Position numbers and translations under genes: made by a program. From Kaiparowitsia implicata GSE-PSE-MK54-09C (GTDB taxonomy: Bacteria > Cyanobacteriota > Cyanobacteriia > Elainellales > Elainellaceae), in NCBI GenBank assembly GCA_019359435.1, contig JAHHHI010000067.1, positions 62,001 to 126,000 of the forward strand: a stretch of DNA of 64,000 bases, read 5' to 3'. Shown here piece by piece: positions 1-64,000 of this stretch; the stretch's first letter is position 1, and each line of letters opens with the position of its first letter. The notes under the pieces were generated by a model. It was not told the DNA's origin, ran no database searches, and saw only the letters and a list, made by a program, of their open reading frames with translations.

Positions 1-2
1 AT

Positions 3-1826
3 GGGAGCCCGGTCTATGACTATCAGCCGCGCTGGGGCGAAAGCATAGGGAACATGGGGCAGTGGGTGACAGACGGCACTCATGCGGCCTGCATCATGAG
101 TCGCCAACCCCTCACCCCTCAAGCCCCGGTTGAGGGCGAGGGGCAATGGGCGATCGCCACGTCCCTTTCCCCTGACGTTGAAGTCTCTTACCATACCCGG
201 TGGAATCCGGCGGGGGATGGAGCCGATCTGTGGGATGCGTTTTCTGCAACGGGCAGGCTGCCCAATGTGGCCGACGAGACTCCTGCGGCAGCCGGCGAAC
301 AGGTGGGTGGGGCGATCGCCCTCCGATTTACCCTCGCACCGGGAGAAACCCGACAGGTGCCGCTGGTGCTGGCGTGGGATTTTCCCGTCACGGAGTTTGC
401 TGAGGGCGTCTGCTATGCTCGGCGCTATACGGATTTTTTCGATCGCAGTGGCACCAATGGCTGGGCGATCGCCCGCAATGCACTCACCCACTATCCCGAA
501 TGGCAACGCCAAATTCAGCAGTGGCAGCAGCCAATTTTGGCTCGGCAAGACTTGCCCGACTGGTTCAAAATGGCACTGTTCAATGAGTTGTATGACCTGA
601 CAGATGGGGCCACGCTGTGGAGTGCGGCCACCCCTGCTGATCCCGTTGGACAGTTTGCTGTGGTGGAGTGCCTCGACTACCGCTGGTATGAAAGCCTGGA
701 TGTGCGGCTCTATGGCTCTTTTGCGCTGCTGCTGCTGTTTCCCGACCTGGATAAAGCCGTGCTGCGCGCCTTTGCTCGCGCCATTTCGGCAGAAGACGCC
801 ACCCCGCGCAAGATTGGGTACTATGCCACGCAAGGGATAGAGAGTCCCCTGGTGCCGCGCAAGGTGGCCAACGCCACGCCCCACGACCTGGGCGCACCCA
901 ACGAGCATCCCTGGGAGAAGACCAACTACACCAGCTACCAAGACTGCAATCAATGGAAAGACTTAGGCAGCGACTTTGTGTTGCAGGTGTATCGCGATTT
1001 TGTGCTGACGGGCGGCACGGATATCGAGTTTCTGGCGGAGTGCTGGCCTGCGGTGGTGGGTGCCCTCGACTACCTTAAGGGCTTTGATCAAGATGGCGAT
1101 GGCATTCCCGAAAACTCAGGTGCGCCTGACCAAACCTTTGACGACTGGCGGCTGAAGGGCGTTAGCGCCTACTGTGGTGGGCTGTGGATTGCGGCGCTAG
1201 AAGGGGCGATCGCCCTTGCCAACATTCTAGAGACCTCGCCCCAGTCCTCCCTGACTCCATCCCTCACCACAGCACAGGCCACGTGGCGCAGTTGGCTCAC
1301 CCAATCCCGCGCGGTCTATCAGGATGCCCTGTGGAACGGGCGTTACTATCGGCTTGATACCGGCAGTGGCTCTGATGCCGTCATGGCGGATCAGCTCTGC
1401 GGCCAGTTCTACGCACGCCTGCTGGGGCTGCCGGATGTTGTGCCTGAGGAGTGCGCTCAACTGGCGCTGAAGACCGTGTACGACGCCTGCTTCCTCAAGT
1501 TCCACAACGGTCAGTTTGGGGCCGCCAACGGACTGCTCCCAGACGGGGCACCTGTCAACCCGAGCGATACACACCCGCTGGAAGTGTGGACAGGGATCAA
1601 TTTTGGCTTGGCTGCGTTTTTGATTCAGATGGGGCTGCGCGATGAGGCGCTGCGGGTGACTGAAGCCGTGGTTCGCCAAATTTATGACCACGGGCTCCAA
1701 TTCCGCACGCCAGAGGCCATCACCGCAAGTGGCACCTTTCGCGCGAGTCACTATCTGCGAGCGATGGCCATCTGGGGGGTCTACGCCATGATGGCAGAAG
1801 GGTGGGATCAGCGGCGATCGCCCTAA
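3..1826 (+). CDS. GH116-family glycosidase (GBA2-like glucosylceramidase/beta-glucosidase), 3' part
   Basis: The reading frame is open from the first bases of the window, so the gene begins upstream; about 607 codons are visible, whereas family members are usually 800-900 residues. GH116 enzymes are retaining beta-glycosidases acting on glucosides or glucosylceramide. The catalytic (alpha/alpha)6 barrel is recognisable. VVECLDYRWYESLDVRLYGS corresponds to the nucleophile region, and DGIPENSGAPDQTFDDW followed by SAYCGGLW corresponds to the acid/base aspartate region. The internal ATG at 54 is not a credible start because homologous sequence (YDYQPRWGES) lies before it. It converges on a tetR gene. 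The substrate cannot be told from sequence. Family assignment is confident. Confidence 0.88.
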   Translation, partial: GSPVYDYQPRWGESIGNMGQWVTDGTHAACIMSRQPLTPQAPVEGEGQWAIATSLSPDVEVSYHTRWNPAGDGADLWDAFSATGRLPNVADETPAAAGEQVGGAIALRFTLAPGETRQVPLVLAWDFPVTEFAEGVCYARRYTDFFDRSGTNGWAIARNALTHYPEWQRQIQQWQQPILARQDLPDWFKMALFNELYDLTDGATLWSAATPADPVGQFAVVECLDYRWYESLDVRLYGSFALLLLFPDLDKAVLRAFARAISAEDATPRKIGYYATQGIESPLVPRKVANATPHDLGAPNEHPWEKTNYTSYQDCNQWKDLGSDFVLQVYRDFVLTGGTDIEFLAECWPAVVGALDYLKGFDQDGDGIPENSGAPDQTFDDWRLKGVSAYCGGLWIAALEGAIALANILETSPQSSLTPSLTTAQATWRSWLTQSRAVYQDALWNGRYYRLDTGSGSDAVMADQLCGQFYARLLGLPDVVPEECAQLALKTVYDACFLKFHNGQFGAANGLLPDGAPVNPSDTHPLEVWTGINFGLAAFLIQMGLRDEALRVTEAVVRQIYDHGLQFRTPEAITASGTFRASHYLRAMAIWGVYAMMAEGWDQRRSP

Positions 1827-1842
1827 CGGCTAGATTCTCCAC

Positions 1843-1875
1843 CATTGTCAGCTCCGCGTCACGAAGCTGACAATG
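1843..1875. terminator. Hairpin between convergent GH116 and tetR genes
   Basis: CATTGTCAGCT at 1843-1853 and AGCTGACAATG at 1865-1875 form a perfect 11-bp stem with an 11-nt loop, in the short gap between two convergent genes. There is no clear T-run on either side, so a bidirectional terminator role is inferred from position only. Confidence 0.5.
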
Positions 1876-1893
1876 CTGCGTTTGAACTCGGAT

Positions 1894-2499
1894 TCAGGGT
1901 TTGTTCGCTCTTGCACTTGACTCGGCGACTAGAGTCTGAATATGACGTCGCACGAGATAGCGCTGCTGCTCGGGATCAAACTGCTCCGGGTTGATGACGA
2001 CTCCGGTGCCGATGCCATCAACAAGGGCAATCAGGGCGTTGGCTTCAAGCGTCAAATCTAGCCCATCGCGAATCACCCGTGCAGCTTGCAACTCCACTAA
2101 TTCCTGGACGATGATTTGCCGCAACATCGCATAGCGTTTCTGATGTTCTTGAATGAGGCGATCGCGCCCGATAGCATAGCCCAAAAACGCCACCCATATT
2201 TGCCAACCCGAAAGACCACGGGGTGACATAGGGAGAACAGACATTATCATCTGTTCTAATCGGTCTATCCCCTGCTGTCCTTGGGCACTGGCCTTCATGT
2301 CGGCAAAAACATTTTTAAACAGTCGATCTATTGCAAACAGCGTCAACTCCTCTTTGTCGCGGAAATGGTGGGTCAAAGTTCCTGTTGAGGCCCCGAGTTC
2401 TTGGGCGATCGCCCGCATACTCGTCCGACCTAGCCCTTCGCGAATAATGACGCGCCAAACTGCCTCGGCCACGTCAACCCGGCGCTCGTCGTAACTCAT
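1894..2499 (-). CDS. TetR/AcrR-family transcriptional repressor (BetI-like)
   Basis: 201 residues, the usual TetR size. The N-terminal helix-turn-helix is clear: residues ~8-60 read EAVWRVIIREGLGRTSMRAI, then AQELGASTGTLTHHFRDKEE, matching the TetR_N pattern closely. The C-terminal half (~75-200) is a helical ligand-binding/dimerisation region resembling the BetI type. Such proteins bind palindromic operators as dimers and release on binding a small ligand. Two palindromes lie 40-95 bp upstream of the start codon, so autoregulation is likely. The other side of the operators holds only small mobile elements and a glutathione S-transferase remnant, so a former divergent target may have been lost. 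The ligand is unknown. Confidence 0.9.
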   Translation of the reverse strand: MSYDERRVDVAEAVWRVIIREGLGRTSMRAIAQELGASTGTLTHHFRDKEELTLFAIDRLFKNVFADMKASAQGQQGIDRLEQMIMSVLPMSPRGLSGWQIWVAFLGYAIGRDRLIQEHQKRYAMLRQIIVQELVELQAARVIRDGLDLTLEANALIALVDGIGTGVVINPEQFDPEQQRYLVRRHIQTLVAESSARANKP

Positions 2500-2540
2500 A
2501 GCTCTCCAATACTTGTACTTGCATCACGTGTTGACATTCT

Positions 2541-2594
2541 ATTACAACAGTTGTTGTATTTTGACCCTCGATAATGTATAACAACTGTTGTAAT
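2541..2594. promoter_or_regulatory. Paired TetR-type operators
   Basis: ATTACAACAGTTGT (2541-2554) and its exact reverse complement ACAACTGTTGTAAT (2581-2594) lie with centres 37 bp apart. Each contains the 5-1-5 palindrome ACAAC-N-GTTGT. They sit between the tetR start codon and the mobile elements. Palindromic half-sites of this size are typical TetR-family operators. The pairing with this particular regulator is inferred from adjacency. Confidence 0.7.
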
Positions 2595-2623
2595 AAGGCA
2601 CTCAATTCAAGCAAGGAACCTAG

Positions 2624-2724
2624 TGTAGCGTCAGCTCTAAGAATTAGGGTTGATGTTCCCCGAAAGTCTTTCTTGGCATGCCTCCCAAAAGGTGGCAACC
2701 CTAAAATTAAGACTTGACGCTGCA
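2624..2724. mobile_element. Small non-autonomous element B (MITE), 101 bp
   Basis: The ends are long imperfect inverted repeats. The left end begins TGTAGCGTCA and includes AATTAGGGTTG; the right end, read on the opposite strand, begins TGCAGCGTCA and includes TTTTAGGGTTG, about 29 bp in each arm. CTAG flanks both sides (2620-2623 and 2725-2728), as expected for an element inserting at TA or CTAG targets. There is no coding capacity. The right CTAG is shared with element A, so the two elements are directly abutted. A transposase family of the IS630 or IS5 type would fit; neither is proven. Confidence 0.72.
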
Positions 2725-2728
2725 CTAG

Positions 2729-2851
2729 GGCGTGTCATCAATTCCAACCAAACGCCTGATGCTATGAGCGTTGCCACGCCCAACCCAAAAACCAGGCTAG
2801 GGGCTGTGACTGTTGATTTCTGGGATATCAGAGGCTAATTGATGACAGCCC
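2729..2851. mobile_element. Small non-autonomous element A (MITE), copy 1, 123 bp
   Basis: The left end GGCGTGTCATCAATT and right end AATTGATGACAGCCC are inverted repeats matching at 13 of 15 positions, flanked by CTAG at 2725-2728 and 2852-2855. The same 123-bp sequence, in the same orientation and with only a few substitutions, occurs at 11788-11910 and 26505-26627. It encodes no transposase. CTAG duplication and these ends resemble IS5-family (IS427 group) elements, which is an inference from memory of the family. Confidence 0.85.
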
Positions 2852-2857
2852 CTAGTG

Positions 2858-3132
2858 ATGACCCATTCCCTGTGGCATTCCTGGGCACTGCTCGGGCTTT
2901 CTGCAGTTGGGGCTTGTGTCGGCAATCTGTTGCTTGAGCAGGCAAGTCTTGTCTCAACCTCAACCGATTAGACGAGCTTTGGTTTGAGTCCTTATGGACG
3001 AGCCGCCCTGCCCTTGGGGCCTATTTTCAACGCTTGAAAGCACGCCCCAGCTACACCGTTGCTATTCAGCGTGATGTCATGCCTCTGCCGATGCTGATTG
3101 CAGGCTTACGGAGAACATTGATAGGGTTCTAA
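2858..3132 (+). pseudogene. Glutathione S-transferase C-terminal remnant (with unassigned 37-codon leader ORF)
   Basis: Positions 2974-3132 read as an open 52-codon frame whose product (ending with a TAA stop) contains ESLWTSRPALGAYFQRLKAR followed by PSYTVAI. This is the typical C-terminal helix pattern of glutathione S-transferases. No in-frame start or N-terminal thioredoxin-fold domain precedes it. An ATG frame at 2858-2971 (MTHSLWHSWALLGL, then a stop) is of unknown origin and might belong to another decayed gene. The remnant begins immediately after the element A/B insertions, so insertion or an associated deletion probably destroyed the gene. Confidence 0.6.
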
Positions 3133-3514
3133 CACGCATCACGCAGGCGATGTCTCACCAGACTTGCAGTGCAGCCTCTAAGCAGTGCAGCCTCTAAAGA
3201 GACGATTACCCACCCTCAATTCGGCGCATGTTCAACACATGAACGTCAGTCAATGGCTAGCAGCAGCCTATCTTGCCGCACCCTTGGCTCGATGTCAGGG
3301 GAGGAAGACATGGTGCTGTTAGCGAGGTACGGTTACTACATCTCTAGGATGGCGACGCGATCGGCAACAATTAGAATGACGGCAGTGCTCTTCATTGGGC
3401 TGCACTTGAGCCAAACGTGAGCCAAATGTGAGCCAAATGTGAGCCAGATGGACAACCATCCGCTATCCCGATCGCCCCACACGCCCCCCTCGGCCTATCC
3501 TACCGACAGCTAGC
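3133..3514. other. Non-coding stretch with two short tandem duplications
   Basis: No convincing gene. The interval holds a perfect 16-bp tandem duplication at 3166-3197 (GCAGTGCAGCCTCTAA twice) and four 11-bp units at 3407-3450. An 83-codon frame at 3169-3420 has no recognisable features and overlaps both repeats, so it is not called. Confidence 0.6.
3407..3450. repeat. Four tandem 11-bp units
   Basis: TGAGCCAAACG, TGAGCCAAATG, TGAGCCAAATG and TGAGCCAGATG follow one another without spacing, about 65 bp upstream of the GTPase start. No function is evident. Confidence 0.85.
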
Positions 3515-4978
3515 ATGAGCGTACCCCCCAAGCCATCCCACTCTCAATCCCGGTCTGACGCTGCATCGATGCGGGGGCTAATTCCCTTAGGCCTGCAGGA
3601 TAGTCACTTTCAGCAGGCGAAAACCAGTCTAAAGCAGGTGCTGTCTCGCTATGCTCAAGCCGTGCGATCGCCTCGGCGCACAGCGACCTCGGTAGAACTG
3701 CAAGCGGCTGTCAAAACGGAGCTGAACCAGGTTACCAACGCGTTGGATAAACTCAACGCCAGCCTCGTGCGGATTGCGGTATTTGGCCTGGTGAGTCGGG
3801 GCAAGTCTGCAGTAGTGAATGCGCTAGTCGGGCAAAGGCTATTGCCAACGGGGCCCATCAACGGTGTGACCCAATATCCCCGATCGGTCTACTGGTCGCT
3901 AGAGGTGGGGCAGCCCATCACAGTGGAACTCATCGACACCCCTGGGTTAGATGAGGTGGGGGGGCAGTCGCGGGCGGCAATGGCGCTGGATGTGGCCCAG
4001 GCTGCGGATTTGATTTTGTTTGTCGTCGCAGGCGATATCACCCGCACGGAATACCATGCCTTAACGGAGCTTCAGGCGGCGCACAAGCCGCTGTTGCTTG
4101 TGTTCAACAAGATGGATCTCTACCCCGATCGCGATCGCCGCGCTATTTATCAAAAGCTACAAGAGCTGATGGCCCGTGCTCTCACCTCTCCCAGTACGCC
4201 CCTCTCTGAACTGCTCCCCCAAGATGTGGTGATGGTGGCCGCAGAGCCAACGCCACTGCCCGTGCGAATCGAGTGGCCTGATGGTCGCATCACCTACGAA
4301 CGCGAAACTCCGCCGCCTCAGGTGGCTGAATTGAAGCAGGCGCTAGTGTCGATTTTGCAAGATGAGGGGCGATCGCTCCTGGCTCTCAATGCCCTGCGCC
4401 ACGCCCGCGATGCCGAACAAGCCATCGCTCGCAAAACCATTAAGCTGCATCAGCAAGACGCTGAAGATCTGATCTGGCAATTTGCCCGGTGGAAGGGAGC
4501 GGCGATCGCCCTCAATCCTATTGCTCTGCTGGATGTGGCTGGCGGCTTAGCGACCGACCTGCTGCTGATTCGCGCACTGGCTAATCTGTATGGCCTACCC
4601 ATGACCCGCTACGAAGCCGGGAAGTTGCTCAACAGCATCGTCTGGAGTTCCGGCAGTTTAGTGGTGGGAGAATTAGGCACCAGCCTATTGTTCGGCGTGG
4701 GCAAAAGTGCGGCGGCGATCGCCACGGCCTTTGACAGCGTCAGTGGGGTGATGGCCTATGGCAGCGCGGCGATCGCCCAGGCCTCTCTAGCCGGCTATGG
4801 GTCGTATCGGGTGGGCAAAGCTGCCCAAGCTTACTTAGAGCAAGGCTGCACCTGGGGGCCGGAGGGCGTCAACACCACCATTCAAGACATTCTCAGCCAG
4901 GTCGATCGAGACACCGTGCTGTATCGACTGCGGCACGATATTGCAGAGACCAGCCAACCCCATGATGGACTTCGATAG
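3515..4978 (+). CDS. Dynamin/Era-like GTPase with C-terminal DUF697 domain
   Basis: 487 residues. The G domain shows a P-loop GLVSRGKS at residues 91-98, the G3 motif DTPG at 141-144 and the G4 motif NKMD at 198-201. The C-terminal ~150 residues contain long hydrophobic helices (LNPIALLDVAGGLATDLLLI and later GSLVVGELGTSLLFGVGKSA) typical of DUF697, a membrane-associating domain common in cyanobacterial GTPases. It probably works at the membrane, but no substrate process is known. The ATG at 3515 was chosen; residues 1-40 are low-conservation. Its 3' end overlaps the start of the rhodanese gene by about 14 nt, suggesting co-transcription. Confidence 0.87.
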   Translation: MSVPPKPSHSQSRSDAASMRGLIPLGLQDSHFQQAKTSLKQVLSRYAQAVRSPRRTATSVELQAAVKTELNQVTNALDKLNASLVRIAVFGLVSRGKSAVVNALVGQRLLPTGPINGVTQYPRSVYWSLEVGQPITVELIDTPGLDEVGGQSRAAMALDVAQAADLILFVVAGDITRTEYHALTELQAAHKPLLLVFNKMDLYPDRDRRAIYQKLQELMARALTSPSTPLSELLPQDVVMVAAEPTPLPVRIEWPDGRITYERETPPPQVAELKQALVSILQDEGRSLLALNALRHARDAEQAIARKTIKLHQQDAEDLIWQFARWKGAAIALNPIALLDVAGGLATDLLLIRALANLYGLPMTRYEAGKLLNSIVWSSGSLVVGELGTSLLFGVGKSAAAIATAFDSVSGVMAYGSAAIAQASLAGYGSYRVGKAAQAYLEQGCTWGPEGVNTTIQDILSQVDRDTVLYRLRHDIAETSQPHDGLR

Positions 4979-5574
4979 TGTGCCCCCTTCTCCCCTCTCC
5001 GCAGAGCAGGCCCCCATCGCGCACCCGCCGGTGGTTTCGCCTCATACGGTTATGCAATGGCAGGGCGATCGCCCTCTAGTCTTAGCAGATTGCCGCTTTT
5101 CGCTGGCCGAGAGGAATCGCCGGATGGCGCGCGGCGGGCTATCCCCTCACGCAGGCCGTTGTCACGCCTGTGCCCGGTCACTTTGTTCCCACGGTGCAAG
5201 CGGATCGTGTGGTGAATATTGATCAGGTGCGATCGCTCCAGCAGCAGCCGGGTGGCGTTCTCGTCGATGCTCGCGAAGCCCCGCGCTATCGCGGTGAGCA
5301 AGAACCCATCGATCCCATCGCAGGCCACATTCCCGGTGCCGTGAACTATCCCTGGCAGGCGGTCACCGATGAGCGCGGCCAGGTGCGGGCGATCGCCGAG
5401 CAGCAGCACCACTGGCAGGCTCTAGACACTGCCGACCCAATTGTGGTGTATTGCGGCTCTGGCGTCACCGCCTGCGTTAACCTGCTATCAATGGAGATGG
5501 CAGGTATCCACCATGCCAAGCTCTACCCTGGCAGTTGGAGCGATTGGTGCTCTTACCACATGCCGCAGTCCTAA
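4965..5574 (+). pseudogene. Thiosulfate/3-mercaptopyruvate sulfurtransferase with internal deletion
   Basis: Two-domain rhodaneses are ~270-290 residues. Here the first domain begins normally (RPLVLADCRFSLAE, ending near 5112). The next recognisable sequence is the end of that same domain, GIAGWRAAGYPLTQAV, and it lies in a different reading frame. Roughly 80-90 codons are missing between them. The second domain is intact in frame 5170-5574, with LVDAREAPRYRG, GHIPGAVNYPW and the active-site loop IVVYCGSGVTAC containing the catalytic cysteine. A shorter single-domain protein could still be made from 5170. The start overlaps the upstream GTPase stop. The deletion could be real or an assembly error. 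Confidence 0.75.
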
Positions 5575-6462
5575 GCGCCAGAAATCCGGTTCAGGTATTC
5601 GGTTTAGGCATTCGGTTAGGCCTCGGTGCGAGATTTGGTAGCTGGATAAACGGGTGCAGGCATGCCATGCACCTCAGGCAACAGGCGTCTAGCCTCTGCG
5701 GCCAACAGAGAAGCCCCATGAGCACTCTGCTTTAATAGACAAAGAATAGATAGATCCGTCAGGCTCGCATTTCGATTGTTTTCTATACAATTGAAGAGAG
5801 CATAACCCGGAGGAACAGAGCACATTTTCTCACAATAAACCAATTGCGATGTTGATTAAAATACCGATAGAAACCCATGATGCTTGGCAGTCCTAGAGCA
5901 TCTAAGGTGCTAATAATCGATGCGGTTAATGCTAAAAAACCCTTATCCTTGCCTACGTTAGGTTTGTTATATTTGCCTTATTTTTTATTGAAAAAATCTC
6001 TTGCTCCTGCGTTTCAGTTATCTAAGTTGGGCGATCGCCCCCATTGGTTCAAGATTCGTTCAAGATAGACATAAGACTGCTCCCATAGCAGTTGCTTTAT
6101 CTTATCTTCAACACACTCAAACTCTCATCAGAGAAACACCCTATTCCAAATACGTCTAGATTTTGGACAAATTCAGATAGATTGGTTCCGAAAAGCTCAA
6201 ACCAACCGAAATGCTGGCGTTAGTGCAGACGCTGCCACAACAGCTCATCACTCAAGCCAAAAGTAAAGCGTATCGCGTATTGCCGTTTCGCTGTGAGTTA
6301 ACCTTTATAGTTCGTGGTTCCATTAGCATTCATGTCGGATCAACTCTATTTGCATCAGGATCATGATTTACGGTAACCGTTCTGTATAGAAAATTGTCAG
6401 ATCCTCCATTGGTTCGCAACCTTAATTAAATTCTCAAACTAAAGTATTAGGCTTAAAATTCT
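5575..6462. other. Long AT-richer intergenic region, no supported gene
   Basis: About 890 bp without a convincing gene. A 75-codon minus-strand frame (5616-5843) ends in LLAAEARRLLPEVHGMPAP and a 51-codon plus-strand frame (6211-6366) begins MLALVQTLPQQLITQAKSKA; both look like fragments of something but match no family I recognise. The segment from ~5850 to 6460 is visibly poorer in GC and has one HIP1 site near 6030. It could include the promoter of the LabA-like gene. Confidence 0.4.
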
Positions 6463-6981
6463 ATGGCTTCTACAACTCGTCTGTCCATCTTTGTGGATGG
6501 CAACAACATGTTTTATGCCCAGCAAAAAAACGGCTGGTTCTTTGACCCCCGCCGGGTGCTGAAATTCTTCATTAACGAGCAGCCCGACACAACCTTGATG
6601 AATGCATTCTGGTATACCGGCCTCAAAGATCCGCAAGATCAGCGAGGGTTTCGTGATGCGCTGATTAGCCTGGGGTATACAGTACGCACCAAGATCTTGA
6701 AGGAATACTACGACGATATTTCTGGTAAGTTTTCCCAGAAAGCGAATCTTGATATTGAAATCGTGGTGGATATGTTTAACACCGTCGATCAATATGATCG
6801 CGTGGTGCTGTTTAGCGGCGACGGCGATTTTGAGCGGGCTATTGAGCTGCTGCGCTCTAAGAATACTCACATTACAGTCGTCTCTACCGAAGGGATGATT
6901 GCCCGTGAACTTCGCAACGTGACCGATCGCTATATTGACTTAAACGATATCCGTGCCGTTATTGAAAAGTCTGACATGTAA
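6463..6981 (+). CDS. LabA-like NYN-domain protein (PIN-like nuclease fold)
   Basis: 172 residues covering a whole NYN (DUF88) domain. The acidic active-site pattern is visible: IFVDGNNMFY near the N-terminus, then NLDIEIVVDMF and LFSGDGDFERAIELLRSKN. NYN domains have a PIN-like RNase fold and probably bind RNA. The cyanobacterial LabA family includes Synechococcus LabA, which takes part in clock output, but several paralogues usually exist, so the role here is open. It stands alone, with about 890 bp of non-coding DNA upstream and 200 bp downstream. The ATG at 6463 directly precedes the domain. Confidence 0.88.
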   Translation: MASTTRLSIFVDGNNMFYAQQKNGWFFDPRRVLKFFINEQPDTTLMNAFWYTGLKDPQDQRGFRDALISLGYTVRTKILKEYYDDISGKFSQKANLDIEIVVDMFNTVDQYDRVVLFSGDGDFERAIELLRSKNTHITVVSTEGMIARELRNVTDRYIDLNDIRAVIEKSDM

Positions 6982-7182
6982 GCCTGATCGGTTTGAAATC
7001 ATGCAGATATGACGGTTCTAATGCTGCTTGCTCTCAGTCTGTGCTGAGGGCTTCTACCTCCAATCAAATTTCTATTGCAGGCTTGCCTTATATCAGCCCT
7101 ACAGTCGTGATGGTTTCCATAGAAGATCACTACCATAGACGTGTAAGGTGTTGTGTTGTAAGGAAGATTTGGCTTAGACATA

Positions 7183-7776
7183 ATGAGTAACCAAATTTCG
7201 ACCCAGGCAAGCAAGGTTTGGCAGTTGGTAACTGATGCTGAAACGGCTAAAACCTATAGTCGTGCAGGTAGCCTGACCGGGTCCATTATCAAAGAAGTGG
7301 GGCTGCTGTTGTGGCTGGTGATTTGCCTAACCTTAGTGCTCGGGGACTGGTTCTGGAAAACCTCTGTGCGTTTAGGGCGCGCGACCCGCGCTAGCATTGA
7401 AAGCTTTGAACAGCCCACCACCGATCGCCTCGCGTCTGAAACGGGCAAAAAGCTGATGACGGCGCTTCGGGGCAGTACTACCTATGCACTGACTCAGGCA
7501 AGGGAACAGTTGGGCTTGCCCCACCCACCCACCGAAGAACCGCCCCTATCCACCCCGAATGCGGCGATCGCCCCCTCTCCCACACCAACGCCCACCCCGC
7601 CTCCCGCCCCGGGGCCCGCATTTGATATCGCCGCCGAACCGGCCTCTAAACCGGCGATCGCTCCAGAGCCCGATCTAGTCCCTGAACCTGATTTAGTTCC
7701 TGAACCTGATCTAATCGAGGCTGCGGCTGAGCACGATGGGGAGAGTGCGGATGCTGCCGACGGCCACGACGATTGA
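7183..7776 (+). CDS. Hypothetical membrane protein with Pro/Ala-rich tail
   Basis: 197 residues. A single strong membrane segment, VGLLLWLVICLTLVLGDWFW, lies at ~residues 39-58, followed by a charged helix to ~110. The tail is rich in Pro, Ala, Glu and Asp. It contains APSPTPTPTPPPAPGP and a perfect tandem peptide repeat in which EPDLV occurs twice and EPDL once more, then an acidic end. The tail looks disordered. The composition and single anchor resemble small cyanobacterial membrane proteins of unknown role; I do not recognise the family. Compositional bias makes homology searches with the tail unreliable. Confidence 0.7.
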   Translation: MSNQISTQASKVWQLVTDAETAKTYSRAGSLTGSIIKEVGLLLWLVICLTLVLGDWFWKTSVRLGRATRASIESFEQPTTDRLASETGKKLMTALRGSTTYALTQAREQLGLPHPPTEEPPLSTPNAAIAPSPTPTPTPPPAPGPAFDIAAEPASKPAIAPEPDLVPEPDLVPEPDLIEAAAEHDGESADAADGHDD

Positions 7777-8269
7777 GAGTGCGCTATCAAAACGCCGCTG
7801 GTAGCAGGTTGCCTCTAGGTGATTGGATGTGCCACTCTGGGCGATCGCCCATTTCATCCGGAAATTGGCGCAAACATTTGCTATCCATAAATAGCCAGGT
7901 AGAACAAATAGATAAACTCGAAGTGCGAGCAAGTTTAAGAGCGATGCCGTGACGGCAATCCTTAGATAGTAATTCTCAGGAGGAACGAATTGGGTTTTGC
8001 AGCAGGACTGCACCATTCTCAACCCATCACTCGACAGGGCATCCAACTTTTGCAGTCCACTCATAGAAAAGCCGCTCCGTATCTGCCCCGTTTGGGAGAA
8101 GCGATGTCCTGAGCTTATCGAAGAGGGGCTGGAGGATGGAGATCTATGCTCTTCCCGCAGGGTGGGAAAATTTGCAAAACTGGGGTGCCCTTTCATTTAA
8201 CATTATTTAATGTTGATTTAATGTTGAATCGGGTTCCCATTTAACGGCTATGGGGATAGCGAGAGACAA
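7777..8269. other. Intergenic region with AATGTT repeats upstream of the next gene
   Basis: About 490 bp. A minus-strand frame of 161 codons spans most of it but overlaps the upstream gene and shows no domain, so it is not called. Near 8100-8125 is the CTGAGCTTATCGAAG motif often seen in dispersed bacterial repeats. The 3' end has a small operator-like repeat at 8199-8227. Confidence 0.45.
8199..8227. promoter_or_regulatory. Operator-like AATGTT repeats
   Basis: TTTAATGTTGA occurs twice in tandem (8206-8216 and 8217-8227), preceded by the inverted AACATTA at 8199-8205, about 43 bp upstream of the start of the 8270 gene. The arrangement suggests a regulator site, but no regulator is linked. 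Confidence 0.4.
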
Positions 8270-8917
8270 ATGGCTAGAAAAAACGGGTTAATTTTGCTGG
8301 GATGGGTCATCATCGGCAGCGTGGTTGGGGGTGTGGCTGCTGCCACAATGTCTGTGCACCAAGCCTCGCAAGTGCCCGACTGGTATGCAGAAACGGCTCC
8401 CGCAGATGTACCAGAACCGGAACGGAGTGTAGAATCGTCTCTGCCTGCTGATGCCGTGGCGCTCAGCAGCGCAGAGCTTCAAGAATGGGTGGAAGGGACA
8501 GTTGCTAACAGTAGCCCTGAACTGCGGCGCACGGCTGAGCAGCTCAACACTCGCATAGAAGACGGCAGGCTCAAGACCGGAACGGTCGTCAACTTATCAG
8601 AATTGCCCATTGATCAACTGCGGGGTCGTGAGCGCGAACTCGTAGAACGAGCGGTGAATCTTGTCCCTGGGTTGTCAAATCGCGACGTGTTTGTGGGCTT
8701 AGAAGGCAGCCCCAGCATTGAGAATGGCCAATTGTCGCTAGATCGCGACATGGTGGTGAAAGTGGGCAACCTCAGCTTGCCGTTATCGGTGGTGGCCCAG
8801 CAGTTAGGGCTATCACTGTCAGAGCTAGAGCAGCGGATTAATCAAGAATTGCAGGCAAAGGGTGTTGATATTGGCAGTGTGGAAGTGGTGGGCGATCGCC
8901 TGGTGATCCGAGAGTAG
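8270..8917 (+). CDS. Membrane-anchored hypothetical protein
   Basis: 215 residues with one N-terminal hydrophobic segment at ~5-27 (GLILLGWVIIGSVVGGVAAA) that would act as signal anchor. The remainder (30-215) is soluble. It has an acidic linker and a globular region with the regular pattern VGNLSLPLSVVAQQLGLSLS followed by ELEQRINQELQAKG. That part may be a helical hairpin packed on beta strands. I do not recognise the family. A HIP1 site lies inside the last codons. The gene stands alone between ~490 bp of non-coding DNA and the thioredoxin-fold gene 88 bp downstream on the same strand. Confidence 0.72.
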   Translation: MARKNGLILLGWVIIGSVVGGVAAATMSVHQASQVPDWYAETAPADVPEPERSVESSLPADAVALSSAELQEWVEGTVANSSPELRRTAEQLNTRIEDGRLKTGTVVNLSELPIDQLRGRERELVERAVNLVPGLSNRDVFVGLEGSPSIENGQLSLDRDMVVKVGNLSLPLSVVAQQLGLSLSELEQRINQELQAKGVDIGSVEVVGDRLVIRE

Positions 8918-9005
8918 GGATTGGGCAAATGGGATGATTTTTCTAGCTACGGCCTCGCGGTAGACTCGAGGGACAGGCTCTGTCGTCCTTTTACTCCCCA
9001 CTGCT

Positions 9006-11141
9006 ATGCCGAACCGTCTTGCCCAAGCTCAAAGTTTGTATCTGCGAAAGCATGCCGAAAACCCGATCGACTGGTGGTCGTGGAGCGATGAGGCAATCGC
9101 CGCTGCCCGCGCTGACAACAAACCGATTTTTCTGTCGATCGGCTATTCGAGCTGCCACTGGTGCACGGTGATGGAAGGCGAAGCGTTCTCAGATGGGGCG
9201 ATCGCCGACTACATGAACGCCAACTTCCTCCCGATCAAGGTTGACCGAGAAGAACGGCCTGACATCGATAGCATCTACATGCAGGCGTTGCAGTTGATGA
9301 CGGGACAGGGCGGCTGGCCGCTCAACATATTTTTATCACCCGATGATTTGGTGCCGTTCTATGGCGGCACCTATTTTCCTGTCGATGCGCGCTATGGGCG
9401 ACCGGGCTTTTTGCAGGTGCTGCAGGCATTGCGCCAGTTTTACGATACCGAGCAGGGTAAGGTGCAGTCGGTTAAGAGTGAGATCTTGCAGCGGTTGCAG
9501 CAGGCATCTGGGGCAGAGGCCGCGACCGATCTCTCTGAAACGCTGCTGCGTGATGGGCTTGAGTATAGCGCCGGGGTGATCTCGTCCACTAGTATGGGGC
9601 CGAGTTTTCCCATGATTCCCTACGGCATGGCGGCAGTGCACGGCATCCGGTTTGCCTCAGACGAGGCTCGCTACAATGCTGCCGATGCCTGTCGCAAGCG
9701 GGGGCTAAACCTAGCGCTGGGCGGTATTTTTGACCAGGTGGCGGGTGGATTTCATCGCTACACGGTAGATCCCACCTGGACGGTGCCCCACTTTGAAAAG
9801 ATGCTCTATGACAATGGGCAGATTGTGGAATTTTTGGCGGAGTTGTGGGCGGCAGGCGAGCAGGAACCGGCCTTTGAGCGGGCGATCGCCCATACAGTGA
9901 AGTGGCTCACGCGCGAGATGACCAGCACCGACGGCTACTTTTATGCCGCGCAGGATGCAGACAGTTTTGTAACTGCAGACGATGCAGAGCCTGAGGAAGG
10001 CGCGTTCTATGTCTGGCGCTATGAAGAATTAACAGAGCATCTGACTGCCGAAGAACTGGCCGAGCTGACGGAGCAGTTTACCGTAGAGGAGCGCGGCAAC
10101 TTTGAAGGCCGCATTGTGCTGCAACGTCGCCAGCCAGGCCCTTTGAGCGATCGCCTAGAAGGGGCATTGCGCAAGCTGTTTAAGGTGCGCTATGGCGCTC
10201 CAGACTTGGGCACCTTTCCCCCGGCTCCCAGCAATGCGGTTGCCAAAGCCTATCGCTGGGGCGGGCGAATTCCCGCTGTGACTGATACAAAGATGATTGT
10301 GGCCTGGAACAGCCTGATGATTTCGGGGCTGACTCGAGCAGCTATGGGGTTTGAACGGCCCGACTGGCTAGAGGTGGCGATCGCCGCCACCCGCTTTATC
10401 CTCAACCATCAGCAAGAGGGCGATCGCCTGCATCGGCTTAACTACGACGGGCACGCTAGCGTCATTGCCCAAGCAGAGGACTATGCCCTGCTGATCAAAG
10501 CGCTGCTCGATTTGCATCAGGCTTGCCTGCTGCGAGGCACCACGCCCACAGCCCCTACTGCGCCCGCGTTAGAACAGGCCGAGGCCGCTGATGCAATTAC
10601 CCCAAAAATTTCCTTCGATACCGCGTCGTCAGCTTACTGGCTTAGCCATGCGCTCAAGCTCCAAGCCGAGTTTGATACATACCTGTGGAGCGCCGACTTG
10701 GGCGGATACTACAATACCGATGCCCGGGCTGATTTGGTAGTGCGCGAACGCAGTGCCGATGATAACGCTACGCCGTCTGCCAATGGGGTGGCGATCGCCA
10801 ATTTGGTGCGGCTCTTTCTGATTACTGGAGACCTGGACTACCTGCACCGCGCCGAGCAAGCGCTCAAAGCCTTTAGCAGCCTCATGGAGCGATCGCCCTC
10901 CCAATGCCCCAGCCTCTTCACAGCCCTCGATTGGTTCCGCAATGCCACGCTGATTCGCGCTAGGCCAGAGCATCTTGCGCCCCTGCTGCGCCAGCCGTTG
11001 CCCACCGCTCAACTGCAGTTAGAGTTTGAGCTGCCAGAGGGGGCGATCGCCCTTGTATGTCAGGGGTTAAGCTGCAATGAGCCCGCGACGAGCCTCGCCC
11101 AGATGCAGGCGCAAATTGCAGACAGCCTCTGCCGTGCCTGA
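9006..11141 (+). CDS. SPATA20/YyaL-family protein: thioredoxin-like DUF255 domain fused to a glycosidase-like barrel
   Basis: 711 residues, full length for the family. The N-terminal ~160 residues form the thioredoxin-like DUF255 domain with the redox motif CHWC at residues 50-53, in the context SIGYSSCHWCTVMEGEAF, followed by NFLPIKVDREERPD and GGWPLNIFLSPD. Residues ~190-700 form a helical (alpha/alpha)6-type barrel with WTVPHFEKMLYDNGQIV and YFYAAQDADSFV. Members are widespread, cytosolic and poorly characterised; a reductase or isomerase role is often suggested. It is monocistronic here. The start ATG at 9006 directly precedes the conserved NRLAQAQSLYLRKHAENPID. Confidence 0.93.
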   Translation: MPNRLAQAQSLYLRKHAENPIDWWSWSDEAIAAARADNKPIFLSIGYSSCHWCTVMEGEAFSDGAIADYMNANFLPIKVDREERPDIDSIYMQALQLMTGQGGWPLNIFLSPDDLVPFYGGTYFPVDARYGRPGFLQVLQALRQFYDTEQGKVQSVKSEILQRLQQASGAEAATDLSETLLRDGLEYSAGVISSTSMGPSFPMIPYGMAAVHGIRFASDEARYNAADACRKRGLNLALGGIFDQVAGGFHRYTVDPTWTVPHFEKMLYDNGQIVEFLAELWAAGEQEPAFERAIAHTVKWLTREMTSTDGYFYAAQDADSFVTADDAEPEEGAFYVWRYEELTEHLTAEELAELTEQFTVEERGNFEGRIVLQRRQPGPLSDRLEGALRKLFKVRYGAPDLGTFPPAPSNAVAKAYRWGGRIPAVTDTKMIVAWNSLMISGLTRAAMGFERPDWLEVAIAATRFILNHQQEGDRLHRLNYDGHASVIAQAEDYALLIKALLDLHQACLLRGTTPTAPTAPALEQAEAADAITPKISFDTASSAYWLSHALKLQAEFDTYLWSADLGGYYNTDARADLVVRERSADDNATPSANGVAIANLVRLFLITGDLDYLHRAEQALKAFSSLMERSPSQCPSLFTALDWFRNATLIRARPEHLAPLLRQPLPTAQLQLEFELPEGAIALVCQGLSCNEPATSLAQMQAQIADSLCRA

Positions 11142-11571
11142 ATTACAGCATGATTTGGAAGGCCGGGTGCGATCGCCCAATCAAGCTGGGTTTCATGCTG
11201 CACGCCATCCTGGCTCATCTTCCTCCAGTAAATCACGCACAAAAGTTTGAATCTTTCTAAAGAAGTCTGCTAAATTTGGGTAGTTTAGCGGACGTAAATT
11301 CACTAATCGGTTTTACAAAGGCTCTATTCAGTGCTCTGGGTCGAATTCCCCATTTGGGGTGATGTTGGCCTCATCAGCTCGGACTTAAGCTATGGCTTAC
11401 GGTGCTTCTTGACGCTGGTGGCTGATTGGCCGCATCCAAGCAGGTTTGGCATTGGTTTTTCTAGATTTTGTCTGGAAACAGAATGCGTGACCGTGAAGTA
11501 AAGTAGCAGACCTACTGAAACGCCTTCTAAATCTTTGCTGTAACGGACTAGCTATAACGGACTACTGGCCT
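11142..11571. other. Intergenic stretch, nothing specific
   Basis: About 430 bp without an ORF of note. The only structure seen is the short direct repeat TAACGGACTA (twice near 11540-11565) just upstream of the small ORF; it may be promoter sequence. Confidence 0.4.
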
Positions 11572-11787
11572 ATGCTGTCGCTCAACCCTACTGCTGCTTA
11601 CGATCTCGAAACCTGCATTCGCAACGCGCTGACCGCAGGAGAATTGACGCCTGATGCTCAACAGCATATTCACCAGCTCACTGCCGGGGATGGACTCTCT
11701 CGCCGAGATCAAGCACTGCTGGCGCTGCTAGAAGATGCGATCGCCGATGGCTGTGTGCAGGCATCCTCCTCCCCCACCTCGGCCTAG
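11572..11787 (+). CDS. Small conserved-looking hypothetical protein (71 aa)
   Basis: 71 residues, mostly helical and acidic (YDLETCIRNALTAGELTPDA, then DGLSRRDQALLALLEDAIAD). It has normal codon use and an internal HIP1 site. It resembles other short cyanobacterial proteins of unknown function that end shortly after a helix-loop-helix. The stop codon TAG is formed by the CTAG target of element A copy 2, so the insertion lies exactly at the 3' end and leaves the reading frame unchanged. Function unknown. Confidence 0.6.
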   Translation: MLSLNPTAAYDLETCIRNALTAGELTPDAQQHIHQLTAGDGLSRRDQALLALLEDAIADGCVQASSSPTSA

Positions 11788-11910
11788 GGCGTGTCATCAA
11801 TTCCAACCAAACGCCTGATGCTATGAGCGTTGCCACGCCTGACCCAAAAACCAGGCTAGGAGCTGTGACGGTTGATTTCTGGGATGTCAGAGGCTAATTG
11901 ATGACAGCCC
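11788..11910. mobile_element. Small non-autonomous element A (MITE), copy 2, 123 bp
   Basis: Same length, ends and orientation as the copies at 2729 and 26505. CTAG flanks it at 11784-11787 and 11911-11914. Differences from copy 1 are a handful of substitutions (for example CCTGACCC for CCCAACCC). The low divergence means the copies spread recently or are maintained by conversion. Confidence 0.87.
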
Positions 11911-12280
11911 CTAGCCCTACTGAATTTCAACAATTGGTTCATGATAAGAGAGGTGTATGGCAACATGCACCTCTTTTGTTGTGGTCGAGAATGCCTTGGC
12001 TTGACTGGATAGAGAGCGGGTGTAGGGCCGGGGGCAGCCGCGTTCAGAACAAAATCGCGATGGATAGTGCGGCGGATAGTGCGGCGATCGCCCCGCGCTC
12101 AACTGATTTAACCCACCTGCGTCTGACCGGCTCCGCTGAATCAACGTTCGTCATGGGATAGAACCAAGACCGAGCTAGCTAGCTACGGGCTACGCCATGA
12201 GGCGTTAACCTATGACCACAGCACAGAAAATGCGGTTGCTAGCGCCAAGACTAGACTGAACCGATCAGTGAGGCAGGGGA
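11911..12280. other. Intergenic stretch before the MFS gene
   Basis: About 370 bp without a supported gene. A 1-bp-out-of-phase AGCTAGCTAGCTA run at ~12174-12186 is the only local repeat. The promoter of the MFS gene should lie here. Confidence 0.4.
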
Positions 12281-13525
12281 GTGCAGGTATTTCGATATTT
12301 AGATCAGACCACGCGGAGCAATCTGATCGTGCTGTTCGCGGCGGGGCTGCTATTTTGGGCGGCGATCGCCTCAATTTTGCCAACGCTACCCGTCTATGTA
12401 GAATCGACCGGGGCAAACAGCCAAACCATTGGCTGGGTCATGGGGATGTTTGCGGTGGGGTTGCTGGCCTCGCGGGCTCACCTGGCACGGTTGGCCGACA
12501 GCCGGGGTCGCAAAATCGTGATGCTGATAGGCATGGTCGCGGTGGCAACGGCTCCGCTGGGCTACGTGCTCACCACGTCTATTCCGCTGCTGATGCTGCT
12601 GCGCGCATTTCACGGCATCAGCATTGCGGCTTTTGCGCTGGCCTATAGCGCCTTGGTGATCGACCTATCACCGGCGGAGTTTCGGGGTGAGTTGATTGGC
12701 TATATGAGCTTGGTTAACCCCGTCGGCATGGGGCTTGGGCCTGCCATTGGCGGGTTTGTGCTGCAAGAGGCGGGGTTTGCCCCGGCCTTTTGGGTGGCGG
12801 CGATCGCCGGATTTGTGGGCCTGGGGTTTACGCTCAACGTGCGCGAACCGCCCATCCCCAAAGCCGAAACTCAGGGACAATCCCTGCTAGATTTTTGGGT
12901 CACGCTGGTGCGACCCCACATCCGCACTCCAGCACTGGTGCTGTTTATGATTGGGCTGTCCTTTGGGGCGCTGACCACCTTTGTGCCGCTGCTCGTGCGC
13001 GAAGCAGGGCTAACGCTCAATGTAGGGCTGTTTTATTCCACAGCGGCGATCGCCGGGTTTGGCATTCGACTCATTGCCGGACGCGCTTCAGATCGGATCG
13101 GGCGAGGGCCATTCATTACCCTGAGCCTGGTGCTCTATATGCTGTCGATGGTGGCTCTATGGCGCGCCACAACGCCCATGGATTTTATGCTGGCAGGCTT
13201 TATCGAAGGCGGCGCAGCCGGAATTCTGATTCCGATGATGGCAGTGCTGATGGCCGATCGCTCGCTGCCCCACGAGCGGGGCAAAACCTTTAGCCTATGC
13301 ATGGTGGGGTTTGATTTAGGCATTGCTCTGGCAGGGCCGATTCTAGGGGCGATCGCCCTCTACACCAGCTACCGAGCCCTATTTGGGATCTGCGCCCTAC
13401 TCTGTCTGATCGCGCTGGGCATCTTCCTCAGCCTGTCGGGCAAAAACCTGTTGGGATCGGTACGATTTGCTTTGGGGCGAGGGGAGGATGCCTATGCGGT
13501 CGAGCCTACATCCTCCATTGGATAA
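12281..13525 (+). CDS. MFS transporter
   Basis: 414 residues with about 12 predicted membrane helices, the standard major facilitator size. The loop after helix 2 contains ARLADSRGRK, the conserved MFS motif A (DRxGRK type). The second half repeats it as AGRASDRIGRGPF. Such proteins move small solutes or drugs with proton symport or antiport in the inner membrane; the substrate is unknown. The start is GTG at 12281, chosen because the frame opens there and helix 1 follows within 15 residues (NLIVLFAAGLLFWAAI). No neighbouring gene indicates a pathway. Confidence 0.88.
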   Translation: MQVFRYLDQTTRSNLIVLFAAGLLFWAAIASILPTLPVYVESTGANSQTIGWVMGMFAVGLLASRAHLARLADSRGRKIVMLIGMVAVATAPLGYVLTTSIPLLMLLRAFHGISIAAFALAYSALVIDLSPAEFRGELIGYMSLVNPVGMGLGPAIGGFVLQEAGFAPAFWVAAIAGFVGLGFTLNVREPPIPKAETQGQSLLDFWVTLVRPHIRTPALVLFMIGLSFGALTTFVPLLVREAGLTLNVGLFYSTAAIAGFGIRLIAGRASDRIGRGPFITLSLVLYMLSMVALWRATTPMDFMLAGFIEGGAAGILIPMMAVLMADRSLPHERGKTFSLCMVGFDLGIALAGPILGAIALYTSYRALFGICALLCLIALGIFLSLSGKNLLGSVRFALGRGEDAYAVEPTSSIG

Positions 13526-13749
13526 GTCCTGTTCAATTCACCTATGCTTGACTATTGGTTCTGGCTCCTGAGAGCGCTGCCAGAAAGGCCCCGTATGCTG
13601 TGCGGCTTCGAGCGCACTGACGGTTTACGCGCCTGGGCAGATTGGCTTGGACTGTCCCCAGTCGATCTGTCTGGCTCCTTCAGGCCACTGCACTATCTAC
13701 GAACGCGCTGACTCCGCCAGGCCTGAAGATATCTACAAATACCTACAAA

Positions 13750-13777
13750 AATGGGGAAGGCGATCGCCTTCCCCATT
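13750..13777 (-). terminator. tRNA-Arg terminator with HIP1 at the apex
   Basis: A perfect 28-bp palindrome, centred on GCGATCGC and flanked by GGGGAA/TTCCCC, is followed on the minus strand by TTTTTG. It lies 5 bp downstream of the minus-strand tRNA-Arg, as expected for a Rho-independent terminator. Confidence 0.8.
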
Positions 13778-13781
13778 TGAC

Positions 13782-13854
13782 GGGCTAGGAGGGATTCGAA
13801 CCCCCGACACCGTGGTCCGTAGCCACGTGCTCTAGTCCACTGAGCTACAAGCCC
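13782..13854 (-). tRNA. tRNA-Arg (anticodon ACG)
   Basis: On the minus strand a 73-nt cloverleaf is readable. The acceptor GGGCTTG pairs with CTAGCCC (one T-T mismatch). The D stem is GCTC/GAGC. The anticodon stem CGTGG/CCACG holds the loop CTACGGA, giving anticodon ACG. The T arm carries TTCGAAT. ACG (with A34 normally edited to inosine) reads CGN arginine codons. CCA is not encoded. Confidence 0.95.
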
Positions 13855-14005
13855 TTGCTTTCGAATATTGATAATAACATACATGCCCTGCCCATTGTTA
13901 CCCATTTGCTTTAGGAATTTGTGAGAACCTGCCGCTTGAGGCCATGCCTATCCTCCATTTCACCCCTTCTTGGGCGTTGAGCGATTGGCGATAGACAGGA
14001 CATAC

Positions 14006-14065
14006 AGGGTTTTGGGACGCCGCACGACGCGCAGTGTCCCAAAACCCTCTTCGCCCGAACTGACG
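14006..14065. repeat. Palindromic repeat (REP-like family), copy 1
   Basis: AGGGTTTTGGGAC at 14006-14018 pairs with GTCCCAAAACCCT at 14036-14048 around an imperfect core, and is followed by CTTCGCCCGAACTGACG (14049-14065). The same palindrome plus trailing 17-mer (15 of 17 identical) occurs at 40109-40168 with a different core. It lies between tRNA-Arg and moaC. Confidence 0.8.
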
Positions 14066-14104
14066 CTACATTATTCTGAACGTATTTAAATCTGGAGACC
14101 TGTT

Positions 14105-14638
14105 ATGTCTGATCGCGCATCGCGTCCGCTGACTCACCTTGACGCCACCGGACAGGCGCAGATGGTGGATGTATCAGCTAAAGCCGCAACGGTGCGACAG
14201 GCCACAGCTGCTGGGCAAGTTCGGATGCAGGCCGACACACTAGCCGCCATTCAGGCCGGGAATGCACCCAAAGGGGATGTGGTGGCGATCGCCCGTCTGG
14301 CTGGCATCATGGCGGCCAAGCAAACTGCCACGCTCATCCCCCTATGCCACCCCCTCCCGCTACAAAAGGTCGAGGTGCAGATTACCCCCGACTCAGCCCT
14401 GCCGGGCTACCGCATTGAAGCCACCGTCAAAACCAAAGCTGAAACCGGGGTAGAAATGGAAGCGCTAACTGCCGTTTCTGTGGCAGCACTGACGCTCTAC
14501 GACATGGCTAAGGCGCTAGAAAAATCCATGCAGATCGAGGCGATTCACCTGGTGAGCAAGCAGGGCGGCAAGTCAGGAGATTATGTCGCACCGCCCCAGG
14601 CAACCCCTAAAATAGAGAAGACCCAACTTACTGAGTGA
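14105..14638 (+). CDS. moaC: Cyclic pyranopterin monophosphate synthase MoaC
   Basis: 177 residues, usual MoaC length. It converts the product of MoaA into cyclic pyranopterin monophosphate, the first stable intermediate of molybdenum cofactor synthesis. The family signature is intact: [20 protein letters not shown], then [14 protein letters not shown], and [15 protein letters not shown] with the catalytic aspartate-containing YDM. No other moa gene is next to it. A molybdopterin-binding oxidoreductase is encoded at 36751 in this same window. The downstream 2TM gene starts 9 bp after the stop, so the two may share a transcript. Confidence 0.96.
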
Positions 14639-14647
14639 CGTTCGCTT

Positions 14648-14902
14648 ATGCCGCCGCGCTGGCCCCGACAACCCGACCGCAATGATCCCGCCTATCGCCG
14701 CCTCGATGACCGGATGAACTTTGCAATGCATGTGGCGATTTTTGGCGCTACCAACAGCGGGCTGTGGTTCTTCCACACTCTTAACCCTGAGCGGCTGATG
14801 AATGTGAGCATTGTGACAGGCGTGTGGCTAGTAGGGGTCGTGGCCCACGCGACCTATATTTTTGCGATCGCCCAATATTCTGACCCTGGCGCTAAGTCAT
14901 AA
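14648..14902 (+). CDS. 2TM-domain small membrane protein
   Basis: 84 residues with a positively charged N-terminus (PPRWPRQPDRND) and two membrane segments (NFAMHVAIFGATNSGLWFF and VSIVTGVWLVGVVAHATYIF), the layout of the cyanobacterial 2TM-domain family. The N-terminus is likely cytoplasmic by the positive-inside rule. No function is established. It starts 9 bp after moaC and is followed 23 bp later by a DUF3181 gene, so the three genes look like one operon. Confidence 0.75.
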   Translation: MPPRWPRQPDRNDPAYRRLDDRMNFAMHVAIFGATNSGLWFFHTLNPERLMNVSIVTGVWLVGVVAHATYIFAIAQYSDPGAKS

Positions 14903-14925
14903 CGCTAGCCCAAATGAGGTAAATC

Positions 14926-15234
14926 ATGTCTTATGCCAACAGTTCTGAAGCGGTCGAGGCCCTCGCCGCTGAAATCGGCAAAAACGTGTATCTAGACATT
15001 GCCAAGTGGCATCTATACCTACGCGAGACCGCCTTGCATACGCGGTTAGCCAATACATTCTATCCCATGATGGCGAACGGCACCATTGCAGAAGCAGATG
15101 TGGCGCAGGCGCTATCGGGAATGACAGTAGATGTAGGCGGCGGCAAACGGGCGATCGCCCTGACCGATTTTCTACCCACCGCATCCATTCAAGAACTGCT
15201 CCGCACCCTCGAAGACTTCCAGCACGATCTGTAG
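14926..15234 (+). CDS. DUF3181-family protein (cyanobacterial, thylakoid-associated)
   Basis: 102 residues. NSSEAVEALAAEIGKNVYLD followed by IAKWHLYLRETALHTRLANT matches the DUF3181 family as I recall it, a small cyanobacteria- and plastid-restricted family. The C-terminus has the regular FLPTASIQELLRTLEDFQ helix. No enzymatic motif or membrane helix is visible. Placed third in the probable moaC operon. The function is unknown; the thylakoid link is family annotation, not something seen here. Confidence 0.78.
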   Translation: MSYANSSEAVEALAAEIGKNVYLDIAKWHLYLRETALHTRLANTFYPMMANGTIAEADVAQALSGMTVDVGGGKRAIALTDFLPTASIQELLRTLEDFQHDL

Positions 15235-15333
15235 CGGCACTGGTTAGGAGCGCATTAGCGGATTGGGCAGACAAGACGAGACCCGATGGCATTGTGGAAC
15301 CCGCATAGCGCAAGTTTCACAATGCTTTTTGTT

Positions 15334-15399
15334 GCCTCGGGGGTCTAGGGGACGTGCTTCGTCCCCTAACGGAGGTTCGGGGGGACGTCCCCCCGAGGC
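15334..15399. repeat. Nested palindromes (dispersed cyanobacterial repeat)
   Basis: An outer arm pair, GCCTCGGGGG (15334-15343) with CCCCCGAGGC (15390-15399), encloses a hairpin TAGGGGACG/CGTCCCCTA (15346-15368). The 20-bp perfect palindrome TCGGGGGGACGTCCCCCCGA (15377-15396) overlaps the right outer arm. It lies between convergent genes and may also terminate transcription. Confidence 0.8.
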
Positions 15400-15451
15400 T
15401 TGGTTCTGCCGCCCATTCTTAGCCCAACATCAGGCTTGTCCTAAGCGGAGG

Positions 15452-16006
15452 TTATTCCTGAATTTCTAGCGTGCTCAGGATAGTAGCGCAGGTGTCTCGC
15501 GCTTGCTCAAAATTCTCATCCAGTGCACCACAGGTGAGGGCATAGCCCGTAGAAGGCGAGGCTACAATGCGCTGTAGCAGGCGCACCGGGGGCATCGAGT
15601 CCATTCGCGATTCCACCTCAGCCCCTTCCATTGCGCCAATTTGCAGAGGTTCTTGACTCAGCACGGTGATCCCAGCATTGTTTAAAAACTCCACGCTGTT
15701 TTCGAGATAGGCTTCCTGATCTGCCGGGTCAATAGGCTCAGTCACCAGATTGACCAACACCAGCCCACCGACGCCACTATATTGGGCAACGACAGACACA
15801 TTGCCAGTGCTAGATTCGCTGGGTTCAGTCGCTTGAAAACCCGGCGGTACTGCAAATGACCAAGCATCGGCATCAACCGTCTGGTAGCCTTGGGGCACTT
15901 CTGCAATTACTATCGACTGGGATTCGGGCGTGTTGGCAGTAGCCGAAACGCTGCTCACAAAGGGAACCGCGAACAGCAGCAGAGCAGGCGCGAGGAGATG
16001 TAATTT
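15452..16006 (-). CDS. Exported hypothetical protein (PsbP/DUF1795-like fold suspected)
   Basis: 184 residues from the ATG at 16006, chosen because a clear signal peptide starts there (KLHLLAPALLLFAVPFVSSV, cleavage near ATA). An in-frame upstream start at 16036 would add 10 residues. The mature part has the pattern WSFAVPPGFQ, GLVLVNLVTEP and a late pair of cysteines (LTCGALDENFEQARDTC) that could form a disulfide. The pattern suggests a PsbP- or DUF1795-like fold, which is weak. It is last in a minus-strand run behind the M4 protease and emfourin. Confidence 0.7.
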   Translation of the reverse strand, partial: KLHLLAPALLLFAVPFVSSVSATANTPESQSIVIAEVPQGYQTVDADAWSFAVPPGFQATEPSESSTGNVSVVAQYSGVGGLVLVNLVTEPIDPADQEAYLENSVEFLNNAGITVLSQEPLQIGAMEGAEVESRMDSMPPVRLLQRIVASPSTGYALTCGALDENFEQARDTCATILSTLEIQE

Positions 16007-16219
16007 CATAATGACAAGGATGGCAACAACAGACACCCCCCTATGCCCGCAGCCCTAGGCTGGGTGGCACAGAGGGTGAATCTGTAGTCTAGCCTAATGG
16101 CTTAGGCTGATATTGGCAGACCCGATACCAAAGGCGATCGCCCCTAAGTCCCCATGTCACAACCCATAGAGCGATCGCCTTAAGCTGATCTTAAAAATGA
16201 TTGCACCCTGACTACACAG

Positions 16220-16717
16220 CTAGGGCATTGTGGATTGAGAGACGACCACAGTAGCCTGATAGGCCTCTGGGGCGATCGCCCCAGAGGCCTGAGGATAAGG
16301 CGACAGTTCTGTAAGCTGCATCGTGTAGCCGCCAAGCGTCTCCACAGCGGCGGCAGCATTGCCTGGCTGCAACACCAGTTCGACCTCACCCAGATTCACT
16401 TCGCCCTGATGCAGCGTTAAGACCACTCGCGCCTGCCCTGGCCACACACAGGTCACCGTCTCGGGACAGCGAGAGTCTTGATTGACCTGGCGAAATTCTA
16501 GAATCAGCGGCATCGCGGCTTCCGACGGATCACCTGATGGCTCTTGTGACTGCGGGGCGATCGCCACTGGCGCATTTAGCGCCAGCACCACAGGTTGATC
16601 CAACACTGCGTCAGGCACCCCTGCCGACGGCGCTCCGGGCAGCGCTCGTGCACAGCTGAACCCTAGCACCGCGGCCATCGTTCCTGCCAGCACCAAACGC
16701 CAAATGTTTTTCATCAT
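16220..16717 (-). CDS. Exported protein with CPxxxxCVWPG domain
   Basis: 165 residues with a signal peptide (NIWRLVLAGTMAAVLGFSCA); the cysteine may be a lipid attachment site but the lipobox LGFSC is weak. The mature domain carries LILEFRQVNQDSRCPETVTC followed by VWPGQARVVLTLHQGEV. The CP..V.C.W.G motif, with two cysteines probably disulfide-bonded, recurs in many small secreted bacterial proteins of unknown role. It lies 86 bp behind the emfourin gene. Three 13-bp tandem units lie just upstream of its start (16727-16765). Confidence 0.75.
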   Translation of the reverse strand: MMKNIWRLVLAGTMAAVLGFSCARALPGAPSAGVPDAVLDQPVVLALNAPVAIAPQSQEPSGDPSEAAMPLILEFRQVNQDSRCPETVTCVWPGQARVVLTLHQGEVNLGEVELVLQPGNAAAAVETLGGYTMQLTELSPYPQASGAIAPEAYQATVVVSQSTMP

Positions 16718-16726
16718 GTGCTCCGT

Positions 16727-16765
16727 CTTGCTACTGAGACTTGCTACTGAGGCTTGCTACTGAGA
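16727..16765. repeat. Three tandem 13-bp units
   Basis: CTTGCTACTGAGA, CTTGCTACTGAGG and CTTGCTACTGAGA are contiguous in the gap between the emfourin gene and the next exported-protein gene, about 10 bp upstream of the latter's start codon. The repeats could alter spacing of its ribosome-binding region. Confidence 0.88.
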
Positions 16766-16803
16766 AGGGGGTTTAAGATTCAGACGAGCGACGTCGGCCT
16801 GCT

Positions 16804-17121
16804 CTACGAACGGCGCGTTTGCTGAATGGCGAGACTGCGCAACCGCTGCACTAACGGGCGCACGCTAGCAGGCATCGAGATATCGGTCATCCGCAACTGC
16901 TGGGTGCGATCGCCCACCTGCACCGTCAACTCATAGGTCATCACATCAGGGAACAGTCCCGGAACAGCATCTAGCTCAGCCTGGTTTAGCCCCAATACAT
17001 TAGACTGCGCCACCAGGCTATCAAGTTCCTCAGCGTCATTGGGCAGTAGCGTGGCCGTATCCACCGAACACTGCAATCGCAGATTGGCAAACCCACCCGA
17101 TGTCTTAAAGTCGATGTGCAT
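16804..17121 (-). CDS. Emfourin-like proteinaceous inhibitor of the adjacent M4 protease
   Basis: 105 residues, the size of protealysin inhibitor emfourin. The pattern MHIDFKTSGGFANLRLQCSV, then ELDSLVAQSNVLGL and MTYELTVQVGDRTQQLRMTD, fits the family, in which the protein binds the active-site cleft of protealysin-like M4 peptidases in the cytoplasm. There is no signal peptide, so it stays inside and would protect the cell. It is directly downstream of the protease gene (108 bp), the arrangement found in other bacteria. Assignment rests on recalled family pattern plus context. Confidence 0.82.
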   Translation of the reverse strand: MHIDFKTSGGFANLRLQCSVDTATLLPNDAEELDSLVAQSNVLGLNQAELDAVPGLFPDVMTYELTVQVGDRTQQLRMTDISMPASVRPLVQRLRSLAIQQTRRS

Positions 17122-17170
17122 AGCAGTTTCCTCATTGGCCCCATCATCCGCGTACTATACCTGAAGCGCG

Positions 17171-17203
17171 TCGTGAAGTGCCCTCTGCAAGAGCACTTCA
17201 CGA
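17171..17203 (-). promoter_or_regulatory. Intercistronic hairpin between protease and inhibitor genes
   Basis: TCGTGAAGTGC (17171-17181) and GCACTTCACGA (17193-17203) form a perfect 11-bp stem between the protease stop and the emfourin start. There is no T-run on the minus-strand side. It could act as a partial terminator, RNA stabiliser or processing site that sets the protease-to-inhibitor ratio. That role is inference. Confidence 0.55.
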
Positions 17204-17229
17204 CATGAGGCTTTCACCAGGCTCAAACC

Positions 17230-18273
17230 TTAGAGACCCACATCCTTAAACGCAGCGCGGATCACCTGGGGCGATCCTAGCGGAGCCTTGCCATCGCGAG
17301 TCAGCTGACGAGCCTGCTCCACAATCACCGTCACTGCATCCGCAAAGTTGGCCGTGGGCCATAGCTTATTGAGTGCGTGGTACCAAATCAGGGTCGCCTG
17401 ATCCGTGCCGATTTCTAGCGCTGTTAGATAAAACGCCCGATTGGGAATGCCGCTGTTGATATGGACGCCCTGATTATCTTCGGGGCCCGCGTAGTAGTCC
17501 TTCATATGGGCAGGCTGCGGGTCTTTGCCGAGGAATTCGTTGTCATAGGCTGTGCCCGGATACTTCATGGAGCGCAGCGCCTCGCCATAGAGAGCAGGGC
17601 CCATAATTTCGTGCCCAATTAACCAGTCGGCATCACCAGCATTGTTCTCGTTGACATGCTGCTTAATCGCCATGCCAAACACATCCGAGAAATGCTCATT
17701 CAGCGCACCCGACTGGCTTTGATATTCCAAATTAGCGGTGTATTGCGTGACGCCGTGAGCCAGTTCGTGAGCCACCACATCGAGCGAATTCGCAAAGTTG
17801 GAGAAGATTTCGCCATCGCCGTCGCCAAAGGTCATCTCTTTGCCGTCCCAAAAGGCGTTCATAAAGTCCACCCCAAAGTGGACGTTAATGACCAGATCCA
17901 TGCCGTTATCGTTGATGGAATTGCGCCCCAGCATGGTTTTGAAGTAGTCGCGCACCGCCCCGGTATAGTCGTAAACTGTATCCACGATTTCCTTATCAGT
18001 GGGATCATCGCCTTCATCGCGGGCGATAGGGTCAACGCGCTGCACCCACTGATTCTGACAGTCGTAGATTTTGCGGCTGGCGCTCTCTGGAGCGCTGATT
18101 TCGGTAAACGGATTGAACGCCATCGCGGTGAGGCTGCGGCGGGCGCGAATTTGCTGACTCTCTTGAATGCTGACGCGGGCTTCTTCTACACCCTTCTTTG
18201 CTAGATTTTCAGAAATATTGGGGGGAATAAATTGGCACTGACAGCCGGTGCCGCAATAGTGTCGTCGTCTCAT
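17230..18273 (-). CDS. Protealysin-like M4 (thermolysin-family) metallopeptidase
   Basis: 347 residues, the short protealysin type rather than the long secreted thermolysin type. The N-terminal ~50 residues form the protealysin propeptide with CQFIPPNISENLAKKG (the PP motif) preceded by a Cys cluster; there is no signal peptide. Zinc ligands are present as HELAH at 169-173 and E193 in GALNEHFSDVFG. The transition-state His271 lies in GVHINSG. It is therefore probably an active zinc endopeptidase that self-processes. It heads a minus-strand cluster with its emfourin inhibitor and two exported proteins. A very rare-looking MRRRHYCGTGC start was retained. Confidence 0.93.
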   Translation of the reverse strand: MRRRHYCGTGCQCQFIPPNISENLAKKGVEEARVSIQESQQIRARRSLTAMAFNPFTEISAPESASRKIYDCQNQWVQRVDPIARDEGDDPTDKEIVDTVYDYTGAVRDYFKTMLGRNSINDNGMDLVINVHFGVDFMNAFWDGKEMTFGDGDGEIFSNFANSLDVVAHELAHGVTQYTANLEYQSQSGALNEHFSDVFGMAIKQHVNENNAGDADWLIGHEIMGPALYGEALRSMKYPGTAYDNEFLGKDPQPAHMKDYYAGPEDNQGVHINSGIPNRAFYLTALEIGTDQATLIWYHALNKLWPTANFADAVTVIVEQARQLTRDGKAPLGSPQVIRAAFKDVGL

Positions 18274-18473
18274 AAACCATCCTCAGTAAGGGGGGAACGA
18301 GGGAAGCGAATTGCTTCAATACGCCGCAATGGTGCGGATCTTCAATAGCTTCAACGCCTGGGCAAGATGTTCCGGGAAACCGTCACATATTGTCTGAATA
18401 TCGGAATCTATGAGCAGCGTATCCCAAGTCGTTCGCGCCAAATGTTAAGTTCATCGACAGGCAACTGCCGCCT

Positions 18474-20285
18474 CTAAAAGGGCGTTGGGGCCTGGAGTTG
18501 CAGGCGCGTCTTGCAGTCGGGATGGAGAACCCACAGCTCGCGGCTATGCAAGTGTAATCGCAGCCCAGGGGTGGATGTGCCATAGAGGCGATCGCCCACA
18601 ATGGGTGCCCCCAGCCCTTGGGGATGAGCCGCATGAACCCGTAACTGGTGGGTGCGTCCGGTGACGGGCTGCAATTCCAAGCGGGTCTGGGTCTCTGTGG
18701 CAGATAGCACCCGAACGCGGGTGCGGCTGGGTTTGCCTCGCTGCCAATCCACCGTTTGATAGGGGCGCTGCGTGGGGTCGCCCCACAGGGGCAAGTCAAG
18801 GGTCGTCCATGCACTAGCCTGAGGTTCATTAAGTGCAGGCACCAAAACCTGCCCCAGCACGACAGCTTCGTAGAGCTTGTGTACGGTGCGCTGCTGAAAT
18901 TGCTGGCTGAGGTGACGGTGGGTGGCGGCATCGCGGGCCAGCAGCAGCACTCCCGAGGTGTCTTGATCAAGCCGATGAACCGGAATCAGGCGATCGCCCT
19001 CCGATACTTGTAGCCGCAGCCGACTCAGCACGCTATCGTGGCGATCGCTCGTGCGCCCCGGCACCGACAGCAGCCCCGCAGGTTTGTCCACTGCGATCAG
19101 CCAGTCATCCTGATAGAGAATGGGCAAGGGCCGCTCAGCCTCAGCCTCATTGAAAGTTATAAAATTTGATGCGGGCTGCGACCCCGACAACAAAAACCCC
19201 ATCAACGGCTGGCAGCGTTCGGCACAGGCGGTATAGAACACCCCTGGCTGCTTGTCGCCACTGGGCGCGCCCCACCAAATTTCGGCTAGGGCCAGCGGCG
19301 TTAGCCCTTGGGTGGCGGCGTAATGGAGCAGCTTGGGGGCGCAGCAGTCTCCGGTACCAGTTGGCAGTCCCCCCTGCATCAACTGTTCCAGCGTGCGAGA
19401 CTGCCCCGCAAAGTTGGTCAGGTGATAGTGGGCGTGCATCTGCGTCTGCAAGTGTCGCGACAGCTCGCGGCGGCGGCGCTTGAGGGCCAGCATCCGCGCG
19501 TCGGCAGCGGCAACGATTGCCTGTAGCGGATGCAGCACGGCGTCGCGCTCGCGCTTGAGGTGGCGATGGGCAATGCCCGCTTGCTGGCTCTGGCGCGTGA
19601 GGGCGTCGAGGGCTGCGGTGAGGTCATCCCCGGTGTGGGTGGCGAGAATCTGCTGACGCTGCTGCTGACGCTGCTGTTTTTGCTGTCTGTGTTGGGCCAG
19701 CAAGGCTTGAATTTGGGTCGCAAACTGATGAGACGTCTGCTCTAGCAGCTGCCGCTCTGGAATAGTTTGGAGCCTCAACAGCTCGTGTTTAATGCTGTCT
19801 AATAGTGCCAAAATTCTGGCTTCTTCCATCGCGGTGCGATCGCGCCCTGGAATGGGGGGGACCCATCCGTCTATCGTTTCACGCCCATGCCACAGCCCTG
19901 AAAAGGCTTTGAGGATAGCGCGATCGCCCGCTGCATCTTCAACCAGCAAGATCCCAATCATCTTGCCCTCATCGGCAGCGGTAGGACGAGCGGGTTGCGT
20001 CCCGACCTGATGCATCCCGACCTGAGGTGAATGCTGGAGGTGCGATGCCACGTGACGGGCGATCGCCTCAACCAGCGAGGTTCTGGGCAATCGCAGCCAC
20101 TCACCCGTGGTGGGGCAGCGTCCCTGATACCAATCGTGAGGGGTTGAATCGGGAATGGCCGCAGGGTCGCTCAGCGTTGCCGTTTCAGAGAGACTCGCCT
20201 CGCTCAACTCCATCGCGGCCAGCACCCCCGATAGCGGCTGAAGCAGGCTCAGACCCAACGCTGGTTCTGTCATCTCCTTCATCAC
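18474..20285 (-). CDS. RluA-family pseudouridine synthase with long N-terminal domain
   Basis: 603 residues, about twice a minimal RluA protein. The C-terminal ~230 residues contain the catalytic domain with HRLDQDTSGVLLLAR at ~438-452 (the catalytic aspartate is in HRLD) and QPVTGRTHQLRVHAAHP near the end. It would isomerise specific uridines in rRNA or tRNA. The N-terminal ~350 residues hold a charged coiled-coil (~205-285, many Gln/Arg) and the motif GTGDCCAPKLLHYAATQGL, followed by FYTACAERC. Long members of this kind exist in cyanobacteria and gammaproteobacteria, but the role of the extension is unknown. An in-frame ATG at 20273 is an alternative start. Confidence 0.9.
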   Translation of the reverse strand: MMKEMTEPALGLSLLQPLSGVLAAMELSEASLSETATLSDPAAIPDSTPHDWYQGRCPTTGEWLRLPRTSLVEAIARHVASHLQHSPQVGMHQVGTQPARPTAADEGKMIGILLVEDAAGDRAILKAFSGLWHGRETIDGWVPPIPGRDRTAMEEARILALLDSIKHELLRLQTIPERQLLEQTSHQFATQIQALLAQHRQQKQQRQQQRQQILATHTGDDLTAALDALTRQSQQAGIAHRHLKRERDAVLHPLQAIVAAADARMLALKRRRRELSRHLQTQMHAHYHLTNFAGQSRTLEQLMQGGLPTGTGDCCAPKLLHYAATQGLTPLALAEIWWGAPSGDKQPGVFYTACAERCQPLMGFLLSGSQPASNFITFNEAEAERPLPILYQDDWLIAVDKPAGLLSVPGRTSDRHDSVLSRLRLQVSEGDRLIPVHRLDQDTSGVLLLARDAATHRHLSQQFQQRTVHKLYEAVVLGQVLVPALNEPQASAWTTLDLPLWGDPTQRPYQTVDWQRGKPSRTRVRVLSATETQTRLELQPVTGRTHQLRVHAAHPQGLGAPIVGDRLYGTSTPGLRLHLHSRELWVLHPDCKTRLQLQAPTPF

Positions 20286-20300
20286 AGAGCTATACCTAGG

Positions 20301-20849
20301 CTATACCTGACCGGGCGCAGCCTTTGTCACCGTTGACCCCGTCGGATCAAGGGTAAACACCAGCGGCACTCGCTGCTCATAGGCACGCACCACTTGGCGA
20401 TACACGTCGTAGCGGGTGGGCAAGGTGCGGTTGTCTTCACCCGGCAGGCGAAAGGTAATGAAATAGTCCACACTCTTTTGCAGACGCGGGGAACCAATCA
20501 CATCTTGGGGCTCTTGGCGGGCCTCCATCTCGTCTACGGTGGGGCGAGGCGGCAGTTCTGGCCACCAGAGACCCTGGTCATCTGGCCCAGTGACGGCATC
20601 GTTGGGCTCTTGCCCATTGCGGTTTTCTAGCGAGGTTGTCGCGAACGATTCCACCCGAGGGCCGCGCTCTTGGGCACCGCCTCGGCTCGATTGATATTCC
20701 ACTTGCCAGGTATAGGTGGTGCGGGCTGAGGCCTGGTATTGGTCGCTGGTGGTTTGCTCACAGGCGGTGAGCGCAAGGCTCGTCGCAACGAGGGCGGCGA
20801 TCGCCCCTGATTGCCGCAGCGGCAGCCATGAAACTATCGGAACAGTCAT
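20301..20849 (-). CDS. Hypothetical lipoprotein
   Basis: 182 residues. The N-terminus is a hydrophobic stretch ending in the lipobox LTAC (cysteine at ~30), so the protein is probably lipid-anchored. The remaining part is polar, with TYTWQVEYQSSRGGAQERGP, a Pro/Asp-rich middle and a C-terminal segment VDYFITFRLPGEDNRTLPTR. No domain is recognised. The 3' end is 15 bp from the start of the pseudouridine synthase gene on the same strand, so the two may be co-transcribed. Confidence 0.72.
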   Translation of the reverse strand: MTVPIVSWLPLRQSGAIAALVATSLALTACEQTTSDQYQASARTTYTWQVEYQSSRGGAQERGPRVESFATTSLENRNGQEPNDAVTGPDDQGLWWPELPPRPTVDEMEARQEPQDVIGSPRLQKSVDYFITFRLPGEDNRTLPTRYDVYRQVVRAYEQRVPLVFTLDPTGSTVTKAAPGQV

Positions 20850-21235
20850 AACGCGATGGTGGTAACAGTCGTTAACGTGGGATTAATGTGACAGGGCTGG
20901 CGGAGCCCATTTTTCTGCCCCAACTATACCAAGGGGATGGCGGAGAGTCAGGCGGGATGTGCCGATTCCTGGCTTCGGCTGGACTCCGTTGGGACTGGTT
21001 GGGACTGGCTGGAGCTGCGTTAAAAGCGCCAAACGGCCTGTACTACAGCAGTCAAGCTGACGATTTTCAGACGGGTAGTATTCGGGCGATCGCCCGCATC
21101 AAGGTCTGTCCCCAGCAAGATTTCGACAGCGTCTGACAGCACGCTAAGGTGAGAGAGCTATCATAAAGACTAGTTGATATTTCTTAATAGTCCTTAACAC
21201 GATTGACCGCTAGGACATCCACGACACCGTTTTAC
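20850..21235. other. Divergent intergenic region
   Basis: About 390 bp between the minus-strand lipoprotein gene and the plus-strand FBT transporter. An 82-codon plus frame at 20888-21136 has no recognisable features. Promoters for both flanking genes should lie here; none is obvious by eye. Confidence 0.4.
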
Positions 21236-22687
21236 ATGCCGTTGTACATGACAGTATCCCCTTCCAGCGATGCAAAACCCGTAGCTGGGTTGATGAAAAC
21301 GCTCCTATTTGGCAACGAACCGACGCCAGAACTGATGGCAATTCTGCTGGTCTATTTCGTCCAGGGAATTTTGGGCTTGGCACGGCTAGCGGTGAGCTTT
21401 TTTCTTAAGGATGAGTTGGGGCTGACGCCAGCCCAAGTGTCTGCGCTGATGGGCATTGTTGCGATTCCTTGGATGATTAAGCCGCTGTTTGGCTTCATCT
21501 CAGACGGGTTTCCCATCTTTGGCTATCGGCGGCGACCCTACCTGATGCTATCGGGATTAGCAGGTGCTGCTGCTTGGGTGCTGCTGGCAACGGTGGTTCA
21601 TAGTGCTTGGGCGGCGACAGCGGCGATCGCCCTGAGTTCACTGGCGATCGCCGTCAGTGACGTAATCGTAGATTCCCTGGTGGTCGAGCGCGCTCGGCTA
21701 GAGACTACAGAAGTTTCTGGATCGCTGCAAGCCATTTGCTGGGGTGCCTCAGCGCTAGGAGGCCTAATGACGGCCTACTTCAGCGGTTTTTTGTTAGAGC
21801 ATGTCAGCACCCACACGGTGTTTCTGATTACGGCTACGTTTCCGCTGATTGTGTCGCTCGTGGCGGGCCTCATCAGCGAACCTCACGCAGCGCAACCGTC
21901 AGATTGGCAGGCCCTGCGGCAGCAGATGGGGCAGCTCAAGGGGGCGATCGCCCAAAAAGCGATTTGGATGCCAACGGTCTTTCTCTTTCTCTGGCAGGCG
22001 ACTCCGACTGCCGATGCAGCCTTTTTCTTTTTCACCACCAACGATCTGGGGTTTCAGCCTGAGTTTTTGGGGCGGGTGCGCCTGGTGACGAGCATTGCGT
22101 CACTGGTGGGCATCTGGATGTTTCAGCGGTTTTTCCGCAGCGTCTCATTTCGCCTCATCTTTGGCTGGACGACAGTGGCGTCTGCCGTGCTGGGCATGAC
22201 CATGCTGCTGCTAGTCACCCACGCCAACCGCGCCATTGGCATTGACGATCACTGGTTTAGCCTGGGCGACAGCCTAGTGCTAACGGTATTGGGGCAAATT
22301 GCCTACATGCCCGTGCTGGTGCTAGCGGCGCGGCTGTGCCCTCCGGGGGTTGAAGCCACGCTGTTTGCCGTGCTTATGTCAGTCACCAATTTTGCCTCGC
22401 TGCTGTCCTATGAACTGGGGGCCGGGCTGATGCACCTGCTTCATGTCACCGAATCTGACTTTACGAATCTGTGGCTGCTGGTGCTGATTACCAACCTCAC
22501 CACGTTGCTGCCGCTGCCGCTCTTGGGCTGGCTCCCGGGTCGCAACGACCTTCCAGACCGATTTGAAGCAGATGCGACGCCAGAGGCGGCTCAATCCGCC
22601 GATGTCAATGCTGCCCTCAACCCTAGCCTGCCTCTAGTTGAGCGCCCTGACGCCTCTCTCGTCACCAGTCCCCCCGCTGAGTCTTAA
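21236..22687 (+). CDS. FBT-family (BT1-like) folate/biopterin transporter
   Basis: 483 residues from the ATG at 21236; a TTG 33 bp earlier and an ATG 12 bp later are alternatives. About 12 membrane helices are visible. LVYFVQGILGLARLAVSFFL, then ALMGIVAIPWMIKPLFGFIS and DGFPIFGYRRRPYLMLSGLA are the conserved FBT signature shared with Leishmania BT1 and Synechocystis folate transporters. It would import folate, biopterin or related pteridines at the inner or thylakoid membrane. The last ~35 residues are a polar Asp/Pro-rich tail. The carotenoid oxygenase gene starts 50 bp downstream on the same strand; the functional link is unclear. Confidence 0.88.
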   Translation: MPLYMTVSPSSDAKPVAGLMKTLLFGNEPTPELMAILLVYFVQGILGLARLAVSFFLKDELGLTPAQVSALMGIVAIPWMIKPLFGFISDGFPIFGYRRRPYLMLSGLAGAAAWVLLATVVHSAWAATAAIALSSLAIAVSDVIVDSLVVERARLETTEVSGSLQAICWGASALGGLMTAYFSGFLLEHVSTHTVFLITATFPLIVSLVAGLISEPHAAQPSDWQALRQQMGQLKGAIAQKAIWMPTVFLFLWQATPTADAAFFFFTTNDLGFQPEFLGRVRLVTSIASLVGIWMFQRFFRSVSFRLIFGWTTVASAVLGMTMLLLVTHANRAIGIDDHWFSLGDSLVLTVLGQIAYMPVLVLAARLCPPGVEATLFAVLMSVTNFASLLSYELGAGLMHLLHVTESDFTNLWLLVLITNLTTLLPLPLLGWLPGRNDLPDRFEADATPEAAQSADVNAALNPSLPLVERPDASLVTSPPAES

Positions 22688-22737
22688 CCCAGATCACACG
22701 CCTTACTCCTTCCTCCTCACTCTTTACTCCTTACCTT

Positions 22738-24195
22738 ATGCAAACTCAACAGTCACCAACTGCCCAGTCCTACACGGTTGAAGACTGGCGCAAGGGCTAC
22801 AAATCTCTGTATGACGAGTTCGACTACGCCATTACCGATAGTGAAGGGCAGATTCCGCCCGACCTTCAGGGCACGCTGTTTCGCAATGGGCCGGGCCTGT
22901 TGGATGTGGGGGGCGATCGCATCCAGCATCCCTTTGATGGCGATGGCATGGTGTGCGCCGTTTCCTTCAAAAATGGACAGGCGCGGTTTCGGAATCGGTT
23001 TGTGCGAACTGAAGGCTATGTCGCAGAGCAACAGGCTCAGAAGCTGCTTTATCGCGGCGTGTTTGGCACGCAAAAACCAGGGGGCTGGCTAGCCAATGCC
23101 TTTGATTTTCGCCTTAAAAACATCGCCAATACCAACGTGATCTATTGGGGCGGCAAACTGCTGGCTCTGTGGGAAGCGGCAGAACCCTACCGACTTGATC
23201 CTCAAACCCTAGAGACCATTGGCTTAGATTATTTGGGTGGAGTGTTGCAGCCGGGCGATGCGTTCGCGGCACATCCCTGGGTAGACCCCGACTGCAATGG
23301 GGAGCCGCGCTTGGTGAACTTTGCCATTAAACCCGGACTTTCTACCACCATTACCCTTTATGAGTTTGACGTCGCCGGGTCGCTGGTGCAGCAGCACAGC
23401 CACTCAGTTCCCGGCTTTGCCTTTATCCATGACTTTGCTATCACGCCGCACTACTGCATCTTTTTCCAGAACCCGGTGCAGTTTAATCCAGTGCCGTTTG
23501 CCTTGGGGCTGCGGGGGGCAGGGGAGTGCATCACCTTCCGCCATGATCAGCCGACCCAGGTGGTCATCATTCCCCGTGACCCCGCAGGCACAATGCAGGT
23601 GATTCCGGCTGAGTCGGGGTTTGTGTTCCACCATGCCAATGCCTATGAGCAAGGCGAGACGCTGGTGGTCGATTCTATTGCCTATGATGCGCTGCCTGCC
23701 GTTGAGTCTGAGCAAGATTTTCGCCAGGTGGTGTTTGAGTCGCTGGCACCGGGCCAACTCTGGCGGTTGCGCGTTGACCTCAACACGCAGACGGTAGAGC
23801 GATCGCCCCTAGAACTGCGCTGCTGCGAATTCCCGGTGGTGCATCCCAATCGGGTCGGGCGAGAATATTCCACGATCTATGCGGCGGCGGCCCATCAGCC
23901 TAGTGGCAACGCACCGCACCAAGCGATTCTAAAGGCCAATGTAGAGACGGGCGATCGCCAGCTCTGGAGTGCTGCGCCCTGGGGCTATGTGAGTGAGCCG
24001 GTTTTTGTGCCCCGCCCCACAGCCGAGCCAGACGCAGAAGATGACGGCTGGCTGTTGACGCTCGTGTTCAACGCGCATACCGAGCGATCGGAAGTGGTCA
24101 TCTTAAACGCAGCAACCATGGCACTAGAGGCACGCCTCAAACTTCAGCATCATGTCCCCTATGGGCTGCACGGCAGCTTTGCCTTTGAGATTTAA
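22738..24195 (+). CDS. Carotenoid cleavage oxygenase (RPE65/apocarotenoid oxygenase family)
   Basis: 485 residues, close to the 490 of Synechocystis apocarotenoid 15,15'-oxygenase. The seven-bladed propeller contains the four iron-binding histidines in their known contexts: AAHPWVDPD (H179), FAFIHDFAIT (H231), GFVFHHANAYE (H298 or H299) and YGLHGSFAF (H478). It cleaves a carotenoid or apocarotenoid double bond with O2, making retinal-like products. The preferred substrate cannot be decided from sequence. It lies 50 bp behind the FBT transporter, probably co-transcribed. The start is the ATG at 22738. Confidence 0.94.
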   Translation: MQTQQSPTAQSYTVEDWRKGYKSLYDEFDYAITDSEGQIPPDLQGTLFRNGPGLLDVGGDRIQHPFDGDGMVCAVSFKNGQARFRNRFVRTEGYVAEQQAQKLLYRGVFGTQKPGGWLANAFDFRLKNIANTNVIYWGGKLLALWEAAEPYRLDPQTLETIGLDYLGGVLQPGDAFAAHPWVDPDCNGEPRLVNFAIKPGLSTTITLYEFDVAGSLVQQHSHSVPGFAFIHDFAITPHYCIFFQNPVQFNPVPFALGLRGAGECITFRHDQPTQVVIIPRDPAGTMQVIPAESGFVFHHANAYEQGETLVVDSIAYDALPAVESEQDFRQVVFESLAPGQLWRLRVDLNTQTVERSPLELRCCEFPVVHPNRVGREYSTIYAAAAHQPSGNAPHQAILKANVETGDRQLWSAAPWGYVSEPVFVPRPTAEPDAEDDGWLLTLVFNAHTERSEVVILNAATMALEARLKLQHHVPYGLHGSFAFEI

Positions 24196-24307
24196 CCTCG
24201 AGCCGAGCCTTCTCAATCACCGACACAGATCATCTTTGCCATTCACCGATCGCTTGAATTTGCTTCGGTGCATTGGAATTCTAGACTGTTTATTGAGAGA
24301 TTAAAGT

Positions 24308-25183
24308 TTAGCTATCGACTGGTAACTTCCACCTAGGGTAAGTCCGATCCAATATCTCGCGCTGCTGCCCGAGATCGACTTGCGGTAATGTCCTTTCGAC
24401 CAGATCAAGAACTTCCTCAATGAGTTGGCGTAGCTCATGAGTTCCGCTTACGGCATCAGATTGAAAAACATGCTCTAGCCGATTGAAAAAATTAGATGGT
24501 TGGATGCTCATTTCTTCAACCCAGTACCGTGTCCATTTGAAGCCGGGATGATAAATGCGATTTAGCCCAAACAGTATGTTGAGAAGCCATCGCACAATAG
24601 CGCAGTTATTTTCGTACAGCAAGGGAATCTCAAGGCGTTCAGTTAGGATCTGTTGTCCATCAAGCGGGCGGAATTTTAAATGTTTCTGAACCATCGCAAT
24701 AGCAAGTTCTTCAGGATAATAAGAAAGCCGATTTTGCCAAGGTTTGATAATATTTTCGCCGTAAATAGTAATCGCGTTTTGAAGATTAGACGCTGATGCT
24801 TGCTTCTCAAACAAAAGCCCGTTTTGTGACACATCGTAATGATCAACAACATCCATCACGATGTTGTTCATCGTATCTCGCGCCCAATGACCCGCTTCAA
24901 CTTTCATGCCGTACAGATAGAATTGCTCCAACCACGCCTGTTTTGCTTCCCCATACGGCTCAATTTCCCAACCTTTCACACCAACCCTTTGGGCTGTTGC
25001 TTGCAATTCTTCGGCAGGCGGCAGTTGGAACCAGATAAACGCCAATTCAAGGTCAGAATACTGGTCGGCAATCCCTAACGCTGCCGAACCAAACACAAAA
25101 CACGCTTCGACTTTAGGATTAGCAGTGAAAGCAGGAGCAATCTCGTGAGCTAACGAAATGCGCCAGACGCTATGTTCAGTCAT
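24308..25183 (-). CDS. Nucleotidyltransferase-fold protein (DUF4037-like)
   Basis: 291 residues. The N-terminal nucleotidyltransferase motif is visible in VEACFVFGSAALGIADQYSD followed by LELAFIW (GS...D.E), although the usual second acidic residue is Glu rather than Asp. The C-terminal half is helical and similar to DUF4037 or kanamycin-nucleotidyltransferase-like proteins. The substrate is unknown, and an antibiotic-modifying or tRNA-like role cannot be supported. The gene is clearly poorer in GC than its neighbours and has no HIP1 site over ~880 bp, suggesting it arrived by transfer. It stands convergent to the carotenoid oxygenase gene. Confidence 0.72.
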   Translation of the reverse strand: MTEHSVWRISLAHEIAPAFTANPKVEACFVFGSAALGIADQYSDLELAFIWFQLPPAEELQATAQRVGVKGWEIEPYGEAKQAWLEQFYLYGMKVEAGHWARDTMNNIVMDVVDHYDVSQNGLLFEKQASASNLQNAITIYGENIIKPWQNRLSYYPEELAIAMVQKHLKFRPLDGQQILTERLEIPLLYENNCAIVRWLLNILFGLNRIYHPGFKWTRYWVEEMSIQPSNFFNRLEHVFQSDAVSGTHELRQLIEEVLDLVERTLPQVDLGQQREILDRTYPRWKLPVDS

Positions 25184-25299
25184 GCTGAGAATTATAGATC
25201 TTTTGCCAAAGCAAGGTATCCCAAGGCAGGTTAGCTACCGTTTAGCCTGCCGTTGCAGTGCTTAAAGCGTTAGTTTGACTGTCAGGTCAGCAAATTCCT

Positions 25300-25336
25300 A
25301 AACCCGTATTGCCCACAACGCGGGCAATACGGGTTT
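25300..25336. terminator. Perfect 15-bp hairpin
   Basis: AAACCCGTATTGCCC (25300-25314) and GGGCAATACGGGTTT (25322-25336) form a perfect stem around a 7-nt loop, in the gap between two divergent genes. The stem is strong but the position, upstream of both genes, argues against a simple terminator; it might be a leader structure or dispersed repeat. Confidence 0.5.
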
Positions 25337-25458
25337 ACGCTGTTTCAGCGTTAAGAACGCGCTGAGTGTGATGCGATTCACGTGCAGCTCGGGTTCCGAA
25401 ATACCAGACTGCCTAACCGACTCGACCGTTACAATACCCCCATGACATAGGACATCCC

Positions 25459-25812
25459 ATGGGCAAAATTAACCTAGCTGAAAAGCTGACTCAGTTCTCG
25501 GAATATTGGTCGCCGAGAACCGTTGCGCAGCTAAATCACTACGACATTATGGTGGTGAAAGTCAAAGACGAGTTTGTGTGGCACAAACACGATGACACCG
25601 ATGATTTTTTCTTGGTGCTCAAAGGGAAGTTGACGATTCAACTGCGCGATCGCGATGACGTGCATCTAGAAGCAGGTGAACTATTTGTGGTGCCTCGCGG
25701 TGTTGAGCATTGTCCCCGAGCTGAAGAGGAGGTTCATTTATTGCTGATTGAACCGCGGGGGACGCCCAACACAGGGGATGTGCGCACGGCTGTCCCTCGC
25801 CAGATCCTCTAG
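25459..25812 (+). CDS. Single-domain cupin protein
   Basis: 117 residues forming one cupin barrel. The metal-binding first motif is WHKHDDTDDFFLVLKGKLTI with two histidines, and the second motif is LFVVPRGVEHCP with the third histidine. Asp replaces the usual Glu in motif 1. These small proteins often bind a metal and act as isomerases, dioxygenases or sensors; here the specific role is unknown. It is preceded by a strong hairpin (25300-25336) and lies divergent from the nucleotidyltransferase gene. Confidence 0.88.
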   Translation: MGKINLAEKLTQFSEYWSPRTVAQLNHYDIMVVKVKDEFVWHKHDDTDDFFLVLKGKLTIQLRDRDDVHLEAGELFVVPRGVEHCPRAEEEVHLLLIEPRGTPNTGDVRTAVPRQIL

Positions 25813-25881
25813 CGGCGTGTTTGGGGATCTCGACAACGGTTGGGGGCGATCGCACCTAGGCAGCGCTTCAGTGCTAGCGCT

Positions 25882-26499
25882 TTAGGCCTGCGTGCTTAAG
25901 CCCTGGGCATCCCAAAAATCTGCCACGTCATAGCCCAAGTCGCTGAGCATGGTGCGCAACAGCGGCAAGCTTAGCCCGATCACATTGCTATAGCAGCCGA
26001 CAATTTGCTCAATCAATGCGCCGCCACGCCCCTCTAATGCAAAGCAGCCTGCGCAGTTAAGCGGCTCGCCGCTGGCCACATAGGCTTCGATTTGGCGATC
26101 GCTCACCTCCGCAAACTGCACCTCGGTCATGCGGCTCCGCACTAGGGTGCGCTGCTGGGCCGTATCAATCAACGCATGTCCGGTATGGAGTTGCCCCACC
26201 GCACCGCGCATCTGCTGCCATCGGGCGATCGCCTCTTGGGAATTAGCAGGCTTACCGTGAATCTCTCCGGCGATCGCCAGCACCGAATCGCACCCCAACA
26301 CCAACGTCTGGGGGAACTGAGGGGCGACCATCTGCGCTTTTCCCTCAGCCAGTTGGCTGACGAGCTCGGCCGGGTCAGCACAGGCAACCTGCGCCTCATC
26401 AAACTGGCTCGGGCACACCACAAGCTGCAGTCCCGCTTGCTCAAGCAATCGTCGCCGTGCCGGAGAAGCAGAAGCCAACACAAATTGAGGAATCATCAT
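25882..26499 (-). CDS. maf: Maf-family nucleoside triphosphate pyrophosphatase
   Basis: 205 residues from the native ATG at 26499. Maf proteins hydrolyse non-canonical or excess NTPs to NMP and pyrophosphate. The start [19 protein letters not shown] is the family signature, and [11 protein letters not shown] carries the conserved aspartate. [20 protein letters not shown] and VIGLSLPLL close the domain. Element A copy 3 inserted immediately upstream: its CTAG ends only 1 bp before the ATG. The frame remains open into the element for another 18 codons from a GTG at 26553, so an element-encoded N-terminal extension is possible. Original ribosome-binding sequence now lies beyond the element. Confidence 0.92.
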
Positions 26500-26504
26500 G
26501 CTAG

Positions 26505-26627
26505 GACGTGTCATCAATTCCAACCAAACGCCTGATGCTGTGAGCGTTGCCACGCCCGACCCAAAAACCAGGCTAGGGGCTGTGACTGTTGATTTCTGGG
26601 ATATCAGAGGCTAATTGATGACAGCCC
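26505..26627. mobile_element. Small non-autonomous element A (MITE), copy 3, 123 bp
   Basis: Identical length and orientation to copies at 2729 and 11788, with inverted-repeat ends and CTAG at 26501-26504 and 26628-26631. The left end reads GACGTGTCATCAATT, one substitution from copy 1. It separates maf from the small gene at 26650 that would otherwise be its upstream neighbour. Confidence 0.88.
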
Positions 26628-26649
26628 CTAGGGGCCCGCTGAGCAGTTG

Positions 26650-26910
26650 CTATGACATCACAGCGGCGTCTTCTTCATCCCAAGACTCCACCGAGAGCAG
26701 CTCACTCACGGGGTCTTGCATCGTGAACTCAAAGTCTTCTAGTTCCCGCTTCCAGTGCGCCCAATCGTCGCCATAAAGCAGGGCAACTTTCCACAGCGCA
26801 TCGGTTGGCTTAAGCACATTTGAATCGACGAGCGATCGCACCTGACGCTGAAATTTCACCATCGGATGTGCGGCTGCCGAAGAAGCAACACCATACTGAG
26901 TCATAACCAA
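26650..26910 (-). CDS. Small cyanobacterial protein (DUF4327-like)
   Basis: 86 residues. HPMVKFQRQVRSLVDSNVLK, then PTDALWKVALLYGDDWAHWK and FTMQDPVSELLSVESWDEED match a short cyanobacteria-restricted family that I recall as DUF4327. It is helical, acidic at the end and lacks membrane segments or catalytic motifs. The true start may be the ATG at residue 3 (MTQYG). It is the upstream neighbour of maf, now split from it by element A. Function unknown. Confidence 0.75.
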   Translation of the reverse strand: MVMTQYGVASSAAAHPMVKFQRQVRSLVDSNVLKPTDALWKVALLYGDDWAHWKRELEDFEFTMQDPVSELLSVESWDEEDAAVMS

Positions 26911-27235
26911 ATTTTGAAATTCCTAATTTGAATGCTCCGGCCTAGAGCCTGACATCGAAACTCTGTCGCGGTTCTGTTGGGGAGAGAGCTGGCAAGACAG
27001 AGCCGGATAATAAACTACTGATCGGCCTACTCAGCTATGTATGTTAGCTCATGTCTCACAAATTTTAAGCGGGCTAGCGGGAGGAATATTAAAAACTTCA
27101 GTCTTTGGTACTAAACCTGCTGCAGCCATCAGAAAAGCTGAATTAGCGGCGCAGTTGCTTAAAGCGGGTCTTCTACATTAGCTATGAGTCTGCTATTATA
27201 GATTGTTTGTGGATTCATTTTGGAGAATGAGCTAA
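26911..27235. other. Divergent intergenic region before rpsD
   Basis: About 325 bp containing the promoters of the DUF4327-like gene and rpsD. GGAG at ~27222 is a reasonable ribosome-binding site for rpsD. No strong hairpin was seen. Confidence 0.45.
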
Positions 27236-27856
27236 ATGGCGCGATATCGAGGCTCTCGCCTTCGCATAGTCCGGCGGCTGGGAGAGCTACCTGGCCTCAC
27301 TCGCAAAATTAAGCGCGAGTCTGGCAAGCGGGCAAATCCCCCTGGGCAGCACGGCGCTGCCCGCAGAAAACGGTCTGAGTATGCAATTCGATTAGAAGAA
27401 AAGCAAAAGCTGAAGTTCAACTACGGCGTGTCTGAGCGGCAAATGCTCAACTACGTTCGCAAAGCGCGCAAGATCTCCGGATCTACGGGTCAAATCTTGC
27501 TGCAACAGCTCGAAATGCGGTTGGACAATACCGTATTTCGCATGGGTATGGCACCGACGATTCCAGCAGCTCGCCAGCTAGTCAATCATGGGCACATTAC
27601 TGTAAATGGTAGCCGGGTTGATATCGCCAGCTATCAGTGCAGACCGGGTGAAGAAATTGGCGTGCGCAATACCGAGCGCTCTCGCAACCTTGTAGAAGAA
27701 AACATTCGCTTCCCTGGCTTGGCAAACGTTCCGAGTCATCTAGAGTTTGACAAAGCCAAGATGGTGGGTCGCGTTAACGGCGTCATTGAGCGCGAGTGGG
27801 TTGCGCTGCAAGTGAATGAACTGCTTGTGGTGGAGTATTACTCTCGACAAGCCTAG
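27236..27856 (+). CDS. rpsD: 30S ribosomal protein S4
   Basis: 206 residues, close to the usual 202-205. S4 binds the 5' domain of 16S rRNA early in 30S assembly. The start [20 protein letters not shown] and the S4 RNA-binding domain [20 protein letters not shown] followed by [14 protein letters not shown] are canonical. It stands alone, as is common in cyanobacteria, with a strong Rho-independent terminator right after it (27915-27948). A GGAG ribosome-binding site precedes the ATG. Confidence 0.98.
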
Positions 27857-27914
27857 TGCTTAACGGTGTCACTGTGCGGCTGCGGTGCGCCCTCTGAGTT
27901 AGCACAATTCTCCA

Positions 27915-27948
27915 AAAGCTCTCTTGCCCGTCAGCAGAGAGCTTTTTT
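27915..27948 (+). terminator. rpsD Rho-independent terminator
   Basis: AAAGCTCTCT and AGAGAGCTTT form a 10-bp stem about 60 bp after the rpsD stop, followed by a run of T residues. This is a textbook terminator on the plus strand. Confidence 0.92.
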
Positions 27949-28709
27949 AGTATCTTTTTGGAGGATGGATGGCAGCTGCCACAGGCTCAGGGAATGGGAG
28001 TAAGGGACGGTTCTCTGCGAGACCTCGAAGCTGGACACTCCACCCGTGCATTAAGTTTGTTAAACTAATTTAACGCTTTGCAGGGTTGGCGTCATTCTCT
28101 GGTTTGGGATCGGGCGATCGCCCCACGTACAATCAAATTACTTAAATTTAAGTCGTTATTTCTGTGCACGAAGATGGCACTCAGGCCATGAGTTTGCATG
28201 AGTCTGTGGTATGTGCAGATCGACTTCAAAGTTCAGCCTTAGTCTTTAATGAACCAGGTTTAACTTGCAGAACAGATGCACAGAATCACTCACCGCCCCT
28301 TCTTTTGGCCTGCATGAGCTGTATCTCTGTCTGATAGATATCTAATCTGATAGATATCTAAATAGATGGCTATAGGTGCCTAATAGGTTTCTATCAAAAT
28401 GCTCGCTAGCTAACGCATTGATGATGCATCCATAGAGCATCTTGGCTCCAGTGCAAGTTCTCAACACCATTGAGGTACTCCTGATCAAAAAACGCTAGGC
28501 CAAAAACAAGCTGCTTCTAGGGTGTGTGCAGGCGATTGGTTAACCTGCGTTACTGTTGTTCGAGAGATCAGCCCAGAGCGCCTCGTGATAAAAGCAGCCA
28601 GTTTAGAAGATTTGCTGTACTTTCTTTTTATGTAGTTAGGCTCGCGCCTGAGCCGATTTTGGCTTAACTTAGTCTCTTTCCGTTTCCCTTATACTCAGGT
28701 TGGCATGCC
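27949..28709. other. Long leader region before guaA
   Basis: About 760 bp without a supported gene. It contains a direct repeat TCTGATAGATATCTAA at ~28332-28363 (twice) and AT-rich stretches. Given its size it could hold a small RNA or a long 5' leader. I could not recognise any known riboswitch or RNA family. Confidence 0.4.
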
Positions 28710-30329
28710 GTGACTGTTCAACTCGACCATACGTCTCAAAGCAACGCTGCCCCTGCAGCCACTGGGCCACTCACCCAGCAGATGATTGTCATTCTTGACT
28801 TCGGCTCTCAATATTCAGAATTGATCGCCCGACGCATCCGCGAGACACAGGTTTATTCTGAGGTCATTTCTTACCGAACTCCAGTTGAGCAGTTGCGGAG
28901 TCTTAACCCCAAAGGCATTATCCTCTCGGGTGGCCCCAGTTCTGTTTATGACGAGGGTGCGCCCCACTGCGATGCTGAAATTTGGAATCTGGGCATTCCC
29001 ATTTTGGGTGTGTGCTACGGCATGCAGCTGATGGTGCAGCAGTTGGGCGGCGGCGTTGAGCGGGCCGAGCGCGGTGAGTATGGCAAAGCCTCGCTGATGA
29101 TTGACGACCCAACCGATTTGCTGACCAATGTGGACGATGGCACCACCATGTGGATGAGCCACGGCGACTCAGTCGCGGCAATGCCACCCGGCTTTGAGCG
29201 GCTGGCCCATACCGACAATACGCCTGTTGCGGCGATCGCCCATCATGAGCGCAAGCTCTACGGCGTGCAGTTCCACCCCGAAGTAGTGCATTCTCTCGGG
29301 GGTTTGGCGCTGATTCGCAACTTTGTGTATCACATCTGCGACTGCGAGCCCACCTGGACGACCGAAGCCTTTGTCGAAGAGGCGGTGCGCGAAATCCGCG
29401 GCAAGGTTGGCGAAAAGCGCGTGCTGCTCGCGCTGTCGGGCGGGGTTGATTCGTCTACGCTGGCATTTTTGCTGCATCGCGCCATTGGGGATCAGCTCAC
29501 CTGCATGTTTATCGATCAGGGCTTCATGCGGAAGAATGAGCCGGAACGGCTGCTGAAGCTGTTTCATGAGCAGTTTCATATTCCAGTGCAGTATGTAAAT
29601 GCGCGCGATCGCTTTTTGACATCCATTGATGGGATTGCCGATCCCGAAGAGAAGCGCAAGCGCATCGGCCATGAATTCATCGCCGTATTCGAATCAGAAT
29701 CTCGACGGCTGGGGCCGTTTGACTACTTGGCGCAGGGCACGCTATATCCCGATGTGATTGAGTCTGCCGACACCAATATGGACCCCAAAACCGGCGAGCG
29801 GGTGGCCGTAAAAATCAAGAGCCACCATAATGTGGGCGGCTTGCCAAAGGATCTGAGATTTAAGCTGGTAGAGCCGCTGCGCAAGCTGTTTAAAGACGAA
29901 GTGCGAAAGCTGGGGCGCTCCATTGGGCTGCCAGAAGAAATTGTGAACCGCCATCCATTCCCTGGGCCGGGTTTGGCGATTCGCATTTTGGGCGAGGTGT
30001 CAGAGGAGAAGCTAGAAATTCTGCGCGAAGCCGACTATATTGTGCGGCAAGAAATCAACCGCCATGATGTGTATGCCGATTTCTGGCAAGCGTTTGCGGT
30101 GCTGCTGCCTATTCGCAGTGTGGGCGTTATGGGAGATCAGCGCACCTATGCTTACCCGATTGTGCTGCGGTTTGTGTCGAGCGAAGACGGCATGACGGCA
30201 GACTGGTCGCGGGTGTCTTATGACCTGCTGGAGTTGATTTCTAACCGCATTGTGAACGAAGTGCGCGGGGTGAACCGAGTCGTCTACGACATCACGTCTA
30301 AACCGCCTGGCACCATCGAGTGGGAATAG
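28710..30329 (+). CDS. guaA: GMP synthase (glutamine-hydrolysing)
   Basis: 539 residues, slightly longer than E. coli (525) because of an N-terminal extension. It aminates XMP to GMP with ATP and glutamine. The class I amidotransferase domain shows GVCYGMQLM with the catalytic cysteine and FHPEVVHS with the catalytic histidine. The ATP pyrophosphatase domain has [11 protein letters not shown] (P-loop) near residue 242. The C-terminal dimerisation domain ends [19 protein letters not shown] as usual. GTG at 28710 was used; a later start would trim only the poorly conserved tail [16 protein letters not shown]. Confidence 0.97.
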
Positions 30330-30723
30330 TTTGACGGGCGCTCAAGCCTCCTGATGCATCCTTCATGCTCGAAGCGTGGGATGGAGTGGTGCTGAGTGCA
30401 GCTCTATTCGATAACGCGGATGGTTTGTGGCCAAATTGGGGATGACTTCATAAAACGGGTGTACCACTTTTCCACAAAATTCTGTGGAAAAGTGGTAGCT
30501 TGCTGTGGAAAACTGCCCTAAAGTCAACAAAATTGTGGAAAACGTTCTGCAACGTGAGTTCAATTGCGTTGTTTTAGCTCTACGCTACAGGACTGAAACA
30601 ACGCTAAATCGTGTTGCCTGTGTCGTGAGCAGCACGGCTTTGGGAATTTGCCGAATTAACGGTTCTGTAAGTTTGCCTAAATTGGGGGCAGAGATGAGCC
30701 GACAATGAGGCCGGAGCTAAAGC
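30330..30723. other. Intergenic region between convergent guaA and ABC exporter
   Basis: About 390 bp holding the DnaA-box cluster. The rest shows no supported gene; a 67-codon frame at 30505-30708 overlaps the DnaA boxes and has no domain. An AT-rich unwinding element is not obvious, though the stretch around 30520-30600 is moderately AT-rich. Confidence 0.5.
30462..30542. promoter_or_regulatory. Cluster of four perfect DnaA boxes (candidate origin or DnaA-binding locus)
   Basis: The 9-mer TTTTCCACA, the cyanobacterial DnaA box consensus, occurs at 30468-30476 (plus) and, as TGTGGAAAA, at 30483-30491, 30504-30512 and 30534-30542 (minus). The first two form the arms of a perfect 15-bp inverted repeat (30462-30476 and 30483-30497). 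All lie between guaA and an ABC exporter gene. Four exact copies in 75 bp are very unlikely by chance. Whether this is the replication origin or a DnaA-titrating or regulatory site cannot be told from sequence alone. Confidence 0.75.
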
Positions 30724-32508
30724 CTAAAGGCTCATCCCCTGATACAGGCGGGCGTAGAATCCCTGTGCGGCGAGTAGGGCCTCGTGGGTGCCGAGTTCAA
30801 CCAGGTTGCCGTTATCGAGTACGGCGATTTGTTCGGCCCGCTGAATGGTGGACAGGCGGTGCGCGATGATCAGGGTCGTGCGATCGCACTTTAGGTGATC
30901 CAGCGCCTCTTGCACCAAGCGTTCCGAGACAGTATCCAATGCGCTCGTCGCTTCGTCCAGAATCAGAATGTCTGGATTTTGCAGCAGAACTCGGGCGATC
31001 GCCAGCCGCTGTCGCTGCCCGCCTGAGAGCAAAATGCCGCGATCGCCCAGCGGCGTGTCCCACCCTCGGGGCAACTCTGCAATAAACTCCCACGCATGGG
31101 CGCGTTTAGCAACATCCAGCAGTTCCCCATCCCCCACGGTATCGCAGCCATAGGTGACGTTTTCTCGCACCGTGCCGTTGAACAAAAACGTATCTTGGCT
31201 GATGATGCCCATCGAGCGCCGCAGCGATCGCACCTCAAACTCGCGGAGGTCGCGGCCATCCAACAGAATGCGGCCCTCAGTTGGATCATAAAATCGAGGC
31301 AGCAGTTCCCCCAGGGTCGATTTGCCCGCACCCGACTTGCCCACCAGCGCTAGGGTCGTGCCCTTGGGGATCTCTAGCGAAATAGACCGCAGCACCTGTT
31401 CCGCCTGCCCTGGATAGGTGAAGAACACCTGCTCAAACTGAATGCTTGTTTTTAACGGGGTGTAGAGAACACTGCCATTGGCCATGAGGGGCTTATCGTT
31501 GCGGCGCAAAAAAGCGGTGGCGATGTCGATGCTGGCGATCGCGTTGGCGTACTGATTACGCGCTCCGTTGAGCTGGGCAATCAGCGGCAGCAGCCGAAAA
31601 ATGAGTAGCAGGTAGGTGAGCAGCACCGTAGAGGCCAATTCTACCTGCTGCATGAGAAACAGCCGCCCCACAATCACCACGGCGATCAGCGCTATCACCC
31701 CCGCCACTTCACTCACAGGGCCAATCACCGAGAAGCTGACGAAGGATTGGTAATCGGCCTGTTCGCGATCGCGCATGAGCTGCCGCAGGGTGATATATTC
31801 CTGCTCTTCGCTGGCGGTGGCCCGCACCAATCGCATGCCGTTGAGCACATCCAACAGGCGCATGGTGTAGTCGCGAGAGGCGTCTGAGAGCTGCGTCCCA
31901 AACTGCTTTGCCCGCACCAGACTGAGCTGATTGGCGAGCATCACTAGCCCTAGCATCGTCCCCGTGACCAGCGTCAACTGCCAAGACAATACCAGCAGCA
32001 GCACCCCAAACACCAGAATGGTGATGGCGGTGGTGAGCGATCGCACGGCAATTGTAATAGCTAGCGCTGCTCGGTTTAGCTCCGCGTTCATGCGGTTCAC
32101 AATATCGCCCGTGCCCTCCCGAGTGAAGTAATCCAAATCCACTTCGAGCAGCAACCGTAGCCCCGACTCCCGCAGGTCGATTGCCATCAGGCGCTGGAGC
32201 CAAGCCGACACCGCCATGCTGGCGAAAATTGAGCCATTTTTTAGCACAATCAGCACCACAATTGCGAGCGTGATTGCGACCAGCCGCCACGGGTCGGGAA
32301 TTCCCTCGAACGGAGCAAACAGTCGCGCGAGCACCGGCACATTGGTTAAGGAATCAGGGGTTTGGCCTAAAAAATTGAGCAGCACGGGCACAATCATGGC
32401 GGTGCTCACGCCGTTGAACACGGCACCCGAAAACCCCAGCACTACGGTCAGCACCACCCAGCCCGGGTATTGACGCGCGGTTTGTAGCAGAAGAGATTGA
32501 GACGGCAT
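30724..32508 (-). CDS. ABC exporter, fused permease and ATPase (HepA/MsbA-like)
   Basis: 594 residues. The N-terminal ~330 residues contain six membrane helices of a type IV exporter. The C-terminal nucleotide-binding domain has Walker A LVGKSGAGKST, signature LLSGGQRQRLAIARVLLQNP, Walker B DILILDEATSALD and H-loop AHRLST. It probably exports a lipid, polysaccharide or peptide as a homodimer. Similarity to HepA of heterocystous species is from memory and does not define the substrate. It is monocistronic and converges on guaA across the DnaA-box region. Confidence 0.93.
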   Translation of the reverse strand: MPSQSLLLQTARQYPGWVVLTVVLGFSGAVFNGVSTAMIVPVLLNFLGQTPDSLTNVPVLARLFAPFEGIPDPWRLVAITLAIVVLIVLKNGSIFASMAVSAWLQRLMAIDLRESGLRLLLEVDLDYFTREGTGDIVNRMNAELNRAALAITIAVRSLTTAITILVFGVLLLVLSWQLTLVTGTMLGLVMLANQLSLVRAKQFGTQLSDASRDYTMRLLDVLNGMRLVRATASEEQEYITLRQLMRDREQADYQSFVSFSVIGPVSEVAGVIALIAVVIVGRLFLMQQVELASTVLLTYLLLIFRLLPLIAQLNGARNQYANAIASIDIATAFLRRNDKPLMANGSVLYTPLKTSIQFEQVFFTYPGQAEQVLRSISLEIPKGTTLALVGKSGAGKSTLGELLPRFYDPTEGRILLDGRDLREFEVRSLRRSMGIISQDTFLFNGTVRENVTYGCDTVGDGELLDVAKRAHAWEFIAELPRGWDTPLGDRGILLSGGQRQRLAIARVLLQNPDILILDEATSALDTVSERLVQEALDHLKCDRTTLIIAHRLSTIQRAEQIAVLDNGNLVELGTHEALLAAQGFYARLYQGMSL

Positions 32509-32922
32509 GGGTTAGCAAACGTGATCCAGAACGGGAGCCAAGAGAGACGCTAAGGCGTCGAGGCTATCGTAGCCTATGCAACGAGCGATCGCCCTCAGAG
32601 CGCGGGCGATCGCCTTTGAAACATCGGCTCTACGAGAATTGCGGTATCGCCCCCAATCTATGGGTTTTGCTATCGCCATCCCCTCGGCTAGCTGGAGCGG
32701 AAACTAGGCTCGGGCGATCGCCAGCCCATACCGCACCAATGCCGCAAAAAAATGATCTGGTAACGAGTGTCAATCATCACCAGATCATGAGCGTTGAGTT
32801 GTAGAGGAGAGAGGAATTGTGAACCTAAACGATTCTCAGGAAGAGTGGAATTTGCATTAGAGGCTGCTTGAAATGAATTCAAACCGTCCATAGCAGCCTG
32901 CGCTCAATGACGAGACTTGGCA
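32509..32922. other. Intergenic region with a 10-bp hairpin
   Basis: About 410 bp with no supported gene. ATGATCTGGT (32752-32761) and ACCAGATCAT (32779-32788) form a stem over a 17-nt loop. Three HIP1 sites fall in the first 220 bp. It precedes the exporter and follows the ferritin-like gene, both on the minus strand. Confidence 0.5.
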
Positions 32923-33585
32923 TTAGACAGGGATAATCCAGGCGTTGCGGGTGTCGCCGCTGATGATAGACGCGGGCACATAGTCAATATCAACACCTAA
33001 GGAAATAAAGGCGGCTCGAATCGCAGTTGCGTGGGAGGCTTCGACAGCGCCGATGCCTGCCCCTGCCGTAACTAGCGCCGGAGTTTTCAATTGAGCTACT
33101 TCGCCTGCATAGGCGATCGCCGCATCCACTTCTAGCGCTAGCGCCAGTTTGGCAATGTTGACATCAGAATCGAGGTTGCCATCGCCGCGCTCAATATAGG
33201 CTGAGATATCGTAGCTGTCTTCTGCGCCGATTGGGGTGCCGCCCAATTGCTGAATCACCGTGATTAGCGTATCGCGGTGCTCCATATGATCGGCTTGGTT
33301 TTTGAGCGCTAGTGCCAGAACCGCCTGCCCCACAGCCGTATCCGACAGGGCGGGCGCAGCGGCACCATAGGCCCAGATGGCCTCATGCTCATAAAATAGC
33401 GCTCCATTGAGGATGCGGGCATCATTTGCAGCATCTCTGGCGCGCTGCCGATCTGTAAAGGATGCCTCGCTGGGGCGGGCTGCCAAGCCGAGTGCCGTCG
33501 TAACTCCGGCGATCGCCCCACCGAGCACTACGCCACGACGAGACATGCGGCGTGCCGTTGAGGATGAAAATAAAGGTTGACTCAT
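32923..33585 (-). CDS. Tat-exported ferritin-like (DUF4439-type) protein
   Basis: 220 residues from the ATG at 33585. A twin-arginine leader is visible in the first ~35 residues (RRMSRRGVVLGGAIAGVTTA), followed by an Ala-rich cleavage region. The mature part is a four-helix ferritin-like bundle with YEHEAIWAYGAAAPALSD, NQADHMEHRDTLITVIQQLG and VEASHATAIRAAF, carrying the E..H pattern of metal ligands. It may store or oxidise iron, or act in stress defence. It is transcribed divergently from an ECF sigma factor and its anti-sigma factor, which may control it. Longer in-frame starts upstream were rejected because they precede the leader. Confidence 0.85.
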   Translation of the reverse strand: MSQPLFSSSTARRMSRRGVVLGGAIAGVTTALGLAARPSEASFTDRQRARDAANDARILNGALFYEHEAIWAYGAAAPALSDTAVGQAVLALALKNQADHMEHRDTLITVIQQLGGTPIGAEDSYDISAYIERGDGNLDSDVNIAKLALALEVDAAIAYAGEVAQLKTPALVTAGAGIGAVEASHATAIRAAFISLGVDIDYVPASIISGDTRNAWIIPV

Positions 33586-33881
33586 CGAGATAAAGACTCC
33601 AGACAAAAGGATCGGATAAGCACTAAACATGGACGTGGTGTCGGACATAGGGGGTAGCGGTTGACCGGCGTGCCGCACAGCCATTCCAACTGGCCTTATG
33701 GCTTGAGCACCAAACTATGAGAAATACGACCCTGCCCATTAACTGGATTGGATGAGAGGAAAAAAACTAGAACTTACATCCTAAGTAGGTTGCTTTAGGT
33801 GCAGAGGCAAAAAATTGTCCATCCAATCCCACTGCAGTTTCGTATTCTTGAAGGAGTCGAACACGAGCCCTGGTTTATCGA
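33586..33881. promoter_or_regulatory. Divergent promoter region with inverted repeat, ferritin-like/ECF sigma
   Basis: GGATTGGATG (33745-33754) and its exact reverse complement CATCCAATCC (33820-33829) lie 65 bp apart between the two divergent starts. A GAAC element occurs in the spacer (AAACTAGAACTTACATCC), compatible with an ECF -35 GGAAC-like site but not a clear match. Shared regulation of both genes is inferred. Confidence 0.4.
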
Positions 33882-34469
33882 ATGTCGTCAGACTCCCCAA
33901 ATCGCGCGTCGCTTGATTGGTCTACTGCCTCTGATGCGGATGTGTTGCAGGCCATGCGATCTGGCCAGACCGATGCGTTATCTGCACTGTATGAGCGCTA
34001 TTCGCGCATAGTTTATGCGCTGGCGCTGCGGCTGCTCACCGACCCCCAGGAGGCTGAAGACCTTACCCATGAAGTGTTTTTGTCGATTTGGCAGCGTAAT
34101 TTGTACAATCCAGATCGAGGCTCTTTGAGCAGCTTTTTGATGATGATGACCCGATCGCGGGCGATTGATAAGCTGCGATCGCGCGGAAGTAAAGGACGAT
34201 TTTTGCAGCGGTGGAAGGGGCTGGTACGCAGCGACTCTGGCAGTCCCTCACCGTTAGAGCAACTTTCTATAGATGAGCGATCGCAGCGGGTGCATGAAGC
34301 ACTGGCGCAAATACCTGACACGGAGCGGCAGGTATTAGAAATTGCCTACTTTGAAGGCTTAAGCCAGTCAGAAATTGCTGACCGACTCAACATGCCCTTG
34401 GGTACTGTTAAAAGCCGCTCTCGACAGGGGCTAACCAAGCTGCGATCGCTCCTTCAAAACGCCCTCTAA
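33882..34469 (+). CDS. ECF-type RNA polymerase sigma factor
   Basis: 195 residues. Region 2 is seen in ALSALYERYSRIVYALALRL followed by EDLTHEVFLSIWQ, and region 4 in RQVLEIAYFEGLSQSEIADR followed by LNMPLGTVKSRSRQGLTKLR. It directs RNA polymerase to a dedicated stress promoter set. Start ATG at 33882 was chosen. The gene is followed by a gene for an anti-sigma factor 51 bp downstream, the standard ECF pairing, and is divergent from the Tat-exported ferritin-like gene. Confidence 0.94.
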   Translation: MSSDSPNRASLDWSTASDADVLQAMRSGQTDALSALYERYSRIVYALALRLLTDPQEAEDLTHEVFLSIWQRNLYNPDRGSLSSFLMMMTRSRAIDKLRSRGSKGRFLQRWKGLVRSDSGSPSPLEQLSIDERSQRVHEALAQIPDTERQVLEIAYFEGLSQSEIADRLNMPLGTVKSRSRQGLTKLRSLLQNAL

Positions 34470-34520
34470 CCCCACATCTACACCTCTTCTATTCCATCCT
34501 CATTCCACCCGGTTCTGCGC

Positions 34521-35315
34521 ATGACGCACTCTTCCCTTCCCGACAATTTGCACGAGTTAATCTCAGGCTATGTATTAGACGACCTCAGCGCTGAGGAAGC
34601 GGCGACGCTACAGCAGGCGATCGCCCTCCATCCTGAGCTAACCGCAGAATTGGATGAGGCGCACGAAGCCCTCGACTCGCTATGCTACGGCCTGGCGGAG
34701 GTGGCACCGCCGCCAGGGTTGCACGATCGCCTGCTGGCCTCGGCCCAGGCAACTCCTCCAGCGGCGCTGTCTGAAGTAGCGCCACCTAGCCTGTCCGGTC
34801 TGTCAATGGCTCCTCGCTCCCTGTCTCGCCCATCTGCGCCGCGCCGGGAACGCTGGTGGGTGGGCGTGGGTGGGGCGATCGCCGCCGTGGCATTAGGGGC
34901 GATCGCCCTCGACAACCTGCGTCTGCGGCAAGACCTAGCCCAATCCCAACAGTTGGTAGCAGCGCTGCAGCAGCCTGATGCACGCCTTTATGCGATCGCA
35001 GGGACTGAAGAAGTTGAAAATGCAGCGGGTCGGCTGGTGATTGACCCCAATCGTCAGCAGGTGACGGTGCTGGTGCAAGATCTTCCTGCCCTACCCCAAG
35101 GCAATGCCTATCGCCTTTGGGCCGTGGCAGAGGGCAGCGCTGAACCGGCGTTTTGTGGGCAGTTCACGACCGAGGCCTCTGGCCCCACCATCACCAAGTG
35201 GGCCTTGATCGATGAGGACTGTAGTGTCGATGGCAGGCAACTGTTGATTACAGCCGATACGGCTAGCGCTCCCTTGGTACCCGAGGGGCCGCTGCTGATG
35301 CAGAGTGTGCTGTAG
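34521..35315 (+). CDS. Membrane-anchored anti-sigma factor (RskA-like)
   Basis: 264 residues. The N-terminal cytosolic anti-sigma domain is visible in LHELISGYVLDDLSAEEAAT, but the typical zinc ligands are absent. A single membrane segment lies at ~residues 112-130 (RWWVGVGGAIAAVALGAIAL). The outer domain (~145-264) has the RskA pattern LVQDLPALPQGNAYRLWAVA and ends with PEGPLLMQSVL. It would hold the upstream ECF sigma factor at the membrane until an extracytoplasmic signal triggers release. The signal is unknown. Confidence 0.88.
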   Translation: MTHSSLPDNLHELISGYVLDDLSAEEAATLQQAIALHPELTAELDEAHEALDSLCYGLAEVAPPPGLHDRLLASAQATPPAALSEVAPPSLSGLSMAPRSLSRPSAPRRERWWVGVGGAIAAVALGAIALDNLRLRQDLAQSQQLVAALQQPDARLYAIAGTEEVENAAGRLVIDPNRQQVTVLVQDLPALPQGNAYRLWAVAEGSAEPAFCGQFTTEASGPTITKWALIDEDCSVDGRQLLITADTASAPLVPEGPLLMQSVL

Positions 35316-35420
35316 CGCTATACCACGCGATCCAGTTAACCTGGCATCAGCCGTTCAGCCTTGAGCGATAAAAATGGCCTAGATTGAAAAGGACTGCGCT
35401 GTTTCCCATCCCCTTCTCCT

Positions 35421-36305
35421 GTGCCCGAACTGCCCGAAGTTGAAACCGTGCGCCTGGGTCTCAATCAGGTGACTCTGCACCAGCCCATTGCAGGGGGGGA
35501 TGTGTTGCTCGACCGCACCATCGCCTATCCCCAGCCGACGCTCGTGTTCTTAGCCGGGATACAGGGACGGGCGATCGCCCAGTGGCATCGGCGGGGCAAA
35601 TACCTCTTGGCCGAATTGACCGATATCTCCTCACGGTCTTCCTCGTTTCCCCCCTCCTCCCCTATTCCCCCCTCCCCCGCTTGGCTCGGTGTTCACCTGC
35701 GGATGACTGGGCAACTGCTGTGGCTGAGCAAAGCCGACCCCTTGCACAAGCATTGCCGAGTGCGCCTAGACTTTGGGAATGGGCGAGAGCTCCGGTTTTT
35801 GGATCAGCGTACCTTTGGGCAGATGTGGTACGTGCCTCCCGGCATCGCACCAGCCACCATCATCACCGGCTTGCAGCGGTTGGGGCCAGAACCGCTGTCG
35901 CCGGAGTTTTCCTGTCGGTATTTGACGGAGAAATTGAGCGATCGCCAGCGCCCCATCAAAAACGCCCTGCTGGATCAGGCGCTAGTAGCCGGAATCGGCA
36001 ATATTTATGCCGACGAAGCCCTGTTCCTTAGCGGCATTCGTCCTCAAATTCACTGCGCCAAACTACGCCCTAAGCGCATTGCCCGCCTGCACGCGGCGAT
36101 TCAGCAGGTTCTGCAAACTGCCATCGACGCCCGAGGCACCACCTTTAGCGATTTTCGCGATATTGCAGGCACCAACGGCAACTACGGCAGCATCGCCTGG
36201 GTATACAACCGGGATGGGCAGCTCTGTCGGGTTTGCAGCAGCGGGATCCAGCGGCTTAAGCTCGCCGGACGATCAGCCCACTTTTGCCCCCAGTGCCAAC
36301 GATAG
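35421..36305 (+). CDS. mutM: Formamidopyrimidine-DNA glycosylase (MutM/Fpg)
   Basis: 294 residues. It removes 8-oxoguanine and Fapy lesions by an N-terminal proline mechanism: after the initiator (GTG at 35421) the sequence is PELPEVETV, with catalytic Pro and Glu. LGVHLRMTGQLLW and the C-terminal zinc finger CRVCSSGIQRLKLAGRSAHF followed by CPQC are intact. A low-complexity insertion of Ser and Pro (around residues 70-90, SSRSSSFPPSSPIPPSPAW) sits in a loop of the N-terminal domain. The insertion is in frame and variable loops of this kind are tolerated. Function should be normal. Confidence 0.96.
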   Translation: MPELPEVETVRLGLNQVTLHQPIAGGDVLLDRTIAYPQPTLVFLAGIQGRAIAQWHRRGKYLLAELTDISSRSSSFPPSSPIPPSPAWLGVHLRMTGQLLWLSKADPLHKHCRVRLDFGNGRELRFLDQRTFGQMWYVPPGIAPATIITGLQRLGPEPLSPEFSCRYLTEKLSDRQRPIKNALLDQALVAGIGNIYADEALFLSGIRPQIHCAKLRPKRIARLHAAIQQVLQTAIDARGTTFSDFRDIAGTNGNYGSIAWVYNRDGQLCRVCSSGIQRLKLAGRSAHFCPQCQR

Positions 36306-36439
36306 AAAGGCTGTGATTATAGGACAAGGCTCGAACATGCGGGCTGTATCAAGGCTCATTGATTAACCGGGCATCGGGCAAAAATGGATAGAGATCGTCT
36401 AGAATTGAAAGGTTGTGTCAAAACTGTTCAACTACGGCC

Positions 36440-36619
36440 ATGGCTGTTCCTAAGAAGAAAACCTCTAGCTCAAAGCGCGATCACCGCAAAGCCACCTGGA
36501 AACGCAAGGCAGATCTGCAAGCGCAGCGTGCGTTATCCTTGGGCAAGTCAGTGCTAACTGGACGCTCTGAAAGTTTCTACTACCCTCAAGATGACGACGA
36601 GGATGAGGACGAGGAGTAG
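36440..36619 (+). CDS. rpmF: 50S ribosomal protein L32
   Basis: 59 residues from the ATG at 36440, giving the canonical start [26 protein letters not shown] frame beginning at 36413 adds non-conserved residues and was rejected. The C-terminus ends in a run of Asp and Glu (DDDEDEDEE), longer than typical. It is a 50S subunit protein. It lies downstream of mutM on the same strand, which is 134 bp away, and so may be separately expressed. Confidence 0.94.
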
Positions 36620-36750
36620 ACGCAAGCGGTCTACTGGATGGGCTCTAGCGGGTTGGTATGCCATGCTGAATACAGCCTCAACACCCTAAAAGCCCTATAA
36701 TTTGAAACACTGAACGTCCCGAATTGTCCACATTTTTAGATGGGTAGCGG

Positions 36751-37356
36751 ATGGGCAAGTTTTTTGAGAAGCCAGGGCCAGAGCTAAGCGATCGCGTTCC
36801 ACCCGGCCAGCATTTGGCAAAGGGATTTCCAGTGCTGACCTATGGGGCAACGCCTCAGATCAGCCGAGACGACTGGGAGCTGCGCATTTGGGGATTGGCA
36901 ACGCCTATTACTTTGTCCTGGGCAGATGTCATGGCGCTGCCGATTCACTCGTTTACCGCTGATTTCCACTGTGTGACGACGTGGTCAAAGCTGGATGTGC
37001 AATGGCGGGGCATTCGTGTTACTGACTTAATGCGGGCGATCGCCCTTGAGCCTAGCGCCAGCCATGTTATGCAGCACAGCTACGGCGACGGTGACTTTGC
37101 CTATACTACAAACCTGAGCCTCGACGACTTTGTGCGCGACGAGAATTTTTTTGCATTTGAGCTGTTTGGCGAACCGCTGCCCGCTGAGCATGGGGGGCCA
37201 ATGCGCCTAGTTGTGCCCCATCTTTATGCCTGGAAAAGCGCTAAGTGGATTCGGGGCCTAGAATTCTTGAGTCAAGATGAACCGGGATTTTGGGAGCGCA
37301 ACGGTTACCATCATCGAGGTGAGCCGTGGGCCGAAGAACGCTATAGCGTTCGCTAA
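36751..37356 (+). CDS. Sulfite oxidase-like molybdopterin-dependent oxidoreductase
   Basis: 201 residues, the single-domain form. The molybdopterin-binding core is visible with TADFHCVTTWSKLDVQWRGI, carrying the cysteine that coordinates molybdenum, and HGGPMRLVVPHLYAWKSAKW. It lacks a signal peptide, haem domain and dimerisation domain, so it resembles cytosolic YedY/MsrP-like or small sulfite oxidase-like proteins with unknown substrate. It needs molybdenum cofactor, whose synthesis gene moaC is at 14105. A strong hairpin follows (37448-37484). Confidence 0.9.
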   Translation: MGKFFEKPGPELSDRVPPGQHLAKGFPVLTYGATPQISRDDWELRIWGLATPITLSWADVMALPIHSFTADFHCVTTWSKLDVQWRGIRVTDLMRAIALEPSASHVMQHSYGDGDFAYTTNLSLDDFVRDENFFAFELFGEPLPAEHGGPMRLVVPHLYAWKSAKWIRGLEFLSQDEPGFWERNGYHHRGEPWAEERYSVR

Positions 37357-37447
37357 TCAAGTTTTTGCAACATGCGTGTCTAGATCACGAGAGTTCGATA
37401 GCGGTGCGTCTGCCCTGCCTTGCGGCCCGAAGATAAAACAACAATGC

Positions 37448-37484
37448 AAAACCGCGCTGCTTGTGCCGCAAGCAGCGCGGTTTT
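37448..37484. terminator. Bidirectional terminator
   Basis: AAAACCGCGCTGCTTG (37448-37463) and CAAGCAGCGCGGTTTT (37469-37484) make a perfect 16-bp stem with a 5-nt loop. Each strand ends in TTTTG. It separates the plus-strand oxidoreductase from the minus-strand tRNA-Ser, so it can stop transcription from both sides. Confidence 0.88.
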
Positions 37485-37571
37485 GGTATTTGCCGAACTC
37501 ATGAGACGCAACGTAGGGGTACAGCGCTTTAAGTGCTATACCCCCACGGTTTATTCGTCTACTTCATCTAC

Positions 37572-37655
37572 GGAGAGGGAGGGATTCGAACCCTCGGTAC
37601 CTTTCGGTACACTCGATTTCAAGTCGAGCGCATTCGACCACTCTGCCACCTCTCC
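37572..37655 (-). tRNA. tRNA-Ser (anticodon UGA)
   Basis: On the minus strand an 84-nt class II tRNA is readable. The acceptor GGAGAGG pairs with CCTCTCC. The anticodon stem CTCGA/TCGAG surrounds the loop CTTGAAA, giving anticodon TGA. The long variable arm (GTACCGAAAGGTAC) is typical of serine tRNA, and the T arm has TTCGAAT. CCA is not encoded. Confidence 0.95.
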
Positions 37656-37769
37656 AGAGTTAATTCCCTAGAGCTTATCTATATTACTGCATTCCGGCGA
37701 TGCTGCCATGCTGGGGGTTCATTGCGTCACAGTATCAAGCTAAGACGTTTCAAGTTGGGGCCTAGGGCA

Positions 37770-38744
37770 CTAGGGTTTGCGTGCGATCGCCTCGCTCCGG
37801 TTCGCAGATGCGGCTTGCCGATACAATAGCTCAGTGGATTGAATCGCCATATCCTGCCCAATCCACACCAGTTGAATCTCAGCCACCGTTTCCTGACGCA
37901 GCGTCACCAGCGTCACATTATGCAGGCAATCCGTGTCTGTTTTCACAATGCGGGGAACCCGCGCCGCATTTAGATAAACAGTGCCTGCCGCATCTATGTG
38001 GAGCGATCGCCGTAGCTGGTCGCGGCGGTGGCGTAGGTTGTGGTGCATATGACCAAACGCCACCAGCGGAATGGTTTTGCCGTTTGCGCGGGCTTGGGCG
38101 ATCGCCTCTTGCAAATCTGGATCACCAAAGTCGCCTCCGATCGGTTTCCAGTCGCGCCCGCAGGGGTCTTCTGGTGCATGGCCTAAGCCTGCAGGGCCAC
38201 AGTGCCCAATCATCACAAGCGTGCCATGAGCGGCTGCCGCAGTGGCCGCTACAATACGCTCCGTCGACTCCGCCATGGATGTAACTCCAAAGCGATCGCG
38301 GTAAAAGGTTTCATTTTTCCATTCTGCGCCGCCCCAGCTGAAGGGCCGCCCTCCCACCACCGACAGCCCTAACTTGGCAAAGTCGCGGCAACCATACCCG
38401 ACATGGGTTTCTCCCAATGCCTGCAACTGCTGCTGCACCCAGTCTTCCTGCTGACGATCGTAAGGGCATTTCCGTCGTCCCCATTCGGTAGCGCTATACC
38501 AGGCATCGTGGTTGCCCATGATCACCGCTTTAGGCAGATCGAGTCGGGCGATCGCCCGCACCACTTCTACGGATTCATTGCCAAAGTCACCCACCAAGAG
38601 CACCAAATCAACCCCTAAATGGTGCAACAAACGCGCATCGTGGGCATCCCACTGATCGTGGACATCGCCCACCACCGCAATCAGCACATCATCGGGGTCT
38701 TTTTTAATGGGAGGAGGGGATGGGGACTGGAGGTGCTGGCTCAT
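37770..38744 (-). CDS. Metallophosphoesterase (cyanobacterial TIGR04168-like)
   Basis: 324 residues from the ATG at 38744, chosen because the conserved domain starts within 25 residues; the frame is open for 47 codons upstream without conservation. Calcineurin-type metal motifs are all visible: VVGDVHDQWD, VLLVGDFGNESVE, VIMGNHDAWYS, VMIGHCGPAG and AFGHMHH. It would hydrolyse a phosphate mono- or diester with two metals. The substrate is unknown. Stand-alone on the minus strand downstream of tRNA-Ser. Confidence 0.9.
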   Translation of the reverse strand: MSQHLQSPSPPPIKKDPDDVLIAVVGDVHDQWDAHDARLLHHLGVDLVLLVGDFGNESVEVVRAIARLDLPKAVIMGNHDAWYSATEWGRRKCPYDRQQEDWVQQQLQALGETHVGYGCRDFAKLGLSVVGGRPFSWGGAEWKNETFYRDRFGVTSMAESTERIVAATAAAAHGTLVMIGHCGPAGLGHAPEDPCGRDWKPIGGDFGDPDLQEAIAQARANGKTIPLVAFGHMHHNLRHRRDQLRRSLHIDAAGTVYLNAARVPRIVKTDTDCLHNVTLVTLRQETVAEIQLVWIGQDMAIQSTELLYRQAASANRSEAIARKP

Positions 38745-39152
38745 ACTGGCAACTGGGGCGGAATGCGATATATCTGTAAATTGGGCCGTACCTGGAGCTA
38801 AACTCCAAGCCCAAGTCGGAAACCTAGCGCAGCGAGAGCCGCAGAGAACGCTGGCAGCCCTGCTACGGATGCAACATCGCTTCAATATTATCTAAAGATT
38901 ATCTAGAGCAATATCGTCTAGAGATTCAGACGAGCCCGAGCCTCTAGTGTAAGAGGTTTCGGGTAAGGGGAGCACTTGGGGATGGCTGAGTTGGCCTTTA
39001 TACTGGGCCAAGGTGGGGAGGATGCAGCAGCCAGGGCGAACCCCATGGTGGGGATCTGTAACGTTTTTCTACGCCATATTCGGATGATCTTGCCCAAGCT
39101 TTGAAAATAAGGATCAGATCGAGTTGCGTGAAGTTTCTGTAAGGATTGCCCT
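38745..39152. other. Divergent intergenic region
   Basis: About 410 bp between metallophosphoesterase and the lipoprotein gene. No convincing gene, hairpin or repeat. The promoters of both genes are expected here. Confidence 0.4.
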
Positions 39153-39905
39153 ATGGTGCCCTATCTCGTATCCCAGCTTTTTTCTAACTCTGGTTTGAGC
39201 CCCCAACCTGTGGGCTTGTCCCTGCGCCCCCTGCGCCAAACGCCGCAACGTGTGAGCAGGGGGCGGCGCGTGCTGCTGCTCTTGACCCTAGTGGCTATGG
39301 GAGGCTGGGCGATCGCCTGTCAGCCCCAGGCTCCTCGCGTTACGGCCTCATCTCAACTTGAGGTAGACAGCACCGCCGAGGTCACACCAACCGTTTCTAC
39401 CTTCACCCACCGTGAGTTTGACTTTACGTTTACTTACCCTTACTCCTACATTGCTGAGCCTATAGACCTGGGGACAGAGAACCACGATCCTGATCTGAAG
39501 GCGTCTATTGACCTGTGGAGCGATCGCAACTACGCAGCGATTCGGGCCAATGTGTACGAAGGATCAGAATATCCTGCCAATGTGACCGTCTCTGTGTACG
39601 AAAAAGCTGAAACCATTGGACTAGAAGAGTGGATTCGTCAAGATTTTCGATTTTTAGCAGTGATGGATGTAACGTCGTTGCAGGTAGCAGGCCAAGACGC
39701 CATCCGCTTTGACTCGACTGGGCTCTACGAGTATGACAATATCGCGGTGCCTAGCCCCGACGGCAAATCGGTCGTGATTATCAACCTAGCTCGCTTAATG
39801 GAAGACAACGAAGCCTATAAGCCTGCCTTTGAAACAATTCTGTCGACTTTTGAGTTTCAAGCTGCGCCCGAGCAAGCCTCATCAGAGCCGTCGGCAGATT
39901 CCTAA
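39153..39905 (+). CDS. Lipoprotein with PsbP-like domain
   Basis: 250 residues. The first ~55 residues hold a long polar leader, then a hydrophobic segment (VLLLLTLVAMGGWAIAC) ending in a lipobox-like AIAC, so a lipid anchor at Cys56 is likely. An internal start at the Met nearest the hydrophobic stretch may be the real one. The mature part FTHREFDFTFTYPYSYIAEP, VYEKAETIGLEEWIRQDFRF and ILSTFEFQAAPEQ has the PsbP-type pattern (FTYP.S... and ILSTFEF). PsbP-like proteins are lumenal or periplasmic; a photosystem role is not shown here. Confidence 0.72.
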   Translation: MVPYLVSQLFSNSGLSPQPVGLSLRPLRQTPQRVSRGRRVLLLLTLVAMGGWAIACQPQAPRVTASSQLEVDSTAEVTPTVSTFTHREFDFTFTYPYSYIAEPIDLGTENHDPDLKASIDLWSDRNYAAIRANVYEGSEYPANVTVSVYEKAETIGLEEWIRQDFRFLAVMDVTSLQVAGQDAIRFDSTGLYEYDNIAVPSPDGKSVVIINLARLMEDNEAYKPAFETILSTFEFQAAPEQASSEPSADS

Positions 39906-39998
39906 AATCGGCCTAACAGGCTAACTCAACCCTGAGTATTTGGTAGTAGCCCCCATCTCATTCTGTATTCACGCAAATTCAGCGCCATTGATTTCAGT

Positions 39999-40039
39999 GC
40001 CATTGCTTCAGCCCCGCAGCGCAAGACTGAAGCAATGGC
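39999..40039 (+). terminator. Hairpin after the lipoprotein gene
   Basis: GCCATTGCTTCAG (39999-40011) and CTGAAGCAATGGC (40027-40039) make a perfect 13-bp stem with a 15-nt loop, about 95 bp past the stop codon. No T-run follows, so terminator function is likely but not certain. Confidence 0.55.
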
Positions 40040-40048
40040 CCTGAGTAA

Positions 40049-40168
40049 CCTGAGTTCGGGATAAGCTCAAACCCTTAATGTGCCGTACGCGACGCGTACG
40101 GCACATTAAGGGTTTTGGGGCATCGCGCGTCGCGCGATGCCCCAAAACCCTCTTAACCCGAACTGACG
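40049..40168. repeat. Palindromic repeat (REP-like family), copy 2: two overlapping large palindromes
   Basis: Palindrome 1 has 23-bp perfect arms (40069-40115, one-base centre). Palindrome 2 has 21-bp perfect arms (40109-40129 and 40131-40151). They share 7 bases, so they cannot both fold fully. Both cores contain CGCGACGCG or its complement. The outer ends CCTGAGTTCGGGATAAG (40049-40065) and CTTAACCCGAACTGACG (40152-40168) are themselves near-inverted repeats. The right half matches 14006-14065. A third, degenerate relative may be at 43930-44056. Confidence 0.85.
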
Positions 40169-40182
40169 TTGAGTAAGGGAAT

Positions 40183-40584
40183 CTAGGGCTCCGATTCCGT
40201 CAGGTGCTTGAGAGTATGCTGATCTACTGGAGAGAGTTCTGCATCGGAGTCACGAGCTGTGCGGGCTTTTTCGGCGAGGGATTGCCACTTGTCACTGGCG
40301 TGGTCGCGAGCCTTCTGAATGACGGCTTTGCGCCCCTCGGTTTTGCCGATCTCTTGCTTCGTTTGGTCCAACCCTTCATAGATTTGTTCTGAAGCCCGCT
40401 CGGCACTATCCGCAGCTTTATCGGAATCAAAAGAATTCTCTGCTTGGGCAACCAAAGGGAGGAAATTAGAACCTATGAGAGGTGAGGCGATCGCCCCATT
40501 CTCAAAGCTAATGAAAAGGGCGATCGCCAGCCCCAGCGCTATCACCATAGCCGAGCGAAACCAGGATATTAAATGACTTGACAT
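40183..40584 (-). CDS. Small exported protein (hypothetical)
   Basis: 133 residues from the ATG at 40584 (MSSHLISWFRSAMVIALG); the upstream ATG at 40602 would add 6 residues. A hydrophobic signal segment (FRSAMVIALGLAIALFISFE) precedes a polar, helix-rich region with many Ala, Glu, Lys and Asp (RASEQIYEGLDQTKQEIGKT). The composition resembles stress-related low-complexity helical proteins. No recognised domain. Co-oriented with the small gene 40626-40862. Confidence 0.6.
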   Translation of the reverse strand: MSSHLISWFRSAMVIALGLAIALFISFENGAIASPLIGSNFLPLVAQAENSFDSDKAADSAERASEQIYEGLDQTKQEIGKTEGRKAVIQKARDHASDKWQSLAEKARTARDSDAELSPVDQHTLKHLTESEP

Positions 40585-40625
40585 AATAGTAAAACCCATC
40601 AACGACCTATGGCTTGAAACCCTCC

Positions 40626-40862
40626 CTATTCTGCGGGCATCTGGTCGCGATAATGGGCATCTACCCAGCAGCGGGGCAATGGTTCGCCCGAGGGGAACAT
40701 CAACTCGCTTTTGGCAAACGTGCTGGAGGGCTGCTCGTTTTGTCCAGCCTGCATTTGAGCTTTTATTTCTGATTGACTAGGGTTGATTAATTCAGTTAGG
40801 TCAACCACTTCAACTAGCTGATCCGTTTGGGATTCTTTTAAGAACATAAAAGTAGGCGCCAT
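40626..40862 (-). CDS. Small conserved cyanobacterial hypothetical protein
   Basis: 78 residues from the ATG at 40862 (MAPTFMFLKESQTDQLVEVV), chosen because this is where the family pattern begins; an upstream ATG at 40874 exists. The C-terminal part FAKSELMFPSGEPLPRCWVD followed by AHYR is a highly regular pattern seen in many cyanobacteria. No membrane segment. Function unknown. Same orientation as the exported small protein downstream, separated by 41 bp. Confidence 0.72.
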   Translation of the reverse strand: MAPTFMFLKESQTDQLVEVVDLTELINPSQSEIKAQMQAGQNEQPSSTFAKSELMFPSGEPLPRCWVDAHYRDQMPAE

Positions 40863-41403
40863 AGAAGCAGGCACTATAAAGGATTCGATTCCATTGAAAT
40901 AATGGATTAGAGATGGAAAATCAAGGAATGTCTCAATCGGACGATACTCTCAATACAAATACAAGATTTGCGTTCCTTGCACCTTTCTATCTTACGGTTG
41001 TGTGTTGCTGTGTCCTGACATTGAATTGTGCATCACTAACGTTTAAGTTAGCACTTGGTAAATTCATCCCTCATCTATCATCAGAGCGAATCTAACCAAA
41101 TCTAAGAGGTTAATGTTTTAGTTTTGACCTGCTTTTGTAGCAAAGTCTCACGACTGCTAACGACGCTTGAACTAGAGTAAGTTCCATCAACTCTATTGAG
41201 ACAACTGCAAGCCCTTAAGGGAATCTGCTGCCGACATGGGGAAAATTCACGCTAAGTTTATGTAGGACTGATGCACTACTGACCTAATTTGCAGCTACAG
41301 TTAACGTGGCAGTTAGACTAGCAGTGCGCTCGAGTGCAAACCACCCTGGCATTGACGCACTCAACTGCGGAGCGATCTGATTTTTTACTGTGTTTCTTGA
41401 CCT
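40863..41403. other. Intergenic region before herA
   Basis: About 540 bp. A 60-codon frame at 40913-41095 has a hydrophobic core and two cysteines but no recognisable family and is not called. No strong repeat or hairpin was seen. The herA promoter should lie in the last 300 bp. Confidence 0.4.
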
Positions 41404-43098
41404 ATGACTCAGCCGTTTACGCTCTCGTCACTGCACACGATTGGCACGGTCAAGGGCCCAGGCGATACGGGAAACCAGTATGTGTTCATTACCGCCGACA
41501 GCCGCCATGTCAAGATTGGTGAGTTTGTCTATTATGAGGTGGCGCAATCGGGTGAGCAGGCGGCGTCGTTCCAAATTTTGGGCAAGATTTCGGCGCTGAC
41601 ACTGATTGACCACCTGCCTGACCGCATGTTTGCCGATACAGAAATTAGCCCAGAGGCGATCGCCGCTCTGGTGGGTTTTACCCATCCCAATCCCGAAATC
41701 TATGAAGTGGTGGTGGATGTGGTGGGCTACTTTGACCCGCGTATGAGTGGCTTTATCAACCCTCGCATGACGCCAACGCCGGGGACGAAGGTCTATCTGA
41801 CCAGCGATGAATCGCTGCGGTGGGTGGTGAACAAAAAGCAGCGCTCAACGGTGGGTTCTGCCTGTTTGGGGTCGCTGCTGTTGCGCGAGCAGGATGCAGT
41901 GCCCGTGGTGATTGACGTGAAGGAGCTGGTGAGCACCCACATGGCGATTCTGGCCGGAACAGGATCGGGCAAATCCTATACCGCAGGGGTGCTGGTGGAG
42001 GAGTTGCTGTCGCCCTATAATCGCGCGGCTGTGCTGATCTTTGACCCCCACGGGGAGTATGGCACGCTGGATGCAATGCGCGGACATCCGGCGTTTACGG
42101 TTGAGGATTATGCTCCCACAGTCAAAATCCTTAAGCCCGAAGATATTCACATTCGCGTGTCATCGTTGGATTATTACGATGTGCTGGCGCTGCTGCCATC
42201 CATGAGCGATCGCCAACAGTCTATTCTTAACCGCGCGTTCACCAAACTGTTTAGCCACCGCCGGGGCGAAGAATACCGCTGGAGCATCAATGACCTGATC
42301 GCCGCTGTCTACGAAGTCGATCGCAGCACCGACGACGAAGGCAATGAGAAAACCGGCTCCTCTGCCCCGGCGCTGGAGTGGAAGCTAGAGCGCCTTGCCA
42401 GCTCACCCTACTTCCACACGGCGAAGCACTTGGCTCCTAAAGATCTGTTCTGTCCGGGGCAGGTGACCGTGCTGCAAATGAACGAAATTAGCCAGGAAGA
42501 ACAGCAGGTGATTTGCGCAGCGCTGTTGCGGCAGTCGAACCAAGCCCGCATGAATACGCTGAAAGAGCGCATCTCTGTGGATGACGAGAACTATTTGCCG
42601 TATCCCGTTTTCATTCTGTTAGAAGAAGCGCACCGCTTTGCCCCAGCCCACGATCCATCTCGCTGCAAAACTATTCTTCGCACCATCCTCAGCGAGGGGC
42701 GCAAGTTTGGCTTGGGGGTGGGGCTGATTACGCAGCGCCCGGGCAAGCTGGACTCTGATGTGCTGTCTCAGTGCATGAGCCAGTTCATCATGCGGATTGT
42801 GAACCCGGTTGACCAAGATAGCCTGAAGTATGGAGTAGAGGCGGCAGGGCGAGATCTGTTGAAGGAACTACCCTCTCTTACCAAAGGCCAGGTGATTATC
42901 GCTGGGGCCTGTGTGAACACGCCAGTGCTGTGTCGCGTGCGGCAACGCGTGACTCAGCACGGTGGCGAAACCCTGGATGCCCCTGCAATGTGGCAGGACT
43001 TCTTTCAACCGCATCAGGTGCGATCGCGCCAGATGGAAGAAGCCCCCACAAGCAGCCGTGCTAAACCTACTACGGTTCGTGGCGTCAGCATTGATTAG
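41404..43098 (+). CDS. HerA-family ATPase/DNA translocase
   Basis: 564 residues. An N-terminal HAS-barrel-like beta domain (~1-160) precedes the ATPase with P-loop GTGSGKS at 185-191, then VLIFDPHGEY, and Walker B FILLEEAHRFAP near 400. The arginine-finger region ILRTILSEGRKFGLGVGLIT and QRPGKL follow. This is the HerA pattern. HerA proteins form hexamers that move along DNA and normally pair with the nuclease NurA for end resection or anti-phage defence. No NurA, Sir2 or DUF4297 gene is adjacent, so the partner is unlinked or different. Confidence 0.9.
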   Translation: MTQPFTLSSLHTIGTVKGPGDTGNQYVFITADSRHVKIGEFVYYEVAQSGEQAASFQILGKISALTLIDHLPDRMFADTEISPEAIAALVGFTHPNPEIYEVVVDVVGYFDPRMSGFINPRMTPTPGTKVYLTSDESLRWVVNKKQRSTVGSACLGSLLLREQDAVPVVIDVKELVSTHMAILAGTGSGKSYTAGVLVEELLSPYNRAAVLIFDPHGEYGTLDAMRGHPAFTVEDYAPTVKILKPEDIHIRVSSLDYYDVLALLPSMSDRQQSILNRAFTKLFSHRRGEEYRWSINDLIAAVYEVDRSTDDEGNEKTGSSAPALEWKLERLASSPYFHTAKHLAPKDLFCPGQVTVLQMNEISQEEQQVICAALLRQSNQARMNTLKERISVDDENYLPYPVFILLEEAHRFAPAHDPSRCKTILRTILSEGRKFGLGVGLITQRPGKLDSDVLSQCMSQFIMRIVNPVDQDSLKYGVEAAGRDLLKELPSLTKGQVIIAGACVNTPVLCRVRQRVTQHGGETLDAPAMWQDFFQPHQVRSRQMEEAPTSSRAKPTTVRGVSID

Positions 43099-44131
43099 TG
43101 GGAGAGGGTATTTCGTTGAATGAGCGGAAACGCAGAGCTGGACTGCTTTGTCTAACTTAACGAGACGATCGCCCTCTCACCTGGGCGATCGCATCACTTT
43201 GGCCGAGCATTGACCGCTGCTTGCCCAATGACGGAAGAAACGTTAACAGCGTTAGCCAAATGACTAGTGCACTCACTTCAAACATAGTTTTCGATGCCTA
43301 CAAATGGGTAAAAACCTGCGTTTACGAAGCGACTCATCCATATATCCGCTGATAATATCCACTGATGGGCTAACCGCCAGTGTCGATTAATCCCAGAGCC
43401 CATCCAGATTCAGTCTAGACTCAGTTCTGACAGACTTTTCAATAGCAGCCCCTGATCTAGCTAGATTGCTATGGGCTGTTATGTGGAGCATATAGATCCA
43501 AATTGATCTCAAAGATTGTTTGCGCGAACACTTAATGTTTTAGCATATCGGGCCATACATCTGTGCAATTAACTCCGTAGATTCACTTAATTTTCACGAA
43601 GTTAAATGTAGTACTGGGTAGAGCGAGTGCTCACACTCTATTTTCTGACTGAAGGATTGCACCCTTAATTGAGCCTGGCCTGATGATTTGATTGGGGGGA
43701 GATTTGGGGCGATCGCCTGTCTCTTAATCATTGGATGAATCAGACTGATCTCAGATGGGTGCTTAGAGATGGAACCCAGTCACATTTTTGTCACGATTCA
43801 AAGCTTAAGCTCGTATAAAATCTACGCGATCCAAAGTCAGATCACATCTGTCTTTGGAGGCATCACCCTGCGAGCAATGCCCTATCCCTAGAGCCAATCG
43901 AGCCATTGTGGTTTATAAAACAGCGTTTGGGATAAGGTCAAACCCTGTTAACCCCAACTTCTAAGAAACAAATCCTATGGGTAAAGCTGAAACCCTTGAT
44001 GGATAGACCTTTTGTTTCTTTTGCGCCGTCCTGCCCCCCGGCATCGGAGACTGACGTTGAAACAAGGTCAATAGCTGATAGAGTGGCATACTGCTGTGAT
44101 ATGGCGGGTTTCAACCGTAGGGGAAGGCGCG
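43099..44131. other. Long intergenic region before thrB
   Basis: About 1 kb without a convincing gene. It includes a hairpin near 43441-43482 (AATAGCAGCCC with GGGCTGTT) and a stretch at 43920-44056 that resembles the palindromic repeat family (GGGATAAGGTCAAACCCTGT and later GACTGACGTTGA). The middle part is AT-rich. It could hold small RNAs; none is recognised. Confidence 0.45.
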
Positions 44132-45082
44132 ATGGTGGGGCTTGATACGGGGCTGGCAAGCGTAACGGTTCGCGTTCCTGGAACAACTGCGAATATTGGG
44201 CCAGGGTTTGACTGCTTAGGGGCAGCACTCACCCTCTATAACCAGTTCACGTTTACGCGGCATCCGGCTGGCGAGCGGCTGCAAATCTCTGTCTCTGGGC
44301 AAGAATCGGCGCAGGTGGTTGGGGACAAGAGCAACCTTGCCTATCGGGCATTTTGCCATCTTTTTACGGCACTTGATCTGCCACTTCCGCCACTGCGTCT
44401 AGAGATTGGGCTGGATGTGCCGCTGGCGCGGGGGTTGGGAAGCTCTGCCACAGCCATTGTAGGCGGGCTGGTGGGGGCTAATGCGCTTGCTGGGTCGCCG
44501 CTGAACGAAGAGGAGGTGATGCAAATGGCGATCGCCCTGGAAGGACATCCCGATAACGTGGTGCCTGCGCTGTTGGGGGGCTGTCGTCTGGCTGCAGCAG
44601 AGGCCTCGGCACCCACCTGGGCCATTTGTGATGTGCCCTGGCATCCTGACTTAGTGCCTGTGGTGGCCATTCCTGATTTTGAGCTATCCACCCAGGCGGC
44701 TCGCCGAGTGCTCCCGGCGAGCTATGCACGGGCAGATGCCATCTTTAATATGGCGCACCTGGGGCTGCTGCTGCGAGCGCTGGGGGCGGGGAATCCCGAC
44801 TGGTTGAATGCGGCGCTGCACGACCGCATTCACCAGCCCTATCGCAAAGCCTTGATTAAGGGCTACGACGCGGTAGAACAGGGGGCGATCGCCGCTGGAG
44901 CTTATGGGTTGGTGATCAGCGGCGCAGGGCCTACCCTATTGGCGATCGCCCCGCCCACTCAGGCCCAAGCCGTGGCAACAGCAATGCAAACGGCTTGGGC
45001 AGCGGAACAGGTGACGGCTGAGGTGCGTGTGTTAGGGATCGATACCCAGGGAACTCAGATTAGGGCGATCGCAACCGACTAA
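44132..45082 (+). CDS. thrB: Homoserine kinase
   Basis: 316 residues from the ATG at 44132, preceded by GGGGAAGG at a fair ribosome-binding distance; a GTG at 44096 would add 12 residues. It phosphorylates homoserine in threonine synthesis. GHMP kinase motifs are present: [20 protein letters not shown] near the N-terminus and the ATP-binding [20 protein letters not shown]. The C-terminus has the GHMP pattern [16 protein letters not shown]. Single gene, with thrC not adjacent. Confidence 0.95.
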
Positions 45083-45193
45083 GCCTGCCAGGATTGGAGC
45101 ACAAAGGCCGCAAGTTTATGCGCGGGTAATGGCAATTAAGGGGATCTGGTCTTTGCCATCCTCGTTCGAGTGCATCCCAGTTTTGCAAGTTTG

Positions 45194-45302
45194 CCCTCAT
45201 CCCCTTCTCCCCTTCTCCCAGAACGGGAGAAGGGGAGCCGGAAAGCCTTGCCGGGCCTTTCCCTCGCCCATGTTTGGGAGAGGGGGACTGAGGGGGTGAG
45301 GG
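45194..45302. repeat. CCCTCATCCCC-type dispersed cyanobacterial repeat
   Basis: The segment begins CCCTCATCCCC and ends GGGGGTGAGGG, and contains the hairpin CCCCTTCTCCC/GGGAGAAGGGG (45209-45235). This pattern of CT-rich and GA-rich arms is a common dispersed repeat in cyanobacterial genomes. It lies between the convergent genes thrB and yqiA-like. Confidence 0.8.
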
Positions 45303-45481
45303 CCAAGATTGTGTATAAGCAGCAGCCCGTTCTGGTTCTTAAGATACAAGGGTGAGGGTTACAAAAGTGGGATGCACCCTCCCCGGTCTTTGTCCCAATC
45401 ATTCGTTGCTAGTGCGGGCACAGGAACCGGAACTTAACGGATGCAGCGTGCGATCGCGCCGCATCGGCTGAGGCCGCAGGC

Positions 45482-46156
45482 TCAGAATCCCTCAGTTAGG
45501 CCAGATTTATATGTCTGCATGGCGGTGATGGCTTGCCAGATAGCGTCATCGGCATTGGCAAGCGTATGGTTGCCCTCCAGCTCCACAAGCGTTACCCAGG
45601 GGCGGCTAGCGGCATAGTCGCGGCTGGCCTGAATCGGAATTACCTCGTCGTCGAGCCCGTGCAGAATGAGGGTAGGAACCGGGCGGCGAAGCTGAGTTGC
45701 ATCATAATGCTGGGCATCGCAGACAAAGCCATAGTGCAAGGGAATCTCGCTGCCCTCACGATAGTGATAAACCGGGAGGTAGCCATTTTGCTGCCACTGC
45801 TGCAACGTTGTTTCGCCCAGTTTAGGAAGCCAATGGTCGAGAAAGCCAAAGGCCGGAGCCAGCAGCACCAATGCGTGAACAGAGTCATGGCGATCGCCCA
45901 GCCAAGCCGCCGTCAGCCCCCCCAGGCTAGAGCCAATCAGCAACACAGGCGGCTCCCCCAGCGGATCTAAGGACGACGACGGCAGCAGCGCTTCGACCTG
46001 CTGCATCTGGCGCGAGATTGTAAGGTGTGCAAAATCATTCTGATTTAGATCGGGGATCAGCAGCGGCAGCCCTGCCTGAACAAAGCGCTGCTGCACGACC
46101 CGCGCCTTCTTTGAGTGGGGGCTTGAGGCAAACCCATGCAGATAAATGGATAACAT
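45482..46156 (-). CDS. YqiA/YcfP-type esterase (alpha/beta hydrolase)
   Basis: 224 residues. The start LSIYLHGFASSPHSKKARVV is the YqiA-family signature, followed by the nucleophile elbow LLIGSSLGGLTAAWLGDR (GSSLGG), then LILHGLDDEVIP with the acid aspartate and ELEGNHTLANADD with the histidine. It probably cleaves small acyl esters in the cytoplasm. The physiological substrate is unknown. It is convergent with thrB across a dispersed repeat and divergent from the SDR gene. Confidence 0.9.
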   Translation of the reverse strand: MLSIYLHGFASSPHSKKARVVQQRFVQAGLPLLIPDLNQNDFAHLTISRQMQQVEALLPSSSLDPLGEPPVLLIGSSLGGLTAAWLGDRHDSVHALVLLAPAFGFLDHWLPKLGETTLQQWQQNGYLPVYHYREGSEIPLHYGFVCDAQHYDATQLRRPVPTLILHGLDDEVIPIQASRDYAASRPWVTLVELEGNHTLANADDAIWQAITAMQTYKSGLTEGF

Positions 46157-46300
46157 TGCGCGTGAGTTAATTCCCCTATAGTGGAATGTTCAGCCGGATA
46201 TTGCTGGAGGGCCGTGCCGTAGTTGGTTCGATTCAGCCCCATCGCTCATTGCTTGAGTGTATGAATTGAGTGCATTGATTGACTGTACAGGACTGAACCC

Positions 46301-47188
46301 ATGACGAATTTGCAAACCAATCGAGTGGTGATCATTACCGGAGCCTCTGCGGGGATCGGCGCTGCACTGGCTACTCGTTTGGCCCAGCAGCATCCGGGGG
46401 TGCGGCTGGTGCTCGCGGCGCGGCGACTAGAGGCACTGGAGGCGATCGCCCACACTTGCCGCCAATCTGGAGCCGACGTGCTGGTAGTGCCCACCGACAT
46501 GGCCCAGGCCGATCAAGTTCACACCTTGGCAACCAAGGCGCTGCACTACTTTGGGCACGTGGATGTGCTGGTCAACAATGCGGGCTACGGTCAGATGGGG
46601 CCAATTGAACTGGTGCCGGATGAGGCCGTGGCGCAGCAGTTTGCGGTGAATGTGCTGGGGGCGATCGCCCTCACCCGCGCTCTGATCCCGGCGATGCGGC
46701 AGCACGGCGGCGGCCATGTAATCAATATCAGCTCCATCGCTGGGCGCATTGCCTTTCCCATGGCGGGCATCTACAGCGCTTCAAAATTTGCCCTAGAAGG
46801 CTTTAGCGATGCCCTGCGCCGCGAGCTTGAGCCGTTTAAGATTCGCGTCAGCGTGATTGAGCCAGGCCCCGTGAAAACTGAGTTTGTGGATGTGGCTAAG
46901 CGCGCCATCGAAACGCATATTCCCAACGCCGCCGAAAGCCTTTATCGCCCCGCCTTTGAGAAAGTTGTGGCGCTCGAAGACACCATGACCCGCCAACTGT
47001 GGAGTGCTGACCGCGTCGCGCAGGTGATTGCCACCGCGATCACGGCTCGCCGCCCCCGTGCCCGCTACACCGCCGCCACGGGTGGCGATCTGCTGCTGTT
47101 TCTGATGACGAAGGTGCTGCCCACGCCGTGGGTGGATCGGTTTTGGCAAACCTTCTATGGCATTGATCGGTTGGGGGGTGGGAAGTAA
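46301..47188 (+). CDS. Short-chain dehydrogenase/reductase
   Basis: 295 residues. Rossmann motif IITGASAGIGAALATRLAQQ (TGxxxGIG) near residue 12, NNAGYGQMGPIEL, the catalytic Ser in ISSIAGRIAFPMAG and the catalytic YSASKFALEG (Tyr-x-x-x-Lys) are all present. The C-terminal tail has a hydrophobic segment, possibly for membrane contact (TKVLPTPWVDRFWQTFYGID). It oxidises or reduces an unknown alcohol or carbonyl. The stop codon overlaps the sucC start by one base, so it belongs to the sucCD operon. Confidence 0.92.
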   Translation: MTNLQTNRVVIITGASAGIGAALATRLAQQHPGVRLVLAARRLEALEAIAHTCRQSGADVLVVPTDMAQADQVHTLATKALHYFGHVDVLVNNAGYGQMGPIELVPDEAVAQQFAVNVLGAIALTRALIPAMRQHGGGHVINISSIAGRIAFPMAGIYSASKFALEGFSDALRRELEPFKIRVSVIEPGPVKTEFVDVAKRAIETHIPNAAESLYRPAFEKVVALEDTMTRQLWSADRVAQVIATAITARRPRARYTAATGGDLLLFLMTKVLPTPWVDRFWQTFYGIDRLGGGK

Positions 47189-48339
47189 TGGATCTGCTCG
47201 AATACCAGGCTAAAGATTTGTTCCAGCAAATCGGCATTCCCGTGTTGCCATCACAGCGGATTACCAGCACGCAAGACCTCAAAGGGCTGAAGATTCCCTA
47301 TCCGGTGGTGTTGAAGTCACAGGTGTATGCGAGCGGGCGGGCTAAGGCCGGGGGAATTCGCTTTGTAGAGAATACAATTGACGCGGTGGCGGCAGCGCAG
47401 ACGATTTTTCATCTGGCGATCGCCGGGCAGGAGCCAGATGTGCTGCTGGCAGAAGCCCGCTACCAGCCAGATGAGGAACTCTATTTGGCGATCGCCCTCG
47501 ATCGGTCAGTGGCCTGCCCTGTTTTGCTGGGGTCGCGGGCAGGCGGGGTCGATGTGGAACAGGCGCTGAACCAAGTGCAACAAGTGATCGTCGATCAAGA
47601 TTTCTCACCGTTTTATGGCCGACGGCTGGCGCTGGGCATGGGGTTAGAGGGGCCACTGCTGCAGTCCGTAACGAGCATCATCGAGAAGATGTTTCGCCTG
47701 TTTGTGCAGCGCGATTTAGATTTGATCGAAATTAATCCGCTCGCCGTTAACTCTGCTGGTGAGGTGATGGCGCTGGATGGCAAGGTGAGTGTCAACGACA
47801 ATGCCCTAGCTCGCCATCCTGACCTAGTATCGCTCAGTCCGGCGGTGCTGCCTGCGCGTCGCCGTATTCGCGAGGTGTTGCCCCCAGGCATGAGCCTCGT
47901 GGAACTGGAGGGGCGCATCGGCATTTTGTGCAATGGAGCCGGGCTGGCGATGACCACCATGGATCTCGTGGTGCAGGCTGGTGGTAAGCCCGCCAATTTC
48001 CTCAACGTGGGTGGCGAGGGCGTGCTTGAAGCGCCTCCCGATGCGCTAGCGGCGCGGGTTGAGGCGGGACTGGCGCTGCTGGGGGCCGATCGCACGATCA
48101 AGGCGGTGCTGATCAACGTGCTGGGGGGCGTCACCGGCTGTGGCGAACTGGCAGCGGCGATCGCCCGAGGGCTACAATCCCTCAGCCCGCCGCAGCGGTC
48201 GGCCTGTGTGGTGCGGCTGCTGGGGCGACAGTTTGAGGCGGCACAGGCGCAGTTTGAGGATGTGGCTGTGCCGCTGTATGAAAACTTGGATGAGGCGATC
48301 GCCCAGGTTGTGGCCCAGTCCCAAGGTAAAACGGGGTAA
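47188..48339 (+). CDS. sucC: Succinyl-CoA ligase (ADP-forming), beta subunit
   Basis: 383 residues. SucC holds the nucleotide-binding ATP-grasp domain (start MDLLEYQAKDLFQQIGIPVL, then YPVVLKSQVYASGRAKAGGI) and the C-terminal ligase domain, with LCNGAGLAMTTMDLVVQAGG and PANFLNVGGEG. It forms a heterotetramer with SucD and interconverts succinyl-CoA and succinate. Its start overlaps the SDR stop by one base and sucD begins 6 bp after its end, giving a tight operon. Some sequence differences from standard SucC suggest a divergent branch. Confidence 0.93.
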   Translation: MDLLEYQAKDLFQQIGIPVLPSQRITSTQDLKGLKIPYPVVLKSQVYASGRAKAGGIRFVENTIDAVAAAQTIFHLAIAGQEPDVLLAEARYQPDEELYLAIALDRSVACPVLLGSRAGGVDVEQALNQVQQVIVDQDFSPFYGRRLALGMGLEGPLLQSVTSIIEKMFRLFVQRDLDLIEINPLAVNSAGEVMALDGKVSVNDNALARHPDLVSLSPAVLPARRRIREVLPPGMSLVELEGRIGILCNGAGLAMTTMDLVVQAGGKPANFLNVGGEGVLEAPPDALAARVEAGLALLGADRTIKAVLINVLGGVTGCGELAAAIARGLQSLSPPQRSACVVRLLGRQFEAAQAQFEDVAVPLYENLDEAIAQVVAQSQGKTG

Positions 48340-48345
48340 TTCATC

Positions 48346-49263
48346 ATGGTGTTTTCTGCCGACAGCAAAGTTTTGGTGCAGGGCATCACCAACTCCCTGG
48401 GGCGGGTGTATACGCCGCTCATGCTCACCTACGGCACCTCGATTCTGGCGGGGGTAGACCCCGGTGCGGGGGGGGACACGGTGGCTGGGGTGCCCGTGTT
48501 TGACCTCGTTAGCCAAGCGCTAGACGCGGTGGGGGACGTGGATGTCAGCATTATTGTCACGGCACCCTATGCAGCCTTGGATGCAGCGCTAGAGGCGATC
48601 GCCGCTGGCATTCGACAGATTGTGATGGTTACCGATAGTGTGCCGCCCCTCGATATGGTGCGGCTGCTGCGCAAAGCCAACGCCACAGACACCCTGGTGA
48701 TTGGCCCCAACAGTCCGGGGGTGATTGTGCCAGGGCAGGTACTGCTGGGCACGCACCCCGCTGAGTTCTATGCGCCGGGGAACGTGGGGCTGATTAGCCG
48801 CAGCGGCTCCCTTACCTATGAGGTGGCGTTGCAGCTGACGAAAGCCGGGATTGGGCAATCGATTGCGGTGGGCATTGGGGGCGATCGCATCGTTGGGTCG
48901 TCCTTTCAGCAATGGCTGCAAATTCTAGACGAAGACGATCGCACCGACGCCATTGTGCTCGTGGGCGAAATTGGCGGCGACAGTGAAGAGGTAGCCGCCC
49001 GCTATATTGCCGAAGCCATTGATAAACCGGTGATTGCCTACCTGGCGGGGCGCACTGCGCCCAAAGGCCAGCAGATGGGCCATGCCGGAGCCATTATTGC
49101 CTCACAGTTTGGTGATGGCGGCAAAGAACTGGGCACGGTGGAGAGCAAACTGGCTGCATTTGAGGCGGCAGGGGTGCCCGTGGGCGATCGCCCCTCCGCC
49201 ATTCCCCATCTGGTTCGTCAGGTGCTCCAATCACAAAACTGTCAAAAGAAATCCACGAATTGA
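48346..49263 (+). CDS. sucD: Succinyl-CoA ligase (ADP-forming), alpha subunit
   Basis: 305 residues. The CoA-binding domain begins VFSADSKVLVQGITNSLGRV; the active-site histidine that is phosphorylated sits in KGQQMGHAGAIIASQFGDGG. Motif IGPNSPGVIVPGQVLLG and RSGSLTYEVALQLT match the family. It pairs with SucC from the gene just upstream. The enzyme closes the succinate end of the TCA path; cyanobacteria often use a 2-oxoglutarate decarboxylase/SSADH bypass instead, so its presence here implies capacity for the classical step. Confidence 0.94.
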   Translation: MVFSADSKVLVQGITNSLGRVYTPLMLTYGTSILAGVDPGAGGDTVAGVPVFDLVSQALDAVGDVDVSIIVTAPYAALDAALEAIAAGIRQIVMVTDSVPPLDMVRLLRKANATDTLVIGPNSPGVIVPGQVLLGTHPAEFYAPGNVGLISRSGSLTYEVALQLTKAGIGQSIAVGIGGDRIVGSSFQQWLQILDEDDRTDAIVLVGEIGGDSEEVAARYIAEAIDKPVIAYLAGRTAPKGQQMGHAGAIIASQFGDGGKELGTVESKLAAFEAAGVPVGDRPSAIPHLVRQVLQSQNCQKKSTN

Positions 49264-49434
49264 GGAGGTTTACAGTAGACTGCTTTGATAGAGCTGCTTT
49301 ACTGATCCATGTTGAGTGAGCAATCGGCGCGTCTCGTAGATTCCGTCGCTCAGCAGATTCCAGGCAAGGGAACTGGAACGGTAGAATAAACTGTTCCATC
49401 GCCAGTCCAGAACGTTATGCCCCCCATCCGCCGT

Positions 49435-49484
49435 CTCTACAGACTGAAGACTCTACAGACTGAAAGACTCTACAGACTGAAAGA
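49435..49484. repeat. Three tandem 16-17-bp units
   Basis: CTCTACAGACTGAAGA, CTCTACAGACTGAAAGA and CTCTACAGACTGAAAGA are contiguous. A second small repeat of CCTCTGGCTTCACTC (one base changed in the second unit) follows at 49505-49534. Confidence 0.9.
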
Positions 49485-49718
49485 GAGGAATGGGAGCATT
49501 TATACCTCTGGCTTCACTCCCTCTGGTTTCACTCCCTAATTCTGACGCGACCGCGTGAGGGTTGTACGGTAATTAAACGTCGTAAGAATCCATAGAATCT
49601 ATACGGTTCAATCTTTTCACAGACTTTTCACAGAAGCGCAGCAGTGCTGCCTTTCCCGAAAACATTCCCCATAGACCTTAGCCATGCCTAGCGTTAGCCC
49701 TATTCGTTACGGCCATTC

Positions 49719-49759
49719 AGTATGATGAAATCTTTGTAGAACAAAAATTTCATCATACT
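49719..49759. repeat. Perfect 13-bp inverted repeat
   Basis: AGTATGATGAAAT (49719-49731) and ATTTCATCATACT (49747-49759) form a perfect stem with a 15-nt loop, 83 bp upstream of the YaaW-like start codon. It may be a leader hairpin or an operator. Confidence 0.6.
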
Positions 49760-49841
49760 CGTTTACTCTACGGCAATGGCTATTGCCAGACGTCAGCAGG
49801 CAACGGTCGCTGTCCCTTGAACTTGAGAGAGGTATTACATC

Positions 49842-50669
49842 GTGGACGAGTTGAGAACGGCGCTGGAATTGGCCTCTGATGAAGAATTGGAGCTGTTGAC
49901 CGACATCTTGTTTCGCCGTCAGCTCAACCCCATCGACTACATGTGCACCCCCGATCCACTGGATGTGCAGAGCCAAGATCGGGACGATTGGATCGATATG
50001 CTAGAAGACCGATTTCGATTTTTGGCGGCGGATGGCATGACGGTGCTGCGGGGGCGATCGGCAGAGGTGAGCTATCGCCACGTGCTGATTCAAGTGTGCC
50101 GCCATCTCAAGGTACCGTATTCGCAATCGCTATCCACGGCCGATTTAGAAGCAGAAATCTTTCTGTACATGCTGCATCGCGCCTGGATGAAGCTGCCCCC
50201 TCATGAGCAGCGCGTGTTTCGCGGAGAGCTACAGCAGGTTGTGTCTCAGTCAGATTTAGCGCAGCAGTTGCCTGCGTCGTTTCGGGATGATCCGGCGGCG
50301 CTGTTGCTTAAGGGGGGCAGCGTAGTTGCCATTAATTCGTTAGTGCGCCCTTGGCTGTTGCAGCAGGTGGCGAAGCAGTTCATGGTGCACGCAGCGACGT
50401 ACCAGGTCGCGCGACAGGCGGCGGCTCAGGGGGGGGCGATCGCCACACAATTGGCGCTGCATACTGCAAAGCGCAGCATGGCAATGAGTGCTGCGCGCTA
50501 TGGGGCCACCCGAGCCATGTTTTCGGTCATTAGTCCGGCGCTTTGGATGTGGCTGTTTGCTGATTTAGGCTGGCGTGCGATCGCAACCAACTATAGTCGA
50601 GTGATCCCTGTCGTCTTCACCCTGGCACAAATTCGCCTCACCCGCGAAGGTCTATATCAGCCTGCTTAG
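49842..50669 (+). CDS. YaaW-family (UPF0174) protein
   Basis: 275 residues from the GTG at 49842 (MDELRTALELASDEELELLT). The N-terminus has the short DUF3944-type helix pattern seen in YaaW proteins, followed by a ~110-residue region with LMLHRAWMKLPPHE-like sequence, and a C-terminal hydrophobic part (LALHTAKRSMAMSAARYGAT, then ISPALWMWLFADLGWRAIAT) that may contact membranes. The function is unknown; E. coli YaaW is uncharacterised. Several features favour a protein with membrane association. No operon partner is evident. Confidence 0.8.
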   Translation: MDELRTALELASDEELELLTDILFRRQLNPIDYMCTPDPLDVQSQDRDDWIDMLEDRFRFLAADGMTVLRGRSAEVSYRHVLIQVCRHLKVPYSQSLSTADLEAEIFLYMLHRAWMKLPPHEQRVFRGELQQVVSQSDLAQQLPASFRDDPAALLLKGGSVVAINSLVRPWLLQQVAKQFMVHAATYQVARQAAAQGGAIATQLALHTAKRSMAMSAARYGATRAMFSVISPALWMWLFADLGWRAIATNYSRVIPVVFTLAQIRLTREGLYQPA

Positions 50670-50682
50670 GGTAACGACGCCG

Positions 50683-51510
50683 CTACGCCAGCGATCGCGC
50701 CGCAGCCTGCAACGGTTCTAGCAAGTCTAGCGGTAGGCGAAAACTGTTGAGACGGGGTAGGGTGCGATCGCCCAACGCCAGCGAAGGGCCATGATAATCG
50801 CTGCCGCCCGTTACAATCAGGCCGTAGTGGTCGCACCAAGCTTTTAGCTTCGCCATTTGGTGGGGGCTGTGCCCTGGGTGATACACTTCGATCCCCATTA
50901 GCCCTGCATCCACCAGCGTTTCTAGCACCGCCCCTATCTCACCGCCCCGAAACAGGTAGGGATGCGCCCACACTGGCACTGCCCCGCTTTGTCGCAACAG
51001 CCGAATGCCGTCGAGGGCTGAAAATTTATCGTATTGCACGTAAGCGGGTTTGCCCTCGCCCAAAAATCGCTCAAATGCTTCTTGAGACGTAGAAACGTAG
51101 CCTGCTGCCACCATCGCGCTGGCAACGTGCGGACGGCCCGGTGCCATGCCCTCGCCTCGCTCTGCCAGTTGAATCGGGTAGCCCAATTCGGCTAGCGCGT
51201 CGATCATCCCCTGAGCGCGGCGCTTACGCCCCGCGAGTCGCTCGGTCAACGGCGGCAGCAAGCGCATGTGATCGGGGTAAAAGCCAAGGATATGGAGCGA
51301 TCGCTCATTCCACACGGTACTCAACTCCACCCCGGGCACCACGTCGATGCCTAGCGCCTCTCCGGCTGCAATCGCCTCTGCCCAACCCGATAGCGTATCG
51401 TGATCGGTGATGGCGATCGCCTTAACTCCTGCCTCTGCTGCTGCATCCAACAACTGCGTCGGCGTCAGCGTTCCATCCGAAAAAGTAGTGTGGCAGTGGA
51501 GTTCGAGCAT
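50683..51510 (-). CDS. PHP-domain phosphoesterase (RNase AM/TrpH-like)
   Basis: 275 residues. Metal-binding motifs are present from the first residues: LELHCHTTFSDGTLTPTQLL, AIAITDHDTLSGWAEAI and the later VWAHPYL and VTGGSDYHG. This is the family of 3',5'-nucleoside bisphosphate and short-RNA 5' phosphoesterases. It is stand-alone. The gene ends only 13 bp from the end of the YaaW-like gene in convergent orientation. Confidence 0.92.
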   Translation of the reverse strand: MLELHCHTTFSDGTLTPTQLLDAAAEAGVKAIAITDHDTLSGWAEAIAAGEALGIDVVPGVELSTVWNERSLHILGFYPDHMRLLPPLTERLAGRKRRAQGMIDALAELGYPIQLAERGEGMAPGRPHVASAMVAAGYVSTSQEAFERFLGEGKPAYVQYDKFSALDGIRLLRQSGAVPVWAHPYLFRGGEIGAVLETLVDAGLMGIEVYHPGHSPHQMAKLKAWCDHYGLIVTGGSDYHGPSLALGDRTLPRLNSFRLPLDLLEPLQAAARSLA

Positions 51511-51584
51511 TAGGAACTAGAAGATAAAGGGACTAACCCGAGCGATTGGAGCCGGAACCCTCGCTGTGTCGTGATATCAACCCC

Positions 51585-52931
51585 CTACTCTCCCAATTCA
51601 ACACTGGGGTCGAGTCGCGATGGCTCGATGTCCTTTGGGGGAATGGTACGAAGCCGCACAGAGTCTGCGTGAGAGGGCAACCCCTCAGCGGTGGCTAGCG
51701 TGTCGATCTCGCTGGCAACCTTTCTTAAGGCTTGGGGTGAATATTGAATGAGGCTGGAATGCTTCATGAAGGTTTCTACTCCCAGTGCCGAGGCATAGCG
51801 AGCCGACCCTGACGTAGGCAGGGTGTGATTGGGGCCAGCTAGGTAGTCACCGACGGCTTCGGGGGTAGAGTTGCCCAGAAAAATGGCGCCTGCATGGCGG
51901 ATATGCTCCAACAGGCTCCAGGGGTCTTCGACCTCAAGCTCCAAATGCTCTGGGGCAAAATGGTTGGAGAGATCAGCGGCGCTTTCGAGGGACTCTACCA
52001 CCACCACTAGCCCATAGTGGGCGATCGCCTTTTCAGTCAGCAAGCGGCGGGGATGGTTGCGCAGCATGCGCTCCACTTCGCCCACGACGCTTGAGGCTAA
52101 TTTTGAGTCCGTAGTGAGTAGAATAGCGGCGGCCAGCGGGTCATGCTCGGCTTGAGCCAACAAGTCTGCGGCCACATGGGTGGGATTGGCCCCTGCATCT
52201 GCAATCACCAACACTTCAGACGGCCCGGCGAGGGAATCAATACCGACAACCCCATAGACGAGCTTTTTGGCCAGGGTGACGTAGATGTTGCCAGGGCCAG
52301 TAATCACATCCACTTTAGGAATCGTCTCTGTGCCATAGGCTAACGCGGCGATCGCCTGCGCCCCCCCAACGCGATAAATTTCCTGTACTCCGGCTTCCTG
52401 CGCAGCCACCAACACTGCAGGATTGACGGCCTTATCCGGGCCGGGGGGAGTAGCAATCACTACCCGAGGCACTTGAGCAACCCGAGCGGGGATCGCATTC
52501 ATCAGCACCGTGCTGGGGTATGAGGCACGGCCACCGGGCACATACAGGCCCGCTATGTCTACGGGGGTATAGCGCTTGCCCAGCACCACGTCATCCTCCC
52601 CAAACTTCACCCAGCTCTTTGGCACTCGCTGTCGGTGAAAGGCCTCAATATTGCGGCACGCTAGGCGAATAGCAGCCAAAAGCTCTTTTGATACCTGCTG
52701 ATAGGCCGCATCAAGCTCAGAGCCACTGACCTTAAGCTCATCGGGCGACAGCGTCAGCTGATCAAACTCTTCTGTGTAGTGCAAAAGCGCATGATCCCCC
52801 TGACGCTTCACGGCCTGAAGCACTTGGTGAACCGTGGCCTCTTTGTGAGTGACCTGATCATCGTGGGTGCGATCGCAAATGCGCCGCAGCTCAGTCAGTG
52901 CCTCAGATCGCTGATGAATGATTCGCAGCAT
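51585..52931 (-). CDS. hisD: Histidinol dehydrogenase
   Basis: 448 residues, usual size. It carries out the last two steps of histidine synthesis, histidinol to histidine with NAD+. Zinc and NAD motifs are visible: AGLYVPGGRASYPSTVLMNA, VDVITGPGNIYVTLAKKLVY and the conserved DSLAGPSEVLVIADAGANPT, with the late ligand sequence NHTLPTSGSARYASALGVET. Stand-alone on the minus strand with the rpsT gene divergent 330 bp away. No other his genes are in the window. Confidence 0.96.
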   Translation of the reverse strand: MLRIIHQRSEALTELRRICDRTHDDQVTHKEATVHQVLQAVKRQGDHALLHYTEEFDQLTLSPDELKVSGSELDAAYQQVSKELLAAIRLACRNIEAFHRQRVPKSWVKFGEDDVVLGKRYTPVDIAGLYVPGGRASYPSTVLMNAIPARVAQVPRVVIATPPGPDKAVNPAVLVAAQEAGVQEIYRVGGAQAIAALAYGTETIPKVDVITGPGNIYVTLAKKLVYGVVGIDSLAGPSEVLVIADAGANPTHVAADLLAQAEHDPLAAAILLTTDSKLASSVVGEVERMLRNHPRRLLTEKAIAHYGLVVVVESLESAADLSNHFAPEHLELEVEDPWSLLEHIRHAGAIFLGNSTPEAVGDYLAGPNHTLPTSGSARYASALGVETFMKHSSLIQYSPQALRKVASEIDTLATAEGLPSHADSVRLRTIPPKDIEPSRLDPSVELGE

Positions 52932-53261
52932 CGCAAGTCTTTAAAAGAACCAGCCAAAGGGTTATAGATAGATTCTTCCCATCACTCTTGGAGCGAGTTC
53001 TAGGCAGAAATAGGGTAGTCCTAAATTTTTAGCTAGCCGTCTAAGCTAGATTTCCTAGATTTCCAGCGTTTTAATGTCAGCTCTTGAGCGAGCCAAGACG
53101 CTTCAATCGTTGACCCTTACTCTAGGTTAGCTCGGATTCTTTCTGGTTACAGCAGGAGGGCCGAATGAAAGGAATGTTTCTTATGCAAGAACAGTTGCCA
53201 TTCTAGACAGGAGTTTGTTAAGCTTATACATTGCAGAATTCATGAGAGATAAGCGGTAGCA
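52932..53261. other. Divergent intergenic region hisD/rpsT
   Basis: About 330 bp. No gene or strong repeat. Contains AT-rich promoter-like sequence for the two genes; no exact promoter called. Confidence 0.4.
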
Positions 53262-53561
53262 GTGGCAAATATTAAGTCTGCAATAAAGCGGGTAGAAATC
53301 GCTGAGCGCAATCGGTTGCGCAACAAGGCCTATAAGACATCCATTAAAAATCTAATGAAGAAGTGCCTCGCAGCGGCAGCTGATTACCAAGCTAGCCCGT
53401 CTGCAGAGCAAGATGAAGCGGTTCAGCAGCAGCTTGCAGTTGCTTATAGCAAAATTGACAAGGCGGTTAAAAAGGGTGTGCTGCACGCTAACACGGGAGC
53501 TCGTAAAAAAGCCCGTTTGGCCAGAGCGGTGAAGCGTGAGCCAGTGTCTGCTGCTTCGTGA
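53262..53561 (+). CDS. rpsT: 30S ribosomal protein S20
   Basis: 99 residues from the GTG at 53262 (ANIKSAIKRVEIAERNRLRN). It is a highly basic, all-helical 16S rRNA-binding protein. The long C-terminal HANTGARKKARLARAVKREP is typical. Upstream of tatD and the rpoBC operon, in a gene order common in cyanobacteria. Confidence 0.96.
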   Translation: MANIKSAIKRVEIAERNRLRNKAYKTSIKNLMKKCLAAAADYQASPSAEQDEAVQQQLAVAYSKIDKAVKKGVLHANTGARKKARLARAVKREPVSAAS

Positions 53562-53840
53562 CCTGTGTAGATGCAGCTCTCTCAGAGATATCTCTCTCAG
53601 ATCATAGAGAATCAATTTATGACAGAGATCCGTATGACTAGAGATTAAGCGATCAAGAAGTCGGTTGAACCCTTGACACGTTGTTCGGGTCTTGGTGGAT
53701 ATAGCGCTTAGCTAAGCATGCTTCGGCTTGTAGCGGTAAGCAATTCTAGATCTATCCAGATGCAGAGGAATGAGGCTTTAGTAGATTGCTTGTGCTCCGT
53801 CTAGGCTTTTGGGTTTTTATGCACCCTACCTGCGATCGTT

Positions 53841-54656
53841 ATGCAACTGGTTGATACCCACGTCCATCTCAATTTTCCAGATTTTCAGCCAGATTTGGCT
53901 GAAACAATTGCGAATTGGCGCGCGGCTGGAGTTGTGGGGCTGGTTCATTCTTGTGTGGAACCGTCAGAATTTGATGGTATTCGTGCGATCGCCGATCTAG
54001 TGCCAGAGCTTCGATTCGCAATAGGCCTGCATCCTCTAGACGCAGGCCAGTGGGTGCCCGAGATGGCGGAGCAAATCGCAGTGCTGGCCTTGTCGGACTC
54101 GCGGGTTGTGGCTATTGGAGAAACCGGACTGGATTTATTCAAGGCTGACAATGTAGCGCAGCAACAGGATGCCTTTCGGGCTCAGTTAGCGATCGCCCGT
54201 CAGCAGCAGCTTCCTGTCATTATTCACTGTCGCGATGCGGCAGTAGAGATGGCGGCACTGGTGCGAGATGAGTGGGCGCAGCATGGCCCTGTGTCTGGTG
54301 TAATGCACTGTTGGAGCGGTACCCCCGAGGAAACCCAATGGTTCTTAGATTTGGGATTTTATATCAGCTTTAGCGGCATTGTGACCTTTAAAAATGCCCA
54401 TCAGGTGCATGAGTCAGCTCAGCTAGTGCCGGGCGATCGCCTGCTAATAGAAACAGATTGCCCATTTCTCTCCCCCGTCCCCAAGCGGGGTGAGCGGCGC
54501 AACCAGCCTGCCTATGTTCGTTACGTCGCGCAGCGAGTCGCAGAACTGCGGCAGCAATCGGTCGGGGCGATCGCCCATCAAACCAGCCAAAACGCGGCCA
54601 CGCTGTTTGGTCTATCGTTGCCCATCCCTGATCTCGCTGAACCGATTGGCGTGTAG
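53841..54656 (+). CDS. tatD: TatD-family metal-dependent deoxyribonuclease
   Basis: 271 residues. The metal-binding signature [11 protein letters not shown] lies at the N-terminus. Further motifs are [30 protein letters not shown] and [12 protein letters not shown]. TatD proteins hydrolyse DNA with 3' to 5' exonuclease activity and often serve in DNA repair or turnover. It lies between rpsT and rpoB on the same strand. Confidence 0.94.
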
Positions 54657-55043
54657 CTCAGAGGTGCGAGTTCTATCTAGTCGTCGTGTGTTTACCCAAA
54701 TCGGTGTCCAAATGTCAACTAGATGCGGCATAATTTTGTAGACTAGGAGAAGTGAGTCTTGTCAACCGTAGCTCAGCAATTATTTAATTCGGTCGGTCTT
54801 AACTCCCGCGCTCATTTAACCCGAACCTAGCGAGTCTTTGAACCTTAGCCATACGCGGCTGTTCTGGTATCCCCCAACCCAGCTTGATCCTTCCATCGTT
54901 GACTTATCGATTCCCCATTAGATTTAAACTGCTTGATTCCCATCGAATCTGCTTCGGCTCTTTGCCATAAGGGCTGAAGCTTTTGTTGTCCACTTTTTTG
55001 GTTTCGCCAGCATCCCCGTGCGCACGTTGTTCTGAGGAGACGC
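54657..55043. other. Intergenic region before rpoB
   Basis: About 390 bp upstream of rpoB on the plus strand. A -10-like TAATTT lies at 54731-54736 but no matched -35 was clear. No hairpin or leader peptide was recognised. A GAGG-type ribosome-binding site (GAGGAG) at ~55034 precedes the rpoB ATG. Confidence 0.45.
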
Positions 55044-58000
55044 ATGACTAACGCAATCCAATCCGCCACCACCTTCAACCTGCCAGATTTAGTTGAAATT
55101 CAGCGCTCCAGCTTTCGTTGGTTTCTCGAAGAAGGGCTGATCGAAGAACTCGATAGCTTCTCTCCCATCACAGACTACACCGGCAAGCTTGAGCTGCACT
55201 TCATCGGCAAAGACTACAAGCTTAAACGCCCCAAATACGATGTGGATGAGGCCAAGCGGCGTGATGCAACCTATGCGGTGCAGATGTACGTGCCCACCCG
55301 CCTAATCAATAAAGAAACCGGGGAGATTAAGGAGCAGGAAGTGTTCATTGGGGATTTGCCCCTAATGACCGATCGCGGCACCTTCATCATTAACGGGGCC
55401 GAGCGCGTCATTGTTAATCAGATTGTGCGCAGTCCTGGGGTCTACTACAAGGCCGAAACCGACAAAAACGGACGACGCACCTACAACGCCAGTCTGATTC
55501 CCAACCGAGGTGCCTGGCTTAAATTTGAAACCGACAAAAACGACCTCGTCTGGGTTCGCATCGACAAAACCCGCAAACTGTCAGCCCAGGTGTTGCTCAA
55601 GGCGATGGGGCTGAGCGATGGCGAAATTTTTGACTCGTTGCGCCACCCTGAATACTTCCAAAAAACCATCGAAAAAGAAGGGCAGTTCTCAGAAGAAGAG
55701 GCTCTAATGGAGCTGTACCGAAAGCTGCGCCCGGGTGAGCCGCCTACCGTCTCTGGAGGTCAGCAGTTGCTTGACTCGCGCTTCTTTGACCCTAAGCGCT
55801 ATGACCTGGGTCGAGTTGGGCGTTATAAGCTCAATCGCAAGCTGCGGATCAACACCCCGGACGCCATTCGTGTGCTTACGCCGCAGGATATTTTAGTGGC
55901 GATCGACTACTTGATTAACCTGGAATTTGACCTGGGCAACGTAGACGACATCGACCACTTGGGCAACCGCCGAGTGCGTTCGGTAGGAGAGCTGCTGCAA
56001 AACCAGGTTCGAGTTGGCTTGAACCGTCTTGAGCGAATCATTCGGGAACGGATGACGGTTTCTGATGCAGATTCGCTGACGCCGGCTTCTTTGGTAAACC
56101 CCAAGCCATTAGTGGCGGCCATCAAGGAGTTCTTTGGCTCCTCTCAGCTGTCTCAGTTCATGGATCAAACCAATCCCTTGGCGGAGCTGACTCACAAGCG
56201 CCGGATCAGCGCACTGGGGCCGGGCGGTCTCACCCGTGAGCGGGCGGGCTATGCGGTTCGTGACATTCACCCGTCTCACTATGGGCGTATTTGCCCGATT
56301 GAAACACCAGAGGGCCCCAACGCTGGTCTGATTGGCTCTCTTGCAACCCACGCTCGAGTCAACTCCTATGGCTTTGTAGAAACGCCTTATAACAAGGTCG
56401 AGAACGGGCGGGTGCGGCGCGATTTGTCGCCCATTTATATGACTGCAGATGAAGAAGATGATCTGCGCGTGGCTCCGGGAGATATTCCGGTTGATCAGGA
56501 GGGCTACATTCTTGGAGATCAGGTGCCGGTGCGGTATCGCCAAGACTTCACCACGACTTCGCCGCAAGAGGTGGACTACGTGGCGATCTCTCCGGTGCAG
56601 ATTATTTCAGTGGCCACCTCGCTGATTCCGTTTTTGGAGCATGATGACGCGAACCGAGCGCTCATGGGTTCTAACATGCAGCGGCAGGCGGTGCCTCTGT
56701 TGCGTCCTGAGCGTCCTCTGGTGGGTACGGGCCTGGAAGGGCAAGCGGCTCGTGACTCCGGGATGGTGATTGTGAACCGGGCGGATGGCGCTGTGTCCTA
56801 TGTTGATGCGAACCGCATTCGGGTGCGCAGTGACGATGGCCGAGAAATTGAATACCAACTGCAAAAATACCAGCGCTCGAACCAGGATACTTGCCTGAAC
56901 CAGCGCCCGATTGTATCGATGGGCGATCGCGTCCTAGCAGGGCAAATTCTAGCGGATGGCTCGGCCACCGAAAGCGGTGAGATTGCACTGGGGCAGAACG
57001 TTCTCTTAGCCTATATGCCCTGGGAAGGCTACAACTATGAAGACGCAATTCTGATTAGTGAGCGCTTTGTATATGACGATGTGTACACTTCAATCCACAT
57101 CGAAAAATATGAGATTGAAGCTCGGCAAACCAAACTAGGTCCTGAGGAAATCACCCGAGAAATTCCAAATGTAGGCGAAGACGCCCTGCGCCAACTTGAT
57201 GAAGGGGGTGTCATTCGTATTGGAGCTTGGGTAGAATCGGGCGAGATTTTGGTTGGTAAGGTGACGCCCAAAGGGGAGTCGGATCAGCCGCCAGAAGAAA
57301 AGTTGCTGCGGGCTATCTTTGGCGAAAAAGCGCGAGATGTGCGTGATAACTCGCTCCGAGTGCCTAACGGGGAAAAAGGCCGTGTGGTTGATGTGCGGGT
57401 GTTTACCCGAGAGCAGGGGGATGAATTGCCTCCTGGCGCCAACATGGTGGTTCGGGTGTATGTGGCTCTAAAGCGGAAAATTCAAGTTGGGGATAAGATG
57501 GCGGGTCGCCATGGCAACAAGGGGATCATCTCCCGCATTTTGCCGATTGAAGACATGCCCTACTTGCCTGATGGCACGCCCATTGATATTGCTCTCAATC
57601 CGCTGGGGGTTCCCTCTCGGATGAATGTGGGGCAAGTATTCGAGTGTTTGCTGGGTTGGGCTGCAGAGAATCTAGATTCCCGCTTTAAGGTGACGCCGTT
57701 TGACGAAATGTATGGCAGTGAGGCATCGCGCCTGACTACTTACGACAAACTGCAAGAGGCGCGCGATCGCACCCAAAATGACTGGGTCTTCAACCCCGAC
57801 AACCCTGGCAAAATTCAGGTGTATGACGGACGAACCGGCGAGCCTTTTGACCAACCTGTGACGGTGGGCAAAGCCTATATGCTGAAGCTGGTTCACTTAG
57901 TGGATGACAAGATTCACGCCCGCTCTACAGGCCCTTACTCATTGGTGACGCAACAGCCGCTGGGCGGTAAAGCCCAGCAGGGCGGACAGCGATTTGGCGA

Positions 58001-58343
58001 GATGGAAGTGTGGGCGCTAGAAGCCTTCGGGGCGGCCTATATCTTGCAAGAGCTGCTGACCGTGAAGTCTGACGATATGCAGGGCCGTAACGAAGCGCTC
58101 AATGCCATCGTTAAAGGGAAGCCAATTCCTCGTCCGGGTACGCCAGAGTCCTTTAAGGTGCTGATGCGTGAGTTGCAGTCGCTCTGTTTAGACATTGCGG
58201 CCCATAAGCTGCAAACTCAGGAAGACGGAACCAGCCGCGACCTAGAAGTGGATCTGATGGCAGATGTGAGCGCCCGTCGCACCCCCTCGCGTCCTACCTA
58301 CGAGTCGATGTCGCGAGACGAACTAGAAGAAGTAGAAGAATAA
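55044..58343 (+). CDS. rpoB: RNA polymerase beta subunit
   Basis: 1099 residues, typical for cyanobacteria. Conserved segments include the rifampicin region around [20 protein letters not shown] followed by [14 protein letters not shown], and the C-terminal [20 protein letters not shown]. It forms the catalytic core with RpoC1, RpoC2, alpha and omega. A GAGGAG ribosome-binding site precedes the ATG. The HIP1-centred palindrome 58361-58380 separates it from rpoC1, 140 bp downstream. Confidence 0.98.
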
Positions 58344-58360
58344 AGGCCGATGTGAAGGAA

Positions 58361-58380
58361 TTGGGGGCGATCGCCCCCAA
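58361..58380. repeat. Palindrome centred on HIP1 between rpoB and rpoC1
   Basis: TTGGGGGCGATCGCCCCCAA is a perfect 20-bp palindrome centred on GCGATCGC in the 140-bp rpoB-rpoC1 spacer. It has no T-run, so it is more likely an RNA stabiliser or a by-product of HIP1 flank symmetry than a terminator. Confidence 0.6.
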
Positions 58381-58483
58381 CCTCCCTCAATACCGACTGT
58401 AGAGTGCCGACCGTGGGCGGATGCCTGTTTGGGTATGCGCCACTGCCCCATCACAATGAATGAAGTTTAAGGAAGGATACCCG

Positions 58484-60361
58484 ATGCCAAAGCTGGAGCA
58501 GCGATTTGACTACGTCAAGATTGGTTTGGCATCCCCAGAGCGGATTCGCCAGTGGGGAGAACGAACCCTGCCCAACGGAATGGTGGTAGGCGAAGTAACC
58601 AAGCCAGAAACCATTAACTACCGTACCCTTAAGCCCGAAATGGATGGGCTGTTTTGCGAACGCATTTTTGGCCCGGCCAAAGACTGGGAATGTCACTGCG
58701 GCAAGTATAAGCGGGTGCGGCACCGGGGTATCGTCTGTGAGCGCTGCGGGGTAGAAGTCACCGAGTCGCGGGTGCGTCGCCACCGCATGGGCTACATCAA
58801 GCTGGCTGCCCCTGTAACCCACGTGTGGTATCTCAAGGGCATCCCCAGCTACATGGCAATTTTGCTGGATATGCCGCTGCGAGACGTTGAGCAAATCGTA
58901 TACTTCAACGCCTATGTGGTGCTCAACCCCGGCAACGCCGAGAACCTCTCCTATAAGCAATTGCTGACGGAAGACCAGTGGATCGAAATTGAAGACCAAC
59001 TCTATAGCGAAGACTCCCAGCTTGCGGGTATTGAAGTGGGCATCGGGGCAGAAGCCTTGCAGAGCTTGCTAGCTGACCTCCAGTTAGAATCTGAAGCGGA
59101 GCAGCTGCGTGAAGAAATTGCTGCCTCTAAAGGGCAGAAACGCGCCAAGTTGATCAAGCGCCTGCGGGTTATTGACAACTTTGTGGCTACTGGTTCTCGT
59201 CCTGATTGGATGGTGCTGTCAGTGATTCCGGTCATCCCTCCCGATTTGCGCCCGATGGTGCAACTGGATGGTGGGCGCTTTGCCACCTCTGATCTGAATG
59301 ACCTCTATCGCCGGGTGATTAACCGCAACAACCGCCTTGCTCGTCTGCAAGAAATTTTGGCACCCGAAATCATTGTTCGCAACGAAAAGCGGATGTTGCA
59401 GGAAGCGGTGGATGCGCTGATCGACAACGGGCGACGGGGACGCACTGTTGTAGGAGCCAACAATCGACCGCTGAAGTCTCTCTCCGACATCATCGAAGGA
59501 AAGCAGGGTCGTTTTCGGCAAAACCTGCTGGGTAAGCGCGTTGACTACTCCGGTCGTTCGGTGATTGTGGTGGGGCCTAGCCTCAAAATCCACCAGTGCG
59601 GTCTGCCGAAGGAAATGGCCATTGAGCTGTTCCAGCCCTTTGTGATTCACCGCTTGATTCGGCAAGGCTTGGTTAACAACATCAAAGCGGCCAAAAAGAT
59701 GATTCAGCGCAATGATCCTCAAATTTGGGATGTGCTGGAAGAGGTGATTGACGGGCACCCGGTTATGCTTAACCGGGCTCCAACGCTACACCGCTTGGGA
59801 ATTCAGGCCTTTGAGCCGATTTTGGTAGACGGGCGCGCGATTCAGCTGCATCCGCTGGTATGTCCGGCGTTTAATGCTGACTTTGATGGCGACCAGATGG
59901 CTGTGCATGTGCCCCTGTCGCTAGAGGCTCAGGCAGAGGCTCGATTGCTCATGTTAGCGTCGAACAACGTGATGTCTCCTGCTACCGGACGGCCCATCAT
60001 CACCCCAAGTCAGGATATGGTGCTGGGCTGCTATTACCTAACGGCAGAAAACCCGGCAGCTAGCAAAGGCGAAGGCCGTTACTTTGCCAATATGGACGAT
60101 GCGATCAGAGCGTATGAGCAGGGACAGGTTGACCTACATTCCTACATCTGGGTGCGCTTTGATGGACAGGTAGAAGATCCGAAGTCGGATGACAAAAAAC
60201 CTGTCCAGGTGGATCGGTCTGAGGATGGCACCGTAACCACTACTTATAAGTTCCGGCGGGTGCGGGAAGATGCGGATGGAACGTTGATCTCTCAATACGT
60301 TCGCACTACGGCAGGCCGGGTGATCTACAACAAAACCGTCCTCGACAGTCTGTTGGGTTAA
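58484..60361 (+). CDS. rpoC1: RNA polymerase gamma subunit (N-terminal beta' part)
   Basis: 625 residues from the ATG at 58484, chosen because the protein begins [20 protein letters not shown] and is preceded by AAGGAAGG. The catalytic motif [17 protein letters not shown] carries the three aspartates that bind magnesium. The N-terminal zinc ribbon [20 protein letters not shown] is intact. Cyanobacteria split beta' into rpoC1 and rpoC2; rpoC2 starts 112 bp later. Confidence 0.98.
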
Positions 60362-60472
60362 GGCTGCGGCAACGGGCAATCGCCCCAGTTCAACACGCTG
60401 GGCGATCGCTCGTCTCATGAAGGGGTATCTCTTCGTTCCGGCGACCATTTCATTGAAGGGCAGAGAAAGATA

Positions 60473-63400
60473 ATGGCTGAGCAACACTCCAACCAAGCAT
60501 CACGACCGACCGCAATTTTTCGCAACCGGGTAGTAGACAAAAAGGGATTGAAGAATCTGATCTCTTGGTCATTCACCTACTACGGCACTGCACGCACCGC
60601 TCAAATGGCAGATGAGCTCAAAGAAATGGGCTTTCGCTATGCCACCCGTGCTGGGGTGTCTATCAGCATTGACGACCTGCAAGTGCCAGAAAGCAAGCGA
60701 AGTCTGTTGCAGACCGCAGAAGAAGAAATTCGCAGAACAGAAGAGCGCTACAGCCGAGGCGATATTACGGAAGTTGAGCGGTTTCAGAAGGTGATTGACA
60801 CCTGGAACGGCACCAATGAAGACTTGACCAGTGCCGTGGTGCGCAACTTTGAGGAAAGCAATCCACTTAACTCGGTCTATATGATGGCGTTTTCTGGCGC
60901 TCGGGGGAATATCTCCCAAGTTCGTCAGCTTGTGGGAATGCGGGGTTTGATGGCCAATCCCCAGGGTGAAATTATTGACCTTCCCATTAAGACCAACTTC
61001 CGCGAAGGCCTGACCGTCACAGAATATATTATTTCCTCCTATGGTGCCCGCAAAGGTCTAGTCGACACAGCGCTGCGAACGGCAGACTCAGGCTACCTCA
61101 CCCGTCGACTGGTCGATGTGTCTCAAGACGTGATTATTCGCGAGCTCGACTGCGGCACGGAACGCGGGGTGCGGGTGCGGAGCATGACCGATGGCGATCG
61201 CGTCTTGATTCCCATTCAAGATCGCCTGCTCGGCCGAGTTGTGGCAGAAGATGTGGTACATCCCGAGACAGGCGAAATCATTGTAGAACGCAATCAGCCT
61301 ATCTCTGATGAGATTGCGATTGCCATTGGCGAAGCCAAGGTTGAAGAAGTGCTAGCGCGGGCGCCCCTCACCTGTGAAGCAACTCGCTCCGTGTGCCAAA
61401 TGTGCTATGGCTGGAGCCTAGCTCATGCCTCTATGGTGGACTTAGGGGAAGCCGTGGGGATTATTGCGGCTCAGTCTATTGGTGAACCGGGCACCCAGCT
61501 GACCATGCGTACCTTCCACACAGGGGGGACATTTACTGGAGAACAGGTGCCGCAAATTCGCGCACCCTACAACGGCATTGTGCGATTTAAATCGAAACAA
61601 GTGCGTGCTCGCGCGTTCCGCACCCGACATGGTGAAGACGCACTGGTGATGGAAGCCAGCCTTGATTTGGTGATTGAGAAAGATAGCCGCAAGCAATCGT
61701 TCTCTGTGCCCCAAGGCTCAATTCTGTTTGCTAAGGATGGCGACTCTGTCATCCTTGGGCAGACCATTGCTGAATTGCCCGTCACAGGCCGAGTTCGCAA
61801 AGTCACCGAAAAAGCTACTAAAGACGTGGCCTCTGACTTGGCGGGCGAGGTGGTATTTGCGGATGTGATGCCAGAAGAGAAAAAAGACCGCCAGGGCAAC
61901 ACCACCCGTAGCGCCCAGCGCGGTGGTCTGCTGTGGGTGCTGTCGGGAGAGGTGTACAACCTGTTGCCTGGGGCAGAACCTGTCGTCAAGAATGGCGATC
62001 GCGTCGAAGCAAACAGCATTTTGGCAGAAACTCGCCTAGTCACCGAAAACGGCGGCACGGTGCGCATCCCTGAAGATAATGAGGGCAAAACCAGCCGCGA
62101 AGTAGAAATCATCACGGCTTCGGTTCAGCTAGACCAAGCTCGGGTGCTAGTCGAGTCGACTCAGAGCCGCGAGCACTACGTCATCGAGACCCAAAACAAT
62201 CAACGCTTCTCCCTAATTGCCACCCCTGGCACTAAGGTGATGAACGGGCAAGTGGTTGCAGAGATGATCGATGATCACTATCGCACCCAAACGGGCGGTA
62301 TTATTCGCTTCTCTGGAATTGAAACCGCCAAGAAGGGGAAGGCCAAGCAAGGGTATGAAGTGATTCAGGGCGGCACCATTCTATGGATCCCTGAAGAATC
62401 TCATGAGGTCAATAAAGACATTTCGCTGCTGCTAGTAGAAGACGGCCAATATGTTGATGCTGGAACAGAGGTGGTTAAAGACATCTTCTGTCAAAGCAAC
62501 GGTGTGGTTGAAGTCACCCAAAAGAATGACATTTTGCGGGAGATCGTCATCAAACCCGGCGATTTGCACATGCTGGACAATCCTGATGATTTCTCTGGCG
62601 AAAGTGGCTCCATTGTGGCTGCAGGCCAAGAGGTTGTGCCAGGTTTGGTGGCTCCCGATCTCTGTTATGTAGAAAGCATTGAGACTCCAGAAGGGTTCGC
62701 GCTGTTGCTGCGTCCTGTGACAGAGTATCAAGTGCCGGATGAGCCACCAGTGCCTAGCCAAGCGTCCGTCAGCGAAGATTCGGGGCGCTCAATTCAGCTT
62801 CGTGCGATTCAGCGCATTCTGCACAAAGATGGCGATCGCGTAAAATCTGTCGAAGGGCTAGAACTCTTGCGCACTCAGCTCGTGTTAGAAATTGACTCTG
62901 ATACTCATCAGCTGGCTGCAGATATCGAATTGGCTCAGGATGAATCTGATCCAGACACCCTAAGATTGCAGCTCGTGATTCTAGAATCGCTGGTGGTTCG
63001 TCGCGACATTGCAGCTGATCAAACTCAAGGCAGCACCCACACCCGCATTTTGGTGAAAGATGGCGATCAAATTGCCGCTGGGGATGTGGTGGCTCGCACT
63101 GAAATCCAGTGTAAGGAAGCGGGGATTGTGCGCGGCATTGGGTTTGGTGAGGCTATTCGTCGGCTACTGGTGGTCAGAGAAGCTGATCAGACCGTCATTG
63201 ATACTCAGGGCAATGGACCTACCGTTGCCGTTAATGACTTGCTGATCGCGGGTGCAGAAGTTGCGCCTGGAATCGTGACTCCCGACTCAGGACAAGTGGC
63301 TGCTGTCAATGCCAATCAAGTGATACTGCGCAATGCCCGTCCCTATCGGGTATCGCCGGGGGCAGTATTGCACATCGACGAAGGTGACCTAGTGCAGCGA

Positions 63401-64000
63401 GGGGATAACCTAGTGCTGCTGGTGTTTGAACGCGCCAAAACCGGAGATATTATCCAAGGTTTACCCCGAATTGAAGAGCTTCTAGAAGCTCGGAAGCCCA
63501 AAGAAGCCTGCATTATTTCTGCCCGTCCTGGTACGGCCCAGGTGGTTTATAGCGATGATGAAATGGCTGAAGTAAAGGTGGTGGAATCTGACGGTGTGGT
63601 CACTGATTACACCATCGGTGTCGGGCAAAACATGCTGATCATTGATGGTCAGGAGGTAGATACTGGAGAGCCGCTGACTGATGGCCCTGCTAATCCCCAC
63701 GAAATCCTAGAAGTGTTTTATCAGGTGTATCGAGAGGAGATGGGTTCTTACGAAGCAGCCCTCAAGAGCCTAGAGAAGGTGCAGACCTTCTTGGTGAATG
63801 AAGTTCAGTCAGTGTATCAATCTCAAGGCGTTGAAATCTCTGACAAGCACATTGAAGTGATTGTGCGCCAGATGACGTCAAAGGTGCGCGTAGACGACGG
63901 TGGCGATACAACAATGCTGCCGGGTGAGCTGGTAGAATTGCGCCAGATTCAACAGGTCAACGAAGCCATGTCTATCACGGGTGGTGCACCAGCAGAGTAC
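60473..64000 (+). CDS. rpoC2: RNA polymerase beta' subunit, C-terminal part (rpoC2), 5' part only
   Basis: The frame opens with ATG at 60473 ([20 protein letters not shown]) and is open for 1176 codons to the window edge, so the gene continues outside; cyanobacterial RpoC2 is often longer than 1200 residues. Trigger-loop region [20 protein letters not shown] and the [18 protein letters not shown] segment are conserved. It ends at the edge in [14 protein letters not shown], near the normal C-terminal region. RpoC2 carries the long SI3 insertion typical of cyanobacteria, seen in the repetitive middle (~300-960). Confidence 0.97.

Follow-up and report, generated by a model that had tools for sequence, protein, structure and literature searches.

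The region behind guaA in Kaiparowitsia implicata GSE-PSE-MK54-09C carries a cluster of DnaA boxes that, judging from its sequence and its recurrence in relatives, is probably a conserved non-origin DnaA-binding array that would hold DnaA or alter its nucleotide state. We describe this array within a 64,000-nucleotide stretch of the genome (the window, on contig C72) and compare it with guaA loci, replication origins and box clusters in other genomes.

DnaA boxes behind guaA

The array lies between two convergent genes and includes four boxes, two of which are part of an inverted repeat:

28710..30329, plus strand: guaA (GMP synthase; NF000848, 800 bits), 3' end toward the array
30462..30497: perfect 15-bp inverted repeat round boxes 1 and 2 (arms 30462-30476 and 30483-30497, 6-nt loop)
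30468..30476, plus strand: DnaA box 1, TTTTCCACA, exact match; faces box 2 head-to-head, their starts 15 bp apart
30483..30491, minus strand: DnaA box 2, exact match; first tandem box, 21 bp to box 3
30504..30512, minus strand: DnaA box 3, exact match; 21 bp past box 2
30534..30542, minus strand: DnaA box 4, exact match; 30 bp (about three helical turns) past box 3
30724..32508, minus strand: ABC exporter gene, MsbA/HepA-like but below those cut-offs; convergent with guaA

Exact matching of TTTTCCACA confirmed the original prediction of one plus-strand and three minus-strand boxes at 30468, 30483, 30504 and 30534, with zero further copies in the 64-kb window; four boxes within 75 bp have a chance expectation of about 3e-9. 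The 15-bp inverted repeat with two boxes as its arms and the position between convergent guaA and an ABC exporter were likewise as predicted. The site is also, as stated, not beside dnaA or dnaN, the latter being on contig C55 and an intact dnaA on another contig. Across the 6.72-Mb genome there are 61 exact copies of TTTTCCACA versus 39 of the reversed control pattern, and two or more close-set exact boxes occur at only three sites in the assembly: dnaN (five), the guaA site (four) and upstream of hemJ/thiC (two). Boxes 2-4 form a cluster of same-direction DnaA boxes outside oriC, and the 21 bp between boxes 2 and 3, the commonest spacing among relatives, is also that of a box pair in the genome's own oriC (C55:189832/189853).

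A DnaA-binding role for the boxes is well supported, as the oriC of this genome has the same 9-mer and the same 21-bp spacing. Binding of cyanobacterial DnaA to boxes of this type is on record (PMC4674748, PMC7198777), and domain IV of Cyanothece DnaA gives footprints on TTTTCCACA oriC boxes (PMC4674748). Because both box and spacing are identical to those of oriC, DnaA is the likely ligand of the array.

If transcribed, the inverted repeat would form a strong hairpin. We looked for a terminator-like T-run after it and detected none at the guaA site, so a terminator reading was rejected; an Rfam search at the site gave no match. The extension of the inverted repeat outside boxes 1 and 2 is not conserved; the perfect 15-bp repeat is a local feature, and general conservation is limited to the tandem minus-strand boxes. 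A dispersed repeat of about 110 bp also lies between genes in the window, at 30541-30690, with its best-matching core at about 30551-30661. It has two inverted repeats and a good RNA fold (z -2.8) but no Rfam match, and about 40 other places in the same genome match it at 69-83% identity.

Conservation and helical phasing

In Cyanobacteriia, tandem TGTGGAAAA boxes lie 32-713 bp behind guaA, in a single orientation throughout, with a period of 19-22 bp (also 11 and 30-31 bp). Many of 30 relatives found by GuaA alone carry such boxes shortly after guaA, and 25 of 26 genomes match the pattern TGTGGAAAA-N10..14-TGTGGAAAA, whereas the reversed control gave no match in any of the 26. Among 146 Cyanobacteriia genomes we counted 66 triple arrays; 29 of these, in 29 genomes of several families, are situated 32-713 bp 3' of guaA, against 0.02 expected, and all 29 share one orientation. 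The box cluster is thus phylogenetically conserved outside oriC.

For an unbiased set, 48 guaA loci were fetched regardless of boxes. In 29 of them at least two boxes follow guaA within 900 bp on its 3' side, and in none are there two on its 5' side (0/48); box density is 2.27 per kb over those 900 bp, 0.096 per kb 5' of guaA and 0.013 per kb in the gene. Same-strand spacings in this set are 11 bp (six cases), 19-22 bp (52), 30-31 bp (four) and 43 bp (one); with 62 of 63 falling at 11, 19-22 or 30-31 bp, the boxes are spaced by whole helical turns. Box pairs at oriC in these genomes likewise favor 9-11 and 21 bp. The spacer sequence between boxes is not conserved. The layout in the window, 21 then 30 bp, reappears as 21 then 31 bp in three other genomes (G126, G138 and G151), while the plus/minus 15-bp pair of boxes 1 and 2 is found, among the arrays listed, only in G008 and L172 and so is not a general feature. 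Three loci (L065, L332 and L333, from G020, G043 and G070) have more elaborate guaA-side arrays of six boxes, in which a plus-strand pair spaced 11 bp apart faces four boxes on the minus strand.

The array is not universal, given that it was not found in 19 of the 48 guaA loci, some of which carry one beside a TIGR04376 gene instead, and that the sampled genomes of families f2, f5, f14, f17 and f31 have no triple array, as counted for exact boxes with narrow spacing only. Only two of the 146 genomes are missing dnaA, one of them belonging to f31. Neither has a triple array, but most dnaA-positive genomes are equally without one, so the comparison does not bear on a tie between dnaA loss and array loss. 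The distance from array to oriC is variable: about 35 kb (G009), 66 kb (G016), 0.57 Mb (G008) and 2.44 Mb (G002).

Genomic address and a second array

A scan of public genomes, a non-random sample in which all counts are lower bounds, returned at least 117 loci. Among the matches listed, the array is on the 3' side of guaA in at least 24 loci, of a CDF transporter gene in at least 34 and of a TIGR04376 gene in at least seven. The arrangement guaA > array < CDF occurs in at least eight of the listed loci and guaA > array < TIGR04376 in at least four, and in both the array is intergenic, between 3' ends. The listed matches further include a class 5' of DUF2811/hemJ (at least 15 loci), dnaN loci (at least four) and unclassified loci (at least 45, many of other phyla); hemJ lies beside an array plus CDF in at least four. 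The CDF assignment was made by reading the sequence of the array neighbor, a protein of 300-350 aa that appears to be a CDF cation transporter.

In the family to which the window belongs, six genomes have no array next to guaA but one behind the TIGR04376 gene instead, in one case 3.5 kb from guaA. The window retains the guaA half of the recurrent address, and its ABC exporter holds the place that a CDF or TIGR04376 gene has in relatives. The simplest history is a single array between convergent genes whose neighbors were later reshuffled, with the ABC exporter now the second neighbor in the window.

A second cluster outside oriC is present in the same genome at C78:10760-10835 (L032), between thiC and hemJ and upstream of hemJ, and consists of an exact pair at 21-bp spacing together with near-matches. 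An array in this position, on the 5' side of DUF2811-hemJ, recurs in other cyanobacteria; it is a second element, distinct from the guaA-side array.

Boxes of this kind also occur in other settings. Plasmid pSOE2 of Candidatus Pantoea edessiphila (L181) carries TGTGGAAAA in 17 exact copies, spaced in steps of 21 bp, at both ends of a 4.4-kb record, resembling iterons built of DnaA boxes. In Picosynechococcus sp. PCC 7117, which we take to be closely related to Synechococcus sp. PCC 7002, a triple array with spacings of 21 and 20 bp (L198, 1633-1682) is found at a different address. Replication in PCC 7002 is reportedly DnaA-independent, and the PCC 7117 array offers a tractable place for asking about the role of DnaA there.

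Alternative explanations

The original prediction left the function of the site among origin, DnaA reservoir and DnaA-controlled regulatory site. Four clustered perfect boxes could indicate a chromosomal origin, and the array shares with cyanobacterial oriC the TTTTCCACA box and the 21-bp pair spacing (PMC4674748). However, the genome has a separate oriC at dnaN (C55:190212), with five exact boxes upstream (C55:189832-190018) and, just upstream of the gene, a DnaA-trio tract, CTACTACTA, and an AT-rich stretch (72.5% AT). Own-genome skew was computed on contig C55 and the window of this 109-contig assembly; cumulative GC skew on the 370,563-bp contig C55 is lowest at 190,294 and climbs from there on, placing the origin just within dnaN. 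No dnaN adjoins the guaA site, and the 600 bp around it contain neither a DnaA-trio nor a stretch of comparable AT content (at most 65% AT per 40 bp); the skew minimum sought at the boxes, at about 30.5 kb of the window, is not there. Known cyanobacterial origins are mostly dnaN-linked and have the same box (PMC4674748), and a separate dnaN with boxes upstream is present in 26 of 26 genomes examined. GC skew sampled in the single-contig relative G008 (20 x 20 kb) is irregular and places no origin. The dnaN-linked cluster and its coincident skew minimum refute the origin part of the prediction, leaving it extremely improbable, whereas the reservoir or regulatory part is strengthened by a phased array kept behind guaA in many genera.

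DnaA bound at the array could instead regulate or insulate its neighbors (guaA read-through or the convergent gene), thereby coupling a gene of nucleotide synthesis to replication state. Other bacteria use DnaA as a transcription factor (PMC7198777), among named neighbors guaA is the most constant in the 146 genomes, box orientation relative to it is invariant, and a hairpin of boxes 1 and 2 could also stop transcription; we nevertheless consider such a role unlikely, as the array is 3' of genes, often convergent ones, no promoter-like or terminator-like site was found at the window locus, and many relatives have kept the array beside the CDF or TIGR04376 gene rather than beside guaA. A DARS-like element, in which a head-to-head pair followed by tandem boxes reactivates DnaA through ADP release, is quite improbable. 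Box 1 (plus) and boxes 2 and 3 (minus) do reproduce the orientation pattern of the Escherichia coli DARS core, and their head-to-head spacing of 15 bp is close to the 14 bp of DARS1 and DARS2, but boxes II and III are separated by 12 bp in either E. coli locus versus 21 bp in the window (14/12 versus 15/21 overall), and DARS2 requires IHF and Fis. The exact head-to-head 15-bp pair is found in few relatives and is not enriched over 43 arrays, so it was rejected as a general DARS-like feature; with the spacing mismatch, this is why we do not file the window array as a DARS. It is very unlikely that the cluster arose by chance, as a fortuitous hairpin, or as part of the dispersed repeat, which begins just past the boxes: genome matches to the repeat start at query position 102 or later while the boxes span positions 29-103, and the boxes are conserved and phased in other genera.

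Comparison with known systems and proposed role

Like datA of E. coli, the guaA-side array is a non-coding DnaA-box cluster outside oriC, and the essential boxes of datA also share one direction, permitting head-to-tail DnaA contacts (PMC5742627). The two differ in that datA needs IHF and a looped layout, whereas the guaA-side boxes are 20-22 bp apart, and in that datA is oriC-proximal while the distance of the array to oriC is not conserved. In 13 cyanobacterial genomes neither IHF-alpha (TIGR00987; HU-like matches only) nor Hda was found over cut-off, so IHF dependence of the datA kind is not indicated, the E. coli mechanism is not simply transferable, and any catalytic role of the array would need to be IHF-independent. 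Closest in kind are the extra-origin clusters of DnaA boxes in Bacillus subtilis and Streptomyces coelicolor, which repress untimely initiation and are cited as datA analogues (PMC5742627). The guaA-side family is set apart by its address (guaA/CDF/TIGR04376) and by a period of two turns.

As its flanking genes have their 3' ends toward it, the array most likely has DnaA, and not a promoter, as its target; it is probably a depot or switch that restricts the DnaA available for starting replication, and would work in the manner of datA or the B. subtilis clusters. DnaA, whose binding we infer from the identity of the boxes to those of oriC, would bind as monomers head to tail on boxes whole helical turns apart, on one face of the DNA, and so form an oligomer like that on paired oriC boxes. 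This would keep DnaA from oriC, and the array may also stimulate hydrolysis or exchange of the DnaA-bound nucleotide, the outcome being that initiation is limited per chromosome copy. Reservoir and nucleotide-state control are inseparable by sequence. Several observations count against a depot or switch: in a polyploid cell the absolute amount of DnaA that four boxes can take up is small, the array is not universal, and its distance to oriC is not fixed. The loci datA, DARS1 and DARS2 carry a large share of the titration power of the E. coli chromosome (PMC12371093), so loci of few boxes can matter.

In Synechococcus elongatus, DnaA adjusts to cell volume how many chromosomes replicate, and it binds oriC less in the dark (PMC6478999); in species where DnaA is dispensable, its role is described as unclear (PMC7198777). 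We found no report of such a guaA-side DnaA array in the literature searched. A conserved, precisely phased array at a fixed address provides a concrete element for deleting, moving and multiplying. Tentatively, many cyanobacteria may have up to three DnaA addresses (oriC, the guaA-CDF/TIGR04376 array and the DUF2811-hemJ array), and with no Hda or IHF, phased arrays alone might control DnaA activity and set how many initiations occur per cell volume in these polyploid cells, a scheme that we regard as possible but doubtful. If it is true, these arrays would be an IHF-independent counterpart of the datA/DARS system.
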